From Pseudomonas alkylphenolica (lineage in GTDB: Bacteria; Pseudomonadota; Gammaproteobacteria; Pseudomonadales; Pseudomonadaceae): DNA of 64,000 nt. This document shows positions 1-64,000 of this stretch, in pieces. The notes below the pieces were generated by a model. That model had not been told where the DNA came from. It worked only from the letters and a program-made list of their open reading frames with translations, and did not search any database. The position numbers and the translations under genes were made by a program. Where the stretch lies: the NCBI RefSeq assembly GCF_000746525.1, contig NZ_CP009048.1, positions 4,281,501-4,345,500 on the forward strand, read 5' to 3'. Position 1 is the first letter of the stretch. Every line of letters begins with the position of its first letter.

Positions 1-435
1 CCGGGCGATTTCCTCAGTGGTCAGGTCACAGACTTCGCGCAGGGTCAGCGGTACCTGAGCATCGGCAGCCAGCGCCGGATGACAGCACGTGAAAATCAGG
101 CGCAGGCGATCATCTTCCAGCTCCTGGTCTGTCACCTCATCCTCCTGCCGCGCCTCCAGCGCCATCATCAACTGCGTCTGCGAGCGGTCGAAACGGGCTC
201 TTCGCCGCAACCCGTCAATGGCTTTGAAGCGTCCGGCGGACACCAGCCAGGCCCGTGGGTTGGCAGGAATGCCATCGCGCTGCCAACGCTCAACCGCAAC
301 GAAAAACGCTTCGTGCATGGCCTCTTCGGCCAGGTCGAAATCACCCAGCAAGCGAATCAGGGTCGCCAGAATCCGGCGCGACTCGCGCCTGTAGACCGAC
401 TCGACTTCAGCCCGCACCTGAACCAGCGTCGTCAT
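1..435 (-). CDS. ECF RNA polymerase sigma factor (ECF42-like), 3' end outside window
   Basis: The first 145 codons of an extracytoplasmic-function sigma factor, read leftwards and cut by the window edge. The N-terminus carries region-2 features (LLGDFDLAEEAMHEAFFVAV, then a helix with GLRRRARF). A segment resembling the sigma-family DUF6596 extension begins with the RLIFTCCHPAL stretch. Its ATG overlaps the stop of the SRPBCC gene (TGATG), so the two are translationally coupled. ECF42 sigma factors are known to be encoded with DGPF/YCII proteins, and one lies two genes upstream here, which supports that subgroup. It would direct RNA polymerase to a small regulon, probably including its own operon. 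The C-terminal TPR-like extension expected for ECF42 is outside the window. Confidence 0.85.
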   Translation of the reverse strand, partial: MTTLVQVRAEVESVYRRESRRILATLIRLLGDFDLAEEAMHEAFFVAVERWQRDGIPANPRAWLVSAGRFKAIDGLRRRARFDRSQTQLMMALEARQEDEVTDQELEDDRLRLIFTCCHPALAADAQVPLTLREVCDLTTEEIAR

Positions 436-920
436 CAGCCCGGCATCTGGGTGGTCACCAGTGCGACCAGGCGATCCAGGCTTTCACCCCAGCCGCGATG
501 AAAGCCCATTTCTTCATGTGCCAGGCAATCGGCGGCATTCCAGTGCAACGCGCGTGCGGTGTACTTGGTCTTGCCCTGATGCTCCTCAAAGGTCACCACC
601 ACGGCCATGAACGCCTTGTTCGACGGAACCCAGCCCGGCCCGAAGGCATCGGTGAAGACAATCCGTTCAGGGGGGACGATGTCCAGGAACACCCCCTGGT
701 TCGGGTATTCGGTACCATCCGGGGCCTGCATTACCGTGCGAAACAACCCTCCCACCCACAACTGCATTTCGCACAAGGGCGTGGTCATGCCGTTGGGGCC
801 CCACCATTGCGCAAGCAGATCGGGTTCGGTCCAGGCCCGGAACACCTTGCTGCGCGGTGCATCGATCACGCGGGTCAAGGACAGTTCGTACTGCGCATTG
901 CCAGGGGGGTAGAGGCTCAT
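435..920 (-). CDS. SRPBCC / AHSA1-domain protein
   Basis: A 161-aa START-like fold protein. The AHSA1 signature WTEPDLLAQWWGP lies near residue 30, and the C-terminal helix motif GFHRGWGESLDRL closes the hydrophobic cavity. These proteins bind small hydrophobic ligands; the ligand here is unknown. It sits between the DGPF/YCII gene and the sigma gene, all leftward, and its stop overlaps the sigma start. The length is normal for the family. It is probably a co-regulated accessory of the ECF module. Confidence 0.85.
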   Translation of the reverse strand: MSLYPPGNAQYELSLTRVIDAPRSKVFRAWTEPDLLAQWWGPNGMTTPLCEMQLWVGGLFRTVMQAPDGTEYPNQGVFLDIVPPERIVFTDAFGPGWVPSNKAFMAVVVTFEEHQGKTKYTARALHWNAADCLAHEEMGFHRGWGESLDRLVALVTTQMPG

Positions 921-939
921 ATTATTGTTCTCCTGCGTC

Positions 940-1284
940 TCAGGGTTGGAGCTCGCGGATCGGCCTCACCTCGATGCTGCCGACCCTGGCGGCAGGTATT
1001 CCCTTGGCAATGTTCAGCGCTTCATTCAGGTCGCGGGCATCAACCAGATAGAAGCCGGCCAGTTGTTCCTTGGTCTCGGCGAAAGGCCCATCAGTCAGGC
1101 TCATGTGGCCACCGCGAACACGCACGGTGGTGGCGGTCTGCACCGGCTTGAGTGCCTCGGCGGCGAGCATCCGGCCGCTGCCCTGGATCGACTCGGCATA
1201 GGCCATGCACTCGGCATCCGCTGGGCTGTCGGGCAAGCTGTGCAACAGACTCTCTTCACAATAGACCAGGCAAAGGTATTTCAT
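940..1284 (-). CDS. YCII-related (DGPF-domain) protein
   Basis: A 114-aa protein with the DGPF motif in TDGPFAETKEQLAGFYLVDA, typical of the YCII ferredoxin-like family linked to ECF42 sigma factors. The start chosen is the ATG at 1284 (MKYLCLVY) because GGAG lies six bases upstream. An ATG six bases earlier would leave no spacing to that site. The biochemical role of DGPF proteins is not settled; some YCII relatives have hydrolase or lyase activity. The operon neighbours are SRPBCC (downstream) and SnoaL (upstream). Confidence 0.88.
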   Translation of the reverse strand: MKYLCLVYCEESLLHSLPDSPADAECMAYAESIQGSGRMLAAEALKPVQTATTVRVRGGHMSLTDGPFAETKEQLAGFYLVDARDLNEALNIAKGIPAARVGSIEVRPIRELQP

Positions 1285-1341
1285 CGTCATCTCCACAGCG
1301 GATGCAAAGTGCAATTCGGCATAATCCTCGACGCTCTCAGC

Positions 1342-1776
1342 TCAAGGCTTGAGCGAGAACAGGGCGGCACCGGTTTCCATGTCGAATGGCGCCGACCAGT
1401 GTTCATGAATCACTTTCCATTGCCCGTCGATTCGCTTGTAGCCCGCGGTTACGCGCATGTAGCAGCTTTTATCTTCGCCGCCCTCGTCGCTGGCCGGGCC
1501 ACAGCGATTGAGCCAGTGGGCCAGCGCCAGCTCTGGCGTGGCATGAATCTGCAACTGCTCCATCTCGAAGATCATGTCGCCGGGGCAGTGCTCCATGCAG
1601 GCTTGCCAGTGCGCCTGGTAGGCCGCTTTACCTTTGAATTGCAATGCCTTGACGGCATCGAAGGCGACGATGTCATCGGCGTAAGGGGCGGTGATGGCCG
1701 GAATATCCCGGGCGCGAACGGCTGGAATCCAGCGTTCGATAAGTTGACGGACTTCGTTTTCGGCGACGCTGCTCAT
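1342..1776 (-). CDS. SnoaL-like / NTF2-fold protein
   Basis: A 144-aa protein of the DUF4440/SnoaL type. It has an N-terminal helix (VRQLIERWIPAVRARDIPAI), the ADDIVAFDAV strand typical of the family, and a C-terminal KRIDGQWKVIHEHWS strand. These folds form small cones that bind or isomerise hydrophobic compounds. The start at 1776 follows an AGAGG site seven to eight bases upstream; a longer frame to 1833 lacks one. A candidate ECF promoter lies just upstream (1837-1865), so this may be the first gene of the sigma operon. Confidence 0.8.
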   Translation of the reverse strand: MSSVAENEVRQLIERWIPAVRARDIPAITAPYADDIVAFDAVKALQFKGKAAYQAHWQACMEHCPGDMIFEMEQLQIHATPELALAHWLNRCGPASDEGGEDKSCYMRVTAGYKRIDGQWKVIHEHWSAPFDMETGAALFSLKP

Positions 1777-1836
1777 GGTCGTGCCCTCTGCGATTCGACA
1801 ACGGTCAGGCGCCGAGCGAATCGGCGCGTTCACAGA

Positions 1837-1865
1837 TGGTCGAATGAGGACGCCGGGATTCGACA
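1837..1865 (-). promoter_or_regulatory. Candidate ECF42-type promoter
   Basis: On the minus strand TGTCGA (1865-1860) is followed after exactly 17 bases by CGACCA (1842-1837), about 60 bp before the SnoaL-like gene start. TGTCGA is the -35 motif I recall for ECF42 promoters. The nearby ECF42-like sigma gene makes autoregulation plausible. Inferred from sequence only. Confidence 0.45.
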
Positions 1866-1876
1866 GCCGCAGCGGA

Positions 1877-2368
1877 TTATTTTTTGCGGTCCAGCGGCAG
1901 CCAGATTTCCATCACACTGTGGCTGGCAAAAGGATCGAAATCCTTGCCATAGCGTTCGAACTCCGGTGCCTGGGCAACCTGTTCGCCCGATTGCGGTAAC
2001 CAGTCGTGCCAGATGGCCTGGAACGTAGCCTTGAGGTTATCGACACTGCCGTGGTGCTCGAACACGGCATAGCGCTGGGGCTTGAGTTCGACATGCTGGA
2101 AGCCGGCTGGCAGCAGCTCTACCCCCGCCACCTGCACACCAGCGATGTAGTCAAAATTGCCGTTGCCGTCGGCGTTGCAGCAAACGCCGTAGGTATGCTC
2201 GCCGACTTGCCCCGGGACCTTGCCGATGTGCGGTTCGAAGCGCTGCCACAGTTGAGGAATCTGACTGATGCTGGACTGCGAGAAGCGACCACCGATACCG
2301 GCGATGGTGAAGCCATCGCCCTGCTCGAAGCGCACGGGCTGGACTGCAACTTGAATCGGGGTAGACAT
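1877..2368 (-). CDS. GyrI-like / AraC effector-binding-domain protein
   Basis: A 163-aa stand-alone effector-binding (GyrI-like, BacR-type) domain with no DNA-binding helix-turn-helix. Family hallmarks are YGVCCNADGNGNFDYIAGV, ending a strand that lines the ligand pocket, and the conserved ERYGKDFDP near the C-terminus. Such proteins bind or occasionally hydrolyse hydrophobic cations and drugs. It is leftward and ends 100 bp before the SnoaL-like gene, so it may belong to the same ECF-linked cluster, but the internal promoter downstream suggests partly separate transcription. Confidence 0.82.
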   Translation of the reverse strand: MSTPIQVAVQPVRFEQGDGFTIAGIGGRFSQSSISQIPQLWQRFEPHIGKVPGQVGEHTYGVCCNADGNGNFDYIAGVQVAGVELLPAGFQHVELKPQRYAVFEHHGSVDNLKATFQAIWHDWLPQSGEQVAQAPEFERYGKDFDPFASHSVMEIWLPLDRKK

Positions 2369-2390
2369 ATCCTTTGCCTTATATGAACAA

Positions 2391-2410
2391 GGAGCCCCTT
2401 GCGGGGCTCC
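2391..2410 (-). terminator. Hairpin terminator after the 37-aa basic protein gene
   Basis: A perfect 8-bp stem (GGAGCCCC/GGGGCTCC) with a TTGC loop, 10 bp past the stop of the small basic protein gene. Only a short T-rich stretch (TTGTT) follows on the minus strand, so it is a weak intrinsic terminator at best. Confidence 0.5.
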
Positions 2411-2419
2411 GGGTCGTTG

Positions 2420-2533
2420 TCATGGGAGAAAACCACTGGCTGCCGAACGTTTGGCGCGTTTGGCGGCGCGTTTTTCATCTGCGGTTTTCAGGGGTTTTTT
2501 CTTGGCCATTTTTTTCGCATCAAGACCTTTCAT
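2420..2533 (-). CDS. Small lysine-rich protein (37 aa)
   Basis: A short gene starting at ATG 2533 with GGAGG nine bases upstream. It encodes 37 residues, strongly basic, with the runs MAKKKP and KRAAKRAKRSA. A hairpin terminator follows directly. I do not recognise a named family. The strong ribosome-binding site, compact layout and biased composition support a real gene. Such short Lys/Ala-rich proteins may bind nucleic acid or the ribosome, but that is a guess. Confidence 0.6.
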   Translation of the reverse strand: MKGLDAKKMAKKKPLKTADEKRAAKRAKRSAASGFLP

Positions 2534-2583
2534 CTCGAAGATCCTCCGGCCTGATGGCACCTGCACACGGGTACCCCGACTGA

Positions 2584-3240
2584 TTATAGACCCGCTGTGG
2601 CCGCTGGCACGGCAAGGATGAACTCGCGGTATCCGGAGGCAATTACATAGACCGCGAAGTAACAGAAGATGCCTGCCGAAAGCAGATAAGACCAGGTCAG
2701 CAGCCGGTCACCGAGCAGCCGCCCGCCATGACTGGCGATCAGGCAAAGTGACAGGCACCAGAGCAGCCCTGCTGCAAGAAATCCTGACAGGAACAGGCCC
2801 GCCTCCATCAGGCTGCCGCCACCGGAGCGCGAAATCAGCACACCGCCTACCGCCGCGAACCAGAGGATCGCACTGGGTGAAGACATGGCCAGAAAGATCC
2901 CACGCAAAAACTCGCGCCAGGATGACTCCACCACCACGTCACCGGCTTGCACATGACCTTCGCCGCGCCACGCCGCCAGCAGCATTTTCACCGCGAACCA
3001 CACCAGCAACACCGAACCGCCCAGCCACAGCACCCAGCGCACGGTCTCGAACTGCAGCAACACGGTCATGCCGGCCAGGGCCGCCACCGCATACAACAGA
3101 TCACCGACACACGTCCCCAGGCCCAGCCAGAAACCCTGAAGAAACCCGCGCTGCATGGCCAGGGTGATCATGGCGATATTGGCGATACCGATATCCAGGC
3201 ACAGGGAGAGGCTGAGGAGAAATCCGTTGGAAAAAGGCAT
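2584..3240 (-). CDS. LysE/RhtB family amino-acid exporter
   Basis: About 218 aa, with six hydrophobic segments. The LysE-type start contains GFLLSLSLCLDIGIANIAMI. The second helix segment has GFWLGLGTCVGDLLYAV, and the C-terminal half includes LSGFLAAGLLWCLSLCLIASHGG. LysE proteins export amino acids or related solutes across the inner membrane. The start at 3240 (MPFSNGF) has a weak GGAA-type site; the ATG at 3252 has none. The gene stands alone between the small basic protein gene and hicB. Its substrate cannot be told from sequence. Confidence 0.85.
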   Translation of the reverse strand: MPFSNGFLLSLSLCLDIGIANIAMITLAMQRGFLQGFWLGLGTCVGDLLYAVAALAGMTVLLQFETVRWVLWLGGSVLLVWFAVKMLLAAWRGEGHVQAGDVVVESSWREFLRGIFLAMSSPSAILWFAAVGGVLISRSGGGSLMEAGLFLSGFLAAGLLWCLSLCLIASHGGRLLGDRLLTWSYLLSAGIFCYFAVYVIASGYREFILAVPAATAGL

Positions 3241-3337
3241 AGGGCATTCCATAGACAGCGTTGAAGGCAGGCGCTATTAAAGCGGGATTCAGCGCGGCTG
3301 TATTGGAAGAAATTGCCCTGGCCCGAAGGCAAGCCCG

Positions 3338-3670
3338 TTATGCCTGAGCCGCGCGCTCGAACACTTCATCCGCCCACTGGTTCAGACTCTTGCCCGCCGA
3401 CTGTGCGGCAATGGTTGCAGCGGCATGGACTTCGGGCCGAATGCGCAGCATAACTTTGCCGGAGGCAGGCCGCTCGGGCGTCACGCCTCGCTCGGCACAA
3501 TCGGCCAGGTAATCGTCCAAAGCCAGGTGAAATGCTTCATGCAACTGGCTGACAGAACTGACGTGGAAACTGATGATGTCTCGCACCCCCAATACACGGC
3601 CGACAAAAATATCATCGCGCGGGTCGTATTCGATTCGAGCGTTATAGCCCTTGTAACTGATTGCATTCAT
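3338..3670 (-). CDS. hicB: HicB-family antitoxin-like protein, no HicA beside it
   Basis: A 110-aa protein with an N-terminal HicB pseudo-RNase-H strand set (YKGYNARIEYDPRDDIFVGRVLG, containing IEYDPRDDIFVGRV) and a C-terminal ribbon-helix-helix-like tail (MLRIRPEVHAAATIAAQSAG, then SLNQWADEVFERA). HicB normally neutralises the small RNase toxin HicA. No HicA-sized frame adjoins it here; the next gene upstream is a metabolic enzyme behind a terminator. It is probably an orphan regulator. The ATG at 3670 matches family starts; a TTG at 3697 is in frame but less likely. Confidence 0.8.
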   Translation of the reverse strand: MNAISYKGYNARIEYDPRDDIFVGRVLGVRDIISFHVSSVSQLHEAFHLALDDYLADCAERGVTPERPASGKVMLRIRPEVHAAATIAAQSAGKSLNQWADEVFERAAQA

Positions 3671-3701
3671 TGGAAGTAAAGTTCTTTGGATGGTCAAAAA
3701 A

Positions 3702-3722
3702 TGCTATCAAATCCTGATAGCA
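3702..3722 (-). terminator. Intrinsic terminator of the ammonia-lyase gene
   Basis: A perfect 8-bp inverted repeat (TGCTATCA/TGATAGCA, 5-nt loop) between A- and T-runs. On the minus strand the stem is followed by TTTTTT, a good intrinsic terminator 34 bp past the dehydratase stop. The flanking A-run on the other side makes it potentially bidirectional. Confidence 0.75.
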
Positions 3723-3755
3723 CTTTTTCCAAGCGATCAATTCAGGATTTTTCCA

Positions 3756-4709
3756 TCACCCCGCCAACACCTGCGCATACCGCTCCCGATCGATATTGGC
3801 GCCACTGAGCACCACGGCCACCTTGCGCCCGCGCTGGCGTTCGCGCTCCTGAACCAGCGCCGCCAGCCCCGCCGCGCCGGCACCTTCGGCGGTGTTGTGG
3901 GTGTCCTCGTGGTAGATGCGAATCGCCTGGGCCACCTCCTCGTCACTGACCCTGACGATCCGCGCCGCGTGCTGGCGGATGATCTCGAAGGCTTCCGGCA
4001 CCGGCATGCGGCAGGCCATGCCATCGGCAAAGGTATTGGCCGTGGCGGTGGTGACGATGCGACCTTGTTCAACGCTCAAGGCAAAGGCATCGGCGGCGCT
4101 CGACACCACGCCAACGATCTCGGTACGCAGGCCCAGCAGGTTACGGGCCTGGATCAGCCCACAGATCCCCGAGCCCATACCGATGGGCACATACACGCAA
4201 TCAAGGTCTGCAACCGCTTCGAACAACTCCAGGGCATAAGTGGCCACACCGCGAACCAGTTGCGGGTGGAAGGACGGCACCATCTCATAGTCATGCAGTT
4301 GCGCCTGACGTGCAGCCTCTTCACGGGCCTGGTCGAAATCCGCGCCGTATTCGATCAATTCCGCGCCCTGGGCGCGCATCGCCGCGTTCTTCTCCCGCGA
4401 GTTACCTTGCGGCACCACGATGATGATCGGCAGCCCGGCGTTACGCGCCGCCAGGGCCATGCTCTGCCCGTGGTTGCCACGGGTGGCGGTGACCAGACCA
4501 CGCACCTGCGTTTTTTGCCCCAGCAGCCATTGCACGTAAAGCAAACCGCCGCGCACCTTGAACGCACCGGTCGGCGCATGGTTCTCATGCTTGACCCAGA
4601 CTTCGCAACCCAACCGCTCGGCCAGCCGTGGCCAGGCATATTGAGCAGTGGCGGGCACACTGGCATGCACCAGACGGGCAGCTTCACGCAGGGCAGTCAG
4701 GTCGAACAT
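3756..4709 (-). CDS. PLP-dependent threonine/hydroxyaspartate ammonia-lyase
   Basis: A 317-aa fold-type II PLP enzyme of the threonine dehydratase/serine racemase group. The Schiff-base lysine is in PTGAFKVRG (about residue 51), the substrate loop in TRGNHGQSMALAA, and the PLP-phosphate loop near YVPIGMGSGICG. There is no C-terminal ACT domain, so it is the catabolic or unregulated type rather than IlvA. It would deaminate threonine, serine or 3-hydroxyaspartate to the 2-oxoacid. It is divergent from a MocR/GntR regulator 87 bp away, which probably controls it. Confidence 0.85.
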   Translation of the reverse strand: MFDLTALREAARLVHASVPATAQYAWPRLAERLGCEVWVKHENHAPTGAFKVRGGLLYVQWLLGQKTQVRGLVTATRGNHGQSMALAARNAGLPIIIVVPQGNSREKNAAMRAQGAELIEYGADFDQAREEAARQAQLHDYEMVPSFHPQLVRGVATYALELFEAVADLDCVYVPIGMGSGICGLIQARNLLGLRTEIVGVVSSAADAFALSVEQGRIVTTATANTFADGMACRMPVPEAFEIIRQHAARIVRVSDEEVAQAIRIYHEDTHNTAEGAGAAGLAALVQERERQRGRKVAVVLSGANIDRERYAQVLAG

Positions 4710-4796
4710 GGAACACCTCGGCAGCAGTGGGTTTGACCTGATCCTAGCCTCGGTTCATTGTATGGGTAAAAGCTTATATTGCATGGCCAACAATAA

Positions 4797-6143
4797 ATGT
4801 GGACCCCTACCCTGCCTGACACCGGGCAACCCCGTTACCTGGCGCTAGTCGATGCCATTGCCGAAGCCATCGAGTGTGGCGAACTGCCGGTCGGCGCACG
4901 CCTGCCGCCGCAACGGCGTCTGGCCTGGGCGCTGGGGCTCAACCCCAGCACCACCCAGCAGGCCTACCGCGAGGCTGCCACCCGGCATCTGGTCAGCGGC
5001 GAGGTCGGACGTGGCACCTATGTGCTGGCTGGCAGCAAAGAAGCCACGCTGTTTCATCTGAAACAAAAGACCGCGCAGCCCAGCCTGATCGATTTGTCGA
5101 CCAACGTGCCAGTGATCGATCCCGACAACCATGACATCGAACGCACCCTGCAGGCCCTGCTGCAGGACGGCGAAGTGCGCAGCCTGGAGCATTACCTGAG
5201 TGCCGACGCACTGCTCCTGGCCCGCGTACAAGGGGCTGCCTGGCTGGCCAACCGGGGGTTGCAGGTGAGCGCCAGCCAGGTGCTGTTATGCGGCGGTGCC
5301 CAGCAAGGTCTGTTCAGCCTGTTGCTGTCGCTGTGCCAGGCAGGCGATCCGGTACTGGTCGAAAGCCTGACGGCCCCCGGCATCAAGGCCGCCTGCCGCC
5401 AGCTACGCCTGCCCCTGCACGGCATTGCCCTGGACCGCCAGGGGATCGTTCCCGATGACCTCGACCGCGTCGCCCGCGCGACCGGCGCGCGGGTGGTGGT
5501 GCTCACGCCCAGCCTGCAAAACCCCACCGGTGCCTGCATGGGCCGCGAACGCCAGCAGGCCGTTGCCGAGGTGGTGCATCGCCACGGTCTGCTGCTGATC
5601 GAAGACGATGTCTACGGCGCGCTGGCCGACCAGCCGCCCTTGTGGCCGTTGCTGGGCCAGCAGGGGATACTGATCAGCAGTCTGTCGAAGACCGTTGCTG
5701 CCGGACTGCGCCTGGGCTGGATCGTCGCGGACCCGCTGCTGTTGGCTAAAATCGACCCGCACGCACAGGCGACCCATTGGCAGGTATCGCCACTGAACCT
5801 GCAGATCGCCTGCCGCTGGATCAGTGAGGGTACGGCCAACCGGCGACTGGCCTGGCAACGTGCAGAGGTCGAACAGCGCTGGCGCCTGGCACGCAAGATA
5901 CTCGGCAGTGAGCGGCTCTTCGGCCTGCATCCCTCGCCGCACATCTGGGTAAGCTGTGCGATGCCGGCACAAACGCTGGTGCAACGCTGTCGGGCCAACG
6001 CGGTAGAGGTGGTCCCGGCCGAAGTATTTGCCGTAAAACAGGGCGACCTGGCGGCGGTTCGTATCAGCCTGTCCGCCGCCAGCAGCCGTGCGCAACTGAA
6101 GCAGGCGCTGGAGCGCGTGGCCCACGCCATGGAGAGAGCATGA
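4797..6143 (+). CDS. MocR-type GntR/aminotransferase regulator
   Basis: A 448-aa fusion of an N-terminal GntR winged helix (about residues 5-75: LPVGARLPPQRRLAWALGLNPSTTQQAY, spanning the recognition helix) with an aminotransferase fold. The PLP lysine is K298 in SSLSKTVAAGLRLGW. MocR proteins sense PLP or an amino-acid adduct and control nearby amino-acid genes; the divergent ammonia-lyase is the likely target. Its 3' end overlaps the following glycosylase gene by four bases (ATGA), so that repair gene is translated from the same message. Confidence 0.88.
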   Translation: MWTPTLPDTGQPRYLALVDAIAEAIECGELPVGARLPPQRRLAWALGLNPSTTQQAYREAATRHLVSGEVGRGTYVLAGSKEATLFHLKQKTAQPSLIDLSTNVPVIDPDNHDIERTLQALLQDGEVRSLEHYLSADALLLARVQGAAWLANRGLQVSASQVLLCGGAQQGLFSLLLSLCQAGDPVLVESLTAPGIKAACRQLRLPLHGIALDRQGIVPDDLDRVARATGARVVVLTPSLQNPTGACMGRERQQAVAEVVHRHGLLLIEDDVYGALADQPPLWPLLGQQGILISSLSKTVAAGLRLGWIVADPLLLAKIDPHAQATHWQVSPLNLQIACRWISEGTANRRLAWQRAEVEQRWRLARKILGSERLFGLHPSPHIWVSCAMPAQTLVQRCRANAVEVVPAEVFAVKQGDLAAVRISLSAASSRAQLKQALERVAHAMERA

Positions 6144-6763
6144 GTAGTTTGTTCAACCAGGCCGAGCAGTTTCTCGCCGCGCTTGATCCCAAATGGGCCG
6201 CACATGTTCAGGCCATCGGCCCCTGCCTGCATCAACCGCGCCCCGAGCGTGACCCGTATCAGGCGCTGGTGCGAGCCATTGCCTACCAGCAACTGCATGT
6301 GAAAGCCGGCGATGCGATCCTCGGGCGCTTCCTTGCGCTGTATCCGGGCTGTGCCTTTCCGAGCCCAGAGCAGGTATTGGCCACTTCGCCCGAACAGCTG
6401 CGCGCCTGCGGCTTCTCCGGCAACAAGCTGGCCACCATCCAGGGTATCGCCAAGGCGCGTCAGGACGGTGTGGTGCCAGACCACGAACAGGCGCTGGCAC
6501 TGGATGATGAGCAACTGATCGAACGTCTGGTGAGCTTGCGTGGCGTCGGCCGCTGGACCGTGGAGATGCTGCTGATCTACACCCTGGAGCGTATGGACAT
6601 CCTGCCCGCCGATGACTTTGGCGTACGTGAGGGCTACCGTCGACTGCAAGGCCTGGACACCCAGCCCACTCGCCGCCAGATGATTGAATTCGGTCAGACC
6701 TGGAGCCCTTACCGCACCATTGCCGCCTGGTACCTGTGGCGGGTACCGAATCCACGAGTTTGA
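6140..6763 (+). CDS. DNA-3-methyladenine glycosylase (AlkA-like, HhH-GPD)
   Basis: A 207-aa helix-hairpin-helix glycosylase. The HhH motif SLRGVGRWTVEMLL is at residues 132-145, and the catalytic aspartate lies in LPADDFGV (D159 by AlkA alignment). It removes alkylated purines to start base-excision repair. It lacks the N-terminal extra domain of E. coli AlkA and matches the shorter class. The start overlaps the MocR stop. An Ada-type protein follows 77 bp later, making a small alkylation-repair group. Confidence 0.9.
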   Translation: MSSLFNQAEQFLAALDPKWAAHVQAIGPCLHQPRPERDPYQALVRAIAYQQLHVKAGDAILGRFLALYPGCAFPSPEQVLATSPEQLRACGFSGNKLATIQGIAKARQDGVVPDHEQALALDDEQLIERLVSLRGVGRWTVEMLLIYTLERMDILPADDFGVREGYRRLQGLDTQPTRRQMIEFGQTWSPYRTIAAWYLWRVPNPRV

Positions 6764-6839
6764 ACGCAAGACCCGGAGTTTTCTTCGCTGATGCTCGCCT
6801 TAACCTGAGTCCATCATTACTCAACAAGAGATTCCCGGC

Positions 6840-7901
6840 ATGCGCCAAGACACACCCCGCATCAGCGAAAACGACCCACGCTGGCAAGCGATCCTGGCCC
6901 GCGACCCGGCAGCCGACCGGGAATTTGTCTACGCCGTACGCACCACCGGTGTGTACTGCCGGCCCAGCAGTACCTCGCGTCTGCCGCGTATCGACAATGT
7001 CGAGTTCTTTGATACCCCGGCACAAGCCGAAGCCGCCGGCTATCGCCCGAGCAAACGGCGCGCGGCAGACCAGACGCTGATGGCCGAACAGCATCGGGCG
7101 CAAGTCACCCGCGCCTGCCAATTGATTGAAAGTGCCGAGTCAGTGCCCAGCCTCAATCAATTGGCCGAGCAATTGAACATGAGCCCGTTCCACTTTCATC
7201 GGGTGTTCAAGACCATTACCGGGGTAACGCCCAAAGCGTATGCCTCAGCCCATCGGGCAAGTAAGGTGCGCAATCAATTGCAGCACGCCAGCACCATCAC
7301 GGATGCCCTGTATGAGGCCGGTTTCAATTCCAACAGCCGCTTTTACGAGTCCAGCAATGCCCGCCTGGGCATGACCCCGGGGGCCTATCGGGATGGCGGC
7401 GCCAACACGGCTATCCGCTTTGCCATCGGTCAATGTTCATTGGGTGCGATCCTGGTGGCACAAAGCGAACGCGGTATCTGCGCAATCCTCCTCGGCGATG
7501 ATCCGCAGGCATTGCTGCACGACTTGCAGGACAAGTTTCCCAAGGCCGACTTGCTCGGTGGCGATGCCGCCTTCGAAACCCTGGTGGCCCGAGTGGTGGG
7601 ATTGATCGAGGTACCGGGGATTGGCCTGGACTTGCCGCTGGACTTGCGCGGCACGGCCTTTCAGGAGCGGGTCTGGCAGGCCTTGCGGACAATCCCGGCG
7701 GGAACGACGGCCAGCTATGCCGAGATCGCGCAACGGATCGGCTCACCCAAAGCGGTGCGCGCCGTGGCCCAGGCCTGTGCGGCCAACGCCCTGGCCGTGG
7801 CCATCCCCTGTCACCGGGTGGTGCGCAGCGACGGCAACCTCTCGGGCTACCGTTGGGGCGTTGAGCGCAAGCGTCAGCTATTGGAGCGCGAGCGCCGATA
7901 A
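6840..7901 (+). CDS. ada: Ada-type O6-methylguanine-DNA methyltransferase/regulator with degraded zinc site
   Basis: A 353-aa three-part protein: N-terminal Ada-type domain (1-75), AraC-like HTH (about 85-190, SLNQLAEQLNMSPFHFHRVF) and C-terminal O6-alkylguanine transferase (about 190-350). The transferase has the acceptor motif PCHRV and the helix QERVWQALRTIPAGTTASYA. In the N-domain the methyl-acceptor cysteine is kept (C40 in VYCRPSS). The other three zinc-ligand cysteines of E. coli Ada are Ser44, Ser71 and Arg74, so phosphotriester sensing is probably lost while base repair remains. It is preceded by an AlkA-like glycosylase. Confidence 0.88.
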   Translation: MRQDTPRISENDPRWQAILARDPAADREFVYAVRTTGVYCRPSSTSRLPRIDNVEFFDTPAQAEAAGYRPSKRRAADQTLMAEQHRAQVTRACQLIESAESVPSLNQLAEQLNMSPFHFHRVFKTITGVTPKAYASAHRASKVRNQLQHASTITDALYEAGFNSNSRFYESSNARLGMTPGAYRDGGANTAIRFAIGQCSLGAILVAQSERGICAILLGDDPQALLHDLQDKFPKADLLGGDAAFETLVARVVGLIEVPGIGLDLPLDLRGTAFQERVWQALRTIPAGTTASYAEIAQRIGSPKAVRAVAQACAANALAVAIPCHRVVRSDGNLSGYRWGVERKRQLLERERR

Positions 7902-7908
7902 GGCGGAA

Positions 7909-8166
7909 TCAACCGTTGGTGCAACCGTTACCCATGGCGCGGTACTCAAGGGTATGACGCTGACCTTGATGATCTTCGTAGACCATGGTCGCCGGCACGA
8001 CTTCACAGACATTCGGAATAGTCGACAGACTGATAACCTTGGCAATATCCAGGTTGGTCGAATAATCATACTGTTGAACGACCGGCTGAGCACTGGCAGT
8101 GTTAATTTCATCAGCCAGGGCAAAGGAAGACACACCGACAAGGGCAAGAACAAGTAAACTTTTCAT
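7909..8166 (-). CDS. DUF2790 small secreted protein
   Basis: An 85-aa protein with a clear signal peptide (MKSLLVLALVGVSSFALA, cleavage after ALA). The DUF2790 core runs YDYSTNLDIAKVI to LEYRAMGNGC, with two cysteines that could form a disulfide in the periplasm. The family is common and multi-copy in Pseudomonas, and its function is unknown. It is convergent with ada, leaving only 7 bp between stops. The start MKSLLV at 8166 is preferred over the upstream MLCRLIV because the signal peptide begins there. Confidence 0.85.
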   Translation of the reverse strand: MKSLLVLALVGVSSFALADEINTASAQPVVQQYDYSTNLDIAKVISLSTIPNVCEVVPATMVYEDHQGQRHTLEYRAMGNGCTNG

Positions 8167-8451
8167 AACAATAAGCCTGCAAAGCAATCAAACTAATCGA
8201 TTGACTTCATTGGCCAATAGCGGCGCGGAGAAGTTGTTACATCAGACACTAAGGACATAACACGAAGTACCGGTCCCCCTGTTACTTTTTTGTGGGGACA
8301 AACATAGTTTACAAGTTGCCCGACAGGGTTAAATCCCTGAACCGAACATTCACTGTTACCGGATCTGCAACAATAGAACAGGGTTTTCACCCTCGACAGC
8401 TTGCAACTGTAGGTGTAAAAGCCCGGGCCAGAGCCTTGCCGGACGAACGCC

Positions 8452-8904
8452 GTGACCACCTTACGCTACTGCCTGCTGACCGGCCCCGAGCGGCCATTGC
8501 TGAATAAATTCTACAAAACCCAGGGTTCGCCCATGCGCGCAGCCGCGCAGGGGCAGCTCTGGGTCGCTCGAGCGGAGGAAATCGTCGCAGCGCTGTGCCT
8601 GACCCCGGTACACGGTGGCAGCTGGCTGACCGGGTTATGGGTGGCGCAAAACTGGAGGGGCCGGGAGATTGCCCGGCACTTGATCGAGACAGCCATGCAC
8701 AGCAGCGAGGGTACGACCTGGCTGTTCTGCCATCCCGACCTCGCCTCCTTCTACCAGCGCTTGGGCTTCAGCCCCTGCACCGACCTGCCCGCCGCGCTGG
8801 CCGAACGCCTGGCGCGTTACCAGCGCAGCAAGCCACTGCTGGCAATGGCCCGGCCTCAGTCGTCGCTGGCAGGATCCAGCCCGGGGAACAACACCTCGGT
8901 GTAG
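8452..8904 (+). CDS. GNAT-family N-acetyltransferase
   Basis: A 150-aa acetyltransferase with a GTG start. The acetyl-CoA loop is degenerate but in place ([20 protein letters not shown]), and the family C-terminal FYQRLGF motif is present. The substrate is unknown. Its last 49 bases overlap the convergent deformylase gene. The 285 bp upstream, after the DUF2790 gene start, hold no convincing gene. Confidence 0.75.
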
Positions 8905-9395
8905 CCGAACTTGTTGAAGTCGTGGATACGCGAAGGGTACAAGCGCCCTATCAGGTGATCGCATTCATGCTGCACCACACGCGCATGAAAGCCCTCTGCC
9001 AAGCGGTCGATCACCTGCCCTTGCGGGTCGACACCCTCATAGCGGATACGCCGGAAACGCGGGACCACACCGCGCAGGCCCGGTACCGACAGACACCCTT
9101 CCCAGCCATCTTCAACTTCGGTGCCTATGGGGGTGATCAGCGGATTGAGCAGTATGGTCTGCGGCACCGGCTCGGCATCCGGATAACGCTCACTGCGCTC
9201 GAATCCGAAAATCACCAGTTGCAGGTCGACCCCAATCTGCGGCGCGGCCAGGCCAACGCCGCCGACGTGATGCATGGTCTCGAACATGTCGGCAATCAAC
9301 TGCTCAAGCTCGGCACTGCCGATCAGTTGTTGCGGTACCGGCGGGGCGATGCGCAGCAAGCGCTCATCGCCCATTTTCAGAATGTCACGAATCAT
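8856..9395 (-). CDS. def: Peptide deformylase
   Basis: A 179-aa iron/zinc hydrolase that removes the N-formyl group from nascent proteins. All three family motifs are visible: [18 protein letters not shown] (metal-ligand Cys) and HECDHLIG (two metal-ligand His and the catalytic Glu). It is probably a second deformylase copy, since no fmt gene is beside it. It overlaps the YihY gene upstream by 11 bp. Confidence 0.93.
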
Positions 9396-10371
9396 GGGAT
9401 GTACGACTCACGGGTTCACCTTCCGGCGTGGCCGGGTGATCGAGCGAATGATCGCGTCCCAACCCGGAAACATGCTTTTTATCATGTTCGTGGGGGGCGT
9501 CACCGGCTTGTTTCTCACCCGGATTCTTACCCTCGGCAGACATATGCTCAATCACCGCATTCATTTCCGCTCCCAATAACAAAACGGCAGCAGAAATATA
9601 GAAATACAGTAGCAGGACAATGATCGCACCAATGCTGCCATACATCGCATTATAGTCGGCGAAGGTCTTTACGTAATAACCGAACGCCAACGAAGCGATG
9701 ATCCATACCACCACGGCCAGCACCGAGCCCGGGGTAATAAAGCGAAACTCCTGTTTAACATCCGGCATTACGTAATAGATCAACGCCACCGCCATCATCA
9801 TCAGAATAATGATCGCCGGCCAGCGCAGTATCGTCCACACCGTGACAATGAACTCCTGCATGCCGATCTGCGAGGCAATCCATTCCATGACCTGCGGCCC
9901 GAGCACCATCAAAGCGGCCGTGGCCAGCAGCATGCCGGCGATGCCCACGGTATAGATCACCGACAAGGGAATGCGCTTCCACACCGGGCGGCCTTCGACC
10001 ACATCGTAGGCCGCGTTCATCGCGCTCATCATCAGCCGCACGCCCGCCGACGCCGTCCACAAGGCGATAACGATACCGACCGAAAGCAGGCCGCCCTTGG
10101 ACTGCTGCAACTGGTCGATCACCGGATTGACCTGTTCCAGCGCCTGCGGCGGCAACACCAGCTCCGACTGCAGGCGCAGCCAGGAGAAAAAGTCCGGCAG
10201 GTGCAGGAAGCCGATCAGCGCAATCAGGAATAACAGGAAGGGAAACAGCGAGAACAGCATCTGGTAGGCCAATGCCGAGGCATAGGTAGACATCTCGTCA
10301 TCGAGAAACTCCTTGACGGTGCGCACCAGCACGCGATGCAACGGCAAGCCGCGCAGGTCGGGGAAAATCAT
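9385..10371 (-). CDS. YihY/BrkB-family inner-membrane protein
   Basis: About 328 aa with six predicted membrane segments. The family core includes [20 protein letters not shown] near residue 30 and the [23 protein letters not shown] stretch, which ends in [10 protein letters not shown]. The C-terminal tail is hydrophilic and histidine/glutamate-rich. The start MIFPDLRG at 10371 has GGAG six bases upstream. These proteins were once called ribonuclease BN; transport functions have been proposed but not established. It may be co-transcribed with def. Confidence 0.85.
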
Positions 10372-10482
10372 AGCGTCTCCTTTCGCCGCTCGAGGGACAT
10401 GAGCTTGGCTCCTCACTAAGGTCTGCACTGAAGTCTAAACGACGATCGCCGCCAAGTTGCTATTGTTTGCGGCAGATAGCAC

Positions 10483-10505
10483 AACGGCCACCCTTGGTGG
10501 CCGTT
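10483..10505 (-). terminator. Hairpin after the CsbD gene
   Basis: A perfect 10-bp stem (AACGGCCACC/GGTGGCCGTT) with a 3-nt CTT loop, about 20 bp past the csbD-like stop. No T-run follows, so it may stabilise the 3' end rather than terminate on its own. Confidence 0.55.
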
Positions 10506-10526
10506 GGCTAACTATCCTTACATCGT

Positions 10527-10706
10527 TCAAGGCTTTTTCACTGCATCCTTGACCTTGCCGGCCACTTGCTGGGCTTCGCCTTTGATCTCCTGAGCCTTGC
10601 CTTCGGCGCGTAGCCGGTCGTTGTCGGTAACCTTGCCGATACCTTGTTTGATGTTACCAACCGCTTCGTTGGCCAAACCTTTGACTTTATCTTTGGTGCC
10701 ACTCAT
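10527..10706 (-). CDS. CsbD-family stress protein
   Basis: A 59-aa hydrophilic, lysine-rich protein matching Csb[21 protein letters not shown], then a repeat-like [19 protein letters not shown]. The family is induced by general stress in many bacteria, with unknown molecular function. The start at 10706 has AGGAG seven bases upstream. A strong hairpin follows. Confidence 0.88.
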
Positions 10707-10884
10707 GGGAGTTCTCCTGAAAGGGAAAAACGGGGCTGTCAGCATTGACAGTCTGTGGACCCGTGGTCGTATTCAGGAGTTTCAATTATTTGCTGTATGC
10801 GGGATCGATCGCCGCGCCGCTTTATGTTTCGCCGCATTGCCAGCACAATAGCCGACCTTTCAAGCGTCACCCGTAGGAACCTGC

Positions 10885-11268
10885 ATGAAACTCGACAAAC
10901 CCGCCGCCATCGCCCGTCGTAACCTGGAGCTGGGAAAACCGGTGCTCTCCAGCGACAACACCCTGTTCGCCGTGCTCGACAGCAAGCGCAGCCTGTGGTG
11001 GTTCGATGTGCCGGTGAAGCTGGTACTGCGCAAAGGGGCAGCCGACTGGGTCAACCTGCTGCTGCACACGCCCGAGACCGACGAGTTGCAGCACTTGAAG
11101 GTGCCGGTGAACTTCCTCAAGGCCCATCTGGAGAAGATGGAAGTGCGCCACCCCGGCAAGCGGCGCTCGACCATCAGCCTGGCGCTGAGCGCTGACCGCG
11201 ACTCGATGCTCCAGGACCTGCGCCCAGGCGGTGAAAGCCTGAGCTTTGCAGGTTTCAAGCAGGTCTGA
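10885..11268 (+). CDS. Conserved hypothetical protein (127 aa)
   Basis: I recognise no named domain. The protein is soluble and mixed alpha/beta, with a tryptophan-rich strand (RSLWWFDVPVKLVL) and a basic loop (RHPGKRRSTISLAL). An AGGA site lies upstream of the ATG. It ends exactly where the convergent cvfB gene stops, so the two share the intergenic boundary. Codon use matches neighbouring host genes, so it is probably a core-genome gene. Confidence 0.7.
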   Translation: MKLDKPAAIARRNLELGKPVLSSDNTLFAVLDSKRSLWWFDVPVKLVLRKGAADWVNLLLHTPETDELQHLKVPVNFLKAHLEKMEVRHPGKRRSTISLALSADRDSMLQDLRPGGESLSFAGFKQV

Positions 11269-12105
11269 TCAGACCAGTTCGATGCGGTCAGCGTGGATGA
11301 CGATGCGGCCATCCTTGTACAAGGCACCGATGGCTTTCTTGAAGTTGCCCTTGCTGACCCCGAACAGATCGCTGATCAACTGCGGGTCGCTCTTGTCGCT
11401 GACCGGCAGCACGCCATTGGCATCCTTGAGCTTGGCGACGATCTTGTCGTTGAGGCTGTTGGCCAGGTCCTGGCCAATTGGCTGCAAGCTCAAGGCAATC
11501 TTGCCGTCGCTGCGCATTTCCTTGATGTAGCCCTTCTCCTGCTTGCCCGAACGCAGGAACTTGAACACCTCATTCTTGTGAATCAGGCCCCAGTGCTTGT
11601 TGTTGATGATTGCCTTGAAGCCCATCGGGGTTTCTTCGGCCACCAGCAGATCAACCTCCTGGCCTACCTTGTAGGTCGCCGGCACCTTGTCGAGGTAGCG
11701 ATCCAGGCGCGCGGTAGCGGTGATGCGGCGGGTGCGCTTGTCCAGGTAGGCATGCACCACGCAGTATTCGCCGGCTTTCATCTGGCGCTTTTCTTCGGAG
11801 TACGGCATCAACAGGTCCTTCGGCAGCCCCCAGTCGAGGAAGATGCCGATGCTGTTGATTTCCTTGACCTTGAGGCTGGCGAACTCACCGACCTGCAGTT
11901 TGGTCTTTTCGGTGGTTGCGATCAGCTTGTCTTCGCTGTCCAGGTAGACGAAGACGTTCAGCCAGTCTTCGACCTCGGTGGGCGTGTCCTTGGGAATGTA
12001 GCGGTTAGGCAGGAGGATTTCGCCATCCGCGCCGCCGTCCAGGTACAGGCCGAAGTCCGTGTGTTTCACGATTTGCAAACTGTTGTAACGCCCAACTAAA
12101 GCCAT
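11269..12105 (-). CDS. cvfB: CvfB/YitL-type S1 RNA-binding protein
   Basis: A 278-aa protein with three tandem S1-like domains and a C-terminal winged helix. The first S1 segment has VKHTDFGLYLDGG, the second SIGIFLDWGLPKDLLMPYSE, the third a MGFKAIINNKHWGLIHKNEV stretch; the winged helix ends in KKAIGALYKDGRIVI. The start at 12105 (MALVGRYN) is chosen because an AGAGGA site lies nine bases upstream; an in-frame extension to 12195 has no such support. CvfB proteins affect virulence-gene expression in Firmicutes; the role in pseudomonads is unclear. Confidence 0.85.
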   Translation of the reverse strand: MALVGRYNSLQIVKHTDFGLYLDGGADGEILLPNRYIPKDTPTEVEDWLNVFVYLDSEDKLIATTEKTKLQVGEFASLKVKEINSIGIFLDWGLPKDLLMPYSEEKRQMKAGEYCVVHAYLDKRTRRITATARLDRYLDKVPATYKVGQEVDLLVAEETPMGFKAIINNKHWGLIHKNEVFKFLRSGKQEKGYIKEMRSDGKIALSLQPIGQDLANSLNDKIVAKLKDANGVLPVSDKSDPQLISDLFGVSKGNFKKAIGALYKDGRIVIHADRIELV

Positions 12106-12215
12106 TTCCGGAAATCCTCTTTGCGAGGTCGGCATTCTACACCCAACCGGCAAAAGGAACCGCAATGAGCCATGCTGATCTATAAAGACAAGCAAGCCAC
12201 TGCAAGGATTCGCTC

Positions 12216-13085
12216 ATGTACGCCTGCCTGTGCAAGTACCTGCGCCCCTGCCTGTTCCTGCTCGTGCCTGCCCTGCTGGCCGTGGCCTGCAGTCGCATCG
12301 ACCTGGCCTACCGCAACCTTGATGTACTGGTGCCCTGGACGCTCAACGACTACCTGAACATGAACCGCCAGCAAAAGACCTGGCTCAACCAGCGCCTGAA
12401 ACAGCACCTGGCCTGGCATTGCCGTACGCAACTGCCAGGGTACCTGACCTGGATCGATGAAGTCCGACAGATGGTCGCCAGCGGCCAGGTCACCGAGCAG
12501 CAACTGCAGGTCCGCACACAGCAAGCCAAACAGGCCATCGCCAAGGTCGCGGATCAGATCACCCCTTCCGCGGCGCAGTTGCTCAGGGCCATGGACGATG
12601 AGCAGGTGCGCGAGATGCGCCAGGCCTTTACTGAAGACATTCGCGAGCGCCAGGCCAAGTTCGTCAAAACACCCCTGGCCCGGCAGATCCAGGCGCGTGC
12701 CGAGCGCATGGAAAAGCGTTTGACCCCCTGGCTGGGCGAGTTAAGCCCGCAGCAACAGGTGCGCATCATGACCTGGTCGCAAGGTCTGGGTGAACAGAAC
12801 CGTCAATCGATCGCCAACCGGGCGAACTGGCAGGCGCAATTCAGCGAGGCCATGGAACAACGCCAAAGCGCCGGTTTCGAGCCACGCCTTGAACAATTGC
12901 TGAAAAACCGCGAAAGCCTGTGGACCCCGGAGTACCGCCAGGTTAATCAGCGCGCTGAACAAGAAGCCCGGCGTCTGCTGGTCGACATCATGGCCCAGAG
13001 CAGCGAACAGCAGCGCCAGCACCTGCAGCAGAAGCTGAGCCAGGTGCGTAAAGATTTCAGTGAGCTCAAGTGTATGAAGGGGTAG
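12216..13085 (+). CDS. DUF6279 lipoprotein
   Basis: A 289-aa lipoprotein with a lipobox ending LLAVAC (lipidated Cys25) after a hydrophobic signal. The rest is almost all helix and rich in Gln and Arg, with probable coiled coils (QQLQVRTQQAKQAIAKVADQ). The motif RIDLAYRNLDVLVPWTLNDY opens the mature domain and fits the DUF6279 family. It probably faces the periplasm from the outer or inner membrane. Function unknown. It is convergent with aceK across a REP doublet. Confidence 0.82.
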   Translation: MYACLCKYLRPCLFLLVPALLAVACSRIDLAYRNLDVLVPWTLNDYLNMNRQQKTWLNQRLKQHLAWHCRTQLPGYLTWIDEVRQMVASGQVTEQQLQVRTQQAKQAIAKVADQITPSAAQLLRAMDDEQVREMRQAFTEDIRERQAKFVKTPLARQIQARAERMEKRLTPWLGELSPQQQVRIMTWSQGLGEQNRQSIANRANWQAQFSEAMEQRQSAGFEPRLEQLLKNRESLWTPEYRQVNQRAEQEARRLLVDIMAQSSEQQRQHLQQKLSQVRKDFSELKCMKG

Positions 13086-13091
13086 ATCTTA

Positions 13092-13184
13092 TCGCGGGGC
13101 AAGCCCGCTCCCACTGGTTAGGTGATCTCTGAACGGCCCCCAAAGGCGTGCAGTTCACTCGGTGGGAGCGGGCTTGCCCCGCGA
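13092..13184. repeat. REP doublet between lipoprotein and aceK
   Basis: Two inverted copies of a 23-nt Pseudomonas REP unit (13092-13114 and 13162-13184; core GGGGCAAGCCCGCTCCC) around a 47-nt spacer, in the gap between convergent genes. The same unit recurs at 59238-59299 and 63667-63730. It probably acts as an mRNA 3'-end stabiliser or gyrase/IHF site and spreads by RAYT transposases. Confidence 0.92.
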
Positions 13185-13191
13185 TGCTTTT

Positions 13192-14913
13192 TCAGCACTC
13201 CCGCGCCTTGCGCCTATACGGAAACACATCAATAACCTTACCGCCCCGAATCGCTTCCTGCAGGCTCTTCCAGTAGTCAGCGTCGTACAACTCACCATGC
13301 AACTGGCTGAACAGCCGGCGCTGTCCGCTGTCGGCAAACAGGAACGGCGGAAACTCTTCGGGAAACACGTCGAGCGGACCAATCGAATACCACGGCTCGC
13401 CGGACATTTCGTCCTCGGGATAACGCGGTGGCGGGATGTAGCGAAAATTGACCTCGGTGAGAAAACAGATTTCGTCATAGTCGTAAAACACCACACGACC
13501 ATGCCGGGTAACGCCGAAGTTCTTCAACAACATGTCGCCGGGAAAGATATTCGCCGCCGCTAACTGCTTGATGGCCAGACCGTAGTCTTCCAGCGCTTCA
13601 CGCACCTGGGCGTCGTTGGCGTTTTCCAGGTAGAGGTTGAGCGGAGTCATCCTCCGTTCGGTCCAGCAGTGGCGCACCAGCACGGTGTCGCCTTCCACCT
13701 GCACCGTCGAAGGCGCCACCTCCAGCAGCTCGGCCAGGCACTCGGGTTCAAATTTGCTCAAAGGGAAGCGGAAGTCGGAAAACTCCTGGGTATCGGCCAT
13801 GCGCCCGACCCGATCGACGCTTTTCACCAGACGGTACTTCTCGATCACCGTAGCCCGGTCGACGCTCTTGGACGGCGAGAAACGGTCCTTGATGATCTTG
13901 AACACGGTGTTGAAGCCCGGCAGGGTGAATACGCTCATGACCATGCCGCGTACACCGGGCGCCATGATGAAGCGGTCGTCGGTGCTGGCCAGGTGATTGA
14001 TCAGGGCGCGGTAGAACTCCGACTTGCCGTGCTTGTAGAAGCCGATCGAGGTGTATAGCTCGGCGATGTGCTTGCCCGGCAGGATACGCTTGAGGAAGCT
14101 GACAAAGTCGGCAGGCACCGGCACATCGACCATGAAATAGGAACGAGTGAAGGAAAAGATGATCGACACCTCGGCCTCATCGGTGATCAGCGCGTCGATC
14201 TCGATGCCGTGCCCTTCGCGGTGCAGCAAGGGGATCACCAACGGCCACTGTTCATCCTGGGTATACAGGCGCCCGACCAGGTAGGCACCTTTGTTGCGGT
14301 ACAACACCGGTGTAAACAACTCAACCGCCAGCGCCGGATCTTTGCACACCCAGTCCGGCAGGTTTTCACGCAGTTGCCCTTCGAGCCGGACCAGGTCACC
14401 GGCAAGGTCGCCATAGGCCACGTCGAAGCAATAATCGTCGAAGACTTGCGCCAGCACACTGGCCAGGCCGCCCTGTGGCCGGTAGGTCCGCGTCTGGGCC
14501 GCGCGCTCGTGGCTGCGCAACGAAGGCCGGGTGGTATGGATGAACATGCAGCCATCGCTGATCAGGTCATGGCTGAACAGGCTGCAGAAGATCGAGTTGT
14601 ACCAGGTCTCGGACAGCTCATCGTCCAGACGCGGGTCGATCAGGCCGATGTACGCGCTTTTGACCAGCGGCCACTGCGCCACCTCCAGCAACACCTCGGC
14701 GTCGAACGCCTGATGCAACCAGGCACTGACTTCGCTGACCTTTTCCTCGTAGAGGTTGATCCGCGCCGCCGAGGCGCTCTGGGTCTGTTGCCACTGAGCC
14801 TGCTCGAAGCGGGCGCGGGCACCGATGGTGATCTGGCGAAAATGCTCACGGTAATCGTCGAAGCCATCGAGGATCATCCGGGCGATATCGGCGGCCGGCC
14901 AGTGCTGGGGCAT
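13192..14913 (-). CDS. aceK: Isocitrate dehydrogenase kinase/phosphatase
   Basis: A 573-aa bifunctional enzyme that phosphorylates and dephosphorylates isocitrate dehydrogenase to steer carbon into the glyoxylate shunt. The length is close to E. coli AceK (578). Recognisable segments are the N-terminal regulatory region ([16 protein letters not shown]), the kinase part around [20 protein letters not shown], and the catalytic loop region ending [20 protein letters not shown]. It is transcribed alone, away from aceBA as usual in pseudomonads. Confidence 0.95.
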
Positions 14914-15099
14914 ACATCAGACCTCTGCGGGAATGTCGAAGCCTGAGCTTAGCCAGTCGCCGTGGGCAGGGAAAGCCTGTCGACACGGCTGTATCGGCCA
15001 ATCTCACCGACTGGCGAATTTCAACGCAAGAAAGGGAGAGAGCGCACCCTGCGTTGTAACGTAAACTCGCGCCCCGCCCCAAAGGACCCGGAGAGCCCC

Positions 15100-15984
15100 A
15101 TGAGCCCCATCGCCATTACCCGCCTGTTGATTCTTGCCGCTGTCTGGGGGGCCAGCTTTCTGTTCATGCGCATCATCGCGCCGGTGCTCGGCACCCTGCC
15201 CACCGCATTCTTCCGGGTGTCGATCGCCTGCCTTGGCCTGCTGGTGATTCTCGCCCTGCTGCGGGTGCGCTGGGATTTCAACGGCAAGCTCAAGGCCTGC
15301 CTGGTGCTGGGCATGATCAACTCGGGGATTCCGGCCACGCTTTACTCAGTGGCGGCCCAGGTGCTGCCGGCCGGTTACTCGGCAATCTTCAATGCCACCA
15401 CGCCGCTGATGGGCGTGCTGATTGGTGCGTTGTTCTTCCGTGAACCGATGACCCTTGCCAAGCTCAGCGGCATTTTCCTTGGATTGTTCGGGGTCGGCAT
15501 TCTCAGCGGTGCGGGCCCGGTGGCGTTTGACCACAAGCTGCTGCAAGGGGCCATTTCATGCCTGGCGGCGACCACCTGCTACGGCTTTGCCGGCTTTCTT
15601 GCGCGACGCTGGCTCGATCATCAGGGCGGCCTCGACAGCCGGCTGTCGGCCCTGGGCAGCATGATGGGGGCGACCTTGCTGCTGTTGCCGTTGTTTGCTT
15701 ACAGCGTGATCACCCAGCCACTGGCGAGCTGGGGCGGCTGGGAGGTGTGGCTGTCACTGCTGGGCCTGGGCCTGGTGTGTACCGCGTTTGCCTACATTCT
15801 GTACTTTCGCCTGCTCAGCGAGATCGGCCCGGTCAAGGCCAGCACCGTGACCTTCATGATCCCGGCCTTCGGTGTGCTCTGGGGTGCCTGGCTGCTGGAT
15901 GAGCCACTGTCGATGGCGCATCTGTATGGCGGGGTGTTGATTGCTGTGGCGTTGTGGTTGGTGCTCAAGCCTGCACGCGCCTGA
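15100..15984 (+). CDS. DMT-superfamily (EamA) transporter, intact
   Basis: A 294-aa inner-membrane protein with about ten helices in two EamA repeats. The first begins LLILAAVWGASFLFMRI and the second ISCLAATTCYGFAGFLARRW; VLWGAWLLDEPLS marks the last repeat. It probably exports metabolites or amino acids. The start at 15100 (MSPIAITR) follows a GGAGAG site; the longer upstream frame has no membrane character. It is distinct in sequence from the transporter split by the island at 33/58 kb. Confidence 0.88.
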   Translation: MSPIAITRLLILAAVWGASFLFMRIIAPVLGTLPTAFFRVSIACLGLLVILALLRVRWDFNGKLKACLVLGMINSGIPATLYSVAAQVLPAGYSAIFNATTPLMGVLIGALFFREPMTLAKLSGIFLGLFGVGILSGAGPVAFDHKLLQGAISCLAATTCYGFAGFLARRWLDHQGGLDSRLSALGSMMGATLLLLPLFAYSVITQPLASWGGWEVWLSLLGLGLVCTAFAYILYFRLLSEIGPVKASTVTFMIPAFGVLWGAWLLDEPLSMAHLYGGVLIAVALWLVLKPARA

Positions 15985-16001
15985 GCTTCCGCACTTGACC
16001 T

Positions 16002-16105
16002 GCGGGAGCTGGCGGAGCCGGCGAGGGTCCGGTACAGACCACAACAAACCGCAGCCGGAGTTTGCGACCGCTGTGCGGTCGATCGCCGGCTTCGCCAGCT
16101 CCCAC
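16002..16105. repeat. REP doublet, second sequence type
   Basis: Inverted 23-nt units at 16002-16024 and 16083-16105 (core GGAGCTGGCGGAGCCGGCGA, with a few mismatches in the other arm) separated by about 58 nt, downstream of the DMT transporter. The sequence differs from the REP at 13.1, 59.2 and 63.7 kb, so two REP families are present. Confidence 0.85.
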
Positions 16106-16417
16106 AAGTCCGATGCAGGCCATCAATTGGCTTGACCCACCCTGCTTCTGGTTTCACCAATGAAACCAGTCTTTCACTTCCGTTACCGAAAAAAGCCCTC
16201 TTTCCTTGCAGCAACAATTGCCTCGCGCAGTTGTTGTGCAATTTCGTGCCATATAGAAAACCTTGTTTCATATATAAAACAACCAAGTTTTCTTCAAATC
16301 CCAGTAAGCCATTAAAAAATAAGAACTTTTACCTTTAAGCGTAGGAGCAATCACAACTGGCATTGTTCATGCACTAAACGGCGTATCACCTATAAAACAG
16401 ACCAGAGAGCTTCCCCA
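16106..16417 (+). promoter_or_regulatory. Promoter/leader region of the catabolic operon
   Basis: A 312-bp AT-rich stretch with no gene before the ABC transporter gene. It contains GTTTCATATATAAAACA at 16265-16281 and the related CGTATCACCTATAAAACA at 16382-16399, 19 bp before the ATG. The second matches an 18-mer upstream of the porin at 16 of 18 positions. These are candidate operators for the IclR regulator encoded in the cluster. Which of these TATAAAA stretches is a -10 is not resolved. Confidence 0.55.
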
Positions 16418-17269
16418 ATGGCTGTGAAAGAGATGTACGCAATCACCCCCCAATGGAATACACCGCACTCCAGGGAAGACCTGGAACCGACCGAAATCGA
16501 GTTTCGTAACGTCGGCAAATGTTTCCCGGCCAAGGGCAAGTCCGAGGCGCCCTTTGCCATTCGCGAGGTGAACTTCAAGATTCGTCGCGGCGAAGTGGTA
16601 TCGATCATCGGTCCGTCCGGCTGCGGCAAGAGCACCATCCTCAACATGGGCTCGGGCCTTTACCGGCCCAGCGAAGGCGAAGTCTTCGTCGGCGGCGAAG
16701 CGGTAACCGGGCCGGTGAGCAAGGTCGCTTTCATGTTGCAGAAGGACCTGCTGATGCCCTGGCGCAGCATCCGCCGCAATGTCGAACTGGGCCTGGAAAT
16801 CCAGGGCATGGCCGCCGCCAAGCGCCAGCCGATTGCCGAAGATCTGCTCAATCGCTGCCACCTGCAAGGCTTTGCCGACCACTACCCGTTCCAGCTGTCG
16901 GGTGGCATGCGCCAGCGTGCGGCCCTGGCCCGGACCCTGGCGATCGACCCGCAGGTGCTGTTCCTCGACGAGCCGTTCTCGGCCCTCGATGCGCAGACCA
17001 AGATGATCCTGCAACAGGATCTGGCACGGATGCTGTTCGAAGAAAAGAAAACCGCGCTGTTCATCACCCACGACCTGGTCGAGGCGATTGCCATGTCCGA
17101 CCGCCTGCTGGTCATGAGCGCCCGCCCCGGCACCATCATCGAAGAAATCCACGTCGACCTGCCGTTTCGTGACAACCCGCTGGAGCGCCGCAAGCTGCCG
17201 GAAATCGGCCCGCTGGCCGGGCGCCTGATGGAGCTGCTGAAAGTCGGCGAAGACACCGAACTGCATTGA
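16418..17269 (+). CDS. ABC transporter ATPase (SsuB/TauB type)
   Basis: A 283-aa ATP-binding subunit. Walker A GPSGCGKST is near residue 66, the signature LSGGMRQRAALAR near 160, Walker B VLFLDEPFSALD near 181, and the switch His in ITHDL. It belongs to the nitrate/sulfonate/taurine importer ATPase family. It is the first gene of a long rightward operon and works with the following periplasmic binding protein and permease to import the cluster's substrate. Confidence 0.9.
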   Translation: MAVKEMYAITPQWNTPHSREDLEPTEIEFRNVGKCFPAKGKSEAPFAIREVNFKIRRGEVVSIIGPSGCGKSTILNMGSGLYRPSEGEVFVGGEAVTGPVSKVAFMLQKDLLMPWRSIRRNVELGLEIQGMAAAKRQPIAEDLLNRCHLQGFADHYPFQLSGGMRQRAALARTLAIDPQVLFLDEPFSALDAQTKMILQQDLARMLFEEKKTALFITHDLVEAIAMSDRLLVMSARPGTIIEEIHVDLPFRDNPLERRKLPEIGPLAGRLMELLKVGEDTELH

Positions 17270-17308
17270 TCAACGGCCAACGGCCTATCAACCGATTCAG
17301 GAGTACGC

Positions 17309-18307
17309 ATGTTCAAGTCCCTGCAACGCCTGGCGCAGACTTCGGTCATCGCCCTCGGTCTTGGCCTGGCGCTCACTGCCCAGGCAGAGCCAACCAAGGT
17401 CACCTACCTGCTGCCTGCGCCGCCCAACTCGCCGGCCTTTGCGCCGTGGATCATTGCCAAGGAAAAGGGTTACTACAGTGCCAGGGACCTGGACCTGACC
17501 TTCATCGCCGCCAAGGGTGGTGTGGATGTCGCCAAACAGATCGGCGCCGGCAACGCCATGCTCGGTGGTGCCATCGGTGACACCCCGATCGTGGTCCGCG
17601 CCAACGGCATTCCGGTGCGCGCCGTGGCGGTGCTCGGCGCCGGTGGCGTGACCATGATCGCTACCAATGCCGGCGAGAACATCCAGTCGATCAAGGACCT
17701 CAAGGGCAAGACCCTGACCGTGATGTCCTATTCCGACACCACCTACTACGCCCTGCTCGCCTCGCTGCGCAAAGCCGGCTTGAGCAAGACCGATGTCGAC
17801 ATCCAGGCCGCCGGCCCATCGGGCGTCTGGCAACTGTTCTCGGCCAACAAGGCCCAGGCCATGGCCGGGGTGCCGGACTGGGTGGTCAACGCCGAAGAGG
17901 CCGGGCTGAAGATCAACCTGATTCCTCAGGCACAGATTTTCGAAAGCATGGCCCAGGCCATTCTCGCCTCCGACGACGCCATCAAGCACCAGCCGCAGAT
18001 CGTCGGCGGCGTGGTCCAGGCCACCCTGCAAGGCATGCGCGACATCATCCAGGACCCGAAAGCCGCAGCCGCCACCTTCGCCAAAGCGGTACCGGCCTAT
18101 GCCGGCAAGGAAGCGGCGCTGGAGAAAACCTTCCGCCTGTACGTCGAGCATGTCTACGCCAACCAGACCGTGCTCGGACAGATCGACCCGGCGCGCCTCG
18201 ACGCGGTACGCAAGTTCTACGTCAGCGAAGGCATCGTCGCCAAGGAACCCAAGCTCGACGAGCTCTACAGCAACCAGTTCATCGAAACCACCACGGCCGC
18301 GCAATAA
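17309..18307 (+). CDS. ABC transporter substrate-binding protein (NMT1/SsuA-like)
   Basis: A 332-aa periplasmic protein with a signal peptide (cleavage after LTAQA, near residue 26). Family motifs are FAPWIIAKEKGYYSARDLDL and the AAKGGVDVAKQIGAGNAMLG binding-site segment. It would bind the imported compound, probably an aromatic or sulfonate-like anion, and deliver it to the permease encoded 30 bp downstream. Confidence 0.88.
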   Translation: MFKSLQRLAQTSVIALGLGLALTAQAEPTKVTYLLPAPPNSPAFAPWIIAKEKGYYSARDLDLTFIAAKGGVDVAKQIGAGNAMLGGAIGDTPIVVRANGIPVRAVAVLGAGGVTMIATNAGENIQSIKDLKGKTLTVMSYSDTTYYALLASLRKAGLSKTDVDIQAAGPSGVWQLFSANKAQAMAGVPDWVVNAEEAGLKINLIPQAQIFESMAQAILASDDAIKHQPQIVGGVVQATLQGMRDIIQDPKAAAATFAKAVPAYAGKEAALEKTFRLYVEHVYANQTVLGQIDPARLDAVRKFYVSEGIVAKEPKLDELYSNQFIETTTAAQ

Positions 18308-18336
18308 GCCTGGATGCATAACAAGGTATTAGCCCG

Positions 18337-19113
18337 ATGAGAAACCTCAACACCTCCGTGCTCGGCAGTATTGCCCTGCTGATCCTGTTCCTGCTGCTCT
18401 GGCAGTGGGGCCCCGGCCTGCTCGGCATGCCCGAGTTCGTCATGCCGCAACTGAGCCGCGTGGCCCAGGAAAGCGTGGTGATGTGGCAGTCCAGCGGCCT
18501 GCTGCAGCACACCCTGATCACCGCCTTCGAGATCATCGTCGGCTTCGGCCTGGGCGCCCTGCTCGGGGTCGCCATTGGTGTCTCGCTGGGGCTGTCGCCA
18601 TCGGCCGAGGCCATGCTCTCGCCGTACATCCTGGCCCTGCAGATCGCTCCGAAGGTCGCCTTCGCACCGCTGTTCGTGATGTGGCTGGGCTACACCATCT
18701 ACCCGAAGATCCTCATCGCCATTCTCATCGTGTTCTTCCCGGTGATGATCAACGTGCTCTCGGCGATCCGCACCGTCGATCCAGACATGATCAACCTGGT
18801 GCGCACCATGAACGCCAGCCGCTGGCAGATCTTCCGCCTGGTGGAGTTCCCTTCGGCCATGGCCGCGCTGTTCTCCGGGCTGCGCATCGCCTCGACCCTG
18901 GCAGTGATCGGCGTCACCGTCGGCGAGCTGGTCGGCGGCAACCAGGGCCTGGGCTTCCTGCTCGTTGACGCTGAGGGCCAGGGCAATACCGCCGGGGTTT
19001 TCGTCGCCATCGTCATGCTCACCCTGATCGGCGTACTGGCTTACGGCGCGGTGGTCTGGGCGGAAAAACGCGTGTTGCACTACCTGCCCAAAGCCATGCT
19101 GAGTACCCAATGA
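18337..19113 (+). CDS. ABC transporter permease (SsuC/TauC type)
   Basis: A 258-aa membrane subunit with about six helices and the BPD_transp_1 fold. The EAA-like coupling loop lies in the MNASRWQIFRLVEFPSAMAA region, which contacts the ATPase. The stop overlaps the next SDR gene start (ATGATG...), indicating tight operon structure with the ATPase and binding protein. Confidence 0.9.
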   Translation: MRNLNTSVLGSIALLILFLLLWQWGPGLLGMPEFVMPQLSRVAQESVVMWQSSGLLQHTLITAFEIIVGFGLGALLGVAIGVSLGLSPSAEAMLSPYILALQIAPKVAFAPLFVMWLGYTIYPKILIAILIVFFPVMINVLSAIRTVDPDMINLVRTMNASRWQIFRLVEFPSAMAALFSGLRIASTLAVIGVTVGELVGGNQGLGFLLVDAEGQGNTAGVFVAIVMLTLIGVLAYGAVVWAEKRVLHYLPKAMLSTQ

Positions 19114-19877
19114 TGAGCCCATTCAAAACCATGCTTGAAGGCCGCCGCGTGCTGGTCACCGGTGGCGCCCGCGGCCTGGGCTATGCCTTCGCCCAGGCCA
19201 TCGGCCAGGCCGGCGCACGGGTGGTGATTGCCGACATCCTCGCCGAGCGCGTGCAACAGGCTGCCTGTGAACTGCGCGAGCAAGGCTTGCAGGTAACCGG
19301 CGTGACCCTCGACCTGGGCAACCCCGAATCCATCGACGCCTGCGTCGCCGAAGCGAGCGCGGCACTCGGTGGTCTGGATGGCCTGGTCAACAACGCCTCG
19401 ATCACCAACTCCGGCGGCAAGACCTGCGAGCAACTGGACATCGACACCTGGGACCAGGTCATGCAGGTCAACGTGCGTGGCACCTGGCTGATGACCCGTG
19501 CCTGCCTGCCGGCCCTGCGTGCCAGCGGCAAGGGGGCGGTGATCAACCTGGCCTCCGACACCCCGCTGTGGGGCGCGCCGAACCTGCTCGCCTATGTCGC
19601 CAGCAAGGGCGCGATCATCGCCATGACCCGCAGCCTGGCCCGCGAGCTGGGCAGCGACAACATCACCGTCAACGCCATCGCCCCCGGCCTGGTGCTGGTG
19701 GAAGCCACGGCCTATGTGCCCGAGGCGCGCCACCGCCTGTACACAGAACAACGGGCGATTCAACGCCCACAACTGCCAGAAGACGTCAGCGGCGCCGTGC
19801 TGTTCGCCCTGTCCGACCTGTCGCGTTTCATCACTGGACAAACCCTGCCGGTCAACGGCGGGTTCGTCATGCCCTGA
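19110..19877 (+). CDS. SDR-family oxidoreductase
   Basis: A 255-aa classical short-chain dehydrogenase. The cofactor motif TGGARGLG is at residues 17-24, NNAS follows the fourth strand, and the catalytic YxxxK is in LLAYVASKGA. The C-terminus (FITGQTLPVNGGFVMP) is typical. It would oxidise an alcohol or dihydrodiol, perhaps rearomatising a Rieske product. It may start at 19110 or the adjacent ATG 19113. Confidence 0.88.
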   Translation: MMSPFKTMLEGRRVLVTGGARGLGYAFAQAIGQAGARVVIADILAERVQQAACELREQGLQVTGVTLDLGNPESIDACVAEASAALGGLDGLVNNASITNSGGKTCEQLDIDTWDQVMQVNVRGTWLMTRACLPALRASGKGAVINLASDTPLWGAPNLLAYVASKGAIIAMTRSLARELGSDNITVNAIAPGLVLVEATAYVPEARHRLYTEQRAIQRPQLPEDVSGAVLFALSDLSRFITGQTLPVNGGFVMP

Positions 19878-19891
19878 GCAAGGAGAAAACC

Positions 19892-20431
19892 ATGACCGAC
19901 CTTTCCGTACAAAACGACGCGCCCAAGACCTGGGAACAACCCGCAGGCTCGGACCTGGCTGGCTGGATGCAAACCCGCATCGCCCGCTACGAAACCCGCA
20001 AGTACGACTGGGATGCACTGAAGTTCCAGGCCGACTACGACCCCAAATTCCGCCGTGCGCAAATGCGTTACGTCGGCACCGGTGGTACCGGGGTCAACAG
20101 CGACATGAACACTATTGCTTCGGAAAACTTCACCTTCTCGACCATGGTCATTCCGGCCGGCCATGAGGGCCCGCCGCACATTCATACCGACGTCGAAGAA
20201 GTGTTCTTCGTGCTGCGCGGCAAGCTCAAGGTGATCATCGAGAAAGACGGTGAGCGCTTCGAGACCGTGCTCACCGACCGCGACCTGATTTCGGTGCCGC
20301 CGGGCGTGTACCGCGAGGAGATCAACATCGGTGATGAAGACGCGCTGATGTGCGTGATGCTTGGCGCGAAAAAGCCGGTCACCCCGACCTATCCGCCAGC
20401 GCACCCGCTGGCCTCGATCAAGCGCGGGTAA
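19892..20431 (+). CDS. Cupin-domain protein
   Basis: A 179-aa protein starting at ATG 19892 behind AGGAGA. The cupin motif 1 is clear (GPPHIHTDVEEVFFVLRG: HxH, Glu, Gly), and motif 2 lies around LISVPPGVYREEINIG with a weak metal His replacement. It may be a metal-dependent dioxygenase, isomerase or sensor of a pathway intermediate. It lies between an SDR and an alpha/beta-hydrolase in the operon. Confidence 0.85.
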   Translation: MTDLSVQNDAPKTWEQPAGSDLAGWMQTRIARYETRKYDWDALKFQADYDPKFRRAQMRYVGTGGTGVNSDMNTIASENFTFSTMVIPAGHEGPPHIHTDVEEVFFVLRGKLKVIIEKDGERFETVLTDRDLISVPPGVYREEINIGDEDALMCVMLGAKKPVTPTYPPAHPLASIKRG

Positions 20432-20434
20432 GCC

Positions 20435-21304
20435 ATGTTGCACGCCACCGACAACTCGCTCGCCGCCCTTGAGGCACAGTTGCCACAGCGCTTCGCGCAG
20501 CGTCTGGTGCAACTGGCCGACGGCGCCCAGGCGATCCGCGAAGCCGGGTACGGGCCTGCCATTGTGCTGCTGCATGGCATTGGCTCGGGCGCCGCGTCCT
20601 GGCTGCAGGTGGCCGTGCAGCTGAGTCAGCGCGCCCGGGTAATCGCCTGGGATGCACCTGGCTATGGCGACTCCAGCCCGCTGACCGCCTCTGCCCCCAA
20701 GGCCGCCGACTATGCCCGGCGCCTGCGGCAACTGCTTGATGCACTGCAGATTGATCACTGTGTGCTGGTCGGCCATTCCCTCGGCGCCCTCAGCGCTGCG
20801 GCCCTGGCCTACCAGCAACCGCAGCGGATCAAGCGCCTGGTGCTGATCAGCCCGGCCCGCGGCTATGGCGACCCGGCCCGTGCCGAGCAGGCGCAGCAGG
20901 TGCGCAGCCAGCGTCTGCACAACCTCGAGCAACTGGGTATCGCCCAGATGGCCAGCCAGCGCAGCGCGCACATGCTCTCGCCAGCGGCCAGCGCCGAGGC
21001 CCGCGCCTGGGTGCAGTGGAACATGGCGCGCCTGATTCCCCAGGGCTATCGCCAGGCCATCGAGTTGCTCTGTGGCGACGACCTGCTGCGCTACGCCGAC
21101 CTGGCCGTGCCTTGCGAAGTGCACTGCGGCGCCGCCGACAGCATCACCACGCCAGCCGACTGCCAGGCCCTGGCCAGCGCCCTGGGCGCGCCGTTTCACC
21201 TGATTGCCGCGGCTGGCCATGCCAGCCCGATCGAACAACCCGAGGCGGTGGCAACCCAGCTTGCCCGGGCCCTCGACGTCTCACTGACAGGTACTGCGCT
21301 ATGA
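20435..21304 (+). CDS. Alpha/beta-fold hydrolase
   Basis: A 289-aa hydrolase with the oxyanion motif LLHGIGSG, nucleophile elbow GHSLGA and C-terminal catalytic His in AGHASPIEQPE. It resembles meta-cleavage-product hydrolases and lactonases, which suits an aromatic pathway. The ATG follows the cupin stop by 3 bp, and its stop (ATGA) overlaps the IclR start, giving translational coupling. Confidence 0.87.
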   Translation: MLHATDNSLAALEAQLPQRFAQRLVQLADGAQAIREAGYGPAIVLLHGIGSGAASWLQVAVQLSQRARVIAWDAPGYGDSSPLTASAPKAADYARRLRQLLDALQIDHCVLVGHSLGALSAAALAYQQPQRIKRLVLISPARGYGDPARAEQAQQVRSQRLHNLEQLGIAQMASQRSAHMLSPAASAEARAWVQWNMARLIPQGYRQAIELLCGDDLLRYADLAVPCEVHCGAADSITTPADCQALASALGAPFHLIAAAGHASPIEQPEAVATQLARALDVSLTGTAL

Positions 21305-22128
21305 ATGATTCGGATCTGTTGAAGGACAACCAGGACAAGTACATCGTCCCCGGCCTTGAGCGCGGCCTGTTGCTGCTCTGCGAGTTCAGCCGGCAAAACC
21401 GTACCCTGACCGCACCGGAACTGGCACGGCGCCTGGAGCTGCCGCGCTCGACCATCTTCCGCCTGCTGACCACCCTGGAAACCATGGGCTTCGTCACCCG
21501 CAGCGGCAACGAATACCGCCTGGGCATGTCGGTGCTGCGCCTGGGCTTCGAATACCTCGCCTCGCTGGAACTGACCGAGCTCGGCCAGCCGCTGCTGGCA
21601 CGGCTGTGCGACCACCTCAACTACCCGAGCAATCTGGTGGTGCGCGATGGTCGCTCGATTGTCTATGTCGCCAAGGTCTCGCCACCCTCGGTGTTCTCCA
21701 GTGCGGTCAACGTCGGCACCCGCCTGCCGGCTCACGCCACGGTGCTCGGGCGCATCCTCCTGGAAGACCTGAGTCTGGCCGAGCTGCGCGAGCTGTACCC
21801 GGAAGAACACCTTGAGCAGCACTCGCCGTGCACGCCGAAAACCGTGCTGGAACTGTTCGACTTGGTGCAGGGCGACCGCCAGCGCGGCTATGTCAGCGGC
21901 GAAGGGTTTTTCGAGCCATCGATCTCGACCATTGCCGCCCCGGTGCGCGATCACAGCGGCAAGGTGGTCGCCGCCATGGGCGTGACCATTCCCACAGCGC
22001 AGGTTGGCCATATCAATTTCGACGGTTTGCTCGGTCACGTACGCGGCAACGCCGACGAACTGTCACGCCTGCTCAACTACACGCCTAACGCCGGTTCCGG
22101 CCGCGTTACTGCCTTGATGAGGGATTGA
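21301..22128 (+). CDS. IclR-family transcriptional regulator
   Basis: A 275-aa regulator with a winged HTH (about residues 15-80: RTLTAPELARRLELPRSTIF, covering the recognition helix) and a GAF-like IclR effector domain (EGFFEPSISTIAAPVRDHSG). IclR members often control aromatic catabolism. It lies inside the operon it probably regulates. The TATAAAACA-type repeats before the first gene and the porin are candidate binding sites. Confidence 0.9.
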   Translation: MNDSDLLKDNQDKYIVPGLERGLLLLCEFSRQNRTLTAPELARRLELPRSTIFRLLTTLETMGFVTRSGNEYRLGMSVLRLGFEYLASLELTELGQPLLARLCDHLNYPSNLVVRDGRSIVYVAKVSPPSVFSSAVNVGTRLPAHATVLGRILLEDLSLAELRELYPEEHLEQHSPCTPKTVLELFDLVQGDRQRGYVSGEGFFEPSISTIAAPVRDHSGKVVAAMGVTIPTAQVGHINFDGLLGHVRGNADELSRLLNYTPNAGSGRVTALMRD

Positions 22129-22129
22129 G

Positions 22130-22930
22130 ATGAGCAGCCTTTATCAACTGCAAGGCCGGACCGCGATCGTCACCGGTGGCTCCTCCGGGATTGGCCTGGC
22201 CTGTGTCGAACAACTGCTTGAAGCCGGTGCTGCAGTGGCCTTCTGCGGCCGCGATCAGGACCGCTTGAACAGCGCCGAAGCACGCTTGCGTGAACGCTTC
22301 CCCGAAGCCCGTCTGCTGGCTCAGGTGTGCGATGTGCTGGATACCGAATCGGTGCAAGCCTTTGCCGCCGCCAGCCTGGCCGCGCTGGGCCCGGCGCAGG
22401 TATTGATCAACAACGCCGGACAAGGCCGGGTCTCGACCTTCGCCGACACCACCGACGAGGCCTGGAGCGAAGAGCTGCAGCTGAAGTTCTTTTCGGTGAT
22501 CTACCCGGTCCGCGCCTTCCTGCCACAGCTGCAAAGCCAGCCCGGTGCCTCGATCGTCTGCGTCAACTCGCTGCTGGCCAGCCAGCCCGAGCCGCACATG
22601 GTCGCCACCTCGGCGGCGCGCGCCGGGCTGAAGAACCTGGTGCGTTCGATGGCTACCGAGTTCGCCGAAAAAGACATCCGGGTCAACGGCATCCTCATCG
22701 GCCTGGTCGAGTCCGGCCAGTGGCGCCGGCGCTTCGAAGCCCGCGAAGAGCGCACGCTCGACTGGCCGCAATGGACCGCGCAACTGGCGCAACGCAAACA
22801 CATTCCCCTGGGTCGTCTGGGGCTGCCCAAAGAAGCAGCCCAGGCCATCCTGTTCCTGGCTTCGCCCCTGTCGGCTTACACCACTGGCAGCCATATCGAT
22901 GTTTCTGGAGGCCTGTCCCGCCATGCGTAA
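22130..22930 (+). CDS. SDR-family protein with altered catalytic motif
   Basis: A 266-aa short-chain dehydrogenase fold with intact TGGSSGIG cofactor loop and NNAGQG. At the usual YxxxK position it has T-S-A-A-R (HMVATSAARAGLKNL), so both catalytic Tyr and Lys are replaced. A family of SDRs with TSAAR exists, so this may be a real subfamily with a different mechanism rather than an error. It is followed directly (8 bp overlap) by the TPP enzyme gene. Confidence 0.82.
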   Translation: MSSLYQLQGRTAIVTGGSSGIGLACVEQLLEAGAAVAFCGRDQDRLNSAEARLRERFPEARLLAQVCDVLDTESVQAFAAASLAALGPAQVLINNAGQGRVSTFADTTDEAWSEELQLKFFSVIYPVRAFLPQLQSQPGASIVCVNSLLASQPEPHMVATSAARAGLKNLVRSMATEFAEKDIRVNGILIGLVESGQWRRRFEAREERTLDWPQWTAQLAQRKHIPLGRLGLPKEAAQAILFLASPLSAYTTGSHIDVSGGLSRHA

Positions 22931-24605
22931 TGAAAACACTGTCACCGTTGGCGCTGCCATCACTGCGTTCCTCGAACAATGCGAGGTCAAGGCCGCCTTC
23001 GGGGTGATCTCGATCCACAACATGCCGATCCTCGATGCCTTCGCCGTGCGTGGCAACATTCGCTTTGTCATGGCCCGTGGCGAAGCCGGGGCGACCAACA
23101 TGGCCGATGCCTATGCCCGTACCACGGGAGGCCTGGGCGTGTGCCTGACCTCCACCGGCACCGCCGCCGGTAACGCTGCTGGCGCCCTGGTCGAAGCACT
23201 GACCGCCGGTACCCCGCTGCTGCACATCACCGGGCAGATCGAAACCCCGTACCTGGACCAGGATTTCGCCTACATTCACGAAGCCCGCGACCAGCTGACC
23301 ATGCTCAAGGCCGTGTCCAAGGCAGCCTTTCGCGTGCGCAGCGTGGAAACCGCGCTGAGCACCCTGAAACTGGCCGTGCAGACCGCCCTCACCGCGCCTA
23401 CCGGCCCGGTCAGCGTGGAAATTCCGATCGACATCCAGTCGACCTTCATTCCCATGCCCACCGACCTTTCGCCATTGCCGATCCCGGTCGCGGTGCCAGC
23501 ACCGGAAGCCCTCGACCTGGTCGCCGAGCGCCTGGCCAGCGCTACCCGTCCGCTGCTGTGGCTCGGCGGCGGTGCCCGGCATGCCGGCGCGCAGGTCAAG
23601 CGCCTGCTGGACATGGGCGTCGGTGTCATCACCTCGACCCAGGGTCGCGGTGTGGTCAACGAAGACGACGAGCGTTGCCTCGGCGCCTTCTCACAGAACA
23701 AGCTGGTCGAAGGCTTTCTGCAGACCTGCGACGCCCTGGTGGTAGCCGGTTCACGCCTGCGCAGCAACGAGACCTTCAAGTACGCCCTGAAATTGCCCCG
23801 CACCACCCTGCGCATCGACGCCAACCCGGCGATCGAAGGCCGCAGCTACTCCAGCGAACTGTTCATCTGCGGCGATTCGGCCCTGGCCCTGGATGGCCTG
23901 GCCGATCGCCTGCAAGGCAGGCTGAACATCGACCCGACCTTCATCGATGAACTCAAGGCCGTGCGCGCCCAATCCCGTGCGCAACTGGTCGCCGACCTCG
24001 GCCCTTACTCGGCGATGGTCGAACAACTACAGGCGCTGACCGGGCGCAACTTCTCCTGGGTGCGCGACGTGACCCTGTCCAACAGCATCTGGGGCAACCG
24101 CCTGCTCAACCTCTATCACCCGCTGTCTGGCGTGCATGCCTTGGGGGGCGGTATCGGCCAGGGTCTGGCCATGGGCATCGGCGCCGCCGTCGGCGCAGCA
24201 GAAACCGACCCGCAGCGCAAAGTCTTCGCCCTGGCCGGTGACGGCGGCTTCATCCTCAACCTCGGTGAGCTGGCGACCCTGGTGCAGGAAAAAGCCAATG
24301 TGGTGATCCTGCTGATGAACGACCAGCGCTACGGCGTGATCCGCAATATCCAGGACGCGATCTACGGCGCCCGCCATGCCTATGTCGAACTGCACACCCC
24401 GGACTACACCAAGCTCGCCGAGTCGATTGGCCTGCGCCATGGCCTGGTCAGCGACCTGAAAGACTTCGGCCCGGTGCTCGACAACGCCCTGAGCCAGGGC
24501 GGGCCATTCCTGCTGGAGGTCGACATGCTCAGCGTCGGCGGCTTCGCCACCCAGTTCGCAGGTCCCCCCAACAGCGAAACCAAAGCCCAGAAAGCCACGG
24601 CCTGA
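22923..24605 (+). CDS. Thiamine-pyrophosphate enzyme (acetolactate-synthase-like)
   Basis: A 560-aa TPP-dependent enzyme with N, middle and C domains. The activating Glu is E54 in ARGEAGATNMADA, and the TPP/Mg motif is GDGGF followed by LMNDQRYGV. No dedicated small subunit is encoded, so it is more likely a decarboxylase or carboligase acting on a 2-oxoacid intermediate than a true acetolactate synthase. The start at 22923 follows GGAGG; a longer frame runs into the SDR gene. Confidence 0.87.
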   Translation: MRNENTVTVGAAITAFLEQCEVKAAFGVISIHNMPILDAFAVRGNIRFVMARGEAGATNMADAYARTTGGLGVCLTSTGTAAGNAAGALVEALTAGTPLLHITGQIETPYLDQDFAYIHEARDQLTMLKAVSKAAFRVRSVETALSTLKLAVQTALTAPTGPVSVEIPIDIQSTFIPMPTDLSPLPIPVAVPAPEALDLVAERLASATRPLLWLGGGARHAGAQVKRLLDMGVGVITSTQGRGVVNEDDERCLGAFSQNKLVEGFLQTCDALVVAGSRLRSNETFKYALKLPRTTLRIDANPAIEGRSYSSELFICGDSALALDGLADRLQGRLNIDPTFIDELKAVRAQSRAQLVADLGPYSAMVEQLQALTGRNFSWVRDVTLSNSIWGNRLLNLYHPLSGVHALGGGIGQGLAMGIGAAVGAAETDPQRKVFALAGDGGFILNLGELATLVQEKANVVILLMNDQRYGVIRNIQDAIYGARHAYVELHTPDYTKLAESIGLRHGLVSDLKDFGPVLDNALSQGGPFLLEVDMLSVGGFATQFAGPPNSETKAQKATA

Positions 24606-24615
24606 GGACTTGAGC

Positions 24616-25419
24616 ATGCTCAATATCACCATGATCGGCTGCGGCGCCATCGGCGTTGCGGTGCTGGAACTGCTGGAGAACGACGCGCAACTGCGCGTCG
24701 AGCAGGTGATCGCCTCGGCCGGCTCCGAAGCCCTGGTGCAACAGCGCCTGGCCAGCTTCAAGCGCCCACCGCAGGTGCTCACCGCGCTGCCCGCCGAGGC
24801 GCGCCCGGACCTGTTGGTCGAATGCGCCGGTCACCTGGCCATTGAAGAGCACGTGCTACCGGCGCTGGAGCGCGGCATCGCCTGCCTGATCGTCTCGGTC
24901 GGCGCGCTGTCGGAGCCGGGCCTGGTCGAACGCCTGGAGGCTGCGGCAGCGCGTGGTAATACGCGTATCGAGCTGCTGCCCGGCGCCATCGGTGGCATCG
25001 ATGCGCTGTCGGCGGCCAAGGTCGGCGGTCTGGATTCGGTCGATTACACCGGCCGCAAACCGGCCAAGGCCTGGAAGAACACCCCTGCCGAGCAGGTCTG
25101 CGACCTGGAAGCGATCAGCGAAGCCACGGTGATTTTCCACGGCAGCGCCCGTGAAGCCGCGCGGCTGTACCCGAAGAACGCCAACGTCGCCGCTACCCTG
25201 TCGCTGGCCGGGCTGGGCCTGGACCGCACGCGGGTGACGCTGATCGCCGATCCGCTGAGCGAAGAAAACGTCCATCACTTCGAAGCCCGTGGCGCCTTTG
25301 GCGGCTTCGAGATGAGCCTGCGCGGCAAGCCGCTGCAAGCCAACCCGAAGACCTCGGCCCTGACCGTGTACAGCGTGGTCCGTGCCCTGGGCAACCACGC
25401 GCATGCCATTTCCATCTAG
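24616..25419 (+). CDS. Aspartate-dehydrogenase-like protein (NadX type)
   Basis: A 267-aa NAD(P)-binding protein. The Rossmann loop is IGCGAIGVAVLELL, and the C-terminal NadX catalytic region includes IFHGSAREAARLYPKNANVA. True enzymes convert L-aspartate and oxaloacetate through iminoaspartate. In a catabolic operon it may act on another amino/imino acid. The ATG at 24616 is preferred to an in-frame TTG at 24610 because GAGG lies eight bases upstream. Confidence 0.85.
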   Translation: MLNITMIGCGAIGVAVLELLENDAQLRVEQVIASAGSEALVQQRLASFKRPPQVLTALPAEARPDLLVECAGHLAIEEHVLPALERGIACLIVSVGALSEPGLVERLEAAAARGNTRIELLPGAIGGIDALSAAKVGGLDSVDYTGRKPAKAWKNTPAEQVCDLEAISEATVIFHGSAREAARLYPKNANVAATLSLAGLGLDRTRVTLIADPLSEENVHHFEARGAFGGFEMSLRGKPLQANPKTSALTVYSVVRALGNHAHAISI

Positions 25420-25429
25420 GGGAACGTTG

Positions 25430-26920
25430 ATGACTCTGGAACAGACTTTACCCATCTGCATCGCCGGCACCTGGCGCCTGGGCGGCGGTGACCGCTACGC
25501 CACCTGCTATCCGGCCACCGGCGAGCCGGTGGCCTGGCTCAATGCCGCCAGCCTCGACGATGTCGAGCACGCCGTACAAGGCGCACACCAGGCCTTCCTG
25601 TACAGCGGCTGGGCACAACGCAAACCGCACGAACGCGCGACGGTGCTGTACCGCATCGCCGAACTGATCCGTGAGCGTGGCGAAGAGCTTGCGCAACTGC
25701 AGCGCCAGGACAACGGCAAGCCGATCAACGAAACCCGCGCCCTGGTCGCCAGCGCTGCCGGCACCTTCCAGTTCTTCGCCGCTGCCTGCGAAACCCTGGA
25801 AGAGACCATCACCCCATCGCGCGGCGATTTCGTCAGCATGAGCGTCTACGAACCGATGGGCGTGGTGGCCGCCATCACCCCGTGGAATTCGCCGATCGCC
25901 AGCGAAGCACAGAAAGTCGCTCCGGCGCTGGCCGCCGGCAACGCGGTGGTGATCAAGCCGGCGGAAATCACCCCGCTGCTGGCCCTGCAACTGGCACAGA
26001 TCTGCGAAGACGCAGGCTTGCCCAAGGGCCTGATCAGCGTACTGCCAGGCAAAGGCTCGGTGCTCGGTGACGCCTTGACCCAGCACCCGCTGATCAAGCG
26101 CGTGTCGTTCACCGGCGGCACCCGGACCGGTAAACACATCGCCCACATCGCCGCCGACAAAATGATGCCGGTATCGCTGGAACTGGGCGGCAAATCGCCG
26201 ACCATCGTCCTCGATGACGCCGACCTGGATCACGCTGTGGCCGGTGTGCTGTATGGCATTTTCAGCTCCTCGGGGGAGGCCTGCATTGCCGGTTCGCGGT
26301 TGTTCGTCGCCCGCGCCCTGTATGAACCGTTCTTGCAGCGCCTGGTCGCTGGCGCCGAGCGTCTGCGCCTGGGCGACCCGGCCGATGAGTCCACGCAGAT
26401 GGGCCCGCTGATCAGCGCTGCGCACCGTGAGTCGGTCGAGCGTTACGTAGCACTGGGCCTGGTCGAAGGTGGGCGTCTGCTGCTTGGCGGCCAGCGTCCG
26501 AGCGGCGGCATTTTTGACCAGGGCTACTTCTACCCGCCGACCATTCTCGAAGGCCTGACCAACAGCCAGCAGACCTGCCAGGAAGAGATCTTCGGCCCGG
26601 TGCTGGTGGCGATGCCCTTCGACAGCGAAGAACAGCTGATCGAACAGGCCAACGACAGCCTCTATGCCCTCGCCGCCGGGATCTGGAGCCGCGACTACAA
26701 ACGCGCCTGGGCCCTGGGCCGCAAGATCCAGGCCGGCACGGTGTGGATCAACACCTACAAGCAGTTCTCCATTTCCACCCCGTTCGGCGGCTGGCGTGAC
26801 AGCGGCCTGGGTCGTGAAAAAGGCCGCCTGGGGATCCTCCAGTACATGGAACAGAAGAGCCTCTATTGGGGCATGAACGAACAGCCACTGGCCTGGGCCG
26901 GTGTGGAGGCAAGCTCATGA
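25430..26920 (+). CDS. NAD(P)-dependent aldehyde dehydrogenase
   Basis: A 496-aa ALDH. The catalytic Cys is in SSGEACIAGSRLF, the general-base Glu in LELGGKSP, and the cofactor loop in FTGGTRTGKHIA. It resembles 2-hydroxymuconic and 2-aminomuconic semialdehyde dehydrogenases in being placed next to an extradiol-type dioxygenase. It would oxidise the ring-cleavage aldehyde. The start at 25430 is ten bases after the preceding stop with a GGGGAA site. Confidence 0.9.
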   Translation: MTLEQTLPICIAGTWRLGGGDRYATCYPATGEPVAWLNAASLDDVEHAVQGAHQAFLYSGWAQRKPHERATVLYRIAELIRERGEELAQLQRQDNGKPINETRALVASAAGTFQFFAAACETLEETITPSRGDFVSMSVYEPMGVVAAITPWNSPIASEAQKVAPALAAGNAVVIKPAEITPLLALQLAQICEDAGLPKGLISVLPGKGSVLGDALTQHPLIKRVSFTGGTRTGKHIAHIAADKMMPVSLELGGKSPTIVLDDADLDHAVAGVLYGIFSSSGEACIAGSRLFVARALYEPFLQRLVAGAERLRLGDPADESTQMGPLISAAHRESVERYVALGLVEGGRLLLGGQRPSGGIFDQGYFYPPTILEGLTNSQQTCQEEIFGPVLVAMPFDSEEQLIEQANDSLYALAAGIWSRDYKRAWALGRKIQAGTVWINTYKQFSISTPFGGWRDSGLGREKGRLGILQYMEQKSLYWGMNEQPLAWAGVEASS

Positions 26921-27882
26921 GTGTGCTCGGTATCGATGAAGTCACCTATGGCGTTGAAGACCTGGACACCTGTGTGCGCTTCTTCAGCGACTGGGGCCTG
27001 ACCAAGGTCAGCGAAAAGCCGGACGAAGTGATCTTTGAAACCCTCAACGGTTGCCGGGTGGTGCTGGCCGATATCAACAAAGCCGACCTGCCAGCGGCCA
27101 TCGAACCCGGTTCGACCGTACGCGAAGTGGTCTGGGGCGTGGAAAGCGCAGCCGATCTGGCCCTGTACAGCCAGCGCATCGCCAACGACCCGGGCTTTGT
27201 CGAAGGCAACGGCCGCGTCGGTTGCACTGATCCCAACGGCCTGGCGATCCGTTTGCAGGTGACCCGCAAGCGCGTGCTGGAGATCGAATGCAGCGGCCAC
27301 AACACCTGGCAGACCAAGGGCCGGATCAACAAGCCAGCGCCGGTCTACGAGCGCGCCACGCCTATAGAAGTCGGCCATGTGGTGTTCTTCGTCAAGGACG
27401 TCAACACCTGCGAAGCGTTCTACCACGAGCGCTTCGGTTTCCAGGCCTCGGACCGCTACCCCAATCGCGGCGCCTTCCTGCGCACCGCCGAGGAAGGCGG
27501 CCACCACGACCTGTTCATGCTCCAGCTGCCCGCGCCGCGAGCCGGCCTGAACCATGTCGCCTTTACCGTGCGCGACCTGCACGAAGTGTTCGGCGGCGGC
27601 ATGCACATTTCGCGCAGCGGCTGGACCACCGAGATCGGCCCGGGCCGTCACCCGGTGTCGTCGGCGTTCTTCTGGTACTTCAAAAACCCGGCGGGTGCGC
27701 TGGTCGAGTACTACGCCGACGAAGACCAACTGACCGGCGACTGGCAACCACGCGAGTTCGAGCCTGGCCCGACGGTGTTCGCCGAATGGGCGATTGCCGG
27801 TGGCATCGATGGCAACACCCGGCGCCAGCAGCACGTCGAAGCGCCGCAAGGCAAGTTCCTTACCGACAAGCCCAAGGGTTAG
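26917..27882 (+). CDS. VOC-family extradiol ring-cleavage dioxygenase
   Basis: A 321-aa protein of two vicinal-oxygen-chelate modules. In the C-terminal half the Fe(II) ligands of catechol 2,3-dioxygenases are all present: His in EVGHVVFF, His in GLNHVAFTV and Glu in ALVEYYADED. It therefore probably cleaves a catechol- or aminophenol-type ring next to the hydroxyl. Its start overlaps the ALDH stop (ATGA). The true substrate is unknown. Confidence 0.88.
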   Translation: MSVLGIDEVTYGVEDLDTCVRFFSDWGLTKVSEKPDEVIFETLNGCRVVLADINKADLPAAIEPGSTVREVVWGVESAADLALYSQRIANDPGFVEGNGRVGCTDPNGLAIRLQVTRKRVLEIECSGHNTWQTKGRINKPAPVYERATPIEVGHVVFFVKDVNTCEAFYHERFGFQASDRYPNRGAFLRTAEEGGHHDLFMLQLPAPRAGLNHVAFTVRDLHEVFGGGMHISRSGWTTEIGPGRHPVSSAFFWYFKNPAGALVEYYADEDQLTGDWQPREFEPGPTVFAEWAIAGGIDGNTRRQQHVEAPQGKFLTDKPKG

Positions 27883-27885
27883 ACC

Positions 27886-28203
27886 ATGAGCGAATCCATG
27901 CTGCTGACCGTCGTGCTCAAGCACGACCAGTCGAAAAACCTGGAGCAGATCCAGGCGCACATGAAAACCATGGGCTGGTGGCACAGCTTCCCGCCCGAAG
28001 GCGTCGAGGTGGTGTCCTGGACCGTGGCCATGGGTCTGGGCCAGATCGTCACCCTGCGCCTGCCACCGAGCTTGTTGAACAAGGTCAATGTGGAACTGGA
28101 ACGCTCCGCCTGGGGCGTGTTTCGCACCGAATGCTATCCAACGTACGACTTTGTCCCGGTCCGCGAAATGATCCGCGAACGGGTCCGCAATGGAGGTCAA
28201 TGA
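27886..28203 (+). CDS. Small hypothetical protein of the catabolic operon (105 aa)
   Basis: I do not recognise a named family. The pattern (beta LLTVVLKH, helix LEQIQAHMKTMG, beta EVVSWTVAMG, beta QIVTLRLP, helix NKVNVELERSA) suggests a ferredoxin-like fold, similar in outline to muconolactone-isomerase or Dabb proteins. It sits 3 bp after the ring-cleavage gene and 1 bp before the next small gene, so it is a pathway or assembly component. Confidence 0.75.
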   Translation: MSESMLLTVVLKHDQSKNLEQIQAHMKTMGWWHSFPPEGVEVVSWTVAMGLGQIVTLRLPPSLLNKVNVELERSAWGVFRTECYPTYDFVPVREMIRERVRNGGQ

Positions 28204-28204
28204 C

Positions 28205-28432
28205 ATGAGCAACACCGAACGCTACCTGGAGCCTCATCAGGCCCGCAAACGGCCCAACACCCAGTTCGAGGAACTGCTTGGCGACTCCATCGAGCGCGCC
28301 TACGGCAATGGCGTGACCCAGCTGCCCGAGCTGCTCGCGCACTTGAACCTGGCCGGCCCGCCCTGCCCGCTGACCAGCGGCGAATGGACCGAAGACTCTT
28401 ACAAAACCCTGATGGCGCGGCTGGGCGCATGA
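28205..28432 (+). CDS. Recombinase-like helix-turn-helix small protein (75 aa)
   Basis: A 75-aa protein (YLEPHQARKRPNTQFEELLG opening, then a helix ending in YGNGVTQLPELLAHL and the tail YKTLMARLGA). It resembles the group annotated as recombinase-like helix-turn-helix proteins found beside Rieske oxygenases. There is no recombinase catalytic domain. Its invariable neighbourhood, directly before the Rieske gene, suggests a role in oxygenase function or assembly. Confidence 0.75.
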   Translation: MSNTERYLEPHQARKRPNTQFEELLGDSIERAYGNGVTQLPELLAHLNLAGPPCPLTSGEWTEDSYKTLMARLGA

Positions 28433-28453
28433 CCCGCCGGAGGTAAAAACAAG

Positions 28454-29488
28454 ATGAATATGCAATTCACCGTCGACCCTGTTGAGAATCACCTGGCCAA
28501 TGGCCTCAAAGACCTCTGGTTTCCGGTCCTGCCGTCGGAGCTGCTCGGCGAAAAGCCGCTGTCGGTGCGGCGTCTGGGCTACAAGATCGCTCTGTGGCGC
28601 GACAACGATGGCAGCGTGCATGCCCTCGAAGACCACTGCCCGCACCGCGGCGCCCCGCTATCCCAGGGCCCGGTGCTGGGTGACCGCCTGCAGTGCCCGT
28701 ACCACGGCGTCGAAGTGCGCTGCGACGGCACCGTAACCAAGGTGCCCGGCAGCCCCGGTTGCAAACTTGAAGGCAGCCGCCCGACGCGCATGTTCCACAC
28801 CCGTGAAGCGGCCGGCGCGATCTTCCTGTTCAACGCCACCGATCCGCACCTGGAGACGCCACCGCAGCTGGTGCTGCCCGAGCAGCTGACCTCGCCCGAG
28901 TGGAGTAGCTTCCTCTGCTACACCGAGTGGAAAGGTGACTACCGCTACGTGCTCGACAATGTCATGGACCCGATGCACGGCACCTACCTGCACAAGATGT
29001 CGCATTCGATGAGTGAAGGCGAAGCCACCGCCAGGTTCGTCACCCGCGATACCGACCAGGGCTTCTTCTTCGAAAAGGAAGGCCAGCGCGGGGTCAACTT
29101 CGACTGGACCGAATTCCTCGACAACGGCTGCCACTGGCTGCGTCTGGAGATCCCTTATCCGAAAACCGGCGGCCCGGGCGGCAACTTCACTATCATCGGC
29201 AGCTACACCCCGAGCAGCCGTAGCCTGTCCGCCGTATTCCACTGGCGCGCGCGGCCCCTGACCGGCTGGCAGCGCGACACTTGGCGCTTCCTCTACAAAA
29301 ACCGCCTGGAAGCGCGCCACTGGGCCGTGCTGGAACAGGACCGGGTGCTGCTGGAGTTCATGGAAGCCGACGCCAACCAGCGTGAAAACCTCTACCAGCA
29401 TGACCTCGGTGTGGTGCGCCTGCGCCGATACCTCAAGGGCAAGGCCAAGGAGCAACTGGCGCTAATCGAAGCGAAGCAACTGTCATGA
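28454..29488 (+). CDS. Rieske aromatic-ring-hydroxylating oxygenase, large subunit
   Basis: A 344-aa oxygenase. The Rieske cluster ligands are C62-x-H64 (DHCPHRGAP) and C81-x2-H84 (QCPYHG). The mononuclear iron site is NVMDPMHGTYLH (His about 175 and 180). No small subunit is encoded, so it is a homo-oligomeric (phthalate-dioxygenase-like) type. It takes electrons from the reductase encoded at 29.9 kb and would hydroxylate or O/N-demethylate an aromatic substrate. Confidence 0.92.
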   Translation: MNMQFTVDPVENHLANGLKDLWFPVLPSELLGEKPLSVRRLGYKIALWRDNDGSVHALEDHCPHRGAPLSQGPVLGDRLQCPYHGVEVRCDGTVTKVPGSPGCKLEGSRPTRMFHTREAAGAIFLFNATDPHLETPPQLVLPEQLTSPEWSSFLCYTEWKGDYRYVLDNVMDPMHGTYLHKMSHSMSEGEATARFVTRDTDQGFFFEKEGQRGVNFDWTEFLDNGCHWLRLEIPYPKTGGPGGNFTIIGSYTPSSRSLSAVFHWRARPLTGWQRDTWRFLYKNRLEARHWAVLEQDRVLLEFMEADANQRENLYQHDLGVVRLRRYLKGKAKEQLALIEAKQLS

Positions 29489-29922
29489 GCCAGGCCGTGC
29501 AGCGAATCCAGGCGCAGGCCTTGGGCGAGCTGGCCACGGCCAGTTGGTCCAACGCCCTGCTGCTCGGCAATGAACTGGTGATGTCCGGGATGACCGGGCA
29601 TCCGGCCACCCGCCAGGCCGCCGAAGCCGGTGCCCCGCTCGATGCCTATGCCCAGACCTTGCTGGTGCTGAACAAGGTCCGGGCGCTGGTGGAAGCGGCT
29701 GGCGGGCACATCGGCAATATCTACCGGTTGACGGTTTACCTCACCCGGATTGCCGACAAAGACGAAGTGGGTCGCGCCCGCCGCGACTTCTTCGCCTGCT
29801 TTACCTGCTACCCCACCTCCACCCTGGTCGAAGTGAGCGCCCTGGTGTTCCCGGAACTGGTGGTGGAAATCGAAGCCAGCGCCCGGCTCGACATTGACAT
29901 GCGCACTGCGCCAACGAGGTGA
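29485..29922 (+). CDS. RidA/YjgF-family protein (possible deaminase)
   Basis: A 145-aa RidA fold protein (LLGNELVMSGMTGHP, then VLNKVRALVEAAGG and the C-terminal LVEVSALVFPELVVEIEASA). RidA proteins hydrolyse enamine/imine intermediates, and 2-aminomuconate deaminases of aminophenol pathways belong to the same fold family. Together with the aldehyde dehydrogenase and extradiol dioxygenase this suggests release of ammonia from an aminomuconate-like intermediate. It overlaps the Rieske gene by four bases. Confidence 0.85.
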   Translation: MSQAVQRIQAQALGELATASWSNALLLGNELVMSGMTGHPATRQAAEAGAPLDAYAQTLLVLNKVRALVEAAGGHIGNIYRLTVYLTRIADKDEVGRARRDFFACFTCYPTSTLVEVSALVFPELVVEIEASARLDIDMRTAPTR

Positions 29923-30885
29923 ATGATGTCCAACTCCTCTACCATCACGGCGCTGGTGCACACCCTGCGCCACGAAGCCGAAGGCATTATCAGCGTCGAA
30001 CTGCGCCCTTGGGGCGATACCGTGTTCGCGCCGTTTGAAGCCGGCTCACACATTGATCTGCACCTGCCCAACGGTCTGGTGCGCAGCTATTCATTGCTCA
30101 ACTCGCCGAGCGACCAGGGTCGCTATGTGGTTGGCATCCTGCGCGACCGCAACAGCCGCGGCGGTTCGGCGTTCGTTCATGAGCAGCTGCGCGTCGGCAG
30201 CCAGTTGAACATCTCGCAACCGCGCAACAACTTCGCCCTCGACCCGCACGCCAGTCATAACGTGCTGGTCGCCGGTGGCATCGGTATCACCCCGATCTAT
30301 TGCATGTTCCGCCAGTTGCTGGCCCTGGGTAAATCCGCCGAGCTGGTCTACTGCGCCCGTTCGCGCAAGGAGGCGGCGCTGCTGGAGCAACTCAGCGGCC
30401 TCGATGCAAAAGTGGTCTATCACTTCAATGACGAGAAAGGCGCGGTGCCGGACCTGGCCCATTACCTGGCTGGCCAGCCGCGTGACACCCATTTCTACTG
30501 CTGTGGCCCGACGCCGATGCTTGATGCCTTCGAAAGCACCTGCGAAAGCCTCGGCTATCCCCATGCGCATATCGAACGCTTCACCGCGGCCGAATTGCCA
30601 CCTTCGGAAGATGCCCAGGACAGCTACAGCGTCGAACTGAAAAAGTCCGGCAAGACATTGAACATCGAGCCGGGACTGAATCTGCTCGATGTGCTGCTCG
30701 AAGCCGGATGCGACATCGAATACAGCTGCCGCGAAGGGGTCTGCGGGTCGTGCGAGACCCGCGTTCTTGAAGGCGATATCGACCACCGGGACGGGGTGCT
30801 GACCAAGGCGGAACGGGCAGCGAACAAATCGATGATGGTCTGCGTGTCCGGCTGCAAGAGCCGACGCATGGTGCTCGACCTGTAA
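29923..30885 (+). CDS. PDR/VanB-type oxygenase reductase
   Basis: A 320-aa phthalate-dioxygenase-reductase: FAD/FMN domain (RSYSLLNSPSDQGRYVVGI, flavin loop), NAD domain (AGGIGITPIYCMF) and C-terminal plant-type [2Fe-2S] domain (CREGVCGSC, then a distant Cys). It passes electrons from NAD(P)H to the Rieske oxygenase encoded two genes upstream. It begins immediately after the RidA stop and is the last gene before a strong terminator. Confidence 0.92.
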   Translation: MMSNSSTITALVHTLRHEAEGIISVELRPWGDTVFAPFEAGSHIDLHLPNGLVRSYSLLNSPSDQGRYVVGILRDRNSRGGSAFVHEQLRVGSQLNISQPRNNFALDPHASHNVLVAGGIGITPIYCMFRQLLALGKSAELVYCARSRKEAALLEQLSGLDAKVVYHFNDEKGAVPDLAHYLAGQPRDTHFYCCGPTPMLDAFESTCESLGYPHAHIERFTAAELPPSEDAQDSYSVELKKSGKTLNIEPGLNLLDVLLEAGCDIEYSCREGVCGSCETRVLEGDIDHRDGVLTKAERAANKSMMVCVSGCKSRRMVLDL

Positions 30886-30913
30886 CTGTTTATCAGCATT
30901 ACGCGCGCAATTG

Positions 30914-30941
30914 ACCGGCACCCTGTGTGCCGGTTTTTTTT
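30914..30941 (+). terminator. Intrinsic terminator of the catabolic operon
   Basis: Stem ACCGGCAC/GTGCCGGT with a 5-nt loop followed by eight T residues, 29 bp after the reductase stop. It ends the 14.5-kb operon. Confidence 0.92.
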
Positions 30942-31335
30942 GACCCATGGGGTTAAAAAATAGCCTGCTAATTATCCACTCACAAAACAAGCCACGCTTT
31001 ATTAAAGCGCCTTGTGCAAATAAACCGCACTGCAATTGCGCAGCGTTGTTACTTAATCTCCAAGCCGTTCCATCCACGGTACAACTTCACCCGTTTCAAA
31101 TATAAACAATTGTTTTTAATAGCTTTTACCCAAAAACAGACCACCTGTCCGCAGTGGCACAGTTCCTGCTCTTTCCCTATCGCATCCAAACATAAAACAA
31201 CGTACCGCCTATAAAACAATAAAAACCCAACACCCCCAGCCAAGTGCGCAGTATCGCTGATTCCCGTTTAACGCCTTGTTCAAGGCGCCGGGCAGCTGTT
31301 GCCCACAGAAATGGCTCAACCTTGCAGGGCATGAT
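30942..31335 (+). promoter_or_regulatory. Promoter region of the porin
   Basis: A 394-bp AT-rich stretch with no gene. It holds two TAAAACA repeats 19 bp apart (31193-31199 and 31212-31218). The second is part of CGTACCGCCTATAAAACA (31201-31218), nearly identical to a motif before the ABC operon. This suggests shared control of porin and catabolic genes, probably by the IclR protein. Confidence 0.55.
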
Positions 31336-32565
31336 ATGAACAAGTACGTGGTAAGCCTGGGCCTGATCCTCAGCAGTTGCGCAAGTTTCGCCTCCGAACC
31401 CGGCCCGGCCGCCCCCGACCAACCGCCTGCGGTAAAAAAGCCGTTCCCGCACATCGCCTGGCGCAGTGACGATGGTCAGAGTTCATTGGATATTGGCGGC
31501 GCCCTGCGGATGAACTACCGGGATGAACATTGGGACACTACCGAGAACAACGGCCGCTTCCTGTTCGATACCTTCCGTCTGGATGTGCAAGCCACCCACA
31601 AGCAGCTGTTCAGCGATGTCGGCTACTGGTTCCAGGACGACGGTAAACGCTCCATCGACCGCGGCTACGTCGGCTACCGCTTTACCCCCAATGCCAACCT
31701 GCAGGTCGGCGCACCGTTCAAACCCTTCGGCCTTGAGCCCTACCCGCAGTTTGGCTGGAGCTACCACATCCCGTTTTTCATGGGCTATGGCGTTAGCGCC
31801 GGCACCGGTCTGAAGTACAGCTACAAAGACCAGGACTGGGACCTGCAACTGGGCTACTTCCCGCGCATGCTGCCCAGCGGTATCCGCTACTCGCCGGAAG
31901 TCGGCCGCTTTGCCGACCTGAACGACAACGCCGTGCCCTTCACCCAATCGCGCCAGGACAACGAAAAGCGCAACCAGGTCAACGCGCGGCTCGCGCGGAC
32001 CTTCAGCGGTGATGGCTGGAAGACTGAAATCGGCGCCTCATTGGCGGCTGCCGAACTGTACAACGCCACCACTGACGACGATGGCGACTACTGGGCCGGT
32101 GGTATGCATGCGGTCGTCAACGCCGGGGCGTGGACCGTGACCAGCCAGGCTATCCGCTACGAATACGACCCGAAAAACCCCGACGGGGTCAGTAACGATT
32201 CGGTACTGATGGGCGGTAACGGCCTGACCCCGGCCTACCTGATCGCCGCCAAGGCCACCATCGCCTCGCTCAACATCGGCTACGACATCTTCACCCCCAA
32301 CCTTGGGCAGTTGAAGAAGATCAAACTGTACAATGACTACAGCCGGATGATGAAAGACAAAAACGGCTGGGACGATTCGCAGATGTATACCGTCGGTGCC
32401 CAGTTTCTGGCCATGCCGATCATGGCCTGGGTCGACTTCACCTGGGCGAAGAACGCCAACCCCTTCGGTGGCGCGGAGAACGGCACCGGCTGGACCAGCA
32501 CCAGCTCCATCGGCAGCAACGACTGGTACTACCGCACCAACATCAACATTGGTTATTACTTCTGA
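31336..32565 (+). CDS. OprP/OprO-like outer-membrane porin
   Basis: A 409-aa beta-barrel protein with a signal peptide (MNKYVVSLGLILSSCASFAS) and a terminal Phe in NIGYYF, the outer-membrane insertion signal. Strand-like alternating segments with Tyr/Trp girdles run throughout. It resembles phosphate-selective-type porins (OprO/OprP). Placed next to an aromatic pathway and sharing its operator motif, it probably admits the cluster's substrate. The start at 31336 is the one with a signal peptide. Confidence 0.85.
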   Translation: MNKYVVSLGLILSSCASFASEPGPAAPDQPPAVKKPFPHIAWRSDDGQSSLDIGGALRMNYRDEHWDTTENNGRFLFDTFRLDVQATHKQLFSDVGYWFQDDGKRSIDRGYVGYRFTPNANLQVGAPFKPFGLEPYPQFGWSYHIPFFMGYGVSAGTGLKYSYKDQDWDLQLGYFPRMLPSGIRYSPEVGRFADLNDNAVPFTQSRQDNEKRNQVNARLARTFSGDGWKTEIGASLAAAELYNATTDDDGDYWAGGMHAVVNAGAWTVTSQAIRYEYDPKNPDGVSNDSVLMGGNGLTPAYLIAAKATIASLNIGYDIFTPNLGQLKKIKLYNDYSRMMKDKNGWDDSQMYTVGAQFLAMPIMAWVDFTWAKNANPFGGAENGTGWTSTSSIGSNDWYYRTNINIGYYF

Positions 32566-32604
32566 AGCGCAAGCCGCCCGGCAGGCGCCGGGCGGCGACA
32601 CGGC

Positions 32605-32990
32605 CTAGTCCGCCTGAAGCTGGGCAGCGGGCGCCGCTGGCTTGCGGAACACAAACAGCAGGCCGATCACGATCAGTCCCATACCCAACAGGCTCAACGC
32701 CGCCAGACGGTTACCGAAGATCAGGTAGTCCATTACTGCCGTCACCGCGGGCACCAGGTAGAACAGGCTGGTGACATTGACCAGGTTACCCTTGGCAATC
32801 AGCCGGTACAGCAACAGCGTCGCCAACAGCGAAACCACCAGCCCCATCCACAGCAGAGCGCCGATGAAACTGCCGGTCAGCTCGACATGCAGCGGCTGCA
32901 ACGGCGCAATCACCGCACACATCAGCAACCCGGCAACGTACTGCAGCGGCAGGGTACCCATGGGGTTGCTGGTGATGCGCTTTTGCATGA
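32605..32990 (-). pseudogene. C-terminal half of the split DMT/EamA transporter
   Basis: The last 128 codons or so of an EamA transporter, with about five membrane helices (FIGALLWMGLVVSLLATLLL to MGLIVIGLLFVF). It begins at the left edge of the island, right after the TGA at 32988-32990. The missing first 170 codons are at 58408-58918 on the same strand. Joining the two halves at the shared TCA gives one in-frame 297-codon protein. The fragment has an internal ATG but no promoter or ribosome-binding site. Confidence 0.92.
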
Positions 32991-33001
32991 TCTAATGTAG
33001 T
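32988..33001. other. Left attachment site of the island
   Basis: The host/island boundary. A TGA trinucleotide (32988-32990) is shared with the right boundary (58408-58410). Just inside lies AATGTAGT (32994-33001), the exact reverse complement of ACTACATT at 58401-58408. These are the likely core and arm of the recombinase sites. Inferred from the split transporter gene. Confidence 0.8.
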
Positions 33002-33222
33002 CAAGCGGTTTTTTTAAAAAATGAACAAAGTAGATCAAGGTTCAAATTGAATCGGACCGAGGCCTCTAAATTTCGGTGCTGGGGTTGGAAATGTGTTTCT
33101 GAAGGACGTTCAGAACCCTTCCGGCCGGCTGAGCTCTTCCTCTGACAACACGCATGCACGAAGCAAGACGACAGTGGTGGCAATCTCAGGCCTTCTTGAG
33201 AGCAGCTCCTGACTAGATACAG
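33002..33222. other. AT-rich non-coding left end of the island
   Basis: About 220 bp without a convincing gene, starting with long T/A runs. It corresponds to the short AT-rich end opposite the recombinase operon in GInt elements and probably holds arm-type recombinase sites. Confidence 0.6.
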
Positions 33223-33224
33223 AT

Positions 33225-33446
33225 CTACAGCTCTGACAGCTGAGGTAGTAGGCAGGACGGATCACAAGCGAGCTCGCTTGCGATGCGATACAGCTTCTCA
33301 ACCGTGATGTTTACTTCGCCACGCTCAATCCGCCCCATATAGCTACGGTCGATGTTGCAGGCTAGCGCTAATGCATCTTGAGAAACCCTCCGGGCCTTTC
33401 TCTGTGCCCTGATGAGTTCCCCCAACGCTTTCGCCAACGTATCCAT
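33225..33446 (-). CDS. XRE-family HTH regulator
   Basis: A 73-aa single-domain lambda-repressor-like HTH protein (LGELIRAQRKARRVSQDALA, then CNIDRSYMGRIERGEVNITV, spanning helices 2-5). It is divergent from the 196-aa/helicase pair and probably represses it. Such compact XRE proteins commonly control defence modules so that they stay silent until needed. Confidence 0.88.
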   Translation of the reverse strand: MDTLAKALGELIRAQRKARRVSQDALALACNIDRSYMGRIERGEVNITVEKLYRIASELACDPSCLLPQLSEL

Positions 33447-33550
33447 GCCCGCCTCAATTTCACATGAGGCAGCACTATCGTGCGTTTGCGGACGCTGGAG
33501 CCACGGATTATAATCCGCATTTCTTTTGCGTTAACTCTTCTGGTGCCTCA

Positions 33551-34141
33551 ATGAAATCTGCCTCGTATATCTTCGACAAGCGTCTGTATGAGCTGCTTCA
33601 CGAGGAAGGATATTCAAAGTTCACGACTCGGGAGATTCGCGATGCCTATGCCAGCCGCCTGGATGGCTTAACTTTTCGTATCGGTGATGTGCGTCGCTAT
33701 GTGTATGAGCAGATCCGCCGAATGTTACGCATTGGTTGGCTTGCGCACGATAAAGAGCGTCTTCCGCGGGGACAGGTCTACCACCTGCAATCCATTCCGG
33801 CCCACCTGCAGTTGGAGCTGATCGATAACGGGTTTGAGAACAGCCTCAAAACTGCGTCTGAGCCACTCCAGGAGCCTTTAGTGCTCGAGGATGCAGCAGC
33901 GCCTCTAAACCCTCCGATCGGTTCAAATCAGCGTTTAGAATCGCTTCATAAAGAAATCCGTTTGGACTTCCTGTCTTCGATGGGCGAGGCGGAGCGGTAC
34001 AAGCTGCTTTTGGATGATATGCCATATCTGCGTGACAAGGTCGAGAGCGAATATCTAGAAGCGAGAGACCGCAGTTCGCGTTTGCTGGGCCATCTCCGCG
34101 CTATCGAGAAAACACTTAAGACGCTTGCCGCCACACAATGA
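33551..34141 (+). CDS. Unknown protein paired with helicase (196 aa)
   Basis: No named family recognised. The N-terminal 80 residues look like a winged-helix module (YSKFTTREIRDAYASRL, then RRMLRIGWLAHDKERLPRGQ, reaching the wing). The C-terminal 70 residues are charged helix, probably coiled coil (LLLDDMPYLRDKVESEYLEA). The stop overlaps the helicase start (ATGA), so the two proteins are made together and probably act as a complex. The start at 33551 is the first ATG that begins the folded domain. Confidence 0.75.
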   Translation: MKSASYIFDKRLYELLHEEGYSKFTTREIRDAYASRLDGLTFRIGDVRRYVYEQIRRMLRIGWLAHDKERLPRGQVYHLQSIPAHLQLELIDNGFENSLKTASEPLQEPLVLEDAAAPLNPPIGSNQRLESLHKEIRLDFLSSMGEAERYKLLLDDMPYLRDKVESEYLEARDRSSRLLGHLRAIEKTLKTLAATQ

Positions 34142-35538
34142 TCAGATCGCTCAGAGACTGGCAACAAAAATGCATCAACACGGCATTGGCGCACTTCACT
34201 GTCATGCCACACTTTTTCTGCCAGGCAACGCCTGGCGCCGGTAAAACGCGGATGGCGGCAGAGCTGGCCAGCCGATTGTTCGAGCAAGATAGAGTCGAAC
34301 TAGTTTTGTGCTTCGCGCCGTCATGCCAGGTGGTGGAGGGTTTTCGCTCAACCTTTGCTGCCGTACTTGGCAGGCGCCTTGACGGCCGGATCGGCGCCGC
34401 TGGTGCAGCATTCACCTACCAGGCCATGGAGCATCGAGATGAAGCTTTCTGGCAGCTTCTTGATGACTATCGCGTTTTCGTGGTCTTCGATGAAATCCAC
34501 CACTGTGCCGGACATGATCCGCTACTCTCCAACGCTTGGGGACAGCAGATCCTAAACCGAATACAGGATCGCGCTGCCTTTACATTGGCCCTCTCCGGAA
34601 CTCCTTGGCGCTCTGATGAACGAGCCATTGCATTGGCAAGATACTCCACACCCGAAGGGCACTTAATCTGCGACTACCGCTATGGCCTGAAAGAAGCTAT
34701 TGCAGACGGTGTCTGTCGCTCTCCTCGAATCACCCTACTCGACAATAAGAAAGTGAAAGTCACTAATGAAATAGGTGCTAATAGCTCCGTAAAGGTATTT
34801 CCCAGCATTGCCAACCTCTTGGGAGAATCTCCAATCACCTACGAAGAGTTGCTTCGGCATGATGAGGTGATCGCTCAGTTGCTCGATCTTGGCTGCAGCA
34901 AACTGAGAGAGATTCGCTCGATTAAGCCGGATGCCGCAGGTTTGGTAGTAGCCACGGACATTGAGCATGCCCAAAAAATTGCACAAGCCCTGAATGCCAG
35001 AGACGAAGCTTGCCGCATCGTTACCAACAAAACGCCTGACGCTCAGCAAGTGATCAATGCATTCAGGCAGAGTTCCTGTCGTTGGATTGTCGCCGTTGGG
35101 ATGATCAGTGAAGGCACCGACATACCACGCCTGCAAGTGTGCTGCTATCTCAGCCGCATCCGCACGGAATTGCATTATCGGCAAGTGCTGGGACGAGTGC
35201 TTCGACGAACAGGTGGATCGGATAATCAAGCTTGGCTATTCATGCTAGCGGAGCCGACGCTGAAAGCCTTTGCCGAGCGAATTGCAGAGGACCTGCCGGA
35301 TGATCTGGCGGTGCTAAATGAGGCGCAGGTGCCAGCTTTCAGTTTCAGCTCAGAACTAGGAATTAGTGACCCGATTGGAAATGACAACGGCCTGGGTGAA
35401 AGTATTGAAAGCGAAGATCAGCAATTTGTCGGTGCCGCGCCTACAAACATCGTATCACTGGGCAGAGGCGCAACTGGACCTAGCTACCAAGTGAGTTTTT
35501 CCCAGCATTTCAGGCAGCAATTACTAGCTTGTTTGTAG
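34138..35538 (+). CDS. DEAD/DEAH-box helicase (SF2)
   Basis: A 466-aa superfamily-2 ATPase. Motif I is CQATPGAGKTRMAAE, motif II VVFDEIHH, motif III LSGTPWRS, and the C-terminal lobe has motif VI HYRQVLGRVLRRTG. It is close in style to restriction and UvrB-like helicase cores, without an obvious nuclease domain. With the coupled 196-aa partner and divergent XRE repressor it looks like an uncharacterised two-gene defence or recombination module. Confidence 0.88.
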   Translation: MIRSLRDWQQKCINTALAHFTVMPHFFCQATPGAGKTRMAAELASRLFEQDRVELVLCFAPSCQVVEGFRSTFAAVLGRRLDGRIGAAGAAFTYQAMEHRDEAFWQLLDDYRVFVVFDEIHHCAGHDPLLSNAWGQQILNRIQDRAAFTLALSGTPWRSDERAIALARYSTPEGHLICDYRYGLKEAIADGVCRSPRITLLDNKKVKVTNEIGANSSVKVFPSIANLLGESPITYEELLRHDEVIAQLLDLGCSKLREIRSIKPDAAGLVVATDIEHAQKIAQALNARDEACRIVTNKTPDAQQVINAFRQSSCRWIVAVGMISEGTDIPRLQVCCYLSRIRTELHYRQVLGRVLRRTGGSDNQAWLFMLAEPTLKAFAERIAEDLPDDLAVLNEAQVPAFSFSSELGISDPIGNDNGLGESIESEDQQFVGAAPTNIVSLGRGATGPSYQVSFSQHFRQQLLACL

Positions 35539-35576
35539 GGAGAAACTCCAGAGCGACGAAAAAGGGGTCATCGTTT

Positions 35577-35825
35577 TCAGATAGATCCCAACCGCTTGAG
35601 CAGATCGTACGCATGAAAAAGTTGCCACATTCTAAACTCAGTGTTCATGGAACTTCTATCAACGAGCCAGTGGGTCGAGACCTCAACAACGCCTGAAGGC
35701 TTTGCATCGCGGTTTAACATCACCTCGATGTTATCAGCGAAGAGCATGCCCTGCCCACCAGCAGGAAGAAGGGAATGCCTCTCAATGAAAATAATCTCGA
35801 ATATCGGCCGTACCGTTGTTCCCAT
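35577..35825 (-). CDS. Possible small protein overlapping the YkgJ-like gene
   Basis: An 82-codon frame starting inside the 3' end of the upstream gene (44-bp overlap, +1 frame). The translation is plausible as a folded domain (IIFIERHSLLPAGGQGMLFA, then VVEVSTHWLVDRSS) and is followed by the helicase stop region in a convergent layout. I recognise no family. It may be real and translationally coupled, or a chance frame. Confidence 0.4.
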   Translation of the reverse strand: MGTTVRPIFEIIFIERHSLLPAGGQGMLFADNIEVMLNRDAKPSGVVEVSTHWLVDRSSMNTEFRMWQLFHAYDLLKRLGSI

Positions 35826-36417
35826 TCATATATTCTGAAAATTCTTTTAGAACATAAATCATCTTTATACCCGCCCCGCCGCTCGCACCATACAACTGAT
35901 GCGACTCTTTAGTTTCGCAATATTTGGGATCATCTAGCGTATACAGTGTTCTGCAATTGAAGGGTCGGTAGTCGTAAACAGAACAGTTGTTATCGACCAA
36001 AAATGGACATGAGCTTTTGTGTTTACGTGTGTGTTTCTTTGTCCGCCTGGCGACACGCCCTGTGTTTTTCTCTATATAAATTGCCTCTAGCTTAGTAATG
36101 CTAACATCTACCTTACAGCATGCACTGCATCCTTTACCACAAACCGTGAATGTTCTTGCGAAATTGTTATACAAGTTCAAAAAATCATATATTCGCCTTA
36201 TCTTGTCGAACTTACTCTCACTTTTGTTCTGCAATTCAAACCCCAGTTTTGCATGCTCTCGAACGAGCGAGTCCGGAATCGGCGGTAATACTCTGAGGGT
36301 ATTTTTGTCCAGTAATGCGACGGCAGGAATAACTTCCTGAACATTTTTATTGAAAACGGACTTGAAGAACCCCATTAGATATTTTTTCATAAATTTTTCC
36401 ACTTGTAATTTCCCCAT
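35782..36417 (-). CDS. YkgJ-family cysteine-cluster protein
   Basis: A 211-aa protein with the CxxCC cluster of YkgJ proteins (VCGKGCSACCKVDVSITKLE), followed by CPFLVDNNCSVYDYRPFNCR and a fourth Cys group near KYCETKE. These cysteines are expected to bind a metal or Fe-S cluster. Its function is unknown in this context. Codons are AT-rich, unlike the host. ATGs at 36417 and 36390 are both possible starts; neither has a strong ribosome-binding site. Confidence 0.82.
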   Translation of the reverse strand: MGKLQVEKFMKKYLMGFFKSVFNKNVQEVIPAVALLDKNTLRVLPPIPDSLVREHAKLGFELQNKSESKFDKIRRIYDFLNLYNNFARTFTVCGKGCSACCKVDVSITKLEAIYIEKNTGRVARRTKKHTRKHKSSCPFLVDNNCSVYDYRPFNCRTLYTLDDPKYCETKESHQLYGASGGAGIKMIYVLKEFSEYMNGNNGTADIRDYFH

Positions 36418-36561
36418 ACACCAAACGCCTATCGGCGCGCAATAGATATACTTTAGTGAACGACAAGCAATTCCTAGGGCTGCTGATAACCAAGGACCTT
36501 TGAAGGCCTTGGAGAACGGCGATCTTGTGGCATAGGCGTCCGCTTAAAATGGCAAAAATGG

Positions 36562-36585
36562 TGTCCACTTAAATTTAGGTGGACA
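36562..36585. repeat. 24-bp near-perfect palindrome
   Basis: TGTCCACTTAAA followed by TTTAGGTGGACA, a dyad with a single G-T mismatch, about 145 bp upstream of the YkgJ-like gene start. A partial copy (GTCCGCTTAAAATGG) lies just before it. It could be an operator or the remnant end of a transposon. Confidence 0.5.
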
Positions 36586-36693
36586 GCATCGCCTCAGGCG
36601 ACGGCGTCAGAAAGATATGCTGTCTGGACGGTTACAAGCATACGGCACCTCTGGGCTTCTTACACACGTCTCTCCGAGAGTAAGCAACAAAGT

Positions 36694-37154
36694 TCAGTAA
36701 GCAATCGGCCAATGCACGGCCATCAATATTGCCTTCAGTGCAGCGCCATACTTAGGCTCAACTTTAATAGCATAGGCGGCTAACCCTAGGAGATGATTGC
36801 GAAGCCCAGCAACCGCAGAGAAGCAACGGCGCTGAGCATGCCTGATGGGACCAACGTCGACATGCTCTAGGTAGTGAAGGTGCATGCGCATTTTGCCTTT
36901 GAACTCCCTAGTCAATCGAGGCGACTCACCGTCAACCAACAAACCCAAGACAATTTTCGTGCACTAGGTGAGATCACCTTGGTTTTAGCAAGATTCGGCT
37001 GGTGGGCCAGCAGCACCAAATGCACGTCGATGTTTACTCGTAGACTCTTTGAAAGTCTGTGGGGCACCCAAAATCGATGTCCAAGCTCACTCTCGGCGAA
37101 GAGAGCAGTAACACCTTTTACCCTGTCAGCTTTCTCAAGTAAGAGAGCTCGCAA
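36694..37154 (-). pseudogene. Remnant of a retron-like reverse transcriptase
   Basis: The 3' part of an RT gene in two frames. The first frame ends with LAKTKVISPSARK. The second continues LGLLVDGESPRLTREFKGKM and HVDVGPIRHAQRR, then GLRNHLLGLAAYA, the thumb-region pattern of retron and defence RTs. One missing A in the CGAAAATTG stretch (about 36947-36955) accounts for the frame break; restoring it gives RKIVLGLLVDG. The catalytic YADD half is absent, so it is dead. No msr/msd is evident. Confidence 0.65.
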
Positions 37155-37343
37155 GTGATCATTTAAATCATCTCAGGACAGGAGGAGAAAGGGTTCAAGC
37201 GACTCTTGCGCCAGAGGACGATCCCCCATCGAAAACTGGTCGAGCCACTTCTTGGCTTGTACTGTGATTGAAATTTTGTTGGGTTTTAATCATGTCGAAT
37301 TCCGAGAGACGATGCAGTGCATTGACGACGTAACATTAGAAGT

Positions 37344-37873
37344 CTAGCCGTTCCCAGTCAGCCCGATAACCACTCCGCTGGATGCTGTGTAAAGGGTCAT
37401 TGCGACATTAAGATGTGAACTTTTTTTCCAACGGTCCAGCCGCATTGGTTCTCCACTTACATGGGCCTGCTCAACACTGGATTTATAGCGCGCCTTAACG
37501 ATTGCTTCAGGATCTTGCTTAATGGCCGCACGAACCAAGTCCCCACGTAACCCCAGAAAGAAAACTCTCCCAGATTCGCCTAGGTATAGCTGACCGACGA
37601 CATCACGTTCTGCCATCCAGATTTTGCTTTTCGCCAAATAAGCGTCCACATAGTTTTCCCCCGTATAGGGGTGTCCTTCAAGTGACTCGATCTCTTTCGA
37701 AACTGCCCCCTCTCGCCACAAAGCCGCCCGATCGCGTAGCGCTCGAGGAAGCTTCGCATTTGGTGCAAGCATAGCCACGATCGAGGCGACATACTCTAGC
37801 CGAATCGCGACTTTGATATCGCTAGGGTTGCCCTCCAACTGCTCGGTTGGTGGATCTAGCAACCAGCATTTAG
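37344..37873 (-). pseudogene. 3' part of the IS21-interrupted PD-(D/E)XK-like gene
   Basis: The C-terminal ~173 codons (from CWLLDPPTEQLEG to GVVIGLTGNG) of the gene whose 5' part is at 40494-41149. The IS element entered between codons for K218 and C219. Excision with loss of one 7-bp target repeat restores a 392-codon frame. The segment is rich in alpha helix and contains a WMAERDVVGQLYLGESGRVF strand set. Function unknown beyond the N-terminal nuclease-like motif. Confidence 0.85.
37867..37873. repeat. Target-site duplication, left side of IS21 element
   Basis: CATTTAG, repeated at 40494-40500 on the other side of the insertion. It is part of the interrupted gene. Confidence 0.9.
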
Positions 37874-37995
37874 TGCGGATTCCACGGTCATCTGGCCACC
37901 CATTCCATGAGCATCTGACCACCGATTCCACGCTGATCCGGCCACCCATTCCACGCGCATCCGGCCACTGATTCCACGGCCATCCGGCCACTCAA
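37874..37995. repeat. Left terminal repeats of the IS21 element
   Basis: Starts with the terminal TGCGGATTCCACG. About four imperfect repeats of a unit containing ATTCCA and GGCCAC follow. These are the likely IstA binding sites. Confidence 0.8.
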
Positions 37996-38062
37996 CCGGG
38001 CAGGCAGCTACGCAGGATTTCTTCACTACCATCGACCTCTTTTTCGAAGCAGAGAGGTCGTC

Positions 38063-39592
38063 GTGGAGCGTTTATCCATGCGTAAGATTCGCGAAGTACT
38101 ACGTCTCAAGTTCGAGGTCGGACTATCAGCTCGCCAGATTGCGGTCAGCGTGCAGGTCGGTCGTGTCACCGTCGGCGACTACCTCAATCGTTTTGCCGCC
38201 AGTGGTCTCAGTTGGCCCTGTTCGTTGTCCGATGCCGAGTTGGAGCAGCAACTGTTCCCGCCGGCCCCGGCGGTTGCCAGCGAGAAGCGGCCTTTACCCG
38301 ATTGGGCATGGGTGCATGCCGAACTGCGCCGCCCCGGGGTGACCCTGGCGCTGCTCTGGCAGGAGTACCGCCTGAGCCAGCCGCAGGGCTTTCAGTACAG
38401 CTGGTTCTGTGAGCACTACCGGGCCTGGCAGGGCAAGCTGGACGTGGTGATGCGTCAGGAGCACCGCGTCGGCGAGAAGCTGTTCGTCGACTATGCCGGC
38501 CAGACGGTGCCGGTTATCGACCGCCACAGCGGCGAGATCCGCCAGGCGCAGGTGTTCGTCGCGGTGCTCGGCGCGTCCAGCTACACCTTCGCCGAAGCCA
38601 CCTGGTCGCAGCAGCTGCCGGACTGGCTAGGCTCGCATACCCGTTGCTTCGCCTTCCTCGGCGGCGTGCCGGAGATCGTGGTGCCGGACAACCTGCGCAG
38701 CGCGGTGAGCAAGGCCCATCGTTACGAGCCGGACATCAACCCCAGCTACCGCGACCTTGCCGAGCACTACGGAGTGGCGGTGGTGCCGGCGCGGGCACGC
38801 AAACCGCGCGACAAGGCCAAGGCCGAAGTCGGCGTGCAGGTGGTCGAGCGTTGGATCCTCGCGGCCCTGCGCAACCGTCAGTTCTTCTCCTTGGACGAAC
38901 TCAACAGCGCCATCTCCGTGTTGCTGGAGCGGCTCAACCAACGCCCGTTCAAGAAGCTGCCGGGCTCGCGCCAGACGGCCTTCGACAGCCTGGATCGTCC
39001 GGCGCTGCGCCCCCTGCCGGAGCAACCCTACGTCTACGCCGAGTGGAAGAAAGCGCGGGTGCACATCGACTACCACGTCGAGGTCGATGGGCATTACTAC
39101 TCGGTGCCGTATCAACTGGTGAAGAAGCAGCTGGAGGTGCGCCTGACGGCGCGCACCGTCGAGTGTTTCCACGCCAACCAGCGAGTGGCCAGCCACCTGC
39201 GCTCAATGCACAAGGGCCGGCACAGCACGCAGGCCGAGCACATGCCCAAGAGCCATCGCGAGCATGCCGAGTGGACGCCACAACGGCTGATCCGCTGGGC
39301 CGAGCAGACCGGGCCGAACACCGCCGGCGTGATCCGGCACATCCTCGAACGGCGCATCCATCCGCAGCAGGGCTACCGGGCCTGCCTGGGCATCCTGCGC
39401 CTGGGCAAAACCCACGGCGAAGTGCGCCTGGAGTTGGCCTGCCGTCGCGCCATCAGCCTCGGCACGTGCAGCTACAAGAGCCTCGAATCGATCCTGCGCC
39501 AGGGGCTGGAGAACCTGCCGCTGGCCCAGCAGCACCTGCCCCTGCTGCCGGACGACCACGCCAACCTGCGCGGCCCCGGCTACTACCACTGA
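38063..39592 (+). CDS. istA: IS21-family transposase IstA
   Basis: A 509-aa transposase. N-terminal HTH (KIREVLRLKFEVGLSARQIA, opening), then the DDE integrase core starting DYAGQTVPVIDRHSGE and VPDNLRSAVSKAHRYEPDIN, and a basic C-terminus. The GTG at 38063 follows AGAGAGG with normal spacing; an ATG at 38078 is the alternative. No frameshift or missing core residue was seen, so it may be active. Confidence 0.93.
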   Translation: MERLSMRKIREVLRLKFEVGLSARQIAVSVQVGRVTVGDYLNRFAASGLSWPCSLSDAELEQQLFPPAPAVASEKRPLPDWAWVHAELRRPGVTLALLWQEYRLSQPQGFQYSWFCEHYRAWQGKLDVVMRQEHRVGEKLFVDYAGQTVPVIDRHSGEIRQAQVFVAVLGASSYTFAEATWSQQLPDWLGSHTRCFAFLGGVPEIVVPDNLRSAVSKAHRYEPDINPSYRDLAEHYGVAVVPARARKPRDKAKAEVGVQVVERWILAALRNRQFFSLDELNSAISVLLERLNQRPFKKLPGSRQTAFDSLDRPALRPLPEQPYVYAEWKKARVHIDYHVEVDGHYYSVPYQLVKKQLEVRLTARTVECFHANQRVASHLRSMHKGRHSTQAEHMPKSHREHAEWTPQRLIRWAEQTGPNTAGVIRHILERRIHPQQGYRACLGILRLGKTHGEVRLELACRRAISLGTCSYKSLESILRQGLENLPLAQQHLPLLPDDHANLRGPGYYH

Positions 39593-39609
39593 ACACAAGG
39601 AATCCCACC

Positions 39610-40365
39610 ATGCTGCCCCATCCGACCCTGGACAAGCTGCAAACCCTGCGCCTGCACGGCATGCTCAAGGCGCTGAACGAACAACTGAAAACCCCGGACA
39701 TCGACAGCCTGAGCTTCGAGGAACGCCTCGGCCTGCTGGTCGACCGCGAGCTGACTGAACGCGACGACAAGCGCCTGAGCAGCCGCCTGCGCCAGGCCCG
39801 GCTCAAGCACAACGCCTGCCTCGAAGACATCGACTACCGCAGCCCGCGCGGGCTGGATAAGGCGCTGATCCTGCAACTGAGCGGCGGCCAGTGGCTACGC
39901 GACGGCCTCAACCTGATCATCGGCGGCCCCACCGGTGTCGGTAAAACCTGGCTGGCCTGCGCCCTGGCCCACCAGGCCTGCCGAGAAGGCTACAGCGTGC
40001 GTTACCTGCGCTTGCCGCGTTTGCTGGAAGAACTGGGTCTGGCCCATGGCGACGGGCGCTTCGCCAAGCTGATGAGCAGCTACGCCAAGACCGACCTGCT
40101 GATCCTCGATGACTGGGGCTTGGCCCCGTTCACCGCCGAACAGCGGCGCGACATGCTGGAGCTACTGGACGACCGCTACGGCCAGCGCTCGACCATCGTT
40201 ACCAGCCAGATGCCGGTGGACAACTGGCACGAACTGATCGGCGATCCGACCCTGGCCGACGCTATCCTCGACCGCCTGGTGCACAACGCTTACCGGATCA
40301 ATCTGAAGGGTGAATCAATGCGCAAACGGACGCAGAAATTGACGACGCCAGCCAACCCGGACTAA
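39610..40365 (+). CDS. istB: IS21-family helper ATPase IstB
   Basis: A 251-aa AAA+ ATPase. Walker A is GGPTGVGKTWLACALA, Walker B LLILDDWGLAPF, and the arginine region lies in YGQRSTIVTSQMPVDNWHEL. It recruits IstA and selects targets. It starts 17 bp after istA, and the C-terminus reads KRTQKLTTPANPD. Confidence 0.94.
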   Translation: MLPHPTLDKLQTLRLHGMLKALNEQLKTPDIDSLSFEERLGLLVDRELTERDDKRLSSRLRQARLKHNACLEDIDYRSPRGLDKALILQLSGGQWLRDGLNLIIGGPTGVGKTWLACALAHQACREGYSVRYLRLPRLLEELGLAHGDGRFAKLMSSYAKTDLLILDDWGLAPFTAEQRRDMLELLDDRYGQRSTIVTSQMPVDNWHELIGDPTLADAILDRLVHNAYRINLKGESMRKRTQKLTTPANPD

Positions 40366-40382
40366 CAATGCCACCCCTGCGT

Positions 40383-40493
40383 CGCTGCGCTCCGACTGCC
40401 CGGCCGGATGGCCGTGGAACAGGTGGCCAGATGGCCCTGGAATGCCTGGCCAGATGAGAGCGGACTGGGTGGCCGGATGGCGTGGAATCCGCA
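40383..40493. repeat. Right terminal repeats of the IS21 element
   Basis: Tandem copies of the GGCCGGATGGC/TGGAA motif, inverted relative to the left end, ending in CGTGGAATCCGCA. No gene. Confidence 0.8.
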
Positions 40494-40500
40494 CATTTAG
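40494..40500. repeat. Target-site duplication, right side of IS21 element
   Basis: CATTTAG, the partner of 37867-37873. Confidence 0.9.
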
Positions 40501-41149
40501 CTTCATTCGTTGGGTCAATAGATACAATCATCCCGTACATCGCCGTCGCGGGATGTTTGTAGGCAGCACCTATGTTTGTAATCTTGGATTTTTTCTTGGA
40601 AATATTTCTTGCATGCGCCTTCACGGCACTTTGATCAACCGTATTGTCGCGAACAAAACTTCCCTTCGCTTCGATCTGTACGACCGCATTTTGGGCCGTA
40701 ATGCCAACCAAAGTCCGCTCAAAATCAAAGGTCGGATGCGCTCGCGTCCCTTTTTGCTCTGGAATCGTTTCCCAGTCTGCGGCCGTCAAGCCAAACAAAG
40801 AGCTCGCGACAGAAAGGCTAACGGCCTCACCCACATTTTCTTGGAGGCCTTTGCTACCTGGCCGCCAATTGATCGAGCCGTTCAAATCTAGAACACCGTT
40901 CAACCAAGTGCTTGCTGTGTCTAGGTAATTGAGCCGCTCTATGTACGAGGCATAGTCTGGACTTACTGAACGGTGGATGAGGAAATAGTTGAGGAAGTCT
41001 GACAGAGGAATCTTCCCCTGCTTCTGAAACGACTCTACTTTGGAGGCGGTGCCCAACGTCTCGTATGCCCCCTTCGCAAGCAGTGATTGGTGGCCGTCGT
41101 AATAATCCAGATTTACCATCAGCGATTGAGATAGGGAGGGGACAGGCAT
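40494..41149 (-). pseudogene. 5' part of a PD-(D/E)XK-like nuclease gene, interrupted by IS21
   Basis: The first 218 codons of a gene starting at ATG 41149. Around residues 140-160 it has FDFERTLVGITAQNAVVQIE followed by AKGSF: an acidic residue, a beta hairpin and E-A-K, the pattern of PD-(D/E)XK nucleases. It was probably a DNA nuclease of a defence system. The insertion leaves the second half without a start. The intact protein would be 392 aa. Confidence 0.7.
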
Positions 41150-41455
41150 TGCTATCTTCTATGACATGAATGATGCGCGAATACTACCACTGATAGCATT
41201 TTGCCCAAGGTAGAAAAATCAATAACTTAATACTCTGAATGCAGTCCACGCGAAAGTGTTTAACGCGGATCTTTTCTATGAGCTCCGCTGCCTATGGTGA
41301 CGGGGTTCTCCATGCGCTGAGTTCAGGGACAGCGTCGCTTTCTAACTCACTGCTGGCGTCTCTGGACGACTGAAAAACTGAACGATTCATCGAGCCCAGG
41401 GGCATAATGCCCCTAGGCTGTCGTTGCTAAAAAATTAGCAGTTCAGAGGCGGTTG
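41150..41455. other. Intergenic stretch with hairpins
   Basis: 306 bp with no gene. It contains AGGGGCA/TGCCCCT (41398-41414) and TGCTAA/TTAGCA (41425-41440), two short hairpins just past the stop of the large leftward gene, probably its 3' end structure. Confidence 0.45.
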
Positions 41456-44400
41456 TCACTCCTCCTTCACGGCCTCTTCAATCACTTTTAGCAGTCGGTG
41501 GGAGCGAAGCTGTTCAGGGTCCCCCATCGAGTATTTGATCAACTCTTCATTCCCCAATGCATCCCGGTACGACGGAGAAAGTCGGTTCATCAACCCGGAG
41601 CAATCCTCCAGCAACGAAGATAGGCTCTCCTCGACAGAGTGAACAGCGAAAACCTTCATACGCAAGGCCAAGGAATAGATCCATAGATTGACCTGGTGGG
41701 CACGACTATAGCTGGTCCAACTGACCTGAGTGGCCAGTGGCACACGTATAATTCGTGCCGATTTGGCGAATACACGTTGCAACTCCGTTACCAACGGCTT
41801 TTGCTCCCCCTCCTCCAAAAACCCAAACAAAATGGCCAATTCATCAGTGAATGCTCCATCACTGATAAACCGAAAAGACAAATGATCTCCCTTCAACCCA
41901 GGCAGCCACTGAGCTGTTAGATCCCCTAACCACTGGGTGGCCACCTGCGCAGGTTTTATGACTCCTCGCTCCAGCATTGGGACGAGCAGCGCCTCCAAAA
42001 TCCAAGGTGTAATGTGATGCAGCCTACCTAAGCGTCCACGGACAGGATCAAGAATTTCCTTTAAATCCGTGTCCCGCAATGGCGTCTCAATCATCAATGT
42101 CAATCGCTCGACTAGCAAACTGAGGCTGTCTGACTCTTGGTAATTTGCCTCGTTGATCAACCAGCAAAGTATCTTGGTCCTGACATCGGTAGGAAAGACA
42201 TTGAGTTCGTCGAGAATATCCAGCCCAGATTTTCCCTCATCGAGCTCGGACTTGAGAATGTGCAACCCCATCCACTGCGTGATCGGACAGCTCTCCGACA
42301 ACAAAGCGCGGATGCATGCAGTTTTACTGCCGAGGTATGGATAACTGCAGATGTGACGGAGTGTCGTGGTGATCAACGCTCGCTGGCGTAACAGGCTCGC
42401 ATCCTCGGTCTTCTCGCCAATAGGCCAATTTTTGACTTGATCACGAAGCCATTTCGCCAGGACCGTTGGGCTTTTCAACCACAACAAGACGATAGCGTAG
42501 TAGTCCCCGTACTCTACTTCAGATGGAGCATAGGAAAAGGTACGCTCAGGATCATCACCTGTCTTCAGGTGTTCATGGAGACTCAGACTGAAGTAGTAAT
42601 CGAGGTCGATAAATCTCCTTGAGGCCCCTGATGGAAGCAAACTGTTTCTTCGATTAGGGTCAAGATGACGGAGCAGACTATGCTCCAATTCTGGCGTAAG
42701 TTGAGCACCCTCAAACCTATACAATTCACCAGCCGGCACAGAGGCGAGAAGCTCGCCCATTGCGTCCCACGCGTCGTGAAAAGGCTCCAGATCAAATCCC
42801 TTTTCCCAGAGTTTTTCCGGAACATTTTCAAATTTACTTTCGCAAATTTCCTCCCCCTCAATCAAACCCAGGCCGTTTGACACCTCGGCAAGATTAGCTC
42901 CAGAAAGCCCTCGCAACTCATCGAGTTCAAGCCACCAAGCAAACACATCTCCAGCGCGTGGCAGATCTAACAGCGAAGTACATTCAGTGTGTACCTGAAC
43001 CTCCTGCTTTGCTTGGGTTCGAGAATCGAAAAGCACTTTCTCAGCCATGTCCGTTTCTGGCTGAGAATGGAACGTGGCATCGATGATGTCGTCCATGTAG
43101 GTGAAAATAGCCGGAAGGATGTCCGACGGAATCGGCGTCACCAACAATGGGTGATTTTCGTTGGCCATCTGTATGGAGTTGGACACCTGATATCCGGCCA
43201 GCGGTATACCTTTCCGAGAACGGATCAGCACCATGCGGTCATGAAGCTTATTGGCTGGAAGTGCAATCACACGCAAATGCACGTTACCGAAAGAACTACT
43301 GCCCCATTCATTGCATTTCTGTAGCAGATTCTTTATCCGCTGTTGCTGGTCACTATCGCTCGATGACGCGACGCCATCCGCTTTGGCCTGCTTCTCAGAC
43401 GTGAACATCACATAGTCGCCCGCAAAGGTACCAATCCGATGCAGAAGGTCGATCCCAACATCTTCGATGAATGGGTCAAACCAAGCGATTTGGGCGTCGG
43501 GATGAGCCGAAAATGTCTCTCGTAGCCACGCTACCAATTGCAGCCGGCTCATTCCCTCACTGTCAGACAGCTTGGGAAAGAACCGTGCGGAGGACTTCTT
43601 TGGAAGCAGTAAAGCGAGCGACTCCGCAATACCACGATTTACATCGACCCACGGATCATCCTTGTGACCACCAATGACGGATCGCGAAGGCGTTGAGGAA
43701 CGTTGAATTGCCTTAGCGTCTTCAAGCTGACCTTTCGCTCGGGCGGGTACCTGCTTGGCCAACCAATCAGTTTTGCCCTCAATCCTCATTGATTGATGGA
43801 CCCGCATTTCCATATTCATAGTGCGGACGAAGAAATTTCCTGTCTGCAGACACAAGAACGCTTCCGAAGAATCCTCAGGTTGAGAAAACACTTCTAGAGT
43901 CACTGCCGTGGCAATCTGCTCCTTGAAGGTGTCAATGTGAAATCTGACCTCAAAAGGCAGAGCAACATCCTTTTCCACTGTGGCAATGTGAGTGGATTGC
44001 AGACAACCATCACTGAAAGATTTGAGCACCACAAGCAGCTTGCAGGGCACATTCGTGAATGGCTCAAGGATCTGTACCGACGCGAAATCACCTTTGGTCT
44101 TCAGGCGATACTTGGAGCGTTCTGACTCGTTCAGCGATGGGGCACAGAGAAACTCAAAGTCCCCCAAGCGCCAAGCATCCAGAACTGCGAAATCTAGACC
44201 TGTATCGGCATCCAACGCATCGCACACCGATCGGGCGATCGTTCCAGCGTTGTCAACTCCGAAGTCTAGAAATAATGACTCTTTACTAAGACGCGTGAGG
44301 GCGCCGCTGTCATAACTCCCGTAAGAGCTTGGGCTCAAGCGTTTGCTAACAAATCGATAGTAATCACGAGTCGGCAGATGCATGATCGGTCGGATGCATA

Positions 44401-44791
44401 CGTCCGAGCCAAACGCAGCGGCTCCAAGTACACCCGCCAGCTTGCTATCCACCTGAATGCCTGCTTGATCACTGGCTTCGAGCAACGACATACCTGCACT
44501 CAAACATTCACTGAAAAGCCTCAATGCTGTGGTTGAGATAAAAGCCGTGAACGGAAGAATTCGTAGAGAGGATTGCTCAGTTAAAACCATAGCTTTGCCA
44601 TTGATAGACCCAGTCCAGCGGCCCGCGCTGTAGTCAGCAGGCAGAGCCCGCCCATAGAGCCAACGAATGGACGTCTCCTGCTTGCTCTTGTACTCCAGCA
44701 ACCACACCTGCATAACGCAGGACTTTGCATCTTCGTTGAAAACTCCGAGAAGCCGCGGATCAGTTAACAGTTGCTCAAAAGCTGGATTCAT
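41456..44791 (-). CDS. Very large defence-island protein (VPA1262-like, PLD-like core)
   Basis: About 1,111 aa. Near residue 515 it has KLHDRMVLIRSRKGIPLAG followed by YQVSNSIQMANENHPLLVTP, a phospholipase-D-like phosphodiesterase motif with H-D-R and SNS. WFDPFIEDVGIDLLHRIG before it forms the preceding core strand and helix. The N-terminal third has no recognised domain; the last 450 residues are helical repeat-like. The whole resembles large island proteins named VPA1262 family. A longer frame begins with GTG at 44908; MNPAFEQ at 44791 is preferred because the extension looks unstructured, though no clear ribosome-binding site marks it. The biological role is unknown. Confidence 0.6.
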   Translation of the reverse strand: MNPAFEQLLTDPRLLGVFNEDAKSCVMQVWLLEYKSKQETSIRWLYGRALPADYSAGRWTGSINGKAMVLTEQSSLRILPFTAFISTTALRLFSECLSAGMSLLEASDQAGIQVDSKLAGVLGAAAFGSDVCIRPIMHLPTRDYYRFVSKRLSPSSYGSYDSGALTRLSKESLFLDFGVDNAGTIARSVCDALDADTGLDFAVLDAWRLGDFEFLCAPSLNESERSKYRLKTKGDFASVQILEPFTNVPCKLLVVLKSFSDGCLQSTHIATVEKDVALPFEVRFHIDTFKEQIATAVTLEVFSQPEDSSEAFLCLQTGNFFVRTMNMEMRVHQSMRIEGKTDWLAKQVPARAKGQLEDAKAIQRSSTPSRSVIGGHKDDPWVDVNRGIAESLALLLPKKSSARFFPKLSDSEGMSRLQLVAWLRETFSAHPDAQIAWFDPFIEDVGIDLLHRIGTFAGDYVMFTSEKQAKADGVASSSDSDQQQRIKNLLQKCNEWGSSSFGNVHLRVIALPANKLHDRMVLIRSRKGIPLAGYQVSNSIQMANENHPLLVTPIPSDILPAIFTYMDDIIDATFHSQPETDMAEKVLFDSRTQAKQEVQVHTECTSLLDLPRAGDVFAWWLELDELRGLSGANLAEVSNGLGLIEGEEICESKFENVPEKLWEKGFDLEPFHDAWDAMGELLASVPAGELYRFEGAQLTPELEHSLLRHLDPNRRNSLLPSGASRRFIDLDYYFSLSLHEHLKTGDDPERTFSYAPSEVEYGDYYAIVLLWLKSPTVLAKWLRDQVKNWPIGEKTEDASLLRQRALITTTLRHICSYPYLGSKTACIRALLSESCPITQWMGLHILKSELDEGKSGLDILDELNVFPTDVRTKILCWLINEANYQESDSLSLLVERLTLMIETPLRDTDLKEILDPVRGRLGRLHHITPWILEALLVPMLERGVIKPAQVATQWLGDLTAQWLPGLKGDHLSFRFISDGAFTDELAILFGFLEEGEQKPLVTELQRVFAKSARIIRVPLATQVSWTSYSRAHQVNLWIYSLALRMKVFAVHSVEESLSSLLEDCSGLMNRLSPSYRDALGNEELIKYSMGDPEQLRSHRLLKVIEEAVKEE

Positions 44792-45031
44792 ATGATCGCC
44801 ATGCCGGTGAATTAAAGATTTGTGGTAAGTCCAATGGTGCTGGGAGCAGAGAATTAAGGGGACGCTGCCAGTCTGATCCCAGACTTCCGCTGACAGACTT
44901 TTCCGCACTCGATTTGTTGCCCCTGAAGGCTCTTTTCATCGTAGGACTTCTAAAATGGCCAAGCCTCCAGGGGAAGGGAATCCGGAGCTAACGGTTGCTC
45001 TCTACGCGAAAAAGTTACCACATTTCGTATT

Positions 45032-45187
45032 TTAACTGAATTGGCGCCATTCATATTCCTGGCCACTTGTAGGATGGTTACCCTTCGCGTCCTTCTTCTT
45101 TTTTAGATAAGCAAGAAACCACCTGATCACAACAACCACTGCCACCAGCGCGCCCGCACATTTCAAAGCAAAAAAATTATCGTTCAT
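45032..45187 (-). CDS. Small single-pass membrane protein
   Basis: 51 aa: a short N-terminus, one hydrophobic helix (ALKCAGALVAVVVVIRWFLA) and a lysine-rich cytoplasmic tail (YLKKKKDAKGNH). The positive-inside pattern supports a real membrane protein. It may be a toxin or effector accessory, but nothing beyond topology can be said. Confidence 0.45.
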   Translation of the reverse strand: MNDNFFALKCAGALVAVVVVIRWFLAYLKKKKDAKGNHPTSGQEYEWRQFS

Positions 45188-45267
45188 GCACATCCATCCA
45201 AAATTTCCGGCTCTGCATTGGCGGAAAAATGTCCACCAGGTGAGAAACACTGAAGGTACACATTATC

Positions 45268-45390
45268 CTAATTCCAACCTCGCAACATCCGATCCGACAA
45301 CGCCAGGCAACTGGTCAAGCCCGGCGATTCGATGCCGAACAGATTGACCAGGTCGGCCACCCCATGCTCGGCCGGGCTGCCCGAGCACAT
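45268..45390 (-). pseudogene. C-terminal scrap of an FAD-dependent oxidoreductase
   Basis: About 38 codons ending at a TAG (45268-45270) translate as [20 protein letters not shown] then [13 protein letters not shown], the C-terminal FAD-binding signature of L-2-hydroxyglutarate-oxidase-like flavoproteins. No upstream part exists. It is GC-rich and host-like, so it records an earlier capture of chromosomal DNA. Confidence 0.65.
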
Positions 45391-45506
45391 GAGTCGACTT
45401 ATCGGACAGGGTGTTTTCACGTTGAGCTGTTGACTTTGACTTTATTGAGAAGAACGGCGAGCATCTACCATTATTCTTAACCAACTCTTCCTGAGGGCTT
45501 ATTACC

Positions 45507-45983
45507 ATGATCCAGTTGCAAGATTACTTTCGCAGCCGTGTTTCACAGGCAGCCTATGATCTGTTCGCGGTTTTTTCTCGCTTTGAATACGCGATGAAAA
45601 AAGGAGGTTTTCGGCGTGGTGAAAACGCTGATGCGGCATGGACCAAATTCGCTAACCATCTACCAGCGGATATTTTCCCCCGCTTGCGCGCGACATCCGA
45701 TGTGGCAATTTATTTCGACGCTCCACCGGATCGATTGGTGGCCGATACTGGTGAAGGCGTGCGATGGTCCGGCAAACCCACCACGCCGACTACAATGCCA
45801 GAACTGCTTGATTGCATAAAAATCGCTAGGAACAATCTGTTCCACGGTGATAAACGACATGACAACCGAAGGGACACTGAACTCATGGTTGCAGCTCTGT
45901 TCGTGCTCAACCATATTTATGAATCTATTGAGTACGATCCAAAATTTGACGCTTTCATCTCCGAAATGGAATATGGCCTTTGA
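45507..45983 (+). CDS. HEPN-like protein
   Basis: A 158-aa helical protein. Around residues 108-113 it has RNNLFHG, matching the HEPN RxxxxH active site, followed by the helix ELMVAALFVLNHIYESI. HEPN proteins are usually RNases in toxin-antitoxin and anti-phage systems. It stands alone, with no antitoxin beside it. An alternative reading is a non-catalytic HEPN scaffold. Family assignment is by motif only. Confidence 0.6.
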   Translation: MIQLQDYFRSRVSQAAYDLFAVFSRFEYAMKKGGFRRGENADAAWTKFANHLPADIFPRLRATSDVAIYFDAPPDRLVADTGEGVRWSGKPTTPTTMPELLDCIKIARNNLFHGDKRHDNRRDTELMVAALFVLNHIYESIEYDPKFDAFISEMEYGL

Positions 45984-46245
45984 TTCTTAAGCCGTTTCCT
46001 TCGACCTCAATCATCGGCACTTGTCGTTTTTTGTAATATTTGACGATGTATAATTAATCCAATTAATAAGGCTTCCGTAGTTTTCTTCATTGACCCTGCG
46101 TTGGTCTACGAGGAGGCCATCGCTGCCACTATAATGATCCGAGAGTGGCATTCATTTGGCCACGAGCGGTCGCTGCTAAAGTTGCTACCTGCAGCCATTG
46201 CAGCAATCCTATCACTTGACCACGCTAAACAACTAGGAATGGAAT

Positions 46246-46935
46246 ATGGCATTAGCTGAAGATCTGAAAAAATGGGTAGACGAAACCTTCACAGCTGTTT
46301 GGGAGGTTCAAGAGACGGCTGGAGTTCCTAACCCCGAAGATCTGCGCCTAAACTCAAACCACGCAAAAGATTTGAATTCAGCGACCGTGCTATATGCGGA
46401 TCTGGACGGGTCTACAGATATGGTGAACATGAAGAAATGGGAGTTCAGCACCGAAATCTATAAAACCTTCCTCAAATGTGCTTCCGACATCATTAAAAAC
46501 GAAGGTGGGGTCATCACCGCGTACGATGGGGATCGCGTTATGGGAATCTTCACCGGTGATTACAAAAACACCTCCGCAGCACGCTGCGCTTTGAAGATAA
46601 ACTTTGCTGTGCAAGATATTATTCAACCCGCAATCTCAAAGGGATGGACTACAGATTTTGTCTTAAAGCATGTTGTAGGCATCGACACCAGTCAATTGAA
46701 AACAGCACGAATTGGGGTGCGAGGTGATAACGACTTAGTTTGGGTGGGCCGTGCAGCAAATTACGCCGCAAAACTTACAAATCTGGCTAACAAACCAACC
46801 CGCATTACCGAGGACGTCTATAAAAGGTTGGCATCAGACTTGAAACAAACCAACGGTACAGACATGTGGGTTCGCGAATATTGGGAGGGGATGGGAATTT
46901 GGATGTACTCCTCCACCTGGAAATGGCGGGTGTAA
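46246..46935 (+). CDS. Class III nucleotide cyclase, single domain (PycC-like)
   Basis: A 229-aa cyclase. The two metal aspartates are in YADLDGSTDMV and AYDGDRVMGIF. The transition-state residues lie in VGRAANYAAKLTNL (Asn and a Lys where Arg is usual). One domain suffices to form a homodimer. Size and the ADLDGST form resemble Pycsar uridylate/cytidylate cyclases that make a cyclic nucleotide on phage infection. A cyclic-nucleotide-binding TIR protein lies 362 bp downstream. The nucleotide made cannot be told from sequence. Confidence 0.8.
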   Translation: MALAEDLKKWVDETFTAVWEVQETAGVPNPEDLRLNSNHAKDLNSATVLYADLDGSTDMVNMKKWEFSTEIYKTFLKCASDIIKNEGGVITAYDGDRVMGIFTGDYKNTSAARCALKINFAVQDIIQPAISKGWTTDFVLKHVVGIDTSQLKTARIGVRGDNDLVWVGRAANYAAKLTNLANKPTRITEDVYKRLASDLKQTNGTDMWVREYWEGMGIWMYSSTWKWRV

Positions 46936-47297
46936 ATTTATAACCACGCCTGGAGGGCAGGAGCAAGCCATTGAACGCAATAACAGCCACGTAAACCCGG
47001 GCCTTTATCGGCCGCGATGGGCATTGGCGTTACCGTCATTAACCTGAACGCCCAACCTTCGCGGCACCTAGCGCGCATTGCGGCCAAGGCCCAGGAATGT
47101 ACGCAAGAAAATTTCTGAGCTGAAGAAAGCCCCCGCCCCTTCACAGACGGCACATTCGACAATGTCCCGCGGCAAAAAAGGTTATAGCCCCACCACCCGC
47201 ACCTCGACTGCATTTTTCTTTTTTGGATCCCATTGAATTTTTTCGGCACATCCCCATTTGCTTGAGAGACCCTTTACCCCCGCGGGGCTGTCGATAA
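46936..47297. other. Intergenic stretch with no clear gene
   Basis: 362 bp of moderately GC-rich DNA between the cyclase and the TIR effector. A short open stretch on the plus strand (around 47015-47118, MGIGVTVINLNAQPS) has no start signal or known match. It probably contains the effector's promoter and debris of a lost gene. Confidence 0.4.
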
Positions 47298-48218
47298 ATG
47301 TCTACAGAAAAAATGATTGAACGATTTGAAGGTGTTGCGGGCCGGCCAGCCCTTGAAGAGGTTTTGCTAGAGCAGAAATTGGTTCTCGGCAATGAAACGC
47401 TGGCCAAACGTCTGGCGCAGGCTGGCTCCTTGATTGAGCTAGAGCAAGATCAGGTTCTCATTGAGCAGGGAGGGCAGGATACCGACGTTTTTTTTATCAT
47501 CACGGGGCAACTCAAAATCAAAGTTCACGACCGGGAAGTGGCAATCCGTGGACAAGGAGAGCACGTCGGGGAAATGTCTGCATTGGTGGTGACGGCGAAA
47601 CGTTCAGCGACCGTTGTCGCTACAGAATCTTCGGTCGTATTGAAGGTATCGGCTGTCGACTTTAAAGCGGCAGCAAACGATTTCCCCCGCATTTGGCAAT
47701 ACGTCACCCGTGAACTAGTTGAACGGCTGCATCAACGCAACGCTTTGGTGCGACCTTCCCACAAATCAGCCCGAGTGTTCATCATCTCTTCCAAAGAGGC
47801 GTTGCCGATTGCACGCGAGATCGAACGTCAGCTCGAGCATGACACGTTCTTTGTCAAAATCTGGACCGAAGGTACGTTTCGCGCGTCGAAGTACACCATT
47901 GAAAGTCTGGAGGAACAGCTGGACGAAAGCGATTTTGCTATCGCAATCGCCCAGCCCGACGACGAAGTGGCAAGCCGTGGCCAATCGCAAGGCGCACCAC
48001 GTGACAATGTGATTTTTGAACTCGGCATGTTCGTCGGCCGTCTTGGCAGAATGCGGTCGATTCTCCTAGAGCCCAGGGGCGATGAAGTTCGCCTTCCTTC
48101 AGACCTGAAAGGTCTCACAACCATCACCTACCGCCCGCCCTCAGACAAAGAACAAGCAAAGCTGGGGCCCGCCTGCACCTCGCTGCGGGAAATTTTCAAC
48201 GAACTAGGCCCGCGATAA
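47298..48218 (+). CDS. Cyclic-nucleotide-binding TIR-like effector (PycTIR-like)
   Basis: A 306-aa protein in two parts. Residues ~30-140 form a CRP-type cyclic-nucleotide-binding domain (FFIITGQLKIKV, phosphate cassette VGEMSALVVTAKRSATV). Residues ~155-300 form a TIR-like nucleotide-binding domain of the PF10137 kind (RVFIISSKEALPIAREIERQ opening, then RDNVIFELGMFVGRLGR). This is the domain order of Pycsar TIR effectors, which destroy NAD+ when the cyclic nucleotide binds. It lies between two cyclase genes. Confidence 0.85.
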   Translation: MSTEKMIERFEGVAGRPALEEVLLEQKLVLGNETLAKRLAQAGSLIELEQDQVLIEQGGQDTDVFFIITGQLKIKVHDREVAIRGQGEHVGEMSALVVTAKRSATVVATESSVVLKVSAVDFKAAANDFPRIWQYVTRELVERLHQRNALVRPSHKSARVFIISSKEALPIAREIERQLEHDTFFVKIWTEGTFRASKYTIESLEEQLDESDFAIAIAQPDDEVASRGQSQGAPRDNVIFELGMFVGRLGRMRSILLEPRGDEVRLPSDLKGLTTITYRPPSDKEQAKLGPACTSLREIFNELGPR

Positions 48219-48240
48219 TTCGAATTATCTTCAGCAAACC

Positions 48241-48265
48241 ATAACCTTGCTAAATGAAAGGTTAT
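48241..48265 (+). other. Stem-loop between effector and tandem cyclase
   Basis: Perfect 8-bp inverted repeat ATAACCTT/AAGGTTAT with a 9-nt loop, 23 bp after the effector stop and 25 bp before the tandem-cyclase start. No T-run. It may be an RNA-processing or regulatory hairpin that sets effector and cyclase levels. Confidence 0.5.
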
Positions 48266-48289
48266 GCGTCCTCAGTAAAGGAGAGTTCA

Positions 48290-49840
48290 GTGAGTAAGAG
48301 TTGGAGCCACAACCGCGCAGTCGAACATATCGATAAGAAAATTGCTGATGTGAAAGACATCACCGTCAAAGACTACGTCCGCGACATGTCCTTGGAGTCG
48401 ATTCCAACGAGCGTTGCCTACCGGGTCGATGGTGTTCACATGTACGCCGATATCCAGAATCTGCACGATATGCTCAACATTACGCATGTCGAGGGTACTG
48501 ATTGCCATAAGCGCACGCTACGATTCCTTGATCAACACTACCGTGCAGTCAAGCGCATTCTCGATAGGGTCGACGCTCGGCGGGTGGACTTCCACAGCCA
48601 ACGGTTACATTCGTTGTTCACCAAACCTTACAACAGCGATACCGACGCCGAACTGAAGCGCGTGCAAAGGGCGGTCGCGACGGCCAAGCTCATGATCGAT
48701 GTGCTTGCCCAGACGGGTGACGATGATGAGCAAATTCCCGCCGCGAAGCTGCGAATCGGCATTGATACCGGCCTCGCCCTGGCGGTTAATAACGGCCGCA
48801 AGGGGAATCGTGAACCGCTATTCCTAGGCGACCCAGCTAATCACGCAGCTAAACTGGCCAGCAACAGCAGCGCCAAGGGCATCTACCTCACCAATGCTGC
48901 CCGTATGGCAATTGGCTTGCCTGAGAAAGACGCGCCCGAAAAAGCTGCCTTGACGAATGAAGAAATCAAGGACTGCCAAAACGCCGCTAAATTGGACGTC
49001 ACTGCCGACGAAATCGTCGAGGAATGGCGCGAGGACCTGAAGAACAATCCCATTGGCGGCTACCAGTTTACCCGCCAGACACCGCCACTGTGCGACATGG
49101 ACATCAGCAAGCTGACACCCGCCAACTCCAAACGCCAAGAGATGGTAAGCCTTTATGCCGATATCGACGGCTTCACGTCCTATGTCGCGGAACATATCGA
49201 CGACAACGCCGAGGACGTCGTCCGTACGCTGCATGTAATACGCGCAGAACTCGAACGCGTAGTTACGTCTGACTTTCAGGGTCGGCGAGTCCGCTTCATT
49301 GGTGACTGCGTGCAGGCGCTGTCCTGTGATGGTACTGCCCACACCACGGACGAACAAACAACGATCTCCGAATCAACCCGGTTAGCCGGCGCGCTACGCA
49401 GCAGTTTCAACCTGGCAATCGAGCGTTTGAACGCAAAGGATTATGAAACGGGTGAACTGGGTCTCGCGATAGGCTTTGATATTGGCCCCATTTCGGTAAC
49501 CCGCCTGGGCAAGCAAGGAGACCGCGTTCGCTGCGCGATCGGACGTAAAGTGATCGAATCCGAAAATCGCCAGTTTGCTTGTACAGGTGTCGAGACTGCG
49601 ATTGGGCAAGCGGCTTATGACGCTGCGACTGACGCCGTGAAAGATCTGTTTGGCAAGACTCGCAAGATTGCTAACCTGGATTATAACGAGGCCACTGAGG
49701 CGTTGGCCGACAAGGGTGATGAGTCAGCCAAACAGGCACGTACGGAAGCGTATGCTGGTGCTCCGGCCATCATTCTCGTGGACAACCGTGAAGTCCGTCC
49801 TTACGCGATCACCACTACCGGCGAGTCAGGTAACTCTTGA
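48290..49840 (+). CDS. Tandem class III nucleotide cyclase with complementary half sites
   Basis: A 516-aa protein with GTG start behind AAAGGAG. Two cyclase domains lie at about residues 35-205 and 280-490. The first keeps one Asp (YADIQN) and the NHAAKLA transition-state motif, but the second metal Asp is lost (VDFHSQRLHS). The second keeps both metal Asps (YADIDGFT, RFIGDCVQ) but lacks the Asn/Arg motif (VRCAIGRKVIES). Together they can form one composite site, as in animal adenylyl cyclases but in reverse order. It follows the TIR effector and overlaps the E2-like gene. Confidence 0.8.
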   Translation: MSKSWSHNRAVEHIDKKIADVKDITVKDYVRDMSLESIPTSVAYRVDGVHMYADIQNLHDMLNITHVEGTDCHKRTLRFLDQHYRAVKRILDRVDARRVDFHSQRLHSLFTKPYNSDTDAELKRVQRAVATAKLMIDVLAQTGDDDEQIPAAKLRIGIDTGLALAVNNGRKGNREPLFLGDPANHAAKLASNSSAKGIYLTNAARMAIGLPEKDAPEKAALTNEEIKDCQNAAKLDVTADEIVEEWREDLKNNPIGGYQFTRQTPPLCDMDISKLTPANSKRQEMVSLYADIDGFTSYVAEHIDDNAEDVVRTLHVIRAELERVVTSDFQGRRVRFIGDCVQALSCDGTAHTTDEQTTISESTRLAGALRSSFNLAIERLNAKDYETGELGLAIGFDIGPISVTRLGKQGDRVRCAIGRKVIESENRQFACTGVETAIGQAAYDAATDAVKDLFGKTRKIANLDYNEATEALADKGDESAKQARTEAYAGAPAIILVDNREVRPYAITTTGESGNS

Positions 49841-50616
49841 TCACCGCATTTAATCTGATTACACAGTTCGCCCCCGATTTCGGGGGCGCTTGCACAGTTG
49901 ATTCGGACTCTTCTGCTATTTTGGAATTGCCGATCCAGCTGGTTGACGGCAGGGTTTTACAGTACAGATTGCGCCTGCGACGGAGCGATGAATCGGTTTA
50001 CGTTCAAGAGGAACAGCCCACTCACCTGCCGTCCTTTTGCCCTGAACGGCACATCAATTATGACGGTACTTTCTGTCTGTATTACCCAGCGGCCAGCCGC
50101 TTGGCCGTGACTGACGAAGTATCTGCTGTGGCTTGGCTTGAAACACTCTACAGATACCTCAAGCTTCAAGAACGAGCCCGGGTTCAGCGTAAATGGCCCA
50201 ACAACGAGGTCTGGGCCCATGGGAACGCCGCCCATCACCAAATTCGCGCGTCGACCGCTGCTACAGGCTTAAATGGTGAATTTTCGGCGGCGCTTGAACA
50301 GAATCAGATTGCACTGCAACGTCGACGATCGAAAGGTCGCGCGATCCTGGAAATCTGGGTTCGCGGCGTTCACGCCTATAGCGTGTGGGAGTCTTACAGA
50401 CGAGTAATCAATCTGAAGCAGCGCTGCTTTTGCGGGGCCTCTGGGCTTAGGCGTCCGAAGACATTACGTCGGTGTGGACTTCACGCCAAACAAGCCGTTG
50501 AATTGGCCTTTGCGCTACGTGACTGGCAGAGCGAAGAGGATCGTTATTGGCAAAGCATGCAGGATCGGAGCTGCTGTGGCTCCTGCGATAACTGCCCTCT
50601 TTCACCATCACCTTGA
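49837..50616 (+). CDS. E2-like (ubiquitin-conjugating-fold) cysteine-rich protein
   Basis: A 259-aa protein with TTG start, overlapping the tandem-cyclase stop by four bases. The N-terminal ~95 residues look like an E2: beta strand ILELPIQLVDGRVLQYRLRL, then PSFCPERHINYDGTFCLYY. H72/N74 and C80 there mimic the HPN-to-Cys spacing of E2 enzymes. The C-terminal 60 residues are cysteine-rich (RCFCGAS, CGLH, SCCGSCDNCP), probably zinc-binding. No E1-like gene is nearby. E2-only partners are known in short type II CBASS; pairing with a class III cyclase suggests analogous priming. Confidence 0.7.
   Translation: MITAFNLITQFAPDFGGACTVDSDSSAILELPIQLVDGRVLQYRLRLRRSDESVYVQEEQPTHLPSFCPERHINYDGTFCLYYPAASRLAVTDEVSAVAWLETLYRYLKLQERARVQRKWPNNEVWAHGNAAHHQIRASTAATGLNGEFSAALEQNQIALQRRRSKGRAILEIWVRGVHAYSVWESYRRVINLKQRCFCGASGLRRPKTLRRCGLHAKQAVELAFALRDWQSEEDRYWQSMQDRSCCGSCDNCPLSPSP
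49869..49888 (+). other. GC-rich hairpin in the 5' coding end of the E2-like gene
   Basis: CGCCCCCG/CGGGGGCG with an ATTT loop, 32 bases after the TTG start. It could reduce translation or elongation of this gene relative to the cyclase. Confidence 0.45.
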
Positions 50617-50865
50617 CTAAGTGCTGAAGAACCGCGAGGCCGGGTATCCCCAGAAATCGCATAACGGTGTTTTGGAGAGGTGCTGATTGGGACCATGAGC
50701 GTCCTTCCCCGCAGGGTAACAAACGTATGACTATATAGATGAAAGGTACAACGTTAAATCGCACTCCGCCTGAGCCGATTTGCCTTTCCAACCCTAGGAA
50801 TGGCAATGTGCCAATGTCACGACTAAGCGCGATCCCTGCACGAGTCAATACCCCAAGGAGCAACT

Positions 50866-51429
50866 ATGGCATACCGAAATGGTAACTATTGCGCGTTCTA
50901 TGTGGCTGAACCCTTTCACGAAAGTTCACTAGCTGCCCATGCTACCAAGGACTTCGTTTACTACAACATGCTGCGAGCTTGGAAGGCCAAAGACCCATCC
51001 TTTCCTTTCATTGACTCCCACGCGAAAACTTATAGCGTGAGGGACGGCAGTGATTGGGAAAGTACGTTAAAACCAAGATTGCGCGAACGCCTGCAGTCCT
51101 CAAAGAATATTGTATTGTTTTTAAGCAGCGTCACTATTAGTTCAGTTGCCCTGAATGAGGAAATTGAATACGGGATCGAAAACCAAGGACTTCCCGTCAT
51201 TGTTATTTACCCAGAATTCAAAACAAAAGGATCCTTATTGCTGAATGGCGCCTTGTCTGAGGATGTTAAAAAATTGTGGAGCAGGCTTCCGACTTTTAAA
51301 AGACTGATGTCCAAGGTGCCGACCTTGCATATACCGCTCAACCAAGAAACCATAGTAACCGCACTAATCAACTCAGATTTTTCACTTACGTCAAAGACCA
51401 AACCGGATGTCTACCGCTATTCCGCATAA
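50866..51429 (+). CDS. thsB: Thoeris TIR sensor (ThsB-like)
   Basis: A 187-aa TIR protein. Family features are CAFYVAEPF, DSHAKTYSVRDG, SSKNIVLFLSS and the catalytic-Glu helix ALNEEIEYGI. ThsB proteins detect phage and convert NAD+ into a cyclic or histidine-linked ADP-ribose signal. It is followed 3 bp later by a membrane macro-domain protein, the partner typical of type II Thoeris. Codons are more AT-rich than in the cyclase genes, suggesting separate acquisition. Confidence 0.85.
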   Translation: MAYRNGNYCAFYVAEPFHESSLAAHATKDFVYYNMLRAWKAKDPSFPFIDSHAKTYSVRDGSDWESTLKPRLRERLQSSKNIVLFLSSVTISSVALNEEIEYGIENQGLPVIVIYPEFKTKGSLLLNGALSEDVKKLWSRLPTFKRLMSKVPTLHIPLNQETIVTALINSDFSLTSKTKPDVYRYSA

Positions 51430-51432
51430 TCA

Positions 51433-52299
51433 ATGACACACGAAAACAACAAGGAGAACAGCTTGCGCAAGGTTAGTTTTTTTGACAGTCAGTTAATGAA
51501 AAACTTTAAGGAACGGATTTCCACCACCAGCACCGTATTGTCCCTCGCATTGATTTTTGTGGAAATCCCTGCGCAGATGAAGGCGTTGGCTGGCGCTATT
51601 TTTATCGGACTTCTAATTGTAGTTTACGTCTGGTTGTGGCATAGAGCAAATCAGCTAAAAAGCGTTGATTTAGACATTGATGGCAGCAAAGTCACGGTGA
51701 AGGCAGGCGACTTATTTTTGGAGCCAGGATTAAAAGTCATTGCATTCAACGAGTACTTCGACACGGTCGTCGACGATCGAATCATATCTGCGCACTCATT
51801 AAATGGGGTATTTATTAATTTACACTTGCCCAGCACGCTTACCAAACTCGATCACCACCTAGAAACATATCCCTTTGACCCTGACGAACTGGGTGAATTA
51901 AACACTGCCAGACGTGCAGGAAAACTGCAAAAATATAAAATCGGCACACTATGTGTCTACGATGATTTTATACTTACAGCATTCTCAAAGTTTGACAATC
52001 AAAATCGGGCAATGCTGACCATGCCCGAGTACCTGGAGTTCTTGATCAACTTTTGGGATAAAATCAATAAAGTGTACGCTCAACAAAGCGTATCCACACC
52101 AATTTTCGGCTCAGGCATTACGCGAATCAAGGAACACAAAAACATCAGTGATGAAGACCTGCTCAAGATTATGTTGTGGACATTTCGGATCAGCGAAATG
52201 CGATTTAAGTACCCCGCCAAACTGACGATTGTGATCCACCAAGACAAAATCAAGACCATCAACCTTCTGGACATAAAATCGGCGAAAAACGGTTTATAA
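51433..52299 (+). CDS. thsA: Membrane macro-domain effector of type II Thoeris (ThsA-like)
   Basis: A 288-aa protein with two N-terminal membrane helices (about residues 33-47 and 52-70: ALAGAIFIGLLIVVYVWLW) and a soluble macro domain of the ThsA_Macro/DUF6430 type. FNEYFDTVVDDRIISAHSLN begins that domain. In type II Thoeris the macro domain binds the ThsB signal and the helices disrupt the membrane. No SIR2 domain is present, unlike type I ThsA. Confidence 0.85.
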   Translation: MTHENNKENSLRKVSFFDSQLMKNFKERISTTSTVLSLALIFVEIPAQMKALAGAIFIGLLIVVYVWLWHRANQLKSVDLDIDGSKVTVKAGDLFLEPGLKVIAFNEYFDTVVDDRIISAHSLNGVFINLHLPSTLTKLDHHLETYPFDPDELGELNTARRAGKLQKYKIGTLCVYDDFILTAFSKFDNQNRAMLTMPEYLEFLINFWDKINKVYAQQSVSTPIFGSGITRIKEHKNISDEDLLKIMLWTFRISEMRFKYPAKLTIVIHQDKIKTINLLDIKSAKNGL

Positions 52300-52344
52300 A
52301 TTTTACCGTCAACGGCGTCATCTCCCTACGCCTAGGAGTTGAGG

Positions 52345-52400
52345 ATGAGTGATGAGCGCTGTTTTAATATGTGAGCGGCGCACTGTTTCTCATCACTCAT
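52345..52400. terminator. Bidirectional hairpin between cargo and recombinase operon
   Basis: A perfect 12-bp inverted repeat ATGAGTGATGAG (52345-52356) / CTCATCACTCAT (52389-52400) with a 32-nt loop that itself can pair (GCGC). It lies between the convergent Thoeris pair and recombinase operon and probably ends both. Confidence 0.6.
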
Positions 52401-52534
52401 TAACGAAGTAATCACCACTATTTTTGACTGCATCAACGTAGCGTATCGAGGGTTGCATGCCGATTCAGTACATAGTTAATCAAAGCCCTGGAATCCCACT
52501 ATTTCAAAGGGAGCTAGCCAAATCATGAAACGAT

Positions 52535-53785
52535 TCAGGAACCTTTAATTTTACTCCTTAAATCATCTAACTCTGCCTGCAGCCGAAAATTTTCCTCACT
52601 GAGTTTTTTTATGAGTTCATTCTTTTCCTGATACCGCTTATTCACGAGCATTTGTTGGGTGAGAGCAACATACGGCTTTATTGAGTCGGAGTTACGTTGT
52701 CCCAGATCCATTGCTACAGATGCAGAAACTGAAGCGTCCGAAGTGTCCAACCTCAGTTCTGCGCGTTGCTCAAAGTTTGTTTGAATCCTGTGCTCAGCAA
52801 ACTTTCGCCTGAAGGCATGTATTGAAGTTCTAGATTTAGTGCTGCCAATCGCTTTGAACGCTTTACCGAATATATCAGATACACTTGCATCGTTCAGTGG
52901 ACGTCCGGTGCGCACTGACAAAAAAACCCTATCTTGTGTCACTGCCTCATTGAATCCTTTCGCCTCGAGCATGCATTTACGTACAGTGGTAATAAATTCA
53001 CTAATTCTATAAGCGAGTAAAATAGGGAAGCGATAGTTAAGATTTGCGTCGAACTTCTGACTGTCCGGATTTACTATAATATAGTCATCAAGATTTTTTC
53101 TCAGCTCTTCTTGAGAAAATTGTGAGCAACGGAGAGAGTTTATGGACCCTCTTCGAAAGCCAACAGTACTGGCGATAGCCATGATAAGACTATTGCGCTC
53201 TGAAATATATTCATCTCTTTCTTTGCGAAAGTAATCTTCGAGCTTACTAACGTCTAATTCGGTAGCTGTATACTCAGTAACATGCTTACTAGACCTACCG
53301 ATTCGCCTGTAATTCAAAGGGTACATACGGTAATTATCATCTAACGATTTATTCTTCTTGGACTTCAAAGTAAAATCCGAAGTTATTGCGCACTCATGCG
53401 CCCCAATCAAACCACAAAGCTTATGACGATTTTGGTACCAGTGATAAAAACAATAAATTATGGCGAGCCTACTATTAACGACTCTCTTAAGCTTTTTTTC
53501 CAAAACTGAGCTTTTTGCCTTAAGCCTGTTTAAATCTGCATTTCTGAAGTTTCTTAACGTACTATTTGTGGCGCCTGCTATTGAAATCCTCTCGGACTCT
53601 ATGAAATTAAAATAAAGCACTAGATGATACATTTCATTTTTTACATACGAAAATGACCAACAATCATGCCGCTGTAAATGGATTGCGTAATCCATCAGGT
53701 CGTCGACAATCAGGAGATTCTCCTGATCAAAAGGAATTGGAATTTTAAGATCTGTCTCGCCAATCCATCTAATTTGAATTGGCAT
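52535..53785 (-). CDS. Tyrosine recombinase 3 of the GInt operon
   Basis: A 416-aa integrase. The catalytic region has the first Arg in ASTVGFRRGSINSLRC, HAFRRKF (His-x-x-Arg) and a C-terminal Tyr in SDSIKPYVALTQQ. The second His/Trp position appears to be Gln (LGQRN). The last ~30 residues are coiled coil (QEKNELIKKLSEENFRLQAE). It is the last gene of the operon and overlaps its upstream neighbour by 17 bp. Confidence 0.85.
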   Translation of the reverse strand: MPIQIRWIGETDLKIPIPFDQENLLIVDDLMDYAIHLQRHDCWSFSYVKNEMYHLVLYFNFIESERISIAGATNSTLRNFRNADLNRLKAKSSVLEKKLKRVVNSRLAIIYCFYHWYQNRHKLCGLIGAHECAITSDFTLKSKKNKSLDDNYRMYPLNYRRIGRSSKHVTEYTATELDVSKLEDYFRKERDEYISERNSLIMAIASTVGFRRGSINSLRCSQFSQEELRKNLDDYIIVNPDSQKFDANLNYRFPILLAYRISEFITTVRKCMLEAKGFNEAVTQDRVFLSVRTGRPLNDASVSDIFGKAFKAIGSTKSRTSIHAFRRKFAEHRIQTNFEQRAELRLDTSDASVSASVAMDLGQRNSDSIKPYVALTQQMLVNKRYQEKNELIKKLSEENFRLQAELDDLRSKIKGS

Positions 53786-54260
53786 CTCTTAACTTCCTCT
53801 TCAACTCTGCGATCGCAGAATTTAAACTATTAACCTTATCTTCGAGCAACTCATTAACTCGAACAAGCTCAAGTTTTTGGCTCGCTGTATATGACTCAAG
53901 TACACTGATATATTTTTTAAGTCTTCCAATCTCCTCCTTAAATTTGCCTATCTTGTCTGTACGATTGCTCGAAGAATTTTTAGTGCGGACTAGCATTGAC
54001 GCGTGGAGGGAAGCGACCACTTCACTCTTTAGCTCTGGATACTTGTTGAGGGTGTCGTTTGCATTACGAGTTATTGGGGGAGTATTTTCTCTGAACCTAA
54101 CGGTATTCTGTGAGAGATCCCAGTTATTAAATTGTCGCAATGTTTTTGGATAATACTCATCAGTTGGGAGATCAGAATTACTAAACATTTCCTTGAGCAG
54201 AGAAATCTTTAGCCGAACATTTCGAATTGCTTCGCTTCTATTTCGTTCCGAAATTTTCAT
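53769..54260 (-). CDS. Small coiled-coil protein of the GInt operon
   Basis: A 163-aa protein. The N-terminal half has a short helical region (SEAIRNVRLKISLLKEMF). The C-terminal ~65 residues form a long coiled coil (EEIGRLKKYISVLESYTASQ, then ELLEDKVNSLNSAIAELKRK). No catalytic residues. It occupies the position of the small helix-loop-helix protein that GInts need for integration and excision. Its ATG overlaps the upstream stop (ATGA). Confidence 0.8.
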   Translation of the reverse strand: MKISERNRSEAIRNVRLKISLLKEMFSNSDLPTDEYYPKTLRQFNNWDLSQNTVRFRENTPPITRNANDTLNKYPELKSEVVASLHASMLVRTKNSSSNRTDKIGKFKEEIGRLKKYISVLESYTASQKLELVRVNELLEDKVNSLNSAIAELKRKLRDANSN

Positions 54261-56449
54261 GTGAATTTACCAAGATACAACTTATGATATAGCAATGTAC
54301 TCTCTAACCCCTCAATCTCATACTCCATATTTATCCTTGCAATAGAGGTCTCAGGCATTTTGACAGCTTCCAATCTCATACTAGCAAGATCTAACTCCAT
54401 ACCATAGACGTGCTCTTCAGAAGTCCAAGAAAACAGACAGCCTCGACAAAGTTTCGGAGATGCATTTTCCTTATGTAGCTTATTATCAATTTGTTGCCAG
54501 CACTTTGATTTCGATTTGACGCGATTAGCACCAGCTAAACACTGTGCATGTTTAAATGGTTGCGGAGCATGCCCTCTATTCTTGAGTCGTTCAACCAGCT
54601 TTTCAATATTATCTAGATCTAGCTTAGCATACTCAACAGATGAGAACATTTTCTTATAAAGAGCCCGCGTAAGTTTGGTGTATCCGCCCGACGTATTTTC
54701 ACACGAAATACTCCGATATATGATTTCGCTAAATTTCTCCCTGGTAGCGTCCGCCATACTCATCATTATCTCATCATTGTGTATAACATGAGCTTCGGAC
54801 TGTACTGATAAGTCCCAATCGTACAACTTACTAACCTCTGCCGACTCTGCCTGTGCTTGAGGGTTAGACACATATATTTGCGTGGTAGCAATATCCTCGT
54901 GCTGAAGTTGATACGATAAAAAAGGCAGCATAAAATATTCGTATCTATTGATGAAGATTTTACAATATAGCCTTCGAAACATGTGTGGAGTAAGCCTCAT
55001 CGGCTTGCCGATCGCAGAATGTATAAAATTGCCCGACATCATTGGATCGCCACATTCAAAGTCAAACTGAGAATACTTACTTATTAAACCATTAGAGTTA
55101 AATTGCTTGTACCGAAACAATGTTAAATCACGATCTACCAGCATTGAATAGTTATGTTTTTCGAAGGGTTTACCCACGAATATTAACTGTAGCTTCTCTA
55201 AAGTGGTAATTGCTACCTTTGTGGCCGAAGCAATAAAAAAACCCACATAGTCTTTCACCGTTTTCTCTACATAGAACTGCTGAAGAAATATTCCCGCTCT
55301 ATCATTTACCACAACTCCGCTACCCAGTGAAAGGCCGTATTTTTTATGAGTAAGCTCGCGCTTTCTTCTCGCATTAAGTATTGCAATCACGATGAAGCAC
55401 GCGTTTAAAATATCTTTAATGGCTGAGTTTAAAAAACTGATCACGCTTTTAATATTCGCCGACCCAATTGAATCAGAATTGACAAGCCCGACTCGGCGTG
55501 CAAAACGCATCACCCTTGAAAAGTTTTTTCGCACATCGCCAGGCGTCGTTAGTTGCTTTGCCGCGAAAGCTAAGAGACGTAGCGTACGATTGCTTTTAGT
55601 GTTGATGTATTCTAGAGAGTACTCCAACAGCATACCTGCGTCATAGCTGTTAATATCTGCAGTCGTACCCGGATTTTCTGTTAGCTTTTTTGCTAACTTA
55701 ACATAGTTCTCAAACGGGACAATTTTAGTTCTATATGCATCAGTAGAGTGATAAAGAAAATTAATTGACTCGAGAGTCTGACGCAATAGGCTATATTTCA
55801 TCCCGCTTGGAGTCTTATCATTCGCTCGAAAAACAGTTAGCCAACCCTTTGTTACTTGAAACTTCCTTACCCTATTAAAGTAAACAGCCACTTCATTTCC
55901 GCTAAGATTTGTAGAAATAGCAGATTGAAATCCGGTAGTACTCAGACTTACTTTTGAGTTTGTGGACGTGAATATTTGCTGAGAGGGATCTACAGCTGTA
56001 TCTAAAAATTCGGTCAGCCGGAAATCTATATTCAGGGCTTCATGCCAGCCACTTCCGGCTAGGATTCTAGCCAATTTGAGCGTAAAAGGACCGGAAATTT
56101 TGCCTAGGTCGAATATGTTATTAAGCCAGCAATATTCAAAAAACTTAATTATGGTGGAGAGAATGAAGCATATGCGATTGCATTTGGAATTACTGGGTGC
56201 ATTCGAGGCAGCAAAATAGTCTAACGAATATATCAATGCGACAAGGTAATGCGAATACTCAACAAGCCTGGACGGTGTTTCATACACATCATTAGCAGGC
56301 AGCCAATATCTTTTAAGATCTATCGGCCTCGCTTTTCTTTCATCTGATCGCGCATCATGCTCTTTCACATACAACACAAAATTTGAATCAAGAAACAAAT
56401 CCGCTGAAATGGGATTGCCGTTAATAATTTCAAATATGTCTTGACTCAT
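54257..56449 (-). CDS. Tyrosine recombinase 2 of the GInt operon (730 aa)
   Basis: A large recombinase. Catalytic parts: Arg in AILNARRKRELTHKKYG, HMFRRLYCKIF and LQHEDIATTQIYVSNP with the His and nucleophile Tyr. The C-terminus contains several Cys (CRGCLFSW), possibly a zinc finger for DNA binding. The start MSQDIFE at 56449 has GAGG nine bases upstream and overlaps the end of recombinase 1. Very AT-rich. Confidence 0.85.
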   Translation of the reverse strand: MSQDIFEIINGNPISADLFLDSNFVLYVKEHDARSDERKARPIDLKRYWLPANDVYETPSRLVEYSHYLVALIYSLDYFAASNAPSNSKCNRICFILSTIIKFFEYCWLNNIFDLGKISGPFTLKLARILAGSGWHEALNIDFRLTEFLDTAVDPSQQIFTSTNSKVSLSTTGFQSAISTNLSGNEVAVYFNRVRKFQVTKGWLTVFRANDKTPSGMKYSLLRQTLESINFLYHSTDAYRTKIVPFENYVKLAKKLTENPGTTADINSYDAGMLLEYSLEYINTKSNRTLRLLAFAAKQLTTPGDVRKNFSRVMRFARRVGLVNSDSIGSANIKSVISFLNSAIKDILNACFIVIAILNARRKRELTHKKYGLSLGSGVVVNDRAGIFLQQFYVEKTVKDYVGFFIASATKVAITTLEKLQLIFVGKPFEKHNYSMLVDRDLTLFRYKQFNSNGLISKYSQFDFECGDPMMSGNFIHSAIGKPMRLTPHMFRRLYCKIFINRYEYFMLPFLSYQLQHEDIATTQIYVSNPQAQAESAEVSKLYDWDLSVQSEAHVIHNDEIMMSMADATREKFSEIIYRSISCENTSGGYTKLTRALYKKMFSSVEYAKLDLDNIEKLVERLKNRGHAPQPFKHAQCLAGANRVKSKSKCWQQIDNKLHKENASPKLCRGCLFSWTSEEHVYGMELDLASMRLEAVKMPETSIARINMEYEIEGLESTLLYHKLYLGKFT

Positions 56450-58337
56450 GGATTGCGTCCTCAACATCTAACAATGCGCTTTCAATTTTATTTAATACAT
56501 ATCCAAACCTAGAATTTTTCACGTAATTGTACAGTGCATCATTGAATGCAATCTTTGGGGCAACAACTATATTGAAGCGCTCTTGATTTTCGCTACGTAA
56601 TCGCTGCCAGTTTTTAAAGTAATACTCTCTCGTCCTGATGATGCTTAAAATTTCCTCTTCAGTAATTATGATTCTTCTTTGAGGACAGCCGTCTTTTTTA
56701 TGGCAGTTTTCAGCTGAGCAAATCAAATCCGCCCCCCTATCACCATAAAGCCCCGTGTAGGGATCAACACACAACGAACCATCCCCGATACTCTTCCATT
56801 GATTTATATTGCTTTTCCTTGAGGCCATATTGAAGACAACCTTATTCTGGAGATCCACTTGAAATTGCAGATTGATCGAGGATGAAATATTTCTTGTTAT
56901 AAATTGATCAAGATATCTGCCAGTGGTTCCGAGGCTGCTATGCCCGCCTCGCCGCCTAGCGGTCTCGAAGCTCTTCGACTTATAAGCATCAAGGCATAAT
57001 ACAGTTCTACGAATGTGGCTTAGTGAAAAGTTAAACAAATCATTTCGCTGAATGAACCCTTTTGGCGTCATTTGAATAGTTGTAGACTGCCTGTCAGAAA
57101 GTTTGTAGCCGTTAGTCCATGAGCTCCAGATCCTCCTACTACCAAATGGTAGCAATTTAAATAAATGCAGCTGATCAAAATTCCAGACCAGCAATTCTAT
57201 TGCATAAATAACATCGTTTTCAGTTTTTTCTATGAAAATAACAGGAGTATCATCATCTGTTTTTCCTTTGAAACCTTGCAATGTGTACGCAAAGCCTTCC
57301 TTATTGCTTATTACCCCATCTCTGTCCATAGCGACGAGCGCATCTTGGTTCCATCCAGTCCTGCATAGCAACAATATAAAAATTGCCTGCAACTCGATAG
57401 TTGTCAGGCGTTCTGGAGAAAAAAAAGACTGACGAGGACTATATCCCTTACGAACCACCACGCCTATCTCTAAACAGTTGTTCTCCAGCCCATGTAGTTT
57501 AAAAGTACCGTTCCTAACCATTGACTGATCATGCTGAAGCACCCCCTTTCTAAAAACCGCTAAAATATTTTCTGCAGAGTTCCTACCTAATATTTTACTT
57601 GTGCCAGAGGAAGGAAGCTTGAATAGCGTACTCATAATCTCTGCCTCTTGAACGCTTGTTAGACCATTACATTCGAGACCTTTTATTTTAAGTCGGTTTT
57701 GTTTAGAGAAAAACAGTTCTTGGTTACATGCCTCGACAATCTTTAATAAGTCCACCTGTAAGATACTTGCCGACTTTTCGATTAAGTCAAGGTAGTTTTT
57801 GTGAGGCACTGCGCCTAGTGGAGAGTCGCTTTCCAAGATTTTTAAATGATCCTCCATGTTTAATATTGGTTGGAGTTTATTTTGACCCCCCCCTAAACCA
57901 GACCTGTATTTTACCGAGTCTACGGTGATCTCCTCAGCGGCGAGGAAATTGGTGTTGAGTACGGCCTGCCTGAACTTTCCAGAGATCTGTCGCATGGTCT
58001 CGGATGTATGATCAGTTTCGCGGAGTCGATTTTCCAGAATACTGAATAATGCATGCATTTTTTTCGGCGTTAGATTTTGCTCGCGAATTCGACAAATTTC
58101 CCAACCTTGGGGATCTAGCTTCAAACAAACAATTGCCGTTTTGATGAAATAAATCACATTAACCCTGATGCGATGTTCTAACGATGAATCAGATAATTTC
58201 CGCAAGACCGAAGTCAACCATGACTCGTCCCATAGTTCGAGTTCATCGAGATCGAAAAACCTTTCACTGTGATAAACATGGTGGTAACTCGTGTACTGAA
58301 CAAAAATTTTTAGAATTCGACCATTTTGTGCATACAA
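56430..58337 (-). CDS. Tyrosine recombinase 1 of the GInt operon (635 aa)
   Basis: First gene of the operon, starting 71 bp inside the right end. Catalytic residues: Arg in LLLCRTGWNQDALVAMD, HIRRTVL (His-x-x-Arg), GGHSS and TGRYLDQF (Tyr). A C-terminal Cys/His group (ICSAENCHKKDGCPQRR) resembles a zinc-binding module. The long N-terminal region is helical. Three such proteins are needed together in GInts. Confidence 0.87.
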   Translation of the reverse strand: MYAQNGRILKIFVQYTSYHHVYHSERFFDLDELELWDESWLTSVLRKLSDSSLEHRIRVNVIYFIKTAIVCLKLDPQGWEICRIREQNLTPKKMHALFSILENRLRETDHTSETMRQISGKFRQAVLNTNFLAAEEITVDSVKYRSGLGGGQNKLQPILNMEDHLKILESDSPLGAVPHKNYLDLIEKSASILQVDLLKIVEACNQELFFSKQNRLKIKGLECNGLTSVQEAEIMSTLFKLPSSGTSKILGRNSAENILAVFRKGVLQHDQSMVRNGTFKLHGLENNCLEIGVVVRKGYSPRQSFFSPERLTTIELQAIFILLLCRTGWNQDALVAMDRDGVISNKEGFAYTLQGFKGKTDDDTPVIFIEKTENDVIYAIELLVWNFDQLHLFKLLPFGSRRIWSSWTNGYKLSDRQSTTIQMTPKGFIQRNDLFNFSLSHIRRTVLCLDAYKSKSFETARRRGGHSSLGTTGRYLDQFITRNISSSINLQFQVDLQNKVVFNMASRKSNINQWKSIGDGSLCVDPYTGLYGDRGADLICSAENCHKKDGCPQRRIIITEEEILSIIRTREYYFKNWQRLRSENQERFNIVVAPKIAFNDALYNYVKNSRFGYVLNKIESALLDVEDAIHESRHI

Positions 58338-58400
58338 GGTAAGGTCCTCCCCGCAAAACCAAGCGTAGCAGGGCTTCCGGCACCTTGCTCATAGAGTCAC

Positions 58401-58410
58401 ACTACATTGA
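58401..58410. other. Right attachment site of the island
   Basis: ACTACATT (58401-58408) is the inverse of AATGTAGT at 32994-33001, and TGA (58408-58410) is shared with the left boundary. The host gene resumes at 58411. Confidence 0.8.
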
Positions 58411-58918
58411 CAAGTGAGCCGAAGGTCATGCTCGACAGTGCCAGCAGTGCAAAGAGCATCCCCATCAGGGAAACCCCACCCAGATTGATCCCCTGATAGA
58501 CCACCATGATCAACCCGCTCAAGCCCAGCCCGAGGCCGAACAAACGGCTCCAGGAACGCTGACGCTCCATCAACACCACGGTGAGGATAGGTTGCACGCC
58601 CATGACCGTGGCCATCACGCCGGGCGTCACCTGGGTGTTGAGCGCCAGCAGGTAGAATATCTGGTAGGCACCGAGCAACACGCAACCGGTGGCCAGCGCT
58701 TGCAGCACCGCCGCCCGCCCGCGCGGCCAGCGCAACCTGAGCAACGGTGCGAGCAGCAACAGACCGCACAGGGCCAGGGCTGAACGCATCAGCAGGAACG
58801 CAAAGGGACTGGCATGGGCCAGGCCCAGCTTGGAGACGATCGCCCCGCTACTCCAGAGCAGGACGAACAGGCTAGTGGTGACCGCCGAGGCCACGGATTC
58901 TTTCGATAGAGCAAACAT
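58408..58918 (-). pseudogene. N-terminal half of the split DMT/EamA transporter
   Basis: The first 170 codons of an EamA transporter, with five or so helices (SLFVLLWSSGAIVSKLGLA to MGMLFALLALSSMTFG). The ATG at 58918 has AGGTGG upstream. The frame runs into the island and stops at 58397 after a few foreign codons. It is completed by 32605-32987. A valine-rich leader and attenuator-like hairpins precede it. The interrupted transporter may have been a branched-chain amino-acid exporter. Confidence 0.92.
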
Positions 58919-58952
58919 GAATGCCACCTGTAATTCGGGCAGATAAGCCGAA

Positions 58953-59022
58953 CGGTGCTGCCCGCTGGGGGCAGCCAACCGTATTCAGTAGGGTGCAGGT
59001 GTGTCGGGACGCAGCGGTTGGC
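58953..59022 (-). promoter_or_regulatory. Attenuator-like alternative hairpins
   Basis: On the minus strand GCCAACCG (59022-59015, at the leader stop) can pair with CGGTTGGC (58981-58974). The latter also borders a second hairpin, GCTGCCC/GGGCAGC (58975-58957) extended by CGGT/ACCG. The two pairings exclude each other, as in leader-peptide attenuation. A weak U-stretch follows. Confidence 0.6.
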
Positions 59023-59025
59023 CGC

Positions 59026-59106
59026 TTAGCCCAGCACTACCACGCCCGGTGGTGCGACAACGCACACAACCACGCTACTGACAGGTGGTGGGTAGTGACT
59101 GATCAT
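59026..59106 (-). CDS. Valine-rich leader peptide (26 aa)
   Basis: ATG at 59106, TAA at 59028-59026. The peptide is MISHYPPPVSSVVVCVVAPP followed by GVVVLG: nine valines in 26 residues, including VVV twice, plus PPP and PP. This is the composition of the ivbL/ilv leader peptides that sense valine supply. It lies 108 bp before the split transporter and overlaps attenuator-like hairpins. The ribosome-binding site (GGGAG, 12 bases upstream) is weak. Confidence 0.65.
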   Translation of the reverse strand: MISHYPPPVSSVVVCVVAPPGVVVLG

Positions 59107-59237
59107 GGCCGGTTGCTGACTCCCACGCACGACTAGCACCGCGTCGGGCGCGGTAGCGAATACGGTACGAAGTGGGGAAGCTGGCATGAGCAGGTCTTCG
59201 GTGAGGTGAAGTGGGTCTGACTATAGCGGTGAGTTCA

Positions 59238-59299
59238 TCGCGGGGCAAGCCCGCTCCCACTGGAGGTCTGGAACCTGTGGGAGCGGGCTTGCCCCGCGA
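59238..59299. repeat. REP doublet downstream of lpxO
   Basis: Inverted 23-nt units at 59238-59260 and 59277-59299, identical to those at 13.1 and 63.7 kb, with a 16-nt spacer. It lies 7 bp after the lpxO stop. Confidence 0.92.
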
Positions 59300-59306
59300 T
59301 GCTGTC

Positions 59307-60242
59307 TCAGAACAACCAGTGATACAGCAGGTAAGCCACCACCACCGCCAGCACCGGACGCAACACCCGGTAGGCCTTGGGATTGGCACGCTTGAACTGT
59401 TTGACCTGGCCGCTGATCACGTTGCTGAAGCGCTTGCTCCAGGCATAAGCCCGGTTGATCCCGCCAACGCGCTCGTCATCGGTGTTCTGCGGCGCAGTGG
59501 CGCGGCCAAGGAAAGCGCTGACCTTGCGGTTGATGCGGGTCATCAGCGGGCTGTTGAGCGGACGCTCGACGTCGCAGAAGAGGATCACCCGGGTAGTCTC
59601 GGTCTCGTTTTTCACCCAGTGCACATAGGTTTCATCGAACATCACATCTTCACCGTCGCGCCACGCATAAGCCTGGCCATCGACGTAGATCCGGCAGTTG
59701 TCGGAGTTTGGCGTCGACAGGCCCAGGTGATAACGCAGGGAGCCGCCGAACGGGTCACGGTGCGGGTTGAGGTGGCTGCCACCAGGCAGCAGGGCGAACA
59801 TTGCGCCTTTGACGTTGGGGATGCTGTTGACCAGTTCGACGGTCTTCGGGCACAGCGCTTGCGCCGATGGCAGCGCTTTGTCGTACCACTTCAGGTAGAA
59901 ACGCTTCCAGCCCTTCTTGAAGAACGAACCGAAACCGGCGTCGTTGTCTTTCTCGGCGGCGCGGATGTAACCCTCGTCGAACAGGTGCATGGCCTCTTCG
60001 CGGATAACTTCCCAGTTGTCCTTGAGTACATCGAGCTCGGGAAAGCGGCTGCGGTCCAGGTAGGGTTTGGAAGGCACACCGGAAAACAGGTACATCAAGG
60101 CGTTATAGGGGGCAAACAGCGCCGAATGGTTGACGAACTGGCGCAACATCGGCAAGCGCGCCTTGCCGCGCAGGTGCACATACAACGTGCTGCCGAAAAA
60201 CATCAGCAATACACCTGCCTTGGCGACTAAAGAAACAGTCAT
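59307..60242 (-). CDS. lpxO: Lipid A 2-hydroxylase (aspartyl/asparaginyl hydroxylase family)
   Basis: A 311-aa Fe(II)/2-oxoglutarate dioxygenase anchored by N- and C-terminal hydrophobic helices. The iron ligands are in HLNPHRDPFGG (His-x-Asp) and the distal His in YVHWVKNETE; RVILFCDVERP binds 2-oxoglutarate. LpxO hydroxylates a secondary acyl chain of lipid A at the inner membrane. The length matches the family. Confidence 0.9.
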   Translation of the reverse strand: MTVSLVAKAGVLLMFFGSTLYVHLRGKARLPMLRQFVNHSALFAPYNALMYLFSGVPSKPYLDRSRFPELDVLKDNWEVIREEAMHLFDEGYIRAAEKDNDAGFGSFFKKGWKRFYLKWYDKALPSAQALCPKTVELVNSIPNVKGAMFALLPGGSHLNPHRDPFGGSLRYHLGLSTPNSDNCRIYVDGQAYAWRDGEDVMFDETYVHWVKNETETTRVILFCDVERPLNSPLMTRINRKVSAFLGRATAPQNTDDERVGGINRAYAWSKRFSNVISGQVKQFKRANPKAYRVLRPVLAVVVAYLLYHWLF

Positions 60243-60306
60243 GCAACACTCCTTGGAATTTCGATCAAGCCATTGCTGCCGGATTAATCAAACATCATAA
60301 ACCGAT

Positions 60307-60335
60307 CTGGCACCGGTAAAAATAACCGGTGCCAG
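60307..60335 (-). terminator. Hairpin after cysK
   Basis: Perfect 11-bp stem CTGGCACCGGT/ACCGGTGCCAG with an AAAAATA loop, 70 bp past the cysK stop. No T-run follows on the minus strand. Confidence 0.6.
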
Positions 60336-60404
60336 TATTCAGTATTAAGGATTGTGCAACAGTACCCGCCGCTGATTATTGCTCTTGGTCAGCGCCAAAG
60401 CGCT

Positions 60405-61379
60405 TTACTGCTGGTTCTCCTGGTCGGTGAACAGGTCGCTGAAGAGCATGCTCGACAGGTAGCGTTCCCCGGAATCGGGCAGGACCACGACGATGGTCTT
60501 GCCTTGCATTTCAGGCTTCTCCGCCAGGCGCACCGCCGCTGCCATCGCCGCACCGGAGGAAATCCCGCAGAGGATACCCTCCTCCTGCATCAGACGCAGG
60601 GCCATGACTTTGGACTCCTCGTCACTGACCAGTTCAACCTGGTCGACCATTGTCAGGTCGAGGTTATTCGGCACAAAGCCGGCACCGATACCCTGGATCT
60701 TGTGCGGGCTGGGTTTGATCTCAAGACCGGCCAACGCCTGGGTGATCACCGGCGACACCAGCGGTTCGACCGCCACGGAAAGGATCGCCTTGCCCTGGGT
60801 CAGCTTGATGTAGCGGGAAACCCCGGTAATGGTGCCACCGGTACCGACCCCGGCAACCAGCACATCGACCGCACCGTCTGTATCGTTCCAGATTTCCGGA
60901 CCGGTGGTCTTCTCGTGAATCGCAGGGTTGGCCGGGTTATCGAACTGGGCGGGCATGAAATACTGGGCGGTATCACTGGCAACGATTTCACCGGCCTTCT
61001 CAATCGCGCCCTTCATGCCCTTGGCCGGTTCGGTCAACACCAGTTCGGCGCCCAGCGCCTTGAGCACCTTGCGCCGCTCGATGCTCATCGATGCCGGCAT
61101 GGTCAGCAGCAGTTTGTAGCCGCGCGCAGCAGCAACAAAGGCCAGGCCGATGCCGGTATTGCCCGAGGTCGGCTCGACAATGGTCATGCCCGGCTTGAGC
61201 TTGCCGCTGCTTTCCGCGTCCCAGATCATGTTCGCGCCGATCCGGCATTTGACCGAATAACCCGGGTTACGCCCTTCGGTCTTGGCCAGAATGGTCACGC
61301 CACGCGGGGCGATGCGGTTGATCTGGACCAGCGGCGTATTGCCGATGGAATGCGCGTTGTCAGCAAAGATACGGCTCAT
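60405..61379 (-). CDS. cysK: Cysteine synthase A
   Basis: A 324-aa O-acetylserine sulfhydrylase. The PLP lysine is K44 in [12 protein letters not shown], the substrate loop [14 protein letters not shown], and the PLP-phosphate loop [11 protein letters not shown]. It makes cysteine from O-acetylserine and sulfide. The start at 61379 is preceded by AAGGA. The longer frame to 61502 lacks support. Confidence 0.94.
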
Positions 61380-61619
61380 GACGGGGGTCCTTTTAGCACC
61401 GGAGCAGAAAACTTCAAGGGTAAGCCTGCCTCCGGGGTGAGTCCACCCCTGACACGCCCGGCAACACCTCCGCCCTGACCAGGTCACCAAGTGACGCTCC
61501 ATTCAGAGACTGAATAGAGCGTCTGCGTTCCCAGTCGACCAGAGCCCGCGTTATAGTCGTGCATGACATTTTTTCGGCCTGGGGCCATGTACCCCGGCAC
61601 TACGTTAGAGGATCGGTTC

Positions 61620-62465
61620 ATGAAGTTCGAAGGCACCAGCACCTACGTCGCCACCAGCGACCTGAAACTGGCAGTCAACGCGGCGATCACCCTGGAACGG
61701 CCACTGTTGGTCAAGGGCGAACCCGGCACCGGCAAGACCATGCTCGCCGAACAGTTGGCCGAATCCTTTGGCGCCAAGCTGATCACCTGGCACATCAAGT
61801 CGACCACCAAGGCTCACCAGGGCCTCTACGAGTACGATGCGGTCAGCCGCCTGCGGGATTCGCAACTGGGGGTGGACAAGGTCCACGATGTGCGCAACTA
61901 CCTGAAGAAGGGCAAGCTCTGGGAAGCGTTCGAATCCGAGGAGCGGGTGATTCTGCTGATCGATGAAATCGACAAGGCCGACATCGAGTTCCCCAACGAC
62001 CTGTTGCAGGAACTGGACCGGATGGAGTTCTACGTTTACGAGATCGACGAGACGATCAAGGCCAAGCAGCGCCCGATCATCATCATTACCTCGAACAACG
62101 AAAAAGAGCTGCCGGACGCCTTCCTGCGCCGCTGCTTCTTCCATTACATCGCCTTCCCCGATCGCGACACCCTGCAGCAGATCGTCGATGTGCACTACCC
62201 GAACATCAAGAAAGACCTGGTCAGCGAAGCGCTGGACGTGTTCTTCGATGTACGCAAGGTACCGGGCCTGAAGAAAAAGCCGTCGACCTCGGAACTGGTC
62301 GACTGGCTCAAGCTGCTGATGGCCGACAACATCGGCGAAGCCGTGCTGCGTGAGCGCGATCCGACCAAGGCCATCCCGCCATTGGCCGGCGCCCTGGTGA
62401 AAAACGAACAGGACGTGCAACTGCTCGAGCGCCTGGCCTTCATGAGCCGTCGCGGTAATCGCTGA
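61620..62465 (+). CDS. MoxR-family AAA+ ATPase
   Basis: A 281-aa ATPase with Walker A GEPGTGKTMLAEQ and Walker B VILLIDEIDKADIEF. Sensor and arginine-finger parts lie in IITSNNEKELPDAFLRRCFF. MoxR proteins pair with VWA proteins to insert metals or assemble complexes. The next gene, 17 bp away, is that VWA partner. ATG 61620 follows AGAGGATCGG. Confidence 0.92.
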   Translation: MKFEGTSTYVATSDLKLAVNAAITLERPLLVKGEPGTGKTMLAEQLAESFGAKLITWHIKSTTKAHQGLYEYDAVSRLRDSQLGVDKVHDVRNYLKKGKLWEAFESEERVILLIDEIDKADIEFPNDLLQELDRMEFYVYEIDETIKAKQRPIIIITSNNEKELPDAFLRRCFFHYIAFPDRDTLQQIVDVHYPNIKKDLVSEALDVFFDVRKVPGLKKKPSTSELVDWLKLLMADNIGEAVLRERDPTKAIPPLAGALVKNEQDVQLLERLAFMSRRGNR

Positions 62466-62482
62466 GCCCGGGGGCAATTGCC

Positions 62483-63661
62483 ATGCTGCTCAATCTGTTC
62501 AATGAAATGCGCGCGGCCAAAGTACCCGTATCGGTGCGTGAGCTGCTTGATTTGCTCAATGCCCTCAAGCAGCGGGTGACCTTTGCCGACATGGACGAGT
62601 TCTACTTCCTGGCGCGGGCGATCCTGGTCAAGGACGAACGCCATTTCGACAAGTTCGACCGGGCCTTTTCCGCCTACTTCAAGGGCCTGGAAAACCTCGA
62701 CCGGCACCTCGAAGCGCTGATTCCCGAAGACTGGCTGCGCAAGGAGTTCGAGCGCTCGCTGACCGACGAGGAACGCGCGCAGATCCAGTCCCTGGGTGGT
62801 CTGGACAAGCTGATCGAAGAGTTCAAGAAACGCCTGGAAGAACAGAAGGAACGCCATGCCGGTGGCAACAAGTGGATCGGCACCGGCGGTACCAGCCCGT
62901 TCGGTTCGGGGGGCTATAACCCCGAAGGGATTCGCATCGGCGATGCCGGTAAACGCCAGGGCAAGGCGGTCAAGGTCTGGGACCAGCGCGAGTACAAGAA
63001 CCTCGATGACCAGGTCGAACTGGGCACGCGCAATATCAAGCTGGCCCTGCGCCGCTTGCGCAAGTTCGCGCGCCAGGGTGCGGCCGAAGAGCTGGATATC
63101 GACGGCACCATCGACCACACCGCCCGCGATGCCGGCCTGCTCAACATCCAGATGCGCCCGGAGCGGCGCAACAGCGTCAAGTTGCTGCTGCTGTTCGACA
63201 TTGGCGGCTCGATGGACGCTCACGTAAAGATCTGCGAAGAGCTGTTCTCGGCCTGCAAGACCGAGTTCAAGCACCTGGAGTACTACTACTTCCACAACTT
63301 CGTTTATGAGTCGGTGTGGAAGAACAACATGCGCCGCACCTCTGAACGTACCTCGACCATGGACCTGCTGCACAAGTACGGGGCCGACTACAAAGTGGTG
63401 TTCGTTGGCGATGCGGCCATGGCGCCCTACGAGATCACCCAGCCGGGCGGTAGCGTCGAGCACTGGAACGAAGAAGCCGGTTACGTGTGGATGCAGCGCT
63501 TCATGGAGAAGTACAAGAAGCTTATCTGGATCAACCCTTACCCCAAGGACACCTGGGGGTATACCGCTTCGACCAACATCGTGCGCGAGTTGATCGAAGA
63601 CCGGATGTATCCGTTGACCTTGCGCGGGTTGGAAGAAGGGATGCGGTTTTTGTCCAAGTGA
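62483..63661 (+). CDS. VWA (CoxE-like) domain protein
   Basis: A 392-aa partner of the MoxR ATPase. The C-terminal half is a von Willebrand A domain: the MIDAS start is LLFDIGGSMDAHVKICEE (DxGGS instead of DxSxS), followed by YYFHNFVYESVW and a GDAAMAPYE strand. The N-terminal half is helical and contains the EKERHAGGNK-like linker region. The pair probably forms a chaperone for protein or cofactor assembly. Confidence 0.9.
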   Translation: MLLNLFNEMRAAKVPVSVRELLDLLNALKQRVTFADMDEFYFLARAILVKDERHFDKFDRAFSAYFKGLENLDRHLEALIPEDWLRKEFERSLTDEERAQIQSLGGLDKLIEEFKKRLEEQKERHAGGNKWIGTGGTSPFGSGGYNPEGIRIGDAGKRQGKAVKVWDQREYKNLDDQVELGTRNIKLALRRLRKFARQGAAEELDIDGTIDHTARDAGLLNIQMRPERRNSVKLLLLFDIGGSMDAHVKICEELFSACKTEFKHLEYYYFHNFVYESVWKNNMRRTSERTSTMDLLHKYGADYKVVFVGDAAMAPYEITQPGGSVEHWNEEAGYVWMQRFMEKYKKLIWINPYPKDTWGYTASTNIVRELIEDRMYPLTLRGLEEGMRFLSK

Positions 63662-63666
63662 AGCTA

Positions 63667-63730
63667 TCGCGGGGCAAGCCCGCTCCCACAGGGCTCAGAT
63701 CATTCCTGTGGGAGCGGGCTTGCCCCGCGA
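63667..63730. repeat. REP doublet between VWA gene and pxpC-like gene
   Basis: Inverted 23-nt units at 63667-63689 and 63708-63730, identical to the copies at 13.1 and 59.2 kb, in the gap between convergent genes. Confidence 0.92.
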
Positions 63731-64000
63731 TCAGCTTTCAAACCGCTGCAAATAATCCCGATGCTCCCGCCAGGCCGTTTCCTGCACCACTGGCCTGAAC
63801 CTGACCACACTCCCCGGCAACCGCTGCGCCAGCCGCGCCAACGCCAACGGCGTCAACGCCCCCAGGCGTGGATACCCGCCAATGGTCTGGCGATCATTAA
63901 GCAGCACGATCGGCTGCCCATCCGGTGGCACCTGCACCGCCCCCAGCGGAATCCCCTCGGAAATCATCGGCGCGCCCTGATACTGCAAGGCAGGGCCCAG
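63731..64000 (-). CDS. 5-oxoprolinase subunit C-like protein, 5' end outside window
   Basis: The last 90 codons of a biotin-dependent carboxyltransferase-family (PxpC/KipA) protein: ISEGIPLGAVQVPPDGQPIV opens the family C-terminal region, then LNDRQTIGGYPRLGALTP. PxpC works with PxpA/B to open 5-oxoproline to glutamate using ATP. Partner genes would be expected beyond the right edge. Confidence 0.88.
   Translation of the reverse strand: MGPALQYQGAPMISEGIPLGAVQVPPDGQPIVLLNDRQTIGGYPRLGALTPLALARLAQRLPGSVVRFRPVVQETAWREHRDYLQRFES

Follow-up and report, generated by a model that had tools for sequence, protein, structure and literature searches.

The closest described systems are type II CBASS and Pycsar. 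A messenger synthase with a lone E2 makes up the short type II CBASS CdnG-E2 of Serratia marcescens, which is said to work without an E1 in the 2024 report of Yan and colleagues. The long accessory set comprises Cap2 and Cap3. According to PMC10097602 and PMC11153139, Cap2 conjugates CD-NTases via a C-terminal Gly or Ala. Among 1,583 CD-NTases with Cap2 and Cap3 the last residue is highly conserved as Gly or Ala, and a Gly-to-Ser exchange at the cyclase end abolished conjugation in an E. coli CBASS (both PMC10097602); conjugation of the B. cereus CBASS cyclase takes place through its C-terminal KPGGFA (PMC11153139). For the Pycsar cyclases, PMC11224242 uses the names clade A (PaPycC, 6YII) and clade B (BcPycC, 7R65). 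The terms 'ubiquitin', 'E2-like' and 'E2 domain' are absent from the main text of that article, and PMC10419184, as far as its text was available, mentions Pycsar only in its reference list. A literature search on Pycsar with E2, E1, JAB or conjugation yielded no linking text among the matches listed, mainly titles and abstract openings.

The window is a stretch of 64,000 nucleotides from Pseudomonas alkylphenolica (NZ_CP009048.1, positions 4,281,501 to 4,345,500), whose genome is a single contig of 5.76 Mb. The plus strand carries, in this order, a single-domain PycC, a PycTIR effector, a tandem PycC, an E2 protein and the Thoeris pair ThsB and ThsA:

46246..46935, + strand: single-domain PycC, 229 aa, clade B, a BcPycC relative (PADLOC PycC, 332 bits; 7r65, 417.7 bits)
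47298..48218, + strand: PycTIR effector, 306 aa, cyclic-nucleotide-binding domain and TIR (Pfam cNMP_binding, 6e-14, and CAP12-PCTIR_TIR, 1.6e-36; the solved PycTIR 8jsj, 186.6 bits)
48290..49840, + strand: tandem PycC, clade A, 516 aa from GTG (6yii, 923 bits; PADLOC PycC, 759 bits)
49796..49807, + strand: C-terminal tail motif R-P-Y-A of this cyclase, codons CGT CCT TAC GCG (read from the sequence; motif class in 74 of 80 non-redundant E2-linked and 0 of 9 E1-E2-linked tails)
49837..50616, + strand: E2-ntca/E2-Crich protein, 259 aa, TTG start, H72-I-N74 ... C80 (Pfam; PADLOC E2 PDLC00868, 342 bits; alignments; AlphaFold model and structure comparison)
50866-51429, + strand: ThsB, TIR-like (PADLOC, 240 bits)
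51433-52299, + strand: ThsA, macro domain and hydrophobic N-terminal part (PADLOC, 409 bits)

Both cyclases are class III pyrimidine cyclases of the PycC type by their PADLOC, 6yii and 7r65 matches, and the PycTIR gene at 47298-48218 is an adjacent effector. The tandem cyclase and effector belong to the same families as those of the clade A Pycsar system (PaPycC 6YII with PycTIR; 923 bits). A single gene run, 46246-50616, thereby holds two cyclases of different clades and one visible effector. The tandem cyclase starts at GTG 48290 (516 aa, the length of many listed relatives) or at ATG 48254 (528 aa) and stops with TGA at 49838-49840. The overlap of this stop with the start of the E2 gene, mentioned in the initial annotation, was seen as TTGA, with the TTG start at 49837. 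In the cyclase alignments (numbered from ATG 48254) D303 and D351 of domain 2 and N196 of domain 1 are invariant and K200 of domain 1 is nearly so. We take the two aspartates to be metal ligands and assign active-site roles to N196 and K200 from general knowledge of class III cyclases; the two domains may form one composite active site. In the single-domain PycC, Y50, D94 and R97 stand at the positions numbered for UTP recognition in BcPycC in PMC11224242, and this gene (46246-46935) probably encodes a uridylate cyclase.

The Thoeris pair (50866-52299) lies directly 3' of the cyclase/E2 pair. Upstream of the first cyclase a protein of 158 aa (45507-45983) was not matched in Pfam, PADLOC or NCBIfam at the limits used, and on the minus strand a VPA1262-family protein of 1150 aa (41456-44908; NCBIfam, 837 bits; no PADLOC match) adjoins the defence genes. 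A minus-strand gene run at 52535-58337, with weak integrase and recombinase matches below cut-off at 54257-56467, might represent a set of recombinases marking the edge of the island. A search for tRNAs in the window found none.

An E2-like N-terminus with H72-x-N74 and C80 and a cysteine-rich C-terminus had been read from the sequence of the 259-aa protein, and both readings held. Residues 17-122 match Pfam E2-ntca (PF20298; 9.2e-35, 119.8 bits at a cut-off of 27.5) and residues 127-255 match E2-Crich (PF20272; 1.4e-39), the protein being above both cut-offs. H72, N74, C80 and C197 are invariant in an alignment of 85 rows, and C199, H216, C246, C247 and C253 are nearly so; in a set of 26 rows with more distant plasmid relatives N74 is nearly, not fully, invariant. 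The spacing from His to Cys is 8, compared to 10 in eukaryotic E2s. Thus the sequence domain and the catalytic Cys and HxN of an E2 are both present. The AlphaFold model was judged to have the UBC fold, and its structure comparison gave VIA scores of 8.2 and 7.5, which are middling by the tool's own warning. The second-best structural match was the Serratia marcescens CdnG-E2 (8YJY). Foldseek with the E2 model found nothing in the PDB at E <= 0.001, and the best 50 matches listed included no E2; the PDB searched by sequence gave no match to the window E2. A profile comparison with Cap2-like E2 domains was not significant (probability 0.7%), though both active sites lined up.

Past the E2 domain the model has an additional Cys-rich part with helices and strands. 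Of the 88 relatives listed, 87 have this Cys-rich domain of about 130 residues together with the E2 domain. On an Acinetobacter plasmid (L070 4993-5750) the annotation has two overlapping genes, one for the E2 and one for the Cys-rich domain; unless the split is a frameshift, it suggests an independent Cys-rich domain. Public records name relatives of the family 'E2 domain-associated cysteine-rich protein' or 'E2 domain-containing protein'; the short Pfam descriptions of E2-ntca, E2-Crich and E2-E1mid (PF20273) give no function. The 'ntca' presumably stands for nucleotide-cyclase-associated, and our guess for the source of the name is Burroughs and Aravind 2020.

The likeness to E2-only CBASS drawn in the initial annotation gained support from the gene content, a messenger synthase with a lone E2, and from the structural match to 8YJY. 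As in type II CBASS, an E2 or E1-E2 adjoins the synthase. Unlike in Serratia CdnG-E2, the synthase of the window is a class III cyclase and not a CD-NTase, its E2 continues into the helical, stranded, Cys-rich part, and the cyclase bears the tail motif [RKQ][PAS][HY]. No CD-NTase was present among the seven window genes at 45507-52299 in Pfam and PADLOC scans.

Adjacency of the two genes was surveyed from both sides. Searching the 84,980 species genomes of the genome_contigs collection with the E2 alignment yielded 60 loci, hereafter E2-first loci, spread over Alpha-, Beta- and Gammaproteobacteria with one Myxococcota record. A tandem PycC profile match lay directly upstream on the same strand in 59 of them, including one locus with only a C-terminal cyclase piece at the contig edge (L018); the sole exception, L067, is a degraded E2 fragment. 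PycTIR-like effectors were near 42 loci, PycTM-like effectors near 12, and neither near 17, some loci being short. A single-domain PycC was near the pair in 11 of the 60, and for this reason the two cyclases may work together. Because a single pattern taken from this E2 family underlay the E2-first scan, the cyclase-first direction was examined as well. Tandem PycCs were rare, with 5 of 398 genomes of the family, 3 of 369 of the class, 8 of 395 and 3 of 233 of two other families and 4 of 398 of the phylum, in samples that overlap and of which three include the window's own genome. Besides the latter, 16 genomes had a tandem PycC: 12 with an E2, and four with an E1-E2 followed by a JAB gene (G1047, G1072, G1226, G1279). 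Among the 12, the cyclase of G1143 is split over two contigs, and G181, G198, G229 and G231 hold near-copies of one element. On plasmids 28 records matched the cyclase, and the 24 examined comprised 20 with E2, three with E1-E2 (L068, L069, L071) and one (L073) truncated by the start of its record. These 28 include every one of the 21 plasmid records that matched the E2. For two plasmid records whose cyclase is called uridylate cyclase, the gene table, known to be incomplete, has no entry at the E2 position. In viral contigs none of three candidate stretches for the E2 was confirmed, and the cyclase profile gave one locus from 60 stretches, L094, which ends just past the cyclase. Phage records and E. 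coli genomes had no match. The neighbourhood survey proposed in the initial annotation thus found stably adjacent genes, and in the samples examined tandem PycCs usually have the E2 as partner, so that it is no oddity of the window locus. Neither outcome named there as refuting, a predicted structure unlike an E2 or homologues seldom side by side, was observed. A local accident as origin of the pair was ruled out by its recurrence in both surveys.

Some relatives of the window cyclase have another partner. PADLOC recognised an E1-E2 by model PDLC00855 in L068 (608 bits) and L069 (598 bits) and by PDLC00836 in L071 (658 bits), and the best solved match of the L069 protein was Cap2, over the E1 part. 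By these matches the long type II CBASS accessory set stands in relatives where the window has a lone E2. The L068 protein matches E2-E1mid (PF20273) only below cut-off. A JAB gene follows the E1-E2 in L068 and L069 and is present in eight of nine E1-E2-linked sets. The combination of E1-E2 and JAB, as in type II CBASS with Cap2 and Cap3, occurs in L068, L069, L114, L115, L120, L121, L052 and L053, with a pyrimidine cyclase in place of the CD-NTase. An Agrobacterium plasmid (L071 2282-3385) has, ahead of the tandem PycC and E1-E2, a fusion of a cyclase with a cyclic-nucleotide-binding domain. A tree was built from 87 cyclase cores with the tails removed. The E1-E2 label (8 rows) has to change three times on it, and the same number is demanded by the well-supported branches. 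The main E1-E2-linked group is placed among E2-linked rows, and L071 stands apart, beside L051; this second replacement event is less sure because both are long branches. From this tree, long and short forms apparently replaced each other at least two times, and each time the cyclase tail differs.

The tails were compared in 103 rows, merged to 91 by identical last 60 residues: 80 E2-linked, nine E1-E2-linked and two without partner (L094 and the first piece of L072). L116 and L073, whose cyclases run off the locus, were left out. An insertion sequence interrupts the L072 cyclase; the second piece, which lies ahead of the E2 gene, is counted among the 80. The motif [RKQ][PAS][HY] was found in the last 22 residues of 74 of the 80 E2-linked tails, the window included, and in none of the nine E1-E2-linked tails; this count is descriptive, as the pattern was read off these same sequences, and related tails are not independent. 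The six exceptions have EPY (1), TPY (2) or RPF (3). A 'relaxed' pattern matches 80 of 80; it was widened once the exceptions had been seen and is not used as evidence. Conversely, eight of nine E1-E2-linked cyclases and none of the 80 E2-linked ones end G[FY][SAG]. The remaining E1-E2-linked one, L071, has the end GGTRHA, which fits neither type. Within the last 12 residues the motif was found in 73 of the 80, compared to 0 of 23 single-domain PycCs from the same loci; within the last 22 residues 4 of these 23 have it. The single-domain PycC of the window lacks the motif. Shuffling of the tails in an earlier set of 78 E2-linked cyclases, without the window and L032, gave a mean of 8.2 and a maximum of 19 tails with the motif, and in an earlier, nearly identical set 85 of 1531 internal stretches of equal length had it. 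The commonest place is four residues from the end (35 of 74), and ten tails have two copies. The following residue varies (A, S, C, T, V, F and others), hence no single acyl-donor residue is evident.

The window cyclase has RPY followed by 11 residues, the farthest from the end of all 74, and ends TTGESGNS. The missing terminal Gly or Ala had been correctly remarked upon in the initial annotation; the last residue is Ser. It might be held to disprove conjugation, an argument we rejected on the tail counts: the absence is no counter-evidence, since a different motif is common to E2-linked cyclases and it is the E1-E2-linked relatives that end in Gly-Phe-Ser/Ala. Protein searches were also made without gene context. 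Of the 120 best window-like cyclases 102 carried [RKQ][PAS][HYF] within the final 22 residues, and a single one (P0168) ended GFS; among the best 120 L069-like cyclases 113 ended G[FY][SAG] (68 GFS, 43 GFA) and none had the motif. The last residue among 120 close relatives of the window cyclase was Ala in 10 and Gly in 9. The G-F-[SA] tail of the E1-E2/JAB relatives is close to KPGGFA of the B. cereus CBASS cyclase, with Ser as the commonest end (68 GFS, 43 GFA in the best 120 L069 homologues) where CBASS has Gly or Ala. L006, a cyclase of domain 2 only with an E2, still ends RSHASSL. Two Bradyrhizobium-type loci (L052 1-8528, L053 104-8708) have a tandem PycC, E1-E2 and JAB (tail GGFA) beside a tandem PycC and E2 (tail RSH); the first cyclase of L052 is cut by the locus start, and every cyclase bears the tail that fits its own partner. 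A by-product of ribosome binding at the gene overlap was considered for the motif and ruled out by several of seven junctions with an apparently non-overlapping E2 start, the starts being judged from the profile match. We propose that R-P-Y-A is a recognition or processing site of the E2. By analogy to CBASS, a tail that differs with the partner type suggests control of the cyclase by ubiquitin-like chemistry.

We favour, with a probability of about 0.65, a Pycsar anti-phage module in which a dedicated E2 controls the clade A tandem pyrimidine cyclase via tail conjugation priming. Computation provided the E2 domain and fold, the conserved active site, the near-constant adjacency in the samples, the E1-E2 replacement and the tail difference. 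The E2 would recognise the short motif [RKQ]-[PAS]-[HY]-small on a presumably flexible C-terminal tail of the cyclase. The processed or native C-terminus would be taken as thioester on C80 and passed, without an E1, to a lysine, which may belong to the E2, to the cyclase or to some other protein. This conjugation would prime the cyclase, an activating direction of control that we infer together with the signal, and the cyclic pyrimidine then made would fire the neighbouring PycTIR NADase, or the membrane protein PycTM in some relatives. The cyclase is named as the conjugated protein by analogy, because CBASS has the same gene set and the same kind of tail. E1 independence is suggested by the Serratia CdnG-E2 work cited above and by the absence of an E1-E2 from the scanned window genes and from 58 of 60 E2-first loci.

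The position of the motif off the extreme C-terminus and the variable last residue would also suit an E2 that only docks on the tail and modifies an effector, phage or host protein, or that carries a ubiquitin-like protein charged by an E1 elsewhere. Three ThiF-family genes above cut-off in the genome, one of them beside a JAB gene elsewhere on the chromosome, could supply such an E1. This explanation is unlikely: an E1-E2 like that of the relatives occurs in only two of the 60 E2-first loci (L052 and L053, which have both modules), and Pfam recognised no ubiquitin-like domain in the window genes at 45507-52299, those genes alone being scanned. Moreover, with an E1-E2 partner it is the cyclase that has a conjugation tail of the CBASS type, an indication that the cyclase is what becomes conjugated. 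An E2 that is catalytically idle and caps the tail, keeping the cyclase inactive (or stable) until infection in the manner of an antitoxin or sensor subunit, appears less probable again. The Cys-rich domain in 87 of 88 listed relatives may bind zinc or a ligand, and the two domains read as separate genes in L070. However, C80, H72 and N74 are invariant in 85 rows, which is unexpected for a dead enzyme, and the swap for an E1-E2-JAB set implies chemistry.

It would be far more surprising if the tail motif belonged to the structure of the cyclase itself or merely resulted from the gene overlap, with the adjacency as mere co-inheritance in defence islands. The motif is indeed conserved together with the preceding stretch in the main clade, but over the whole set the linkers before it differ in length and sequence, ten tails have it doubled, and it is kept where the E2 start, as placed by the profile match, seems not to overlap the stop. 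E1-E2-linked cyclases, whose core is of the same kind, lack it, and the three changes of the E1-E2 label on the tail-free tree stand against this explanation as well.

Elsewhere in the same genome (L129 3243-6441; G000:C1 about 2515242-2518440), the minus strand carries a ThiF protein of 541 aa with an N-terminus that looks E2-like by eye, a JAB gene and a membrane protein that, judged by a motif, looks SAVED-like. Among the listed ORFs of at least 150 aa in L129 1-9500 no cyclase or CD-NTase was recognised by eye. These genes are a possible orphan conjugation set.

The gene pair itself is not claimed as a discovery. The initial annotation had considered it a possible new arrangement; the pair recurs widely, and Pfam families, a PADLOC E2 model and public protein names exist for the E2. 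We consider it probable that ubiquitin-like conjugation is a portable control of messenger synthases and not a peculiarity of CBASS, and that clade A class III cyclases, with a fold unrelated to CD-NTases, carry a long and a short form of it. The long form would have an E1-E2, usually with JAB, and a cyclase tail ...KPxGF[SA] or similar, the short form an E2 with Cys-rich domain and a tail ...[RK][PAS][HY]x. The E2-only form would then be an E1-independent conjugation or processing with its own C-terminal signal. The match of tail and partner makes the two-gene pair testable by a point change and a tail change. If this is true, tail conjugation would be a general way to license immune messenger synthesis, extending the CBASS device to an unrelated cyclase fold. 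It could explain how clade A Pycsar systems stay off, and work on isolated clade A cyclases may have lacked the regulator.
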